Below are positions 1 through 35,466 of a stretch of DNA of 35,466 nt, one piece after another. The first letter of the stretch is position 1, and every line of letters begins with the position of its first letter. This DNA is from Actinomycetes bacterium (GTDB taxonomy: Bacteria; Actinomycetota; Acidimicrobiia; Acidimicrobiales; Palsa-688). Where the stretch lies: assembly GCA_021846485.1 (NCBI GenBank), contig JAJZWW010000002.1, forward strand, positions 1 to 35,466. The letters are read 5' to 3'. The position numbers were made by a program, and so were the translations under genes. Under the pieces are notes generated by a model that did not search any database, had not been told where the DNA came from, and was given only the letters and a program-made list of their open reading frames with translations.

Positions 1-7
1 CCGGTCG

Positions 8-1885
8 TCATGCCAGCGGACGTTGCAGCCGCTTGCTGCGCTCGTAGTCGGCGCGGGCTCGCGCGGTGCTGTCCAGCGCGGAGACCTCGGCGACGGGTAC
101 CTCCCACCAGGCGCCGCTGCCAGGCGCCGGAGCCAGGGGGTCGGTCTCGACGTGGACGACCACGGTCTGGCGCTCCTCACGAGCCTGCTGCAGAGCAGAG
201 CGCAGGTCGTCGATCCCCTCGGCTCGCAGCACGACTGCACCGAGGCTGGCGGCGTTGTCCGCCAGGTCGACCGGCAGCAAGCCACCGTCGAGACGTCCGG
301 TGGTCTGGTCTCGGTACCGGTAGCGGGTGCCGAATCGCTGGGAGCCGGTGGCCTCGGACAAGTTGCCGATGGAGGCGAACCCGTGGTTCTGCACCAGCAC
401 GACGATCAGCTTGACGTGCTCCTGGACGGCGGTCACGAGCTCCTGGGACATCATTAGGTAGGAGCCGTCGCCCACCAGCACGTACACCTCGCGCTGCGGG
501 TCGGCCATCTTCGCCCCGAGCCCGCCGGCGATCTCGTAGCCCATGCAGGAGTAGCCGTACTCGACGTGGTAGCCCTTCGGGTCCCGGGCACGCCAGAGCT
601 TGTGCAGGTCCCCGGGCATGGACCCTGCGGCGCAGACGACGACGTCGGCTGGCCCGCTCAGCTCGTTGACCGCGCCGATGACCTCGGCCTGGGTGGGCAG
701 GGGCTGGTGTCGTCCGTGGTAGGCGCGCTCGACGATCTCGTCCCACGACCGGCGCGCCTCGGCGACCTCGCGGCGGTAGGAGGGGTCGACCGACCAGCCC
801 CGGAGGGCGTCGGTCAGTGACTGGAGGGTGGCGCGGGCGTCGCCGACCACGGGCAGGGCGGCCTGCTTGGCCGAGTCGGAGGCCGTGACGTTGCAGCTGA
901 TGAAGCGCACGTCGGGCTCGGCGAACAAGCTGCGCGAGGCGGTGGTGAAGTCGGTCCAGCGGGTGCCGACGCCGACGACGACGTCGGCCTGCCGGGCGAG
1001 GTCGTTGGCTGCGGTGGTGCCCGTCGCCCCCACCGCACCGACGGACTGGGCGTGGTCGAAGGAGAGCGAGCCCTTGCCCGCTTGGGTTTCGGCCACCGGG
1101 ATGCCGGTGGCCGCCGCGAGCGCCGCCAGCGCCGACGTTGCTTCGGAGTAGATGGCGCCTCCTCCGGCGACGATCAGCGGTCGTCTTGCCGATCGGAGCA
1201 CGTCGATGGCCCGGGCGAGGGCGGCCGGGTCGGCCACCGGGCGGCCGACGTGCCAGACCCGGGGGGCGAAGAGCGCCTCGGGCCAGTCGTAGGCCTCCGC
1301 CTGGACGTCCTGGGGGAGGCAGAGCGTGACCGCACCGGTCTCCGCTGGATCGCTCAGGACACGCATGGCGGCGAGGAGCGCCGCCGGCAGCTGCTCGGGC
1401 CGGCTCACCCGGTCGAAGTAGCGCGAGACGGGGCGGAAGCAGTCGTTGACCGTGACGTCCCCGGCACCGGGTACCTCGAGCTGCTGGAGGACTGGCTCGG
1501 CGGCCCGGGTGGCGAAGGTGTCGGAGGGCAACAACAGCACCGGGAGGCGGTTGATGGTGGCCAGGGCGGCCCCGGTCACCATGTTGGTCGCTCCCGGACC
1601 TATGGAGCTGGTGCACGCGAGGGTCGACAGTCGGTTGCGCATCCGGGCGAAGGCTGCCGCGGCGTGCACCATACCCTGCTCGTTGCGGGCCTGGTGGTAC
1701 GGGAGAGCGCCCGGTCGGAGCAGTTCGGCCTCGAGGAGGGCTTGGCCGAGACCGGCCACGTTGCCGTGACCGAAGATCCCGAAGCAGCCCTCGACGAGCC
1801 GGTGCTCGACGCCGTCACGCTCGCTGCGCTGGGCCGCGAGGAACCGGACCGTGGCCTGGCCGACGGTCAGGCGGAGAGCGGTCAC
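8..1885 (-). CDS. iolD: 3D-(3,5/4)-trihydroxycyclohexane-1,2-dione acylhydrolase (ThDP-dependent, IolD)
   Basis: Minus ORF; likely GTG start at 1885 (VTALRLTVGQATVRFLAAQRSERDG) overlapping the iolB stop by 4 nt; contains GIFGHGNVAGLGQAL, ARNEQGMVHAAAAFA, GDGSYLMMSQELVTAVQE typical of IolD; neighbours iolB/iolC. Confidence 0.95.
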   Translation of the reverse strand: MTALRLTVGQATVRFLAAQRSERDGVEHRLVEGCFGIFGHGNVAGLGQALLEAELLRPGALPYHQARNEQGMVHAAAAFARMRNRLSTLACTSSIGPGATNMVTGAALATINRLPVLLLPSDTFATRAAEPVLQQLEVPGAGDVTVNDCFRPVSRYFDRVSRPEQLPAALLAAMRVLSDPAETGAVTLCLPQDVQAEAYDWPEALFAPRVWHVGRPVADPAALARAIDVLRSARRPLIVAGGGAIYSEATSALAALAAATGIPVAETQAGKGSLSFDHAQSVGAVGATGTTAANDLARQADVVVGVGTRWTDFTTASRSLFAEPDVRFISCNVTASDSAKQAALPVVGDARATLQSLTDALRGWSVDPSYRREVAEARRSWDEIVERAYHGRHQPLPTQAEVIGAVNELSGPADVVVCAAGSMPGDLHKLWRARDPKGYHVEYGYSCMGYEIAGGLGAKMADPQREVYVLVGDGSYLMMSQELVTAVQEHVKLIVVLVQNHGFASIGNLSEATGSQRFGTRYRYRDQTTGRLDGGLLPVDLADNAASLGAVVLRAEGIDDLRSALQQAREERQTVVVHVETDPLAPAPGSGAWWEVPVAEVSALDSTARARADYERSKRLQRPLA

Positions 1886-2763
1886 CGGTTGGTGTCCGGG
1901 TCGTCCCGGTGCAGCGGCAGCCTCGAGTCGACGGGGGTTGCTCCCCAGGTGCCGCGGATCCAGGCGTGGGCCGGGTCGTGGCACACCCTCCAGGCGCGTT
2001 CACCGGGACCGGCCATCACGTTCAGGTAGTAAAGGTCGTAGCCGGCGGCGGCCATGGACGGGCCGTGCCAGCCGTGGGGCACGACCACGAGATCCCGGTC
2101 GCGGACTTCGGCGAGGAGGTCAATGGGCCGCTCGGGGGTGCCGTAGACCCGCTGGTAGGCGAGCCCGGGCCCACCCGGGCCGGCTGCCACCTCGAAGTAG
2201 TAGATCTCCTCGAGCACGGTCTCCCCGGGCCTCTCTTCGTCGTGCTTGTGGGGCGGGTAGGACGAGAAGTTGCCGGCAGGGGTGATGACCTCGCAGACGA
2301 GGAGGCGCTCGCAGTCGAGCGTGCCGGGCAGGCAGATGTTGTGCACCTCGCGGGAGCACGATCCGGCTCCCCGAAGCTCCACCTCCACCGCCGGCGCGGC
2401 CACGTAGCGGAACGGGCGGCCGACCGACGCCCGGGCTCCTGCGAGGGCGAACCGACCGCCGGCGGGGCTCGTGAGCTCGATGGTCGACCGGGGAGGGGCG
2501 TAGGCCGCGTCGCAAGCGCCGGCGAAGACACCCGAGCGGCCGACCAGCTCGGCCCGGTCTTTGCCGCAGACGACCGTCGCTCCACCGCGGAGGGGCAGCA
2601 CCAGCACCTCGTCGGGGCCGGTGTCGACCGCGAGCGTCCCGCCGGGATCGAGGCGCGCAACCCGAAGCGAGGAGTAGGACCAACCGGCTTCCTCGGGGCT
2701 CAGGTCCAGCTCGAACGGGCCGCGCGCCAGGGTGCCGGCCGGATGGTGGAGTCGCCCGCTCAC
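1882..2763 (-). CDS. iolB: 5-deoxy-glucuronate isomerase (IolB)
   Basis: C-terminal part of the 1882..3561 ORF from GTG at 2763; motifs CEVITPAGNFSSYPPHKHD, EEIYYFEV, VVVPHGWHGPSMAAAGYDLYYLNVMAGP are characteristic of IolB. Confidence 0.95.
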   Translation of the reverse strand: MSGRLHHPAGTLARGPFELDLSPEEAGWSYSSLRVARLDPGGTLAVDTGPDEVLVLPLRGGATVVCGKDRAELVGRSGVFAGACDAAYAPPRSTIELTSPAGGRFALAGARASVGRPFRYVAAPAVEVELRGAGSCSREVHNICLPGTLDCERLLVCEVITPAGNFSSYPPHKHDEERPGETVLEEIYYFEVAAGPGGPGLAYQRVYGTPERPIDLLAEVRDRDLVVVPHGWHGPSMAAAGYDLYYLNVMAGPGERAWRVCHDPAHAWIRGTWGATPVDSRLPLHRDDPDTNR

Positions 2764-3662
2764 TGGAGCTCGACCTCCGCCGAGGGCGGGTGGACGAGGT
2801 CGGCGAGCGCGCCGACGCCCACATCCTCGCTGCCGTCCGGGGGGTACAGGAGGGCCCGGCCGATGACCATGCCGCGGACGCCGGGGAGGCGCAGCGCCTT
2901 CTCCCAACGCGAGTGGGTGTCGGCGGGCGCAGTCGCAGGGTCGCCCCCGAGGAGGAGGGTCGGAAGCGTCGTCGCCGCCGTCACCGCCTCCATGTCCTCG
3001 ACGACCGGCAGCTTGAGCCAGGTGCGCGCGCTGGTCGCTCCGAGCCCCGCAGCGATGGCCACCGACCTCACGACCGCCTCGGTGCTGAGCACGTTGCGGA
3101 CTCGTCCGCCTTCGACGCGGGACATGAACGGCTCGATCATGGCGACGAGACCACGCCCGGCGAGCTCGGTCACAGCCCGGCCGCAGGCCTCGAGGGTGTC
3201 GAGCGACCCCCGGTCGGTGAGGTCGATCCGGCAGAGCATCTTGCCTCCGTCGAAGCCCATGGCGGCGATCGTCTCGGCGTTCGCCGCGGTGAAGCGGTCG
3301 TCCAGCTCGAACGAGGCGCCGTGCAGGCCGCCGCGGTTCATGCTGACGAAGACGACCTTGTCGTCGAGCGCTCCGAGCAGCAGCAGGTCCTCGAGGATGT
3401 CGGGAGTGCCGAGGACGCCGTCGACCCCGGGGCACCCCAGGCAGAGCGCGAGGCGGCGGAGCAGCTCGCCGCGGTCGGCCATCGCCGAGGTGTCGGCGCC
3501 GACGCCGAGCGCTCCTCTTGCCGGGTGGTCGGCGGCGAGGACCAGCAGCCGTCCGTCGCACCCGAGCAGCGGGCGCCGGGTCCGCCGGCCAGCCGCCTCG
3601 ACAACGAGCTCGGGGTGGCGCGCCCGCGCCTCGCGCAGGTCGCGGAGGTCAAACCGTTGCAC
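2760..3662 (-). CDS. Cgl0158-family (beta/alpha)8-barrel aldolase-like protein, candidate 2-deoxy-5-keto-gluconate-6-phosphate aldolase
   Basis: Minus ORF from probable GTG at 3662 (VQRFDLRDLREARARHPELV); LVLAADHPARGALGVG, MNRGGLHGASFELDDR, LKLPVVEDMEAV; sits between iolC and iolB with overlapping ends. Confidence 0.8.
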   Translation of the reverse strand: MQRFDLRDLREARARHPELVVEAAGRRTRRPLLGCDGRLLVLAADHPARGALGVGADTSAMADRGELLRRLALCLGCPGVDGVLGTPDILEDLLLLGALDDKVVFVSMNRGGLHGASFELDDRFTAANAETIAAMGFDGGKMLCRIDLTDRGSLDTLEACGRAVTELAGRGLVAMIEPFMSRVEGGRVRNVLSTEAVVRSVAIAAGLGATSARTWLKLPVVEDMEAVTAATTLPTLLLGGDPATAPADTHSRWEKALRLPGVRGMVIGRALLYPPDGSEDVGVGALADLVHPPSAEVELQ

Positions 3663-4641
3663 GGTGCGTGCCTCCCATGATCGCCTCCTCGACCTCTGCG
3701 GTCGTGGGCATCGCCGTAGAGCACTCGACGCGGGAGGCGACCAGGGCTCCGGCGGCGTTCGCGAACCGCATGACCCGCTCGAGGGGCCACCCAGCGAGCA
3801 GGCCGTGGCACAGCGCCCCGCCGAAGCCGTCTCCGGCACCCAGCCCGTTGACGACCTCCACCTCGAACGGCGGGACGTCGACGACCTCGTCCTCGGTGAC
3901 CGCCAGGACCCCCCCCGGGCCACGCTTGATGACCGCCAGGTGCACGCCCCGCTCCAGCAGGGCGCGCGCCGCCCGGAGCCCGTCGTGCTCGCCGGTAGCG
4001 ACGAATGCCTCCTCCAGGTTGCCGACGGCGGAGTCCACCCACTCCAGGGCGGCGCGCGCCTGCCGGGTGGCGTCATCGGGCGAGGACCAGAACGTGGGCC
4101 GGTAGTCGAGGTCGAAGATGGTGAGCGGGGAGCGCTCCCGGACCCGCCAGGCGTGCAGCTGGGCCGAACGGCTCGGCTCCTGGCTGAGCCCGCTGAGGGT
4201 GGTCCACAACACCCGGGCAGATCGGATGGCCGCGTCGTCGAGCTCCTCCGCCCGGATCTCGGTGTCCGGCGCCTTGGGCCAACGGTAGAACCACAGCGGG
4301 AACGAGTCGGGAGGGCGCATCTCGCAAAAGGTGATCGGCGTCGGCAGATCCGGAACCGGCGTGACGAAACGGTCGTCGACGCCCAGCTCGCGCAGTGCCC
4401 GGTGGATGAACCGTCCGAACGGGTCGGCACCGGTGCGGCTGATGACGCCGCTGCGCCGGCCGTGGCGGGCGGCGGCTACGGCCACATTTGCGGCCGTGCC
4501 ACCGAGGAACCGGCCGAAGGTGGTCACGTCCTCGAGGGCGACGTCCGGTTCGAGCGGGTACAGGTCCACCCCCATGCGCCCCATGGTGAGGACGTCGAAG
4601 GTCTCTGTGCGCTCGTTGGGGTGGGCAAGGTCGTCGGTCAT
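3649..4641 (-). CDS. iolC: 5-dehydro-2-deoxygluconokinase (PfkB family, IolC)
   Basis: 330 aa; MGRMGVDLYPLEPDVALEDVTTFGRFLGGTAANVAVAAARHG and NGLGAGDGFGGALCHGLLAG (PfkB signature). Confidence 0.95.
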   Translation of the reverse strand: MTDDLAHPNERTETFDVLTMGRMGVDLYPLEPDVALEDVTTFGRFLGGTAANVAVAAARHGRRSGVISRTGADPFGRFIHRALRELGVDDRFVTPVPDLPTPITFCEMRPPDSFPLWFYRWPKAPDTEIRAEELDDAAIRSARVLWTTLSGLSQEPSRSAQLHAWRVRERSPLTIFDLDYRPTFWSSPDDATRQARAALEWVDSAVGNLEEAFVATGEHDGLRAARALLERGVHLAVIKRGPGGVLAVTEDEVVDVPPFEVEVVNGLGAGDGFGGALCHGLLAGWPLERVMRFANAAGALVASRVECSTAMPTTAEVEEAIMGGTHRATV

Positions 4642-4676
4642 CTGGGCCCCCGGAGCCGCGAGCTCTGGATCGGCAA

Positions 4677-4705
4677 CGTTATCCCACCCGAGCCAATGAT
4701 GTCAA
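4677..4705 (-). promoter_or_regulatory. Candidate iolC promoter: TTGACA (-35, 4705-4700) and ATAACG/TAACGT (-10)
   Basis: Reverse strand reads TTGACA-TCATTGGCTCGGGTGGG-ATAACGTT, about 36 nt upstream of the iolC ATG. Confidence 0.5.
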
Positions 4706-4710
4706 TATGC

Positions 4711-4725
4711 TGTAATGTCATTACA
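4711..4725. promoter_or_regulatory. Probable GntR/UTRA operator: perfect inverted repeat TGTAATG-T-CATTACA
   Basis: 15-bp perfect 7-1-7 palindrome in the divergent iolC/gntR intergenic region. Confidence 0.7.
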
Positions 4726-4788
4726 CCAGGTCTCGGCTGACGGCGGCAGCTGGGCTCTCCGGTCGCAGCCGTAGGCTAACCTGCGGGC

Positions 4789-5565
4789 GTGGCGGCACGA
4801 CCGGTCCCCACCACCGCGAGGGATCGTGTCGACGGCGGCCCGATCGACCGTTCGAGCCCCGTGCCGTTGTACTTCCAGATCGCCGAGAACCTGCGCGCCG
4901 CCGTGGCAGATGGCCGGCTGCTCCCCGGTGACCGCCTGGACAACGAGCTCGAGCTCTGCGGTCGGCTGGGAGTGAGCCGGCCGACGGTGCGCCAGGCGAT
5001 CCAGACTCTCGTACAAGAAGGGCTGGTCGTCCGTCGCCGGGGCATGGGCTCGGTGGTGGCTGCCCGCCCGATCCAGCGCCCGCTCGCCCTCACCAGCCTG
5101 TACGACGACTTGGTGACTGCTGGTCGCCGGCCGTCGACGACGGTCCTCGCGATCGACCAGCTCGCGGCGGACGAAGTCACCGCGGCGGCCCTCGGACTCG
5201 AGCCGGGATCGTCGGTCATCCGCGTCGATCGGCTCCGTTCGGCGGGAGGTCGCCCGCTCGCCCTCATGCACAACGAGCTGGACGCCAGCTGGGTCCAGGA
5301 CTTGGACCTCGAGGCGGCGCTCTCCGACCAGGGCCTCTACGGTCTGCTTCGCCACCGTGGAGCGGTGTTCCACTCCGCCGAGCAGGTCATCGGAGCCCGC
5401 CGGGCCGACCCCCGGGAAGCCCGCCTGCTCGGGGTGTCGCGGACCACCACGCTGCTGACGATGGAGCGCATGGCCTACGACCACGAGGGTCGGACCATCG
5501 AACGGGGGCGCCATGCCTACCTCGCCGACCGGTACTCGTTTCGTGTCACCCTCGGCCTGCACTGA
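4789..5565 (+). CDS. GntR family transcriptional regulator (HutC subfamily, UTRA domain)
   Basis: PVPLYFQIAENLRAAVADGRLLPGDRLDNELELCGRLGVSRPTVRQAIQTLVQEGLVVRRRGMGSVV winged helix, followed by a UTRA-like ligand domain; divergent from iolC. Confidence 0.93.
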   Translation: MAARPVPTTARDRVDGGPIDRSSPVPLYFQIAENLRAAVADGRLLPGDRLDNELELCGRLGVSRPTVRQAIQTLVQEGLVVRRRGMGSVVAARPIQRPLALTSLYDDLVTAGRRPSTTVLAIDQLAADEVTAAALGLEPGSSVIRVDRLRSAGGRPLALMHNELDASWVQDLDLEAALSDQGLYGLLRHRGAVFHSAEQVIGARRADPREARLLGVSRTTTLLTMERMAYDHEGRTIERGRHAYLADRYSFRVTLGLH

Positions 5566-5595
5566 GCGATCGCCGTCCTCTGGGTGTCGATGGTC

Positions 5596-7590
5596 TCACC
5601 GGGCGAGGCCGACGGAGCGCAGGTGGGCTAGGCTGGCTCGGGCATCGTCGAGCGGGACCGACTCCCCCGTCGGGCTGGCGTCCTGCTCGACAGTGCCCCA
5701 TCCCTCGTAGCCGATGCGCTCCAGGGTCGCTGCAACCTGTTCGAAGTCGACCGCGCCCCGGCCGAGCGGACAGAAGATGCCCTGCCGGTAGGCGTCCCAG
5801 AACGACAGCTCCTCCTTCTCGATCCGGTCGAGAACGGCGGGGTCGACGTCCTTGAAGTGGACGTGGGCGATCCGGTCGGCATGGTCGGTGAGGATCCCGA
5901 CCGGGTCGACTCCGGCGTAGAGCGAGTGGCCGGTGTCGACGCACAGCGACACCCGGGCCGGATCGGTGTCCCCGAGCAGGCGCTCGATCTCGTCGGCGAA
6001 CTCGACGTCGGTGCCTGCGTGGGGGTGGAAGGCGGTAACCATCCCTGTCCCGGAGGCCACCTCGGCGACTCGCCGGGTCGTGTCGATGAGCCGCCTCCAG
6101 GCGGTCTCGTCGAGTCGCTGGGCTGCCGCGGGCCGGCCGGCCGTCTTGGCCCGGGCCGGCGTCCAACCGGCGATGACCACGAGGCGCCCGGCCCCGAGAG
6201 GCTCCAGCAGGGCGCAGATGTCCCTAGCCTTCTGGACGACTCCGTCGGCGGTCTCGGGGTCGTGGAGCACCTCCATCACCACGCCGGCGGAGAGTGCCAG
6301 GTGGCGGCGTGCCAGCTCCGAACGCAGTGTCGAGGGATCGGTGGGGAAGAAGCCGAGCGGGCCCAGCTCGACTCCCTCGTAGCCCGCCTCGGCGACCTCG
6401 TCGAGCACCCGGCTCCAACTCGGGTAGGACGGGTCCGACGGCTTCTCGATGCCCCATGAGGTCGGCGCGTTGCCGATCCGGATCCTCGGCGAGGAGGCCC
6501 CGGTGCCGGGCGCAGCGGCGTAGGTGGCGCCGGCGAGGGCCGCCGACGCGCTGGCGATCTCGTCGACGGCGACCGTCCGGCCCTCGGCGAGGGAACGCTG
6601 GGCCGTGAGTGCCAGCACGAGGGCGCAGCGCGCGTCGCGACCTCCCGGAGCGACCGCGCCGGTCTCACCCCGACAGGCGCGCAGGAACGCCCGGAGCTCC
6701 GCTGGGTAGGCGCTCTCGTACCGCTCCGGGAAGAACCGGTACAACGGGGCGGTCACCGCTCCGCGCCCGTCGGCGAGGACGTTGACCGACGGCAGGGGAT
6801 TGGTCGACCAAGCTGTCGCCTCGGTGCCGTGGACCTCGACCCGCTGGTCGTAGCCGTAGGTGGACAGCCGGCAGCACTCGATCACGCCGATGGCCCCCGA
6901 GGCGAAGCGCAGGGTGATGGTGGCCACGTCCACGTCGCCCGCCTCGGCAGCCAGCGGATCGACCAGGCTCGAACCGCTGGCCGACACCGCCACGACCTCC
7001 TCCCCGCTGACGAAGCGGGCAGTGTCGAAGTCGTGGATGGCCATGTCGGAGAACAGCCCGCCCGGTCCACGGGGGTAGCCGACCGGGGGCGGATCCGGGT
7101 CGCGGGAGGTGATCCGCAGCTGGAGGAGGTGGCCGACACCTCCCGACGCCACCGTCTCGGCGAGCTCCCCGAAGGCCGGGTCGAACCTCCGGTTGAAGCC
7201 GACGTGCAGGACCACGCCGGCCCGCTCGGCGGCACCGATGGCGGCATCCACCCCCTGAAGGTCGGGGGCGAGCGGCTTCTCGCAGAAGACGTGGTGCCCG
7301 GCGGCTGCCGCAGCCACGACCTGTTCGGCGTGAGCCGACGAGGCCGAGCAGATCATCACCGCGTCGAGGTCCTCGCGTCGGACCAGGTCCTGCCAGCGCG
7401 GCCACGCGCCGGTGCCGAGCACCCCGGCGAGGCGTTCGGCCGCCGCCAGGTCCGGGTCGGCGACCCCGACGACGAGGGCGTCCGGGTCGGCCCGGAGGTT
7501 GCCGGCGTGGAGGGCGCCGATGCGGCCCGCGCCAAGGAGAGCAATGCGGACGGGGGCCCCTTGCTCTCCGGAGCCTCTTGATGTTGTCAT
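5596..7590 (-). CDS. Fused IolG-like inositol 2-dehydrogenase (Gfo/Idh/MocA, N-terminal) and IolE-like 2-keto-myo-inositol dehydratase (TIM barrel, C-terminal)
   Basis: One ORF; ATG at 7590 with GGGAGG upstream. N-half VRIALLGAGRIGALHAGNL ... CEKPLAPDL ... GFNRRFDPAFGEL ... GGLFSDMAIHDFDTARF; after about aa 350, PRIRIGNAPTSWGIEKPSDPSYPSWSRVLDEVAEAGYEGVELGPLGF ... AFHPHAGTDVE ... CVDTGHSLYAGVDP ... HVHFKDVDP typical of IolE. Confidence 0.92.
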   Translation of the reverse strand: MTTSRGSGEQGAPVRIALLGAGRIGALHAGNLRADPDALVVGVADPDLAAAERLAGVLGTGAWPRWQDLVRREDLDAVMICSASSAHAEQVVAAAAAGHHVFCEKPLAPDLQGVDAAIGAAERAGVVLHVGFNRRFDPAFGELAETVASGGVGHLLQLRITSRDPDPPPVGYPRGPGGLFSDMAIHDFDTARFVSGEEVVAVSASGSSLVDPLAAEAGDVDVATITLRFASGAIGVIECCRLSTYGYDQRVEVHGTEATAWSTNPLPSVNVLADGRGAVTAPLYRFFPERYESAYPAELRAFLRACRGETGAVAPGGRDARCALVLALTAQRSLAEGRTVAVDEIASASAALAGATYAAAPGTGASSPRIRIGNAPTSWGIEKPSDPSYPSWSRVLDEVAEAGYEGVELGPLGFFPTDPSTLRSELARRHLALSAGVVMEVLHDPETADGVVQKARDICALLEPLGAGRLVVIAGWTPARAKTAGRPAAAQRLDETAWRRLIDTTRRVAEVASGTGMVTAFHPHAGTDVEFADEIERLLGDTDPARVSLCVDTGHSLYAGVDPVGILTDHADRIAHVHFKDVDPAVLDRIEKEELSFWDAYRQGIFCPLGRGAVDFEQVAATLERIGYEGWGTVEQDASPTGESVPLDDARASLAHLRSVGLAR

Positions 7591-7677
7591 GACGTCATGT
7601 CCTCCCGAGGTGGCAGTTCTGCCCCGAAGAACCTCTCGTCTGGGACAGGCGGCAAGAGGTCGTCTCCACGGGGAGCC

Positions 7678-7707
7678 TTGACACGACGAAGCCCGGTCGC
7701 GTAGACC
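7678..7707 (+). promoter_or_regulatory. Candidate promoter for the rightward oxidoreductase genes: TTGACA-18 nt-TAGACC
   Basis: TTGACA at 7678-7683 and TAGACC at 7702-7707 in the divergent intergenic region. Confidence 0.35.
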
Positions 7708-7817
7708 GAGTCCGACCGTAAGTGAGTCAGGCTGACATAATGAGCTTACCTGAAGTCGCATGTGCCTGAATAGGGGGGGATGGTGAGGGGAAGGCACGAG
7801 GGTGCCCCGAGGCGGTC

Positions 7818-8822
7818 ATGAAGGTCGTCGTGGTCGGTGCCGGCCGCATGGGCCGACGTCGGGCGGAGTTGTTGGCACGGCACGGCGCCGTCGAGTCCGT
7901 GGTGGTGGCCAGCCGCAACGAGCCCAGTGCCCGGGCAGTGGCCGACAGCGTCGGCGGTCGCTGCGTACCCCTCGGCGCGGCCCTGGAGGTCCGCCCCGAC
8001 GCGGTCGTGGTGAGCCTGGCCACTGCGAGCCACGCCGAGCACCTGCTCGCGGCGCTTCGCCTCGGCGTGCCCATCCTCACCGAGAAGCCACTCGCCGTCG
8101 ACCTGGCGGGCACCCGTGAGGTGGTCGCCGCCGCTCGAAGCGCCGGGGTGGAGGTGCAGGTCGGCTTCCAGCGTCGGTTCGACCCGGCCTACGTCGAGGC
8201 GGCTCGCCTGGTGGCTACGGGCGCCCTCGGGACTCTCTACCACGTGCACATGACCTCCCACGACCGCGACGTCACGCCCGAGGAGTACATCCCCGGCTCC
8301 GGCGGGATCTTCCGCGACCTCCACGTGCACGACTTCGACGCCGCCCGGTTCCTCACCGGGCGGGAGATCGTCGAGGTCGATGCGCGGGCTTCGGTTCGCG
8401 CCCACCCCCGCTTCGCCCGCCACGACGACTTCGACGTCGCGACGGTCCTCGCAACGATGGACGACGGTCTGGTGGTGACGGTCACCGGGGCGCGCCACGA
8501 CCCTCTGGGCTACGACTTCCGGGTCGAGATGTTCGGCACCGAGGACTCCGTGGCGGCGGGCGCATCCCCCCGGACGCCGCTGCGTTCGCTCGAAGCGGGG
8601 GGACCTGGCGTGCCGGAGCGGCCCTACGAGGGTTTCCTGGACCGCTTTGCCGCAGCCTTCGAGGCGGAGACCAGCGCCTTCGTGGACCTGGTCCTCGGCC
8701 GGGGGACCAACCCCTGCCCGCCCGAGGAAGCGGCTCGGGCGATGGAGGCGGCGGTCGCCTGCGAGCGGTCGGTCGCCGAGCACCGGCCGGTCGGCCTCGC
8801 CGAGGTGCAGGTGCCCGCGTGA
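7818..8822 (+). CDS. Gfo/Idh/MocA family oxidoreductase (inositol 2-dehydrogenase-like)
   Basis: MKVVVVGAGRMGRRRAELL; LTEKPLAVDL; GFQRRFDPAYVEA; GGIFRDLHVHDFDAARFLTG. Confidence 0.92.
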   Translation: MKVVVVGAGRMGRRRAELLARHGAVESVVVASRNEPSARAVADSVGGRCVPLGAALEVRPDAVVVSLATASHAEHLLAALRLGVPILTEKPLAVDLAGTREVVAAARSAGVEVQVGFQRRFDPAYVEAARLVATGALGTLYHVHMTSHDRDVTPEEYIPGSGGIFRDLHVHDFDAARFLTGREIVEVDARASVRAHPRFARHDDFDVATVLATMDDGLVVTVTGARHDPLGYDFRVEMFGTEDSVAAGASPRTPLRSLEAGGPGVPERPYEGFLDRFAAAFEAETSAFVDLVLGRGTNPCPPEEAARAMEAAVACERSVAEHRPVGLAEVQVPA

Positions 8823-9997
8823 GCCGGCGACTCGGGATCGGCCTGCTCGGGGTCGGCTGGATGGGGTCGCTGCACACCCGCTCGCTCCGGCGCCTCCCCG
8901 ACCACTACCCCGATCTGGCCACCGGCTGCGACTTCGTCGTCGCCGCGGACCCCAGCCCGGGGGGGCGACGTCGCGCCGTCGAGGAGCTCGGCTACGAGCG
9001 AGCCGAACAGGACTGGCGGGCGGTCGTGGAGGACCCCCGAGTGGACCTGGTCTCGGTCACTGCCCCCAACGCCTTCCACCGGGAGATGTCCCTGGCGGTC
9101 ATCCACGCGGGCAAGGCCCTGTGGGTGGAGAAGCCGGTCGGCCGGGGAGTGGCGGAGACCGCGGAGGTCGCCGGGGCTGCGGCGCGCGCCGCCACGATCT
9201 CGGCCGTCGGCTTCAACTACCGCAACGTCCCGCTCGTGGAGCACGCAGTCGCGCTGATCGCCCGCGGGACCATCGGCCGGCTGACCGGGTTCCGCGGGTG
9301 GTTCCTCGGTGACTACGCGAGCAACCCGTGGGGGCCGCTCAACTGGCGTTTCTCGCGCGCCGGGGCAGGTTCGGGTGCCCTGGGCGACCTGATGTGCCAC
9401 GTCGTCGACCTGGCCGCCACCCTGGTCGGGCCGCTCCAGGAGGTGGTGGCGTCGACCGATGTGGTGGTCCCTCGCCGCCCACTGCCCACGGCGGGAGACG
9501 AGCACTTCAGCACGCTCGACTCGCCGGTCGAGCCGCCCGGCGACGACGTGCCCACCGGCCCCGTCGAGAACGAGGACAGCGCCCGCGCGCTGGTGCGCTT
9601 CACTGGCGGCGCCTCCGGGTTCCTGGAGGTCGGCCGGGCAGTGGTCGGGCCCCACTGCTCTCTCGGCTTCGAGGTCTACGGTAGCGCCGGGTCGCTGCGC
9701 TGGGACTTCGAGCGGATGAACGAGATGGGGCTCTACCGGGCCGACACGCCCGGCGACGCCGGCTACCGGCGGGTGCTCGCCCGACCCGGTCACGGGGAGT
9801 ACGGGCGCTTCCAGCCGGGACCGGCGATCGCCATGGGCTTCGACGACCTGAAGGTCGTGGAGGCGGCGCGGCTGGTGCGGGCCGTCGTGTCCGCCGAGAA
9901 GTGCACCCCGGGGTTGCCCGAGGCGCTGGCCGCCGCCCGGGCACTCGACGCCATGGAGCGGTCGGCGCTGAGCCGGGCATGGGAGCCGGTGGGATGA
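8819..9997 (+). CDS. Gfo/Idh/MocA family oxidoreductase
   Basis: RLGIGLLGVGWMGSLHTRSL; VEKPVGRG; GFNYRN; GALGDLMCHVVDLA; GTG start overlaps the preceding stop. Confidence 0.92.
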   Translation: MSRRLGIGLLGVGWMGSLHTRSLRRLPDHYPDLATGCDFVVAADPSPGGRRRAVEELGYERAEQDWRAVVEDPRVDLVSVTAPNAFHREMSLAVIHAGKALWVEKPVGRGVAETAEVAGAAARAATISAVGFNYRNVPLVEHAVALIARGTIGRLTGFRGWFLGDYASNPWGPLNWRFSRAGAGSGALGDLMCHVVDLAATLVGPLQEVVASTDVVVPRRPLPTAGDEHFSTLDSPVEPPGDDVPTGPVENEDSARALVRFTGGASGFLEVGRAVVGPHCSLGFEVYGSAGSLRWDFERMNEMGLYRADTPGDAGYRRVLARPGHGEYGRFQPGPAIAMGFDDLKVVEAARLVRAVVSAEKCTPGLPEALAAARALDAMERSALSRAWEPVG

Positions 9998-10360
9998 ACC
10001 GCCAGCGCCAGGAGCCCGGCCCCCCGGGGCGGGGCGGCGGAAGCCACGGCGAGCCCGGAGGGCTGCTGCGCCCGAAGGAGCCGGAACGTCTAACGTCGGA
10101 GCTGAACCGGGGGTTCCCGGAGGAGAGGAGGGGGGTCGCGGTCCTGGTCCTGGAAAGCCTCCAGCCATCACAGGAGCAAAGATGCGGGTGGGACGAGCGC
10201 CGAGGACCGCGCCGCCGCACCCCCTCACCTGCGAGTAGTAGCAACGAGTGGTAGCAATCTGCCGGCGGCACCATCCCGGCCCCGGCCCGCTCCGCGGACC
10301 GCACGGCCCCGCCGGAGAGCAAGGCATCAACGTTCCAACCAGAATGGGGGAATCCTCAGC

Positions 10361-11494
10361 ATGTCCTACGAAGTGAAAGAAGTCGACCCGCGCGAGCGGG
10401 AGCTGTCCCGCCGCCGGTTCCTCAAGCGAGCCGGGGCCGCCGCCCTGGCCGTCCCGGCACTCAGCACCGTGCTCGAGGCCTGCGGGACCTCGTCGCCGGG
10501 GACCGCCAACGCCTCCAGCTTCGGGCCCAACGGCAAGGACCCGTTCGGCAAGCATCCCAACTGGACCTTCGCCCTGATCAACCACGTGACGACCAACCCG
10601 TTCTTCGTGCCGACCCGCTACGGCGCCCAGGACGCCTGCGCCCTCCTCGGGGTCAGCTACACCTGGACCGGTTCGGCGAACTCGATCGTGCCGCACATGG
10701 TCTCGGCCATGAACACCGCCATCGCCGACAAGGTCCACGGCATCGGGGTGCCGGTGATCGACCCCACTGCCTTCATCAAGCCCACCGACGACGCCCTCAC
10801 CGAGGGCATCCCGGTCGTGGCCTACAACGCCAACCCGCCGGCCAACTCCAAGAACAACCAGATGGCCTACATCGGCCAGAACCTGTTCCAGGCCGGAGTG
10901 CTGGCCGGCCACAAGATCCTCAGCTACGTCTCCAAGGGCGACCTGGTCGGCGGGATGATCGCCACCCCGGGCACCGCCAACATCCAGCCCCGCATGGACG
11001 GGGCGAAGTCCGTGCTGGAGCCGGCCGGGGTCAACCTGGTCGAGGTGGCCACCGGCGCCCAGCTCTCCCAGGAGTTCTCGACGGTGCCCAGCTGGTACCT
11101 CGGGCACAAGGACGTCAAGTTCCTCTACGCGGTCGACGACGGCTCCGGCGAGGCGGTCGCCGAGACGATCACCAAGTACAACCTGAAGGGCAAGGTGCAC
11201 GGGTCGGGGTGGGACGTCGCCGTCCCGGAGCTGAAGGCCGTGAAGAACGGATCGCTGGACTTCTCCATCGACCAGCAGGCGTACCTCCAGGGCTTCATCC
11301 CGATCGTGCAGCTCTTCTTCTACCAGCTGTCGGGAGGCTTGATGCGGCCGTGCAACACCGACACCGGCCTCAACTTCATCACCTCCACCAACGTCGACAG
11401 CTACCTCAACGTCCCCTCCCGGTACGAGGGCAGCACCACCGCCGAGAAGGTCCTGTCGGTTCCCTCGAAGATCCCGGAGGTAGCGCTGCAATGA
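10361..11494 (+). CDS. Sugar/cyclitol ABC transporter substrate-binding protein (periplasmic-binding-protein-like), Tat signal and lipobox
   Basis: N-terminus LSRRRFLKRAGAAALAVPALSTVLEACG (twin Arg, lipobox-like Cys); class-B periplasmic binding protein features; followed by permease and ATPase with 4-nt overlaps. Confidence 0.9.
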   Translation: MSYEVKEVDPRERELSRRRFLKRAGAAALAVPALSTVLEACGTSSPGTANASSFGPNGKDPFGKHPNWTFALINHVTTNPFFVPTRYGAQDACALLGVSYTWTGSANSIVPHMVSAMNTAIADKVHGIGVPVIDPTAFIKPTDDALTEGIPVVAYNANPPANSKNNQMAYIGQNLFQAGVLAGHKILSYVSKGDLVGGMIATPGTANIQPRMDGAKSVLEPAGVNLVEVATGAQLSQEFSTVPSWYLGHKDVKFLYAVDDGSGEAVAETITKYNLKGKVHGSGWDVAVPELKAVKNGSLDFSIDQQAYLQGFIPIVQLFFYQLSGGLMRPCNTDTGLNFITSTNVDSYLNVPSRYEGSTTAEKVLSVPSKIPEVALQ

Positions 11495-12528
11495 GCCAGG
11501 CCATCCTTCCCCATGCCGGCGGAGACACCTACGCGACCCCCTCCGCCCGTACGGCTGGGAGGAGTGGCATTGGCTGGCGCGTGCTGGTCGAGCGGCGCGA
11601 GGCGGCGATCCTGGTCGTCGCCATCGCGCTCTTCGTCTACTTCACCGTCGCCTCGGCCAACTTCCTCACCGTCGCCGACCTGCAGAACCTCTCGCAGTTC
11701 GTGGGGCCGGTCGCGGTGATCGGGGCCGGCGAGGTGATGCTGCTCGTGTGCGCCGAGGTCGACCTGTCCGCCGGGACCGTGTTCGTGTTCATGCCCTTCG
11801 TCGTGTACTACGCGAACCAGGACCTGGGTCTGCCGATGCTGGCCTCGATCGTCGTCGCAGTGGTGGTCGCCGGCGTGGTGGGGGCGCTGAACGGGATCAT
11901 CACCACCAGCCTCAACGTGCCGTCGTTCATCACGACCCTCGGCATGCTGTTCGCCCTGGACGGGATCATGCTGGTCACCTCCAACGCCGCGCAGCTCACC
12001 ATGCCGACCGTCGGCACGCTCTCCAACGTCTTCGGCGGCTACGGGTGGTCGGAGATCATCTGGTCGGTGGTGTTGGTGGCCATCATGTACGTCGTGCTCA
12101 ACCGGACCCGCTTCGGCATGCACACTGTCGCCGCCGGGGGCAACCTGGTCGGCGCCTCCGAGGCCGGCGTGCCGGTGAACCGGGTGAAGATCTGGTGCTT
12201 CGTGATCTGCTCGGCGCTGTCGGGGCTCATTGGGATCGTCGACGCCACCCGCATCACCGTGCTCGACCCGGGCAACCCCGGGACCCAGGAGATGTTCTAC
12301 GCCATCGCGGCCGCGGTCATCGGCGGAACCGCCCTGACCGGAGGCAGCGGCACGGTGATCGGCGCGTTCGTCGGCGCCGTGGTCCTCGGCGTGCTGTTCG
12401 TCGGGCTCACCATCGTCGGCATCAGCGCCAACGCCTTCGTGCTGATCCTCGGAGCGGCCATCCTCGGGGCGATGATCGCCAACGTCCAGCTCGCCAGGTT
12501 CGCCGAGAAGAGGAAGCTGCCGTCGTGA
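11491..12528 (+). CDS. Ribose/xylose/inositol-type ABC transporter permease (RbsC-like)
   Basis: ATG at 11491; VMLLVCAEVDLSAGTVF, LNGIITTSLNVPSFITTLGML, AAAVIGGTALTGGSGTVIGAFVGAVVLGVL. Confidence 0.93.
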   Translation: MSQAILPHAGGDTYATPSARTAGRSGIGWRVLVERREAAILVVAIALFVYFTVASANFLTVADLQNLSQFVGPVAVIGAGEVMLLVCAEVDLSAGTVFVFMPFVVYYANQDLGLPMLASIVVAVVVAGVVGALNGIITTSLNVPSFITTLGMLFALDGIMLVTSNAAQLTMPTVGTLSNVFGGYGWSEIIWSVVLVAIMYVVLNRTRFGMHTVAAGGNLVGASEAGVPVNRVKIWCFVICSALSGLIGIVDATRITVLDPGNPGTQEMFYAIAAAVIGGTALTGGSGTVIGAFVGAVVLGVLFVGLTIVGISANAFVLILGAAILGAMIANVQLARFAEKRKLPS

Positions 12529-13352
12529 CCACCACCGACCTCCACGCCGCCCGCCACGACCGCTCCGTCGCGGGCGAGGAGATCCTCCGGACCGAGGGCA
12601 TCACCAAGCACTTCGGGCCGGTCGTCGCGCTGCGGGGAGTGGACATGCACCTCCGCCGCGGGGAGGTGCTCGGCCTGGTCGGGGACAACGGGGCGGGCAA
12701 GACCACCTTCGTGAAGATCCTCTGCGGCTACCAGCGGCCCGACGCCGGCAAGATGTTCGTCGAGGGCCAGGAGGTGCACTTCCGCTCGGTCAGCGACTCC
12801 CGGGCCGTGGGAATCGAGACGGTCTACCAGGATCTCGCCCTGGTCCCGCAGCTCCCGGTCTACAAGAACCTGTTCCTCAAGCGGGAGATCGTCGCCGGTG
12901 GCCGGCTCGGGTTCCTGTCCGACAACAAGATGCGCAGGCTCGCCCGTCAGTACCTCGGCGACATCAAGGTGAACGTCCCCTCGGTCGACGCCCCCGTCGA
13001 GCGACTCTCCGGCGGTCAGCGCCAGGCGATCGCCGTCGCCCGGGCGACCCGCTCCGACGTCAAGATCCTGCTGCTCGACGAACCGCTGTCGGCGATGGGC
13101 GCCAAGGAGTCGGCACTGATCATCGACTTGGTCCGCGACCTGTCGAAGAACCGCGGCGTGTCGATCATCGTGATCGACCACAACTACGCCCACATTTTCG
13201 AGCTGTGCGACCGGGTCAACGTCATCCACCAGGGCGTCGTGAGCTTCGACAAGCCGGTGGGGGACACCTCCTTGGAGGAGCTCACCAGCTACATGGTCTC
13301 GGAGTACCGCCAGGAGATCATGTCCGGGCGCGCGGCGCGCCAGGACGGCTGA
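12525..13352 (+). CDS. Sugar ABC transporter ATP-binding protein (single ABC domain)
   Basis: GTG at 12525; Walker [10 protein letters not shown], signature LSGGQRQA, Walker [13 protein letters not shown]. Confidence 0.93.
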
Positions 13353-14754
13353 GGCCGGCTCCCGGTCGGTCAGCGGTCAGGTCCCGGACGGCGGCGTAGC
13401 GCTCCCGCACCGCGGGGTCGGGCTCGGCCTCGCGCACGGTGGCCGGCGACGCCTCCCAGGTTGGCGGCCGGTCCCCGCCGGCGCGCGCCCACGCCGCCTG
13501 GAGGGCGGCGCCGTCGGCCACGTGCTCCCCCTCGGTGGGCACCACCACGGGTAGCCCGAGGATCGCGGGGGCGAGGGTGACCACCGCCGGGTTGCGCGCG
13601 CCGCCCCCGACGAGCAGCGCCCGGCGCGCCTCGACGCCGCTGCGGCGCAGCTGGTCCAGCCCGTCGGCGAGGCCGCACAAGAGCCCCTCGACGGCGGCCC
13701 GGGCGACGTTGGCGGCCACCAGGTTGGTGTCGGTGAGTCCGTGGAGGGCGCCGGTGGCGTCGGGCCGGTTGGGGGTGCGCTCCCCGACCAGGTAGGGGAC
13801 GAGCACCAGTCCCTCCGCCCCCGGCGGGGAGGAGAGTGCGAGCTCGGCGAGGCGGGAGGCGGACACCCCGAGCAGGCGGCAGGCCGCCTGAAGCACCCCA
13901 GCCCCGTTGAGGGTGCACACCAGCGGCAGGAACGCGCCCGTCGCGTCGGCGAAGCCGGCTACCGCCCCGGAGGGGTCGGCGGTCGGGGAGGCGTTCACCG
14001 CGGTCACCACGCCCGAGGTGCCGATGGAGACGACCACGTCACCGGCGGCGGCACCGAGCCCGAGCGCGGATGCGGCGTTGTCGCCGGCGCCGGGGGCGAC
14101 GAGAGCCCCGCCCGGGCTCTCCCCGACGACCTCTGCGGGGGCGGCCACCCGGGGCAGCCCCGGCGCCCGGCCCATGGCCAACCCGAGCAGGTCGGGGCGC
14201 CACGCCCCCGTCACCGGTGACCAGTACCCCGTGCCGCTGGCGTCGCTGCGGTCAGTGGTGAGCGCCGCCGCCGCCCCTTGTAGCCGCCAGGTCAGCCAGT
14301 CGTGGGGCAGGCACACCGCTGCCGTCGCCGCGGCGTTCGCTGGCTCGTGCTCCGCCAGCCACCGCAGCTTGGTGACCGTGAACGACGCCACCGGCACCGA
14401 CCCGACCGCCTCCGCCCACGCCGCCGCACCCCCTGGTAGCTCGGCCACCAGGTCGGCGGCCGCGGCAGCGGAGCGGGTGTCGTGCCACAGCAGCGCGTCG
14501 CGCACCACCTCGCCGGAGCCGTCGAGGCACACCATCCCGTGCTGCTGGCCGGCGACGGCGATGGCTGCCACGTCATCGAGACCGCCGGCATCGGACGCGG
14601 CCTCCTGGAGCGCCGCCCACCACGCCTCCGGTGGGACCTCCGAACCAGGGGGGTGGGCGGACCGCCCGGTGCGCACCGCCTCGCCGGTGTCGGCGTCGCG
14701 TACGACCACCTTGCAAGCGGTGGTGGACGAGTCGACCCCGGCGACCAGCGCCAT
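13318..14754 (-). CDS. xylB: Xylulokinase (FGGY family)
   Basis: [51 protein letters not shown]; directly downstream of xylA; 35-bp 3' overlap with the convergent ABC ATPase. Confidence 0.92.
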
Positions 14755-14760
14755 CGGGCC

Positions 14761-15969
14761 CTACCGGGCACCCATCAGGTGCTCGAGGGCCAGCTGGTTG
14801 AGGCGCACGAACCCGTAGCCCCGCTCGCCCAGCTTGTCGGCGTCGAAGTCCTCCCAGGCCCCCCGGTCGGCGCGCAGGCCCTCGGCCGTCTCGCCGGGGT
14901 CGAGGGTCGGGGTGGTGAGGGTGGTGACCCCCGACACCTCCAGCGCCTCGGCGACCTCCGGGTCGGCGCGGTAGCTCGCCGCCCGCTGGGCGAGCAGCAG
15001 GTAGGTGCGCATGTTGGCCGCCGCCGAGTCCCACACGCCGCCGTCGTCCTCGGTGCGTGACGGCTTGTAGTCGAAGTGCCGCGGTCCGTCGTAGGCCGGG
15101 CCGCCACCGGGGGCGCCGTGCTCGAGCAGGTCCACCAGGAAGAAGGCGTTGACCAGGTCCCCGTGGCCGAAGACCAGGTCCTGGTCGAACTTGATCGACC
15201 GCTGCCCGTTGAGGTCGAGGTGGAACAGCTTCCCGGCCCAAAGCGCCTGGGCGACGCCGTGGGCGTAGTTGAGCCCGGCCATCTGCTCGTGCCCCACCTC
15301 GGGGTTGACCCCCACCATGTCGGCGTGCTCGAGGCCGGCGATGAACGCCAGGGCGTGGCCGACGGTTGGCAGGAGGATGTCGCCCCGGGGCTCGTTGGGC
15401 TTGGGCTCGAGGGCGAAGCGGATCGGCCAGCCCCGGTCGCGCACCCACCCTGCGAGGGTGTCGATCGCCTCCCGGTAGCGGTCCAGGGCAGCCCGGACGT
15501 CCTTGGCCCCCTCGAACTCCGAGCCTTCCCGCCCGCCCCAGAACACGTAGGTCGTCGCGCCCAGCTCGGCCGCCAGCTCCAGGTTGCGCATCACCTTGCG
15601 CACGGCGTAGCGCCGCACGGCCCGGTCGTTGCTCGTGAAACCGCCGTCTTTGAACACCGGGTGGGTGAACAGGTTGGTGGTCATCATCGGGACCACCATC
15701 CCCGTCTCCTCCAGCGCCTCCCGGAAACGGGCGATCGCCGCGTCCCGTGCTGCCGGGGTCGACCCCGGCGGGACCAGGTCGTCGTCGTGGAAGGTGATCC
15801 CCCACGCGCCGAGCTCGGCCAGCCGGTGCACCGCCCGGACCGGATCGAGAGGTGCGCGGGTTGCGTCCCCGAAAGTGTCACGGGCCTGCCAGCTCACGGT
15901 CCACAGACCGAAGCTGAACCGGTCGGACGGGCCGGGGTGGGGAGGGGAAGGGGCGGCCACGATCATCAC
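14761..15969 (-). CDS. xylA: Xylose isomerase
   Basis: [86 protein letters not shown]. Confidence 0.97.
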
Positions 15970-16043
15970 CTCCGATGCTCGGGGTACGAGGCGAGACCCA
16001 CGGTAGCGCCGTCCGGCGCCAGCTGCCCCCTGGGGATCTCAGC

Positions 16044-17525
16044 TCACGCCGAAGCGACGTGGTCGGCGGTGGCTTCTGCGCCGTCGAGCCGGAGGCGTCC
16101 GAGCAACTCGGCCAGGCGGTCCCGCACCACCGTGTCGGCCGCCAGCTCCGGGTCGAACACCGAGGGCATCCCGAGCAGTGAGTCGACGACCTCTGACGTC
16201 GTACGGGTGCTGGTGACCCGGGCGGCGATCTCCTCGGCGAGGGGGTCGTCGACGGTCAGCGGCCGGCCCGAGTCGTCGCGCCGGTCGGCGACGAAGCGCA
16301 TCCACGCGGCCAGGCAGAGGAGTGCTGGCAGCGGCTCCGCGCCCTGGCGGCGGCGGTCGGCGATGGTGCCGAGGAGCCGCTGGGGAAGCTTCTGGCTGCC
16401 GTCCATGGCGACCTGGGCCGTGCGGTGGGGGAGAGCCCGGTTGGCGAAGCGCTCCATCAGCTGCTCCTGGTACGCGCCGAGATCGAGGCCCGGAGGGGGA
16501 GGCAGGAGGGTCGGGACCACGTCGTCAGCCATCAGCGCGCGCACGACCGCGGCGACGGCCGGTCGGCGGACGCACTCCGACACGAGCTGCCAGCCGGCCA
16601 GCTGCCCGAGGTAGGCGATCGTCGAGTGGCTGGCGTTGAGCAGGCGCACCTTGGCCCGCTCCCACGGCCGGGCGTCGTCGGTCAGGACCACCCCGGCGTG
16701 CTCCCACGCCGGTCGGGGTCCGGCGAAGTCGTCCTCGACCACCCAGTGGCAGAAGCGCTCGGCTACGACGGTGCCCTCGTCGGTGAGGCCCAGGCGCGCC
16801 GCGACCTCGGCCCGGTCGGCTGCGGTCGCCGCCGGAACTATCCGGTCGACCATCGTCGAGGGGAAGCGCACCTGGTCGTCCAGCCAGGCCAGCAGGTCGT
16901 CGCGCTCAGCGGACCGCTCGGCGAAGTCCCGCACCAGGCGCCCGACCGTGGCGCCGTTGTCGGCCAGGTTGTCGCAGCACACGACCGTCACCGGTCCCGC
17001 ACCGGCCCGCCGGCGGGCCCGGAGGCCGGCGGTCAGCTGCCCGACGGTCGTGCGCGGCGGCCGCCCCGCCAGGTCGGCTGCCAGCTCGGGATCGTCGGAG
17101 CGGAGCCGGCCGGTGCTGATGTCGTGGCGGTAGCCCTTCTCGGTGACCGTGAGGGTGACGACGTTCACCTCTGGGGTGGCGATGCGCTCGACCACGGTTG
17201 CCGGGTCGGCGCGGCCGTCGAGGACCTCACGGAGGGCCCCGACGACCCTCACGTCGCAGCCGCCGTCGCCCCGCTCCAGCAGGGTGTAGAGGCCGTCTTG
17301 CGGGGTGAGCCGGCGGCTCACCGTCCCGCTGCGCTGGGTGATCCCGCAGATCCCCCAGTCGCCACCGGCGACGGCGACGGCGTCCTCGGTCAGCACCGCC
17401 TGGTGGGCCCGGTGGAACGCTCCCAGCCCAAGGTGGACGATGCCCACCCCGAGGCGCGCGGGATCGACTCGGGGACGGGCGGCGGCAGGCAGGGTGGGCA
17501 GCGCCGCCAGCGACAGGCGGGTCAC
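16044..17525 (-). CDS. Mannitol dehydrogenase family protein (mannitol 2-dehydrogenase / fructuronate or tagaturonate reductase-like)
   Basis: VGIVHLGLGAFHRAHQAVLTED; VVCCDNLADNG; CHWVVEDDF; KVRLLNASHSTIAYLGQLAG. Confidence 0.9.
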   Translation of the reverse strand: MTRLSLAALPTLPAAARPRVDPARLGVGIVHLGLGAFHRAHQAVLTEDAVAVAGGDWGICGITQRSGTVSRRLTPQDGLYTLLERGDGGCDVRVVGALREVLDGRADPATVVERIATPEVNVVTLTVTEKGYRHDISTGRLRSDDPELAADLAGRPPRTTVGQLTAGLRARRRAGAGPVTVVCCDNLADNGATVGRLVRDFAERSAERDDLLAWLDDQVRFPSTMVDRIVPAATAADRAEVAARLGLTDEGTVVAERFCHWVVEDDFAGPRPAWEHAGVVLTDDARPWERAKVRLLNASHSTIAYLGQLAGWQLVSECVRRPAVAAVVRALMADDVVPTLLPPPPGLDLGAYQEQLMERFANRALPHRTAQVAMDGSQKLPQRLLGTIADRRRQGAEPLPALLCLAAWMRFVADRRDDSGRPLTVDDPLAEEIAARVTSTRTTSEVVDSLLGMPSVFDPELAADTVVRDRLAELLGRLRLDGAEATADHVASA

Positions 17526-17544
17526 GTCCTGCGGGCCCGGGTCC

Positions 17545-19095
17545 TCACAGCACGGCCCCGAGCTGCCAGGGGGTGAGCTCCTCGTCGCCGAATCCGAGCT
17601 CCTCGCTGCGGGTCCGCTCCCCCGACGCCACCGTCAGGATGCGCCCGAACAGCTCGGCGCCGAGCTCGTCCACCGGCACGCCGTCGAGCACCCGCCCGCA
17701 GTCGACGTCCATGTCGTCGGGCATGCGGGCGTAGAGCTCCGAGGTGGTCGCCAGCTTCAGGCTCGGCACCGGCTTGCAGCCGAACACCGATCCCCGCCCG
17801 GTGGTGAAGCACACCACCGTGGCGCCACCGGCGACCATCCCGGTCACCGACACCGGGTCGTACCCGGGGGTGTCCATGAACACCAGGCCGCGGGAGCGGA
17901 CCGGCTCTGCGTAGCCGACGACGTCGGTGAGCGGGCTGCGGCCAGCCTTGGCGACCGCCCCGAGCGACTTCTCCTCGATGGTGGTGATCCCGCCTGCCCG
18001 GTTGCCCGGGGAGGGGTTGGCGTCGAGGGTGGTCCCGTTGGCGCTGGCGTACGCGTCCCACCAGGCGAGGCGTTGCTCGAGACGGCGGGCGACCTCCGGC
18101 GACACCGCTCGTGCCGTGAGGAGGTGCTCGGCGCCGTGGACCTCGGGGGTCTCGCCGAGCACGGCGGTGCCGCCGGCGGCGACCAGCAGGTCGCTGGCCA
18201 CTCCGAGCACCGGATTGGCGGTCACCCCCGACCAGGCGTCGGAGCCGCCGCACTCGAGGCCCAGCACGAGCTCGGCGGCCGGCACCGGTCGGCGCTCGGT
18301 GACCGGCAGGCGATCGAGCAGCTCCCGCACCTGGTCCACTCCCCACTCCACCGCGCGCCGGGTCCCGCCCTCGCCTTGGATGGTCGCAGCGCGCACCGGG
18401 GTGCCCACCGGCAGCCCGATCTCCTCCACCAGGTCGTCGACCTGGTTGACCTCGCAGCCGAGGCCGAGGACGACCACCCCGGCCACGTTGGGGTGGCGGG
18501 CGTAGCCGGCGAGCGTCCGGCGTAGCACGGCCAGGCCCTCTCCGGCGGCGGCTGTGCCGCACCCCCCGCGATGGGTGAGGGCGAGCACCCCGTCCACCCG
18601 GCTCGGGTCCAACGCCCCGGGGCTCTCGAAGGCAGCGGTGATCCGTCGGACGGCGGTCGCCGAGCAGTTGACCGAGCTCAGCACGACCACGTAGTTGCGC
18701 GTGCCCACCCGACCGTCGGGGCGGACGATGCCGGCGAAGCCGGCTGCGTCTGCCGACCCGGCCGGCACCGGGGGAGCAGCTGGGGACCGGGCCGGCCGGC
18801 TGCCCGCCGGCAGCGTAGTGAGCGACGCCAGGTTGTGGGTGTGGACGTGCTCGCCGGCCCGGACCGCGGCGGTCGTCACGCCGATGGGCTGGCCGTACTT
18901 GCAGACCACCGCTCCGGCGGGAAGCTCCACCAAGGCGACCTTGTGGCCGGCGGGGACCTCCTCGGCGACGGTGACTACCGGCCCGCCCGCCGGCCCGGCC
19001 GGTGTGCCGGCGGGCAGCGGCTCGCGGGCGATGCCGACCGGGTCGTCGGGGTGGAGCCGGACGAGCGCTGCGTGCTCCACGGTCACTTCCCCCAC
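17545..19095 (-). CDS. uxaA: UxaA family hydrolyase, altronate dehydratase-like (N-terminal SAF-like plus C-terminal domains)
   Basis: N-terminus HKVALVELPAGAVVCKYGQPIGV; NYVVVLSSVNCSATAVRRI; ALTHRGGCG; LGLECGGSDAWSGVTANP; GVVCF-like region VVCFTTGRGSVFGCKPVPSLKLATTSELY; 19 nt upstream of the mannitol-dehydrogenase-family gene. Substrate not provable here. Confidence 0.85.
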   Translation of the reverse strand: MGEVTVEHAALVRLHPDDPVGIAREPLPAGTPAGPAGGPVVTVAEEVPAGHKVALVELPAGAVVCKYGQPIGVTTAAVRAGEHVHTHNLASLTTLPAGSRPARSPAAPPVPAGSADAAGFAGIVRPDGRVGTRNYVVVLSSVNCSATAVRRITAAFESPGALDPSRVDGVLALTHRGGCGTAAAGEGLAVLRRTLAGYARHPNVAGVVVLGLGCEVNQVDDLVEEIGLPVGTPVRAATIQGEGGTRRAVEWGVDQVRELLDRLPVTERRPVPAAELVLGLECGGSDAWSGVTANPVLGVASDLLVAAGGTAVLGETPEVHGAEHLLTARAVSPEVARRLEQRLAWWDAYASANGTTLDANPSPGNRAGGITTIEEKSLGAVAKAGRSPLTDVVGYAEPVRSRGLVFMDTPGYDPVSVTGMVAGGATVVCFTTGRGSVFGCKPVPSLKLATTSELYARMPDDMDVDCGRVLDGVPVDELGAELFGRILTVASGERTRSEELGFGDEELTPWQLGAVL

Positions 19096-19169
19096 GCTCT
19101 CACGCCCCGGATCCTACGGGTCGTAGCGTCCCTTGCCGCCCCCCGGCGGGAGCCCCGGAGGGCGGTGGC

Positions 19170-21803
19170 CTACGACCGCGCAGCGCCGGCGGGCTTCCAG
19201 GGGTGCCACGCCCCGGCAGGTTCCCGCCGCCACCAACGGCGGTGGTGCCGGGCGTAGAGCGACATCCACTCCCCGTCGGCGAGCTCGGCGAGCACCCGGT
19301 TGCGGGCGAGGAGCGCCTCGACGCGCTCGGTCGGGGAGTCCACCGCCACCAGGAGGCGCATCGGCTCGTGGTACGGCCGGTCGCGGTCGAACACCGCCTG
19401 GCGAGGAAGCCCGACGCAGAGGTCTTCGCCGTCACCCCGGGTCACCCCGATCCCCGCGACCACGTTGAGCGCCGCCTTGTCGCCGGCCCCGAGGCGCTCG
19501 GGGTCGACGGTCGAGAAGTAGTAGTGGGCGGAGATCCACTGGGCGACGACCCCCGGACCGGCCAGGATCGCCTCGAGCGCCTCCCCGCCGGGGTCGCCGT
19601 CGGGCTCGTAGGAGTGCAAGAAGCAGCGCCGGTCGAGGTCCACGCCGGCGCTCCGGCGCCGGGGGGCGACGAGGAGGGCGGCATTGCGGGCCAGGCCCCA
19701 CTCCGGCTGGAGCTGGGCCCAGTCAGCCGAGCGGGTCGCGACATGGTCGGGGCCGGCGCGCCGGGCGGCGCCGGGGAGGTCCCGGGTGCGCTCTGTCGCG
19801 AGTCCGACCCCGGCCCGGCCGAGGTCCCCGCGGAGCTCCTCGACCAGGCGGAGGTGACCGGGGGGCACGGCGGGGTCGTCGAACACGGTGACGGTGTCGG
19901 TGGCGGTGTCGTGCTCCGCGGCGACGAAGACGGTGTCGGCGGGCACCTCGATGCCCCGTTCGGCGAGCAGGTGGCGTACCGCGGGCCGGTTGGCCATCGC
20001 CGCGGCCAGCCGCGCGCTGCGCGCGCCGCGGGCGGCGCCGCAGGCGCCGCAGTCCAGGGCACTCGCGTAGGGGTTGTTGGTCGTGGTGCTCCCGTGCCCG
20101 CAGAGCACGACCAACGGGGCGAATCCGGAGGTGAGCCCCATCGTGCGCAGCGCCGCCTCGACGTGGTCGGCCTGGACGTCGTCGGCGGGGGCGCCGGGAC
20201 CGTCGAGGACCGCCTGCGCCCGGCTCCGAGATGACTCCCGCCGGGTGGCCCGGCGACCCAGGGCGGCGACCGCGCGAGGGGCGAGGGTGCGAGCGGCGGC
20301 CAGCGGCCCGAGCGCGAAGCCGGCGGCCTCGGCGAGCAGGTAGGCGGACACCGCCGTCTCGCGGCCGGCTACGACGGCGGCTTCGAGCGCCGCCCGGGAC
20401 CGGACGGACTCCGCGTGGCGGAGGGCGTCTCGCGGATCGGGGATCTCCTCGACGACCTCGACCCCGGGGCGCAAGAGCACCGGGAACAGGTCGAGGAGCG
20501 CGCCGGAGGGTGGGCGCACCCGTGCGGGGATCCCGAAGAACCCGGCGAAGCCGAACGTCTCGTAGTCGCCGGCAGCCTCCAGGTGCCGGCGGAGCCCCTC
20601 GGAGCGGGGGTCGATGCAGCAGACGACCTGGGCGGCCGGCCGGGTGGTGCGCCGGAGCTGGTCGGGTTGGTCGATCGCCGCGAGCAAGCGGTCGGCGTAG
20701 TGGCTCTCGTAGGCGCGCAACCAGACCTCGGCGGACTCGGCGGGAGCCAGGTTGGCGAGCCTTGCGACCAGGGTCGGGTCGACCGCGCCGGGCCCGGGGG
20801 GCTCCGGCGCCCGGGCCCGGGCCGCCTCTGGGGACGGCACGCTCCGGCGTCGCCCGATCGCTGCCGGCCGGCCGAAGCCCTGCCGCACTGCGGCCCCGCT
20901 GAGGACCCGCCGCCGGGCCGCCCGGGGCGGTGGTGCGCCGGCGTCGCCCTGCCGCCGGTTCCCGGGTCTCCCGGAGGCCGGCGCGGCGGCGATCCCGGCG
21001 GCGTCGTGGGAGAGGCGGACCGCCAGGTAGTCGACCAGGTGCAGCGGCGGTCCGGGGTGGTCGGGGGCGGCCCACTTGGAGCGCCACTTGGCGTGCCCCG
21101 CCCACCCGGGGAGGCGGGCGAGCTGGGCGGTCAGCTCGCCGACCACGTCCTCCTCGCCGATCCCGAGCTCGGCCAGGGCCAGCCCGAGGGCGTCGAGGGC
21201 GCCCTCGGGGAGGTGGCGCGGCCAGCGCGCGGCTCCCGCCCGGCGCAGCGTGCGCGTCGGGCGGGCCACCCGCTTCCAGGTGGGGTAGAAGCCGGCGGGA
21301 GCCGGATCGGGGACGACTCCGCCGAGGTAGGCGGCGGCCCACTTGGCCACCTCCCGGTCGGTGGCCGCCGCCACCTCGGTTCCCGACATCCGGTCGAAGC
21401 GGGCCGCGGCGGTCCCTGCCGACCCGGGCACCACCGACCCGGGCACCGCCGACCCGGGCACCGGGGTGTCGGGGCCCGCGTGGCGGCGGGCCGCCCGGCG
21501 CCGGAGGGCGTCGGCCAGGTCGGCGTCGGTGACCCGCCCCTCCCGGTAGGCGTCGGCGAAGAAGCGGTCGTCGGGGCAGCCGGAGATCCCGAGCAGCACC
21601 GAGGCGCGCTCCACGGCCCCGGCGAAGCCGAGGTGGCGGAGATCCCACAGTGGGTTCACCGCGACGGCGGTCCCGAGCGGCCAGAGCGACGGGACGAAGG
21701 CGGCGGCCTCGTCCAGCGCGGCGAGCAGATCGCCGGCTGCCGCGACCCCGAGCGGCGTTCCGCCCGGGACCCGCCGGTCGCGTCCGGGCAGTGTCGCGCT
21801 CAA
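19170..21803 (-). CDS. dabA: DUF2309 / DabA, inorganic carbon transporter subunit with beta-carbonic-anhydrase-like site
   Basis: TTG start at 21803 in TTGA overlap with dabB; AFVPSLWPLGTAVAVNPLWDLRHLGF; VVCCIDPRSEGLRRHLEAAGDYETFGFAGFFG; VLCGHGSTTTNNPYASALDCGACGA (zinc-site C-x-D / H / C pattern). Confidence 0.93.
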   Translation of the reverse strand: MSATLPGRDRRVPGGTPLGVAAAGDLLAALDEAAAFVPSLWPLGTAVAVNPLWDLRHLGFAGAVERASVLLGISGCPDDRFFADAYREGRVTDADLADALRRRAARRHAGPDTPVPGSAVPGSVVPGSAGTAAARFDRMSGTEVAAATDREVAKWAAAYLGGVVPDPAPAGFYPTWKRVARPTRTLRRAGAARWPRHLPEGALDALGLALAELGIGEEDVVGELTAQLARLPGWAGHAKWRSKWAAPDHPGPPLHLVDYLAVRLSHDAAGIAAAPASGRPGNRRQGDAGAPPPRAARRRVLSGAAVRQGFGRPAAIGRRRSVPSPEAARARAPEPPGPGAVDPTLVARLANLAPAESAEVWLRAYESHYADRLLAAIDQPDQLRRTTRPAAQVVCCIDPRSEGLRRHLEAAGDYETFGFAGFFGIPARVRPPSGALLDLFPVLLRPGVEVVEEIPDPRDALRHAESVRSRAALEAAVVAGRETAVSAYLLAEAAGFALGPLAAARTLAPRAVAALGRRATRRESSRSRAQAVLDGPGAPADDVQADHVEAALRTMGLTSGFAPLVVLCGHGSTTTNNPYASALDCGACGAARGARSARLAAAMANRPAVRHLLAERGIEVPADTVFVAAEHDTATDTVTVFDDPAVPPGHLRLVEELRGDLGRAGVGLATERTRDLPGAARRAGPDHVATRSADWAQLQPEWGLARNAALLVAPRRRSAGVDLDRRCFLHSYEPDGDPGGEALEAILAGPGVVAQWISAHYYFSTVDPERLGAGDKAALNVVAGIGVTRGDGEDLCVGLPRQAVFDRDRPYHEPMRLLVAVDSPTERVEALLARNRVLAELADGEWMSLYARHHRRWWRREPAGAWHPWKPAGAARS

Positions 21804-23359
21804 GCCGCCCGCCTCTCGCCGGCGAGGACCGTGGCCAGCCCGGCGGCGACGTCGACGCCTGCGAGGGGGTGCCGGTGCCTGCTCGGGGAGGCCGGGAGGC
21901 CGCCGGCGTCGACCAGGCGCACCCGGGCCCCGGGCCTCCGTCCCACCAACGCGGCGGCGACCGTTGCACCGCCGACGGCGAGGAGCCACGGCGGGCCGAG
22001 GACCCCGCCCGCCGATCCGGCGAACGGGGCGACCAAACCGCCGAGGGTGGCGTCGAGGGCGCCGTAGAGGGCCGCGGCCAGGACCAGCAGCGCCGGCCAC
22101 GCGAGCCGGTGGGACCTGCCGAGGGGCCGGTGGCCGGTGAAGGCCCAGGCGAGGACCCCGCCGGACACGCCGGCGAAGGCGACCAGCGGCCATCCGTCTC
22201 CGGCGGCGAGCCCGGGGGCGGCGGCCGCCGCCGCCGCGGACCCGGCGAGCGTCGAGGCGAGGACCCGCGCCCCGCTGCGGGTGCCCAGGGAGGCCCGGAC
22301 CCGGTCGGGCCGGGAGACCGTCGAGCCGGAGGAGAAGAACAGGTAGGCCTTGTACAAGGCGTGGCCGACCAGGTGCACCACGGCCGCGGGGTAGGCCCCG
22401 ACCGCGCACTCGGCGAGCATGAAGCCCATCTGGCCCATCGTCGACCACGCCAGGGCCCCCTTGACGTCGGCGCGAGCGGTCACCACCAGGCCGGCCCACA
22501 CCGACGTGGTTCCGGCCACCACGAGGACGGCTGCCGCGGCGAGCGGGGTCGTCCCGAGCACCCCGAGGCGTACGAGCAGGATGCCGCCCCCGTTGACCAC
22601 CCCGGCGTGCAACAGGGCGCACGCCGGGGTGGGAGAGGCGACCGTCGCCGGCAGCCACCGCCGGAACGGGCCCTGCGCGCAGCGGGACAGGGCAGCGGCG
22701 GCCACGAGCAGGGCCACGACGGGGTGCCACGCCCCGAGGCGGGTCGCTGCTTCCCCGAGGGACCCCGCCGAGCCGAGGGCGACATCCCCGGCCTTCCAGA
22801 GCACGATCCCCGCCGCGGCCACCAGGCAGCCGTCGCCGGCGAGGAGCGCTCGGAGGGTCGCCTTCTGGCAGCCGGTGACCCCCGGTAGGTCCGGCCGGTA
22901 GCCCACCACCGCGACGAAGCCGGCGCCAGCGAGCACCCACCCGACGACCAGCTCGGTCACCGTCGCAGCGGAGGCCACGACCACCATGGCGAAGACCACC
23001 GCGCCGGCAAGCGAGCCGAAGCGCCCCGCCCGGGTGTCGGCGTAGAGGTAGCGTGAGGCGAAGCTTTGCACCAGCGCCCCCACGGTGGTGACCAGCGTGA
23101 TGAGCACCGTCGTCAGCGGGTCGCCGAGCAACCCCGCCCAGGGATGTGCCCGCGTGCCGGCCAGCAGCCCGAAGGTCCGAAGGTGGACGGCGATCCCGCA
23201 GGCGACCAGAGCGGCCGTCGCGGCGAGCCACGACAGGCGCACCCGCGTCGCCACGGCCCTCGGCCCACCACCCCTCACCAGGGCGACGACCAGGGGCACG
23301 ACCACTGCGGTGGCCAGCGCAGCCCGGCCGGTACAGGCGAGAGACACACCCACCTCCAA
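21800..23359 (-). CDS. dabB: NuoL/MrpA-like membrane protein, DabB
   Basis: 519 aa polytopic; TELVVGWVLAGAGFVAVVGYRPD, CAQGPFRRWLPATVASPTPACALLHAGVVNGGGILLVRLG, KGALAWSTMGQMGFMLAECAVGAYPAAVVHLVGHALYKAYLF; immediately upstream of dabA. An alternative GTG start at 23347 has a GGAGGTG SD. Confidence 0.92.
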   Translation of the reverse strand: MEVGVSLACTGRAALATAVVVPLVVALVRGGGPRAVATRVRLSWLAATAALVACGIAVHLRTFGLLAGTRAHPWAGLLGDPLTTVLITLVTTVGALVQSFASRYLYADTRAGRFGSLAGAVVFAMVVVASAATVTELVVGWVLAGAGFVAVVGYRPDLPGVTGCQKATLRALLAGDGCLVAAAGIVLWKAGDVALGSAGSLGEAATRLGAWHPVVALLVAAAALSRCAQGPFRRWLPATVASPTPACALLHAGVVNGGGILLVRLGVLGTTPLAAAAVLVVAGTTSVWAGLVVTARADVKGALAWSTMGQMGFMLAECAVGAYPAAVVHLVGHALYKAYLFFSSGSTVSRPDRVRASLGTRSGARVLASTLAGSAAAAAAAPGLAAGDGWPLVAFAGVSGGVLAWAFTGHRPLGRSHRLAWPALLVLAAALYGALDATLGGLVAPFAGSAGGVLGPPWLLAVGGATVAAALVGRRPGARVRLVDAGGLPASPSRHRHPLAGVDVAAGLATVLAGERRAA

Positions 23360-23361
23360 CT

Positions 23362-23379
23362 CACGTATTATAGTTCGTG
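23362..23379. promoter_or_regulatory. dabBA promoter with consensus -10 TATAAT (minus strand, 23373-23368) embedded in an imperfect palindrome CACGtATTATAGTTCGTG
   Basis: Read directly; 14 of 18 positions match the reverse complement; lies between dabB and the divergent winged-helix gene. Confidence 0.5.
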
Positions 23380-23435
23380 AAAACTACCCCGTGATCCAGA
23401 GGCGCGCAAGACCGGTCCGCTGGTAGCATCTACCC

Positions 23436-23819
23436 GTGGAGGACGGTGGCCCGCAGGACCCCTCGGGAGCCAAGCCCTCTTGGACGTTCCTCACCAACCA
23501 CGGCCACGTGCTGGTCTGCATCGCGAAGGACCCCGGGGTCCGCGGCCGGGACATCGCCGAGCGGGTCGGGATCACCGAGCGCGCCGCCCAGGCGATCGTG
23601 GCCGACCTGGTGGAGGCCGGCTACGTGCGCCGGACCCGGGTCGGGCGGCGCAACCACTACGAGATCGATCCGGACCTGCCGGTCCGCCACCCTGTCGAGC
23701 AGCCGCACCGCGTCGGCGAGCTCCTCGCCGCGGTCGCCGGCCGGGGGCCCGCAGCGGCACCCCCGGTTGACCGCCGGGTACCGATCTCGTCGCAGCCGGG
23801 CGCCGCTCGCCTACCGTAG
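23436..23819 (+). CDS. Winged-helix (MarR-like) transcriptional regulator
   Basis: SWTFLTNHGHVLVCIAKDPGVRGRDIAERVGITERAAQAIVADLVEAGYVRRTRVGRRNHYEIDPDLPVRHPVEQ; divergent from dabBA. Confidence 0.85.
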   Translation: MEDGGPQDPSGAKPSWTFLTNHGHVLVCIAKDPGVRGRDIAERVGITERAAQAIVADLVEAGYVRRTRVGRRNHYEIDPDLPVRHPVEQPHRVGELLAAVAGRGPAAAPPVDRRVPISSQPGAARLP

Positions 23820-23900
23820 GGGCCGCCGCCCCGGGACCGACCGGGCCGGAGCGGCGGGGACTTTCCCCACGATCCCGGCCCGCCATGACGGAGGACGACC

Positions 23901-24485
23901 ATGACCGCCGCAGCGACCCTCACCCCCCGGCCGCAGGTCCTCTCGGACCTGCTACCCGGTGCCGCCGTGCGTGATGCCGTCCTGGTGCTCGCCGGCGCCG
24001 CCCTGGTCGGCGCCCTGGCCCAGGTGTCGTTCCCCATCCCTGGCACCCCGGTGCCGGTGACCGGCCAGACCCTCGGGGTCCTGCTCGGCGGGGCCGTCCT
24101 AGGCGGCCGACGAGGCCTGGCCGCCATGGCCCTCTACGTGCTCGCCGGCGTCGCGGGGGTGCCGTGGTTTGCCGGGGGGACGGCGGGAATGGTGGGGGCG
24201 TCGTTCGGCTACCTGCTCTCCTACCCGCTGGCGGCCCTCCTCGTCGGCGCGCTGGCGGGCAGGGGCGGGGACCGCACGTCGCTGCGCACCGTAGCGACGA
24301 TGCTCCTCGGCACGGCGGTCATCTATGCGGTGGGCGTCACCTGGCTCGGGCTGTGGCTCCACCTGGCCCCCGGCGCCGCTCTCGGCGAGGGCATGGTGCC
24401 GTTCCTCCCCGGCGACCTGTTCAAGGCGGCGGTGGCTGCGCTGGCCCTCCCCGGGGCCTGGCGGCTGGTGGGCCGCCTCCGCTGA
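23901..24485 (+). CDS. bioY: Biotin transporter BioY (ECF S-component)
   Basis: VSFPIPGTPVPVTGQTLGVLLGGAVLGGRRG; LYVLAGVAGVPWFAGGTAG; GYLLSYPLAALLVG; GEGMVPFLPGDLFKAAVA. Confidence 0.95.
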   Translation: MTAAATLTPRPQVLSDLLPGAAVRDAVLVLAGAALVGALAQVSFPIPGTPVPVTGQTLGVLLGGAVLGGRRGLAAMALYVLAGVAGVPWFAGGTAGMVGASFGYLLSYPLAALLVGALAGRGGDRTSLRTVATMLLGTAVIYAVGVTWLGLWLHLAPGAALGEGMVPFLPGDLFKAAVAALALPGAWRLVGRLR

Positions 24486-24707
24486 GCCTCCACCGGTCAC
24501 CAGCCCGGGCAGCTCCCCGGCGGTCGCCCGGCTCCGGGGTCGGCGGAGGCGGCCAGCCGCTCGAGGAGGGTCTCGATGCGCTCGCCAGCGCCGCGGGGGC
24601 GCTGGCGGTCCCGGCCGGGAGGGGGTTCACGCCGGGTCGACCCCGGGCGTACCGGCGGGTCCGGCCTGCCGGACCCGGAGCCCGGTACCCGGGCCTACAG
24701 TCGGGGG

Positions 24708-25412
24708 GTGGTCGCCCCTGCCCACCCGGAGATCGCCGTCCCCCGGCCGGCGTTCCTGTTCGACCTCGACGGCACGCTCGTGGACTCGGTCTACCAGCAC
24801 GTGATCGCCTGGCAGGAGGCGCTCGAGGACTGTGGCGTGCCGCTGTCGGTGTGGCGGATCCACCGCCGGATCGGCATGAGCGGTGGCCTGTTCCTCGACG
24901 CCCTCCAGCGGGAGACCGGCCGCCGGCTGGACCCGGCCACCCTGGAGCGGCTCTCGACCCTCCACGCCGAGCACTACCTCCGGCGAGCCGGCGGGGTGGT
25001 GCCCCTGCCCGGCGCCCGGGAGCTGGTCCAGCTCCTCCACGCCGAAGGGATGCCTTTCGCCGTGGCCACCAGCGGCTCGGCGGTCACCGCCGACTCGGCC
25101 CTGGCGCTGCTCGACCTGCCCCCGCGGACCGTGGTCGTGACCCGCGACCTCGTCGAGCGGGCCAAGCCCGACCCCCACCTGTTCCTCGCGGCCGCGACCC
25201 TGCTCGGCGTCGACCCCCGCGACAGCTTCGTAGTCGGGGACAGCGTCTGGGACCTCCTCGCCGCCCAACGGGCCGGCGCCCTCGGGGTCGGGTTGCTCTC
25301 GGGGGGCTACGGCAGGGCCGAACTGCAGGCCGCAGGTGCCTACCGGGTCTACGCCGACCCAGCCGAGATGCTCGACCGCCTGGAGGAGGTCGGCGTCCGC
25401 CCCGCTCGCTGA
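24708..25412 (+). CDS. HAD family hydrolase (phosphatase / beta-phosphoglucomutase-like)
   Basis: FLFDLDGTLVDSVYQHVIAWQEAL; VATSGSAVTADSAL; AKPDPHLFLAAATLLGVDP; VVGDSVWDLLAAQRAGALGVGLLSGGYG. GTG at 24708 preceded by TACAGT. Confidence 0.92.
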   Translation: MVAPAHPEIAVPRPAFLFDLDGTLVDSVYQHVIAWQEALEDCGVPLSVWRIHRRIGMSGGLFLDALQRETGRRLDPATLERLSTLHAEHYLRRAGGVVPLPGARELVQLLHAEGMPFAVATSGSAVTADSALALLDLPPRTVVVTRDLVERAKPDPHLFLAAATLLGVDPRDSFVVGDSVWDLLAAQRAGALGVGLLSGGYGRAELQAAGAYRVYADPAEMLDRLEEVGVRPAR

Positions 25413-25512
25413 CCTCCTGAGTGAGAAGCTGTCGGGCGTCGGGCGTCGGGCGTCCCCGGCTGAGCTCCTGAGCCGGCGTCGCCGCCGGCTGAGCGGGGGG
25501 TAGGACCAGCGC

Positions 25513-26451
25513 ATGCTGCGCGTCGGGATCTCGATCGGCACCTCGTTCACCATCGGCGGCCCTGGCGGACAGCGGAGCGGTCCGGCCCAGGTCATTGCCC
25601 AGGCCCGGGCGGCGGCCGCCGCCGGGCTCGACACCCTCTCCCTCGGGGACCACCACGCCACCGGCCCGGCCGGTTACGTGCAGAACGTGCCGATGCTCGG
25701 CCGGCTCCTCGCCGAGTGGACCGAGCGGCCCGCCGGCTGCCTGTTCCTCGTGCCCCTGTGGAACCCGGTCCTGCTCGCCGAGCAGGTCGGGACCCTGGCG
25801 GCGATGGCCCCCGGCCCGTTCATCGTGCAGGCGGCGGTCGGCGGCGGGGCGGGACAGTTCCGGGCGATGGGCGCCGAGCTCTCCGAGCGGGCAGCCCGCA
25901 GCGAGGAGGGCATCCGCGTCGCCCAGGCGCTCCTGCGCGGCGAGGAGGTGGACAGCCAGCTCTACGGCGTCGCCGGGGCCCGCGTCGCCCCGCTCCCCCC
26001 GGAAGGGACCGAGTGGTGGGTGGGCGGCGGGGTCGCCAGGGCGGTCGACCGGGCCGCCCGGCTGGGGGACTGCTGGTACGGCAATGCCGATCTCACCCCT
26101 TCGAGCGCCCGCCAGCTGATCGAGCTGTACCGGGAGGCGTGCGCCCGGCACGACCGGGAGCCGGTCCGGCTCCCCATCCGCAAGGACGTCTTCGTCGCCG
26201 AGGACCGGGCGGTCGCCGAGCGGGTCGGAGACGCCCTGGTCGGCGCCGGATACCGGGGCTTCGAGCGCGCCGCGGTGGCTTACGGCGACCCCGACACCGT
26301 CGCCGAGCAGCTCGCCGTCTACGGGGAGATCGGCTACACCGACATCGTCACCCGCACCATGGGCCCGCTGCCGGCCGACGTCGGCCCCGACGCCGCGGCC
26401 CGGTCGGTCGCGCTCACCGGAGAGGTGCGGGCTCGTCTCGCCGCCAGCTGA
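25513..26451 (+). CDS. LLM class flavin-dependent oxidoreductase
   Basis: LDTLSLGDHHATGPAGYVQNVPMLGRLLAEW; FLVPLWNPVLLAEQVGTLA; VGGGVARAVDRAARLGD; GDPDTVAEQL. Confidence 0.9.
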   Translation: MLRVGISIGTSFTIGGPGGQRSGPAQVIAQARAAAAAGLDTLSLGDHHATGPAGYVQNVPMLGRLLAEWTERPAGCLFLVPLWNPVLLAEQVGTLAAMAPGPFIVQAAVGGGAGQFRAMGAELSERAARSEEGIRVAQALLRGEEVDSQLYGVAGARVAPLPPEGTEWWVGGGVARAVDRAARLGDCWYGNADLTPSSARQLIELYREACARHDREPVRLPIRKDVFVAEDRAVAERVGDALVGAGYRGFERAAVAYGDPDTVAEQLAVYGEIGYTDIVTRTMGPLPADVGPDAAARSVALTGEVRARLAAS

Positions 26452-26758
26452 CCACTGGCACGACCCCAGCCCCGGGGTGGTCGCCGGTGGGCCTGCCTGC
26501 CCTGGAGCCCGTCTGTGCAGCCGGCGGTCAGCGCGCCGCGGTGAGCCGATGTTGCCGAGGAGCAACTTGCCTGCTGGACTGTTTCGCACCCAAACCCCGG
26601 AACCCCGGCGCGCTCGACCCGGCTGGGCGGGCTGGCCCGGCCGTTCCGGGTGGCTCGTCGCCGGGATCGCCGGCCCCGGCGGGCCGGGCGTGCCGACCCG
26701 CCCCGAGCTGATCCGAGGAGCTTTGCGACGGCCGCTGACGGGGTGTAGCAAGTAGCGC

Positions 26759-27979
26759 GTGGGCGAGCGACGGGTCCCCCGCTGGAACGAGCTCGCTCCG
26801 CTCCTCCGGCCCCGCCCGCTTCGCCTGGACCCGGTCGAGCGCCGGCTGGCGGGGGTGGCGTCGATCCCGGACCTGCGACGAGCGGCCCGGCGCCGGGCGC
26901 CCCGAGCGGTGTTCGACTACACCGACGGGGCCGCCGGCACCGAGGCGGCCCTGGCCCGGATGCGGGACTGCTTCGGCCGGGTCGAGTGGCGTCCGAGCGT
27001 CCTGCGGGACGTGTCGGGGGTCGACCCGTCGACCAGCATCCTCGGTCGGTCGGCGAGCCTGCCCCTGGTGTTCGCCCCGACCGGGTTCACCCGGATGATG
27101 CATACCGAGGGCGAGCCGGCCGTGGGTCGGGTGGCGGGCCGCGCCGGCATCCCCTATGCCCTGTCCACGATGGGCACCACCTCGGTGGAGAGGCTGGTGT
27201 CCGAGGCTCCAGGGACCCGGCTGTGGTTCCAGCTGTACCTGTGGCGAGACCGGGGGGCGGGACGCGACTTCGTCCAGCGGGCACGGGAGGCCGGCTACGA
27301 GGCGTTGGTCCTCACGGTCGACTCCCCGGTACCCGGCACCCGCCTGCGCGACGTGCGCAACGGCCTGACCATCCCGCCGTCGCTCACCCTGCGGACCTTC
27401 TTGGACGGGGCCACCCGGCCGGGGTGGTGGTGGGACCTGCTCACCACCGAGCCGCTCGAGTTCGCCTCGCTCCGACGCTTCGACGGGACCGTCGCCGAGC
27501 TGGCCCGACGCATGTTCGACCCGGGGGCCACCCTCGCCGACGTCGAGTGGCTCCGCTCGGCCTGGCCCGGCCCGCTGGTGGTGAAGGGGATCCAGCGAGC
27601 CGCGGACGCCGCGGAGGTGGTGGACGCCGGAGCGGACGCAGTGGTGGTCTCCAACCACGGTGGGCGCCAGCTCGACCGGGCCCCGGTGCCCCTCGAACAG
27701 CTCCCGTCGGTGCTCGACGCGGTCGGCGACCGGGCCGAGGTCTACCTCGACGGTGGGATCCTCTGCGGCGACGACGTGGTGGCGGCCGTGGCCCTCGGAG
27801 CCCGGGCTTGCATGGTGGGGCGGGCATACCTCTACGGGTTGATGGCCGGCGGGGAGCGGGGCGTGCAGAAGGCCGCCGACATCCTCTCGGCTGAGATCCG
27901 CACGACGATGGCCCTGCTCGGCGCCCGGAGCGTCGCGGAGCTCACCCCCGACCGGGTCGTCCTCCGCGGGAGCGTCTGA
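26759..27979 (+). CDS. FMN-dependent alpha-hydroxy-acid dehydrogenase/oxidase (LldD-like)
   Basis: RAVFDYTDGAAGTE; PLVFAPTGFTRMMHTEGEPAVGRVAG; STMGTTSVE; VVVSNHGGRQLD; DGGILCGDDVVAAVALGARACMVGRAYLYGLMAGGERGV. Confidence 0.92.
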   Translation: MGERRVPRWNELAPLLRPRPLRLDPVERRLAGVASIPDLRRAARRRAPRAVFDYTDGAAGTEAALARMRDCFGRVEWRPSVLRDVSGVDPSTSILGRSASLPLVFAPTGFTRMMHTEGEPAVGRVAGRAGIPYALSTMGTTSVERLVSEAPGTRLWFQLYLWRDRGAGRDFVQRAREAGYEALVLTVDSPVPGTRLRDVRNGLTIPPSLTLRTFLDGATRPGWWWDLLTTEPLEFASLRRFDGTVAELARRMFDPGATLADVEWLRSAWPGPLVVKGIQRAADAAEVVDAGADAVVVSNHGGRQLDRAPVPLEQLPSVLDAVGDRAEVYLDGGILCGDDVVAAVALGARACMVGRAYLYGLMAGGERGVQKAADILSAEIRTTMALLGARSVAELTPDRVVLRGSV

Positions 27980-28104
27980 CCAACCGGGCGATCGCGGTCT
28001 TGTCGGCGGGCTGGACCTGCTGCTCGCCGGAGGTCGACCCACCCGCCGGCCCCGCTGCGGGACTGTGACAGACCGGGCAGCGCCGACCGCGTAGCGTCGA
28101 GGCG

Positions 28105-28818
28105 GTGCCGTCCGTGCGGATCATCGGGCCCGGGAGAGCCGGCAGTGCGCTAGCCGCCGCCCTCTCCAGCGCAGGCTGGGAGGTCGCCGGCCTGCTCGGC
28201 AGGGGTGACGACCTCTCCGGCGCAGCCGCCGGGGTGGACGCCCTGGTGCTGGCCACACCAGACGGGGCGATCGCCGGAGTGGCCGCCGGCGTGCGGGAGG
28301 TGCCCTCGACGGTCGTCCTGCACCTGTCGGGGGCCCTCGGACCAGACGTGCTCGCCCCCCACGCGCGCAGGGCCGTCCTGCACCCCCTGGTGCCGTTGCC
28401 GGGCGGGCCGGCCGGGGCCGAGCGTCTGATCTCGGGGGTCACCTTCGGCGTTGCCGGTGACTCGATGGCGGCCACCATCGCCGGGGTGCTCGGTGGCCGG
28501 GCCGTCGAGATCGGCGACGAGGTCCGCGCGAGCTATCACGCAGCTGCCACCGTGGCCGCCAACCACGTGGTCGCCACGCTCGGTCAGGTAGCCCGCCTGG
28601 CGGAGGCCGCCGGACTGCAGCTCGGCGACTTCCTCCCCCTGGCCCGCGCAGCCCTCGACGACGTCGCCCTGCGGGGCCCGGAGGCGGCGCTCACCGGGCC
28701 GGTCGCGAGGGGCGACTGGGGGACCGTCGCCCGCCACCTCGCATCCCTCCCCGCCGACGAGCACGCCGGCTACCTGGGCGGTGTCGCCCTCGCGCTGCGC
28801 CTCACGAGGGGCGGCTGA
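28105..28818 (+). CDS. Rossmann-like / DUF2520 domain protein
   Basis: VRIIGPGRAGSALAAALSSAGWEV; LHLSGALGPDVL; LHPLVPLPGG; YHAAATVAANHVVATLGQVARLAEAAG; ALTGPVARGDWGTVARHL. Confidence 0.88.
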   Translation: MPSVRIIGPGRAGSALAAALSSAGWEVAGLLGRGDDLSGAAAGVDALVLATPDGAIAGVAAGVREVPSTVVLHLSGALGPDVLAPHARRAVLHPLVPLPGGPAGAERLISGVTFGVAGDSMAATIAGVLGGRAVEIGDEVRASYHAAATVAANHVVATLGQVARLAEAAGLQLGDFLPLARAALDDVALRGPEAALTGPVARGDWGTVARHLASLPADEHAGYLGGVALALRLTRGG

Positions 28819-28841
28819 TGGAGGTGCCCGTGGCCCTTGGC

Positions 28842-28975
28842 AGGACCCAACCGGAACTGGGTGCTGGTAGGACCCAACCGGAACTGGGTGCTGGTAGGAC
28901 CCAACCGGAACTTCGGCTCTACGCACCCACTTCGGCTCTACACACCCACTTCGGCTCTACACACCCACTTTCTGG
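28842..28975. repeat. Two abutting tandem arrays: 27-bp AGGACCCAACCGGAACTGGGTGCTGGT (2 full + partial) then 19-bp ACTTCGGCTCTACRCACCC (3 full + partial)
   Basis: Read directly: units at 28842, 28869, 28896(partial); 28910, 28929, 28948, 28967(partial). Confidence 0.97.
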
Positions 28976-29168
28976 CAGCTGCGCCGTCGACGTCATGCCC
29001 TCCGTGGCCGACCTCGCGCCCTGGGAACTGGGGTGCGGCCATGAGATGAGAGGTCGCCCAGCCACCGCTGGCCACACCGGCTCCGCCAGCCGCCAGCCGG
29101 CGCTCCCCGCCCGCCCCTCGCCGGCGGCTGCCGGACCCCCGCGTAGGGTCGGGTGCTAGACAACCCCC

Positions 29169-30950
29169 ATGACAGCTACCAGTGCCTACCGGGAGGCACG
29201 TGACCGGGTCCTCGACCTCCGGGAGGACCACGACAGGGCGGTGGCGGAATGGGAGTGGCCGGAGCTCGGTGACCGCTTCAACTGGGCGGTCGACTGGTTC
29301 GACGTGGTCGCCCGCGACAACTCTCGCCCTGCCCTCGTGGTCGTCGAGCAGGATGGCTCGGCTGCCGAGCGGTCCTTCGCGCAGATGGTCACCGCCTCGG
29401 ACCGGGCCGCCGCCCACCTGGCCGAGCTCGGCGTCGGGCGGGGCGACCCGGTGCTCCTCATGCTCGGCAACCAGGTCGAGCTGTGGGAGTCGATGCTCGC
29501 CATCATCAAGCTCGGTGCGGTCGTCATGCCGACCACCACGGCCGCCGGCCCGGCCGAGCTGGCCGACCGTGTCGCTCGCGGCGGCGCCCGGGCGGTGATC
29601 TGCAACCCGTCCGACAGTGCCAAGTTCGCCGAGGTCCCCGGGGACTACCTGAGGCTGGCGGTCGGCGCGGCGGCCGGGTGGTCCGACCTACGGGACGCCG
29701 ACGGCCGGCGGGCCGAGCCGATCCACCACCCCGGCACCGTTCCCGGCGACCGGCTCCTCTTGTACTTCACCTCGGGCACCACCTCGAGGCCCAAGCTGGT
29801 CGAGCACACCCAGGTGTCGTACCCGGTGGGCCACCTGGCGACCCTCTACTGGCTGGGTCTGCGCCCGGGAGACGTGCACTTGAACATCTCCTCCCCGGGC
29901 TGGGCAAAGCATGCCTGGTCGAGCTTCTTCGCCCCCTGGATCGCCGAGGCGACCGTTGTGGCCTACAACTACGCCCGCTTCGATCCCGCTGCGCTGCTCC
30001 GGGTGGTACGCGAGCAGGAGGTCACGACGCTCTGCGCGCCGCCCACGGTGTGGCGGATGCTGATCAAGGCCGATCTCAGCGGGGGGCCCGGCGTCCTGAG
30101 GGAGGTCGTCGCCGCCGGCGAACCGCTCAACCCGGAGGTCATCACCCAGGTCCGGCGCGAGTGGGGTCTCACCGTGCGCGACGGCTACGGGCAGACCGAG
30201 ACCGTCGCCCAGGTGGGCAACACCCCTGGCTCGGCGGTCAAGCCCGGGTCGATGGGCAAGCCGCTGCCCGGGATGCCGGTGGTGTTGGTGGAACCGGTCA
30301 CCGCAGAGCGCGTGGAGGGGGTGGGGGAGGGCGAGATCTGCCTGGACCTGGTGGCCCACCCCCTCGCGCTGATGAGCGGCTACCAGGGTGACCCGGAGCG
30401 CAACGCGGAGGCGATGGCCGGCGGCTGCTACCACACCGGCGACGTGGCCAGCCGTGACGCCGACGGCTACCTGACCTACATCGGGCGCACCGACGACGTG
30501 TTCAAGGCGTCGGACTACAAGATCAGCCCCTTCGAGCTCGAGTCGGTCCTCGTCGAGCACCCGGCGGTCGCCGAGGCGGCGGTGGTGCCCGCGCCCGACG
30601 AGCTCCGCCTCGCGGTCCCCAAGGCCTACGTGACCCTCGCGGCGGGCTGGGAGCCCGACGAGCGGACCGCCTTCGAGGTCCTCCGCTACGCCCGGGAGCA
30701 CCTGGCGCCCTGGCAGCGGGTCCGGCGCCTCGAGTTCGCCGAGCTGCCGAAGACGATCTCGGGCAAGATCCGCCGGGTCGAGCTGCGCCGGCGGGAGGAG
30801 GAGATGTCCTCGACGGGCCGAGCTCCCGGCGGGGAGTGGCGCGACGACCAGTTCCCCGAGCTCTCCAAACCCGGGCCCGGGTCCGGACATGGCGGCGCCC
30901 GACCCGCCGCCGGCCCCGGCTCCGCCGCTCCAACCAGCTCCCTGAGCTGA
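29169..30950 (+). CDS. AMP-forming acyl-CoA synthetase (acetyl/medium-chain acyl-CoA synthetase-like)
   Basis: LLYFTSGTTSRPKLVEHT (P-loop), LNISSPGWAKHAWSSFFAPW, RDGYGQTETVAQ, YHTGDVASRDADGYLTYIGRTDDVFKASDYKISPFELESVL, LPKTISGKIRRVELR. Confidence 0.95.
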   Translation: MTATSAYREARDRVLDLREDHDRAVAEWEWPELGDRFNWAVDWFDVVARDNSRPALVVVEQDGSAAERSFAQMVTASDRAAAHLAELGVGRGDPVLLMLGNQVELWESMLAIIKLGAVVMPTTTAAGPAELADRVARGGARAVICNPSDSAKFAEVPGDYLRLAVGAAAGWSDLRDADGRRAEPIHHPGTVPGDRLLLYFTSGTTSRPKLVEHTQVSYPVGHLATLYWLGLRPGDVHLNISSPGWAKHAWSSFFAPWIAEATVVAYNYARFDPAALLRVVREQEVTTLCAPPTVWRMLIKADLSGGPGVLREVVAAGEPLNPEVITQVRREWGLTVRDGYGQTETVAQVGNTPGSAVKPGSMGKPLPGMPVVLVEPVTAERVEGVGEGEICLDLVAHPLALMSGYQGDPERNAEAMAGGCYHTGDVASRDADGYLTYIGRTDDVFKASDYKISPFELESVLVEHPAVAEAAVVPAPDELRLAVPKAYVTLAAGWEPDERTAFEVLRYAREHLAPWQRVRRLEFAELPKTISGKIRRVELRRREEEMSSTGRAPGGEWRDDQFPELSKPGPGSGHGGARPAAGPGSAAPTSSLS

Positions 30951-30958
30951 GCTGGTTG
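30931..30958 (+). terminator. Perfect 10-bp hairpin CAACCAGCTC-CCTGAGCT-GAGCTGGTTG at the end of the CoA-ligase gene (possible terminator/attenuator)
   Basis: Read directly; spans the TGA stop and overlaps the upstream GntR operator; tail TATACAAAGATTT is only moderately T-rich. Confidence 0.5.
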
Positions 30959-30965
30959 TATACAA
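30956..30965. promoter_or_regulatory. Probable FadR-subfamily GntR operator, distal: TTGTATACAA
   Basis: Perfect 10-bp palindrome; second TGTATACA occurs 62 bp downstream. Confidence 0.6.
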
Positions 30966-31018
30966 AGATTTCCCCCCGCGGAGGAACGAGCTTGACTTTC
31001 CCCCACGGGGGGGGACTA

Positions 31019-31026
31019 TGTATACA
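31019..31026. promoter_or_regulatory. Probable GntR operator, proximal: TGTATACA, overlapping the predicted -10 of the GntR gene
   Basis: Perfect 8-bp palindrome just upstream of ATG 31028; TTGACT -35-like element at 30992-30997. Confidence 0.6.
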
Positions 31027-31027
31027 C

Positions 31028-31690
31028 ATGTGGGGTGGGAGCGAGGTGACCAGCTCGGTCGACGCGGCCTACGCGGCGGTGCGCGACGGGATCGTGAGCG
31101 GCGAGCACGCCGCCGGCAGCCGCCTGCGCGAGGAGGATCTGGCGGAGGCCCTCGGGGTGTCCCGGACCCCGGTGCGCGAAGCCCTGCGCCGCTTGCACTC
31201 CGAGGGCCTCGTCGAGCTCGAGCCGCGCCGGGGGGCGCTGGTGGCCACCTGGGGCGCCGACGAGCTCGACGAGATCTTCGAGCTGCGGGCGCTGGTGGAG
31301 GGCTACGGCGCCCGCAGGGCGGCCACCCGGGTGACCGAGGTCGAGGTGGCCCGCCTGGAGGGGCTCTGCGACGAGATGGACGAGGCGGCCGCCCGCCGGC
31401 CGGTGCCCGACCACGAGCGGATCGGGGCGCTCAACCAGGCCCTGCACCACGAGATCCACCGGGTGGCCTCCAGCCGCTACGTCGCCGGCCTGCTCACCAG
31501 CCTGGTGCAGATGCCGCTCGTGATGCGCACCTTCCACCGCTACGAGCCCGAGGAGCTGGCCCGCAGCATGGGCCACCACCGTGAGCTGGTCGCCGCTCTC
31601 CGGGCACGCCGGCCGGAGTGGGCCGAGGCGGTCATGCACGCCCACGTCGAGGCCGCCCGGGTGACCTTGCGGCGGGAGCTGCCCGGGTGA
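31028..31690 (+). CDS. GntR family transcriptional regulator (FadR/FCD subfamily)
   Basis: AAYAAVRDGIVSGEHAAGSRLREEDLAEALGVSRTPVREALRRLHSEGLVELEPRRGALVATW plus FCD-like helical domain with LNQALHHEIHRVASSRYVAGLL and GHHRELVAALRARR. Confidence 0.93.
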   Translation: MWGGSEVTSSVDAAYAAVRDGIVSGEHAAGSRLREEDLAEALGVSRTPVREALRRLHSEGLVELEPRRGALVATWGADELDEIFELRALVEGYGARRAATRVTEVEVARLEGLCDEMDEAAARRPVPDHERIGALNQALHHEIHRVASSRYVAGLLTSLVQMPLVMRTFHRYEPEELARSMGHHRELVAALRARRPEWAEAVMHAHVEAARVTLRRELPG

Positions 31691-32985
31691 CCGGGGAGGG
31701 GGCTGCTCCGCCGCCGGAGGGCCAGACCGACAGCCGGACCGGTGCGGCGCCGGTCGCGAAGCCCCCTGGAGGGGCGGGACCGGCGGGCGGAGAGGTCGGC
31801 CCGCTGGCCGGGGTGCGGGTGGTCGAGTGCGGGACGCTGATCGCCGGTCCGTTCTGCGGGCAGCTGCTCGGGGACTTCGGGGCCGAGGTGATCAAGGTGG
31901 AGGACCCCGCCGGCGGGGACCCGATGCGCCAGTGGGGTCAGGTGAAGGTCCAGGGCCGGTCACTGCACTGGCCGATCGTCGCCCGCAACAAGAAGTCGGT
32001 TACCGCCGACCTGCGCCGGCCGGAGGGCCAGGAGCTGCTGCGCGGCCTGCTCGAGCGGGCCGACGTGCTGGTGGAGAACTTCCGGCCCGGCACCCTCGAG
32101 CGCTGGGATCTCGGACCTGACCATCTCGCCGAGATCAACCCCCGCCTGGTGGTGGTGCGGGTCAGCGGCTACGGCCAGAGCGGGCCGTACGCGCCCCGGG
32201 CCGGCTTCGGCTCGATCGGCGAGGCGATGGGTGGGATCCGCTACCTGTCCGGCGAGCCGGACCGGCCGCCGTCACGGGTGGGGATCTCCCTCGGAGACTC
32301 GCTCGCGGCCACCTTCGCCGCCCTCGGGGCGCTGCTCGCCCTGCGGGCCCGGGACCGTACCGGTCGCGGGCAGGTCGTCGACTCGGCGATCTACGAGGCG
32401 GTGCTCGCCTTGATGGAGGCGGAGCTGCCCGAGTGGGAGCTCGCCGGCTACCAGCGCCAGCGGACCGGCTCGGTCCTGCCCGGAGCGGCACCCTCCAACG
32501 TGTACCCGACCGCCGACGGCGACCAGATCCTGGTCGCCGCCAACCGGGACACGGTCTTCGCCCGCTTGGCCGTGCTGATGGGACGCCCGGAGCTGACCGA
32601 GGACCCCCGCTACGCCACCAACGACGCCCGCTCGGCCCGCCAGGAGGAGCTCGACGGGATCGTCGCCTCCTTCACCGCGACCCGGCCCGCCGCCGAGCTG
32701 CTCGAGGCGCTCGCCGACGCCGGCGTGCCCGCCGGGATGATCTACCAGGCAAGAGACATGCTGGGCGACCCGCACTTCGCGGCCCGGGAAGCCGTCGTCC
32801 GCCTGGCCCATCCGATCCTCGGGGAGTTTCCCCTGCAAAACGTCGCCCCGAGGCTGTCGGGCACGCCAGGGGCGGTGCGCACCCTCGGCCCCGAGCTCGG
32901 CGTCGACAACGACGAGATCTACCGGGGCCTGCTCGGTCTCGCCGACGAGGACCTCGACCGCCTGCGCGCCGCCGGCATCGTGTGA
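31687..32985 (+). CDS. CaiB/BaiF class III CoA-transferase
   Basis: GVRVVECGTLIAGPFCGQLLGDFGAEVIKVEDPAGGDPMRQWG; NKKSVTADLRRPEGQELLRGLLERADVLVENFRPGTLERWDLG; GTG in GTGA overlap with GntR stop. Confidence 0.95.
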   Translation: MTGEGAAPPPEGQTDSRTGAAPVAKPPGGAGPAGGEVGPLAGVRVVECGTLIAGPFCGQLLGDFGAEVIKVEDPAGGDPMRQWGQVKVQGRSLHWPIVARNKKSVTADLRRPEGQELLRGLLERADVLVENFRPGTLERWDLGPDHLAEINPRLVVVRVSGYGQSGPYAPRAGFGSIGEAMGGIRYLSGEPDRPPSRVGISLGDSLAATFAALGALLALRARDRTGRGQVVDSAIYEAVLALMEAELPEWELAGYQRQRTGSVLPGAAPSNVYPTADGDQILVAANRDTVFARLAVLMGRPELTEDPRYATNDARSARQEELDGIVASFTATRPAAELLEALADAGVPAGMIYQARDMLGDPHFAAREAVVRLAHPILGEFPLQNVAPRLSGTPGAVRTLGPELGVDNDEIYRGLLGLADEDLDRLRAAGIV

Positions 32986-32998
32986 GAAAGGGGAGACC

Positions 32999-35059
32999 GT
33001 GACCTACCGCCTGGGTGTCGACGTGGGAGGCACCTTCACCGACGTGTTGTTGATCGACGAGGGCAGCGGCGTCACCCATCGGGCCAAGACGCCGTCGACC
33101 CCCGACGACCAGTCCCGGGGCGTGCTGGAAGGGGTCCGCAAGGCCTGCGCGCTGGCGGGGATCGAGCCCTCCGAGGTCGCCCACGTCCTGCACGGAACGA
33201 CCGTCGCGACGAACGCGATCCTGGAGGGAAAGGGGGCCCGAGTCGGATTGGTCACCACGCGGGGGTTCCGGCAGGTGCTGCAGGTGGCCCGATCCTTCGT
33301 GCCCGGGGGCCTTGCAGGGTGGATCACGTGGCCCAAGCCGACCCCCCTGGCCCACCTGGAGGACACTGTCGAGGTGCCCGAGCGGGTCGACACCCGGGGA
33401 GAGGTCCTGGTCGAGCTCGACGTCGGCGCCGCCCGCGCGGCTCTTGCGCACCTGCGATCGAAGGGCGTGGAGGCGCTCACCGTCGCGTTCGTCAACGCCT
33501 TCGCCAACCCCGACCACGAGCGGCGGGTGGCGGAGCTGGCTGCCGAGGAGCTGCCCGGGGTCGCGGTGTCGCTCAGCAGCGAGATCCTCCCCGAGATCCG
33601 GGAGTACGAGCGCACGATCACCACCGTCGCGAACAGCTACGTGCGACCCGTCGTCGGCCGCTACCTCGAGTCCCTGGAGCACCAGCTGGGCGCCGGCGGG
33701 GTCGGCGCCTCGCTGCACGTCCTGCGCAGCGACGGCGGCCTCGCGAGTGTCGCCACCGCTGAGGTCGCCCCGGTCAACCTGCTCATGTCCGGCCCGGCCG
33801 GTGGGGTCGCCGGCGCGGTGTGGGCGGCCGGCCAGGCCGGCTACACCAACCTGCTCACCTTCGACATGGGCGGGACCTCCACCGACGTCGCCCTGGTCGA
33901 GGACGGCAAGGCCCGCATCGGAAGGGAGACCACCGTGGGGGATCTCTCGGTGCGGGCCAGCTCCGTCGACGTGCGCACCGTCGGCGCGGGCGGCGGTTCG
34001 ATCGCCCACGTTCCGGAGCTGACCAAGGCCCTGCGCGTCGGCCCGCAGTCGGCGGGCGCCGAGCCCGGCCCGGCGGCCTACGGCAGGGGCGGCGGCGACC
34101 CGACGGTCACCGACGCCAACGTCGTGCTCGGCTACCTGCCGCCCCGCCTGATCGGCGGGGAGATGACCCTCGACGTCGACGCGGCCACCGCCGCGGTGCA
34201 GCAGATCGCCGACGCCATGGGCCTGGCCGACGTGCGCGTTGCGGCGGCGGGGATCGTGGACATCGTCAACGAGAACATGTTCGGCGCGCTCCGCCTGGTC
34301 TCGGTCCAGCAGGGCTACGACCCCCGCGACTTCGCCCTGGTCGCCTTCGGCGGCGCCGGGCCGCTGCACGCCAACGCCCTCGGGCGGCTGATGGGCTCCT
34401 GGCCGGTGATCGTCCCCCCGTCGCCGGGGGTCCTCTGCGCGTACGGCGACGCCACCACCAGCCTGCGCAACGAGTCCGCCCGCACCTTCATCCGCCGCTT
34501 TTCGGAGGTCTCCGACGCCGAGGTGGCCGGCGCCCTGCGGGAGCTGGCGTCCGAGGCCCGCGCTGCGCTCGACGCCGAGGGCGTCCCCGACGCCGAGCAG
34601 GAGGTCACCTGGCAGGTCGACGTCCGCTACCAGGGCCAGGGTTTCGAGGTCCCCGTCGACGTGGAGCCGGAGGCGCTCGACCTCCGCGGCCTGCTCGAGG
34701 AGGTCGGCCGGCGCTTCGACGCCGAGCACCGCAGGCTGTTCATGTTCGACCTCGACACCGAGCACGAGGTGGTCAACCTGCGCGCGGTGGTGCAGGCCCG
34801 CGCCGCCCACGTCGCCGCCCCCGAGCTCGAGGTGGGCGGTCCCGACCCGTCCGCGGCGCTCACCGGCACCGTGGCGGTCTGGGTGGACGGCGCCGAGCTC
34901 CCCGCCGGGCTCTACGAGCGGGCCGGGCTGCGGGCCGGCAACGTCGTCGTCGGCCCGGCGGTGGTCACCGAGATGGACTCCACCACCTTGGTCCTGCCCG
35001 GTCACGCAGCCAGCGTGGACCGGATCGGCAACCTGATCATCCGACCCGAGGAGGGCTGA
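32999..35059 (+). CDS. Hydantoinase/oxoprolinase family protein, HyuA-like subunit
   Basis: RLGVDVGGTFTDVLLIDEGSG; LHGTTVATNAILEGKGARVGLVTTRGFRQVL; MSGPAGGVAGAV; LTFDMGGTSTDVAL; GAGGGSIAHV; VAFGGAGPLHANAL. Confidence 0.95.
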   Translation: MTYRLGVDVGGTFTDVLLIDEGSGVTHRAKTPSTPDDQSRGVLEGVRKACALAGIEPSEVAHVLHGTTVATNAILEGKGARVGLVTTRGFRQVLQVARSFVPGGLAGWITWPKPTPLAHLEDTVEVPERVDTRGEVLVELDVGAARAALAHLRSKGVEALTVAFVNAFANPDHERRVAELAAEELPGVAVSLSSEILPEIREYERTITTVANSYVRPVVGRYLESLEHQLGAGGVGASLHVLRSDGGLASVATAEVAPVNLLMSGPAGGVAGAVWAAGQAGYTNLLTFDMGGTSTDVALVEDGKARIGRETTVGDLSVRASSVDVRTVGAGGGSIAHVPELTKALRVGPQSAGAEPGPAAYGRGGGDPTVTDANVVLGYLPPRLIGGEMTLDVDAATAAVQQIADAMGLADVRVAAAGIVDIVNENMFGALRLVSVQQGYDPRDFALVAFGGAGPLHANALGRLMGSWPVIVPPSPGVLCAYGDATTSLRNESARTFIRRFSEVSDAEVAGALRELASEARAALDAEGVPDAEQEVTWQVDVRYQGQGFEVPVDVEPEALDLRGLLEEVGRRFDAEHRRLFMFDLDTEHEVVNLRAVVQARAAHVAAPELEVGGPDPSAALTGTVAVWVDGAELPAGLYERAGLRAGNVVVGPAVVTEMDSTTLVLPGHAASVDRIGNLIIRPEEG

Positions 35060-35062
35060 GCT

Positions 35063-35466
35063 TTGGCCACCGTCGTCCAGTCCGGGGAGCCTCTCACCAA
35101 GGCGTCCGAGATCGACCCGGTAACCGTCGACATCATCGAGAACGCCCTGCGCAACGCCCGGGCGGAGATGGACGCAGTGCTGTTCCGCACCGCGATGTCC
35201 CCGGGTATCCGGGAGCAGCACGACGAGTTCCCGCTCATCGCCGACCCCGATGGGTTGATGGTGGTCGGGCAGTTCGGCCTGTCCATCCCGGCCTTCTTGG
35301 ACGGCTATTCCGGGACGGTCGAGGAAGGCGACATCCTTTTCACCTCCGACCCCTACTCCTGTGGCGGGGCGATCAGCCACGCCAACGACTGGCTCATCCT
35401 CCTGCCGATCTACGTCGAGGGTCGGGTGGTCGGCTGGGCCGCCCAGTTCGGCCACATGACCGACGT
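35063..35466 (+). CDS. Hydantoinase B/oxoprolinase family protein, HyuB-like subunit (truncated at window end)
   Basis: From TTG at 35063: ATVVQSGEPLTKASEIDPVTVDIIENALRNARAEMDAVLFRTAMSPGIREQHDEFPLIADPDGLMVVGQF...GDILFTSDPYSCGGAISHANDW; no stop before window end. Confidence 0.9.
   Translation, partial: MATVVQSGEPLTKASEIDPVTVDIIENALRNARAEMDAVLFRTAMSPGIREQHDEFPLIADPDGLMVVGQFGLSIPAFLDGYSGTVEEGDILFTSDPYSCGGAISHANDWLILLPIYVEGRVVGWAAQFGHMTD

Follow-up and report, generated by a model that had tools for sequence, protein, structure and literature searches.

An IolG-IolE gene fusion in the inositol catabolism locus of a draft actinobacterial genome assembly

The window, by which is meant the whole 35,466-nt stretch of DNA analysed here, is an entire contig of a draft metagenome-type assembly (548 contigs, 84% complete). 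Its host belongs to a poorly known group of actinobacteria, and in this one bacterium a single gene appears to encode the enzymes for the first two steps of inositol catabolism (Table 1). Genes for iolC, an aldolase, iolB and an iolD-like enzyme lie nearby, as recognized by profiles and by synteny, and they mark the region as an inositol (iol) locus. In the congeneric genome G003, the corresponding order is iolG-iolE-iolC-aldolase-iolB-iolD, with all genes in one direction. There iolE runs directly into iolC. The window differs in that the fused gene and iolC are kept apart by a GntR/UTRA regulator encoded on the other strand; the fusion and this rearrangement of the regulator may be linked events.

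On the other side of the fused gene, a second IolG-like gene and a levoglucosan-dehydrogenase-like gene overlap by 4 nt and run divergently from the fusion toward a sugar transporter. The same pair is present in G121, a relative from another family; in the second congeneric genome, G001, the corresponding place did not reveal the IolG-like gene. In the assembled genome as a whole, IolG has one close and two weak paralogues. The genes between 13318 and 19095 form a wider sugar-catabolism region that adjoins the inositol locus.

Table 1. Features of the inositol locus and its surroundings, in window coordinates.
Feature	Coordinates	Strand	Basis
iolD-like thiamine-diphosphate enzyme, possibly truncated at the contig end	8..1984	-	TPP_enzyme N, M, C
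iolB, 5-deoxyglucuronate isomerase	1882..2800 (approximate start inside long ORF 1882-3561)	-	TIGR04378 above cut-off
Cgl0159-like (IolJ-type) aldolase	2760..3660 (approximate start inside long ORF 2760-4430)	-	PF22649; 71% identical to G003 orthologue
iolC, 5-dehydro-2-deoxygluconokinase	3649..4641	-	TIGR04382 above cut-off
GntR/UTRA regulator, convergent with the fusion, divergent from iolC	4789..5565	+	Pfam
iolG-iolE fusion ORF, 664 aa (ATG at 7590, stop codon 5596-5598)	5596..7590	-	Translation, Pfam, NCBIfam
IolE-type dehydratase TIM barrel, residues 370-664	5599..6483	-	TIGR04379, AP_endonuc_2; 3cny, 9zmu
Linker, 24 residues (346-369), Ala/Gly/Pro/Ser-rich, 354-367 predicted disordered	6484..6555	-	Site of the relatives' 4-nt iolG/iolE overlap
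IolG-type inositol dehydrogenase domain, residues 14-345	6556..7551	-	TIGR04380, Pfam; PDB relatives 3ezy, 4hkt, 3euw
Second IolG-like dehydrogenase, in divergent orientation to the fusion	7818..8822	+	TIGR04380, 262 bits
Levoglucosan-dehydrogenase-like Gfo/Idh/MocA enzyme	8819..9997	+	NF052479, 267 bits, far below cut-off 650
Sugar ABC transporter: binding protein, permease, ATPase	10361..13352	+	Pfam; syntenic in G001
Xylulokinase, xylose isomerase, mannitol-dehydrogenase-family enzyme, galactarate/altronate dehydratase	13318-19095	-	

The initial annotation described one ORF at 5596-7590 that joins an IolG-like dehydrogenase to an IolE-like dehydratase, and translation together with Pfam and NCBIfam searches confirms this; the linker peptide that it quoted is also correct. 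It left the strand unstated: the open frame sits on the minus strand, and the plus strand is not open across this interval. Both domain types proposed for the product, GFO_IDH_MocA and AP_endonuc_2, are found in the one ORF, with Pfam matches to GFO_IDH_MocA (residues 14-132), GFO_IDH_MocA_C3 (142-260), GFO_IDH_MocA_C (172-342) and AP_endonuc_2 (396-659). Upstream the frame stays open to a GTG at 7797; the likely start is nevertheless the ATG at 7590, since a GGAGG lies about 10 nt ahead of it. Chance can be set aside as the source of so long a frame, because the codon-position GC pattern continues unbroken through the whole ORF and the separate genes of relatives align over both of its halves at 70-75% amino-acid identity.

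The N-terminal half resembles known IolG proteins (TIGR04380; PDB 3euw and 4hkt; Bacillus subtilis 3nt2) in fold, Rossmann motif, catalytic triad and a full-length profile match, with 3ezy, 4hkt and 3euw as the nearest solved structures. Residues 14-340 match positions 2-329 of the 330 in TIGR04380 (iolG, NCBIfam) at 339-341 bits, below the curated equivalog cut-off of 355, and the half is therefore classed as IolG-type rather than as a certified equivalog. The catalytic triad of B. subtilis IolG consists of Lys97, Asp172 and His176 (PMC9603128). By alignment these are equated with K105 (in CEKP), D182 and H186 (both in DMAIH) of the fusion, which are invariant with relatives. The GxGxxG cofactor motif is present as GAGRIG (G20-A-G22-R-I-G25). 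Apart from its score, this half differs from known IolG in having IolE joined at its C-terminus.

The C-terminal half shares with known IolE, the 2-keto-myo-inositol dehydratase (TIGR04379; PDB 3cny and 9zmu), its fold, conserved active-site motifs and a full-length profile match. It differs in having IolG joined at its N-terminus, with its own start codon gone, and in its score: residues 370-658 match positions 2-287 of the 290 in TIGR04379 (iolE, NCBIfam) at 200-202 bits, against a cut-off of 290, so that it is likewise classed as IolE-type and not as a certified equivalog. The TIM barrel carries the motifs of solved IolE structures (E-G, HxHxGT, DTGH, HxHxKD and VE), and E408, H522/H524, D552/H555, H576/H578 and E635 are retained in alignment with 3cny and 9zmu. 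By analogy with the xylose-isomerase-like fold, E408, H522/H524, D552, H576/H578 and E635 are putative metal or active-site residues. In neither half, then, are catalytic residues missing. The sub-cut-off scores are best read, from sequence comparison, as lineage divergence and not as damage, because the separate orthologues of a sister genome also fall below the cut-offs (349 bits for iolG and 197 bits for iolE); the separate iolE of G121 scores 205 bits.

These scores leave some room for a real fusion that acts on another substrate, such as scyllo- or D-chiro-inositol or a 3-keto-glycoside in place of myo-inositol. The adjoining levoglucosan-dehydrogenase-like gene and a weak match of the IolE half to the 2-hydroxy-3-keto-glucal hydratase 8ro4 point the same way. 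However, the profiles of IolG and IolE far outscore all others, and the same locus holds iolB, iolC, the IolJ-like aldolase and the iolD-like gene, which makes a different substrate quite improbable.

An AlphaFold monomer model of the fusion, built with a 32-sequence alignment, has a mean pLDDT of 89.9 and a pTM of 0.58; the two domains are modelled confidently, and pLDDT drops below 50 at residues 354-367. Foldseek matches the model to IolG structures (3ezy, TM 0.94 by target length) and to the IolE structure 3cny (TM 0.82 by target length). The fusion is thus predicted to consist of two well-folded domains on a loose, disordered tether, their relative orientation being modelled without confidence.

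Changes private to the lineage of the window fall mostly at third codon positions in both halves. Third-position GC is 0.89 in the IolG part, 0.96 in the linker and 0.89 in the IolE part. The private changes number 17/12/67 at codon positions 1/2/3 in the IolG part and 14/11/44 in the IolE part; among codons with a single change, synonymous changes outnumber non-synonymous ones by 52 to 10 and 34 to 10, respectively. This suggests that both halves are under purifying selection and that neither is decaying, a result that is supportive rather than decisive because most of the divergence may predate the fusion.

Such a pattern also bears on whether the fused ORF might have only one working half, or might yield two ordinary enzymes through internal initiation or proteolytic cleavage. 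The predicted disorder of the linker would leave it open to cutting, and the other IolG-like gene of the locus could stand in for the IolG half. Against this, catalytic residues and signs of purifying selection are found in both halves, the junction region offers no credible site for internal initiation, and the fusion is the sole IolE homologue in the assembled genome (84% complete). A product with a single active half, or one routinely divided in two, consequently seems very unlikely.

The junction itself is best understood by comparison with relatives. The statement that IolG and IolE are usually separate genes holds for every relative examined: in the congeneric genomes G003 (L023) and G001 (L024), iolG and iolE overlap by the 4 nt ATGA, and in G121 (L043) by the 4 nt GTGA. 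These unfused pairs are orthologous to the fusion and syntenic with it, with 60-75% protein identity. They remain, however, two genes in different frames, with iolE one frame off iolG, whereas the fusion is one gene with a linker about 10 residues longer. Where the relatives read ATG ACC ATC AAG GTC, the fusion reads CCG AGG ATC CGG ATC, and alignment gives a net excess of about 31 nt in the fusion (32 in, 1 out). This number, being 3x10+1, matches the shift needed to unite the iolG and iolE frames. The iolE frame near the junction contains no ATG, GTG or TTG, the iolE start codon having been lost. In G121, the product of iolG (L043:200-1513) carries, ahead of its last helix, some 40 inserted residues with a high content of Pro, Ser, Ala and Glu.

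An assembly or sequencing artefact, in which two overlapping genes were merged by error or by a chimeric join, was treated as the first rival because the contig belongs to a 548-contig, 84%-complete assembly, and the fusion was seen in no other genome searched. No stop or frameshift was found near nt 6490-6540, however, and no stop occurs in any forward frame over nt 6421-6620. From the sequence, no single indel error could have converted the two genes into the fusion ORF, because the difference is about 31 nt, iolE lacks a start and all three frames are free of stops. The extra nucleotides are coding-like, the junction sequence has no counterpart elsewhere in the genome beyond short weak matches, and the genes on either flank stand in the same order as in the sister genomes. 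A frameshift artefact was accordingly rejected as unlikely on inspection of starts, stops and frame at the junction and on comparison with the sister genomes, and an artefact of any of these kinds is highly improbable.

The locus is therefore best explained, with good though not complete confidence from sequence comparison, by a genuine lineage-specific fusion of overlapping iolG and iolE genes, the protein being most likely bifunctional. Apparently recent, the fusion combines two known enzymes in a new way and does not amount to a new type of system. In the ancestral state, iolG and iolE would have overlapped by 4 nt, as in the related genomes. A change at the overlap (net about +31 nt, 3n+1), together with loss of the iolE start, would then have brought both into one frame. 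The 4-nt overlap probably already couples translation of iolG and iolE in the relatives, and hence the step from overlap to fusion would have been small.

The protein families, the catalytic residues and the operon suggest what each half would do. In the N-terminal half, NAD+ would serve to oxidize myo-inositol (or a close isomer) to 2-keto-myo-inositol; dehydration of this ketone by the C-terminal TIM barrel would then give the trihydroxycyclohexane-dione on which IolD acts. The main effect and benefit would probably be fixed 1:1 production of the two activities and the tethering of their sites.

The proposal of a bifunctional enzyme that could channel the ketone is likely in its first part, since both halves look like intact enzymes for consecutive steps. 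Its second part is not supported: with two domains on a disordered linker and a pTM of 0.58, the model gives no indication of a fixed interface or channel in the monomer. Characterized IolG enzymes are tetramers, and a tetramer of the fusion would therefore bear four IolE domains. It is conceivable, though doubtful, that in such a tethered IolG oligomer a lineage-confined enzyme dehydrates the ketone as soon as inositol oxidation produces it and so pulls the unfavourable oxidation forward, as a natural form of channelling reached by fusion of overlapping genes.

No new chemistry or pathway is revealed here, and the novelty is modest. The fusion would nevertheless offer a clean natural case in which two overlapping genes for consecutive pathway steps became one. 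Since the unfused state is preserved in sister genomes, it lends itself readily to testing whether flux rises when a reversible dehydrogenase is tethered to the step that drains its product. The fusion may also be a possible part for inositol-based metabolic engineering.

The survey of this architecture yielded no second case in the genomes and loci covered. No other full-length, stop-free IolG-IolE match was detected among about 1,050 distinct actinobacterial genomes, comprising the family (32 genomes), samples of the order (397), class (395) and phylum (397), and two further families. Scoring in the large scans was confined to the top three candidates of each genome, and for class and phylum the matches listed were those with E up to 1e-85. 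A conserved family of IolG-IolE fusions was rejected on this basis. The best 80 loci listed, drawn from many phyla, include no case in which a single stop-free frame holds both domains. Pseudomonadota and Bacillota were sampled solely through plasmid records and this multi-phylum loci scan. Single-piece tblastn matches on plasmids (Agrobacterium and Defluviimonas) were discarded as fusions, since those records annotate two genes. Viral contigs gave no IolG-IolE fusion match, and a literature search found none named. Further IolG-IolE fusions may exist in protein databases at large.

The closest precedent comes from the same pathway: an IolC-DUF2090 fusion that is widespread and was shown to be important for growth on myo-inositol (PMC9007349). 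It likewise places two consecutive inositol-pathway enzymes in one protein, but it covers different steps, and the locus described here has IolC alone with a separate Cgl0159-type aldolase. An arrangement of iolG followed by iolE at short distance recurs among the best 80 loci listed. In L053-L057 (Lachnospiraceae, Veillonellaceae and Pelethocola) and L065 (Halobacillus), the two genes are unfused and occupy the same frame, with about 9-54 nt from stop to start, so that loss of one stop codon could fuse them.
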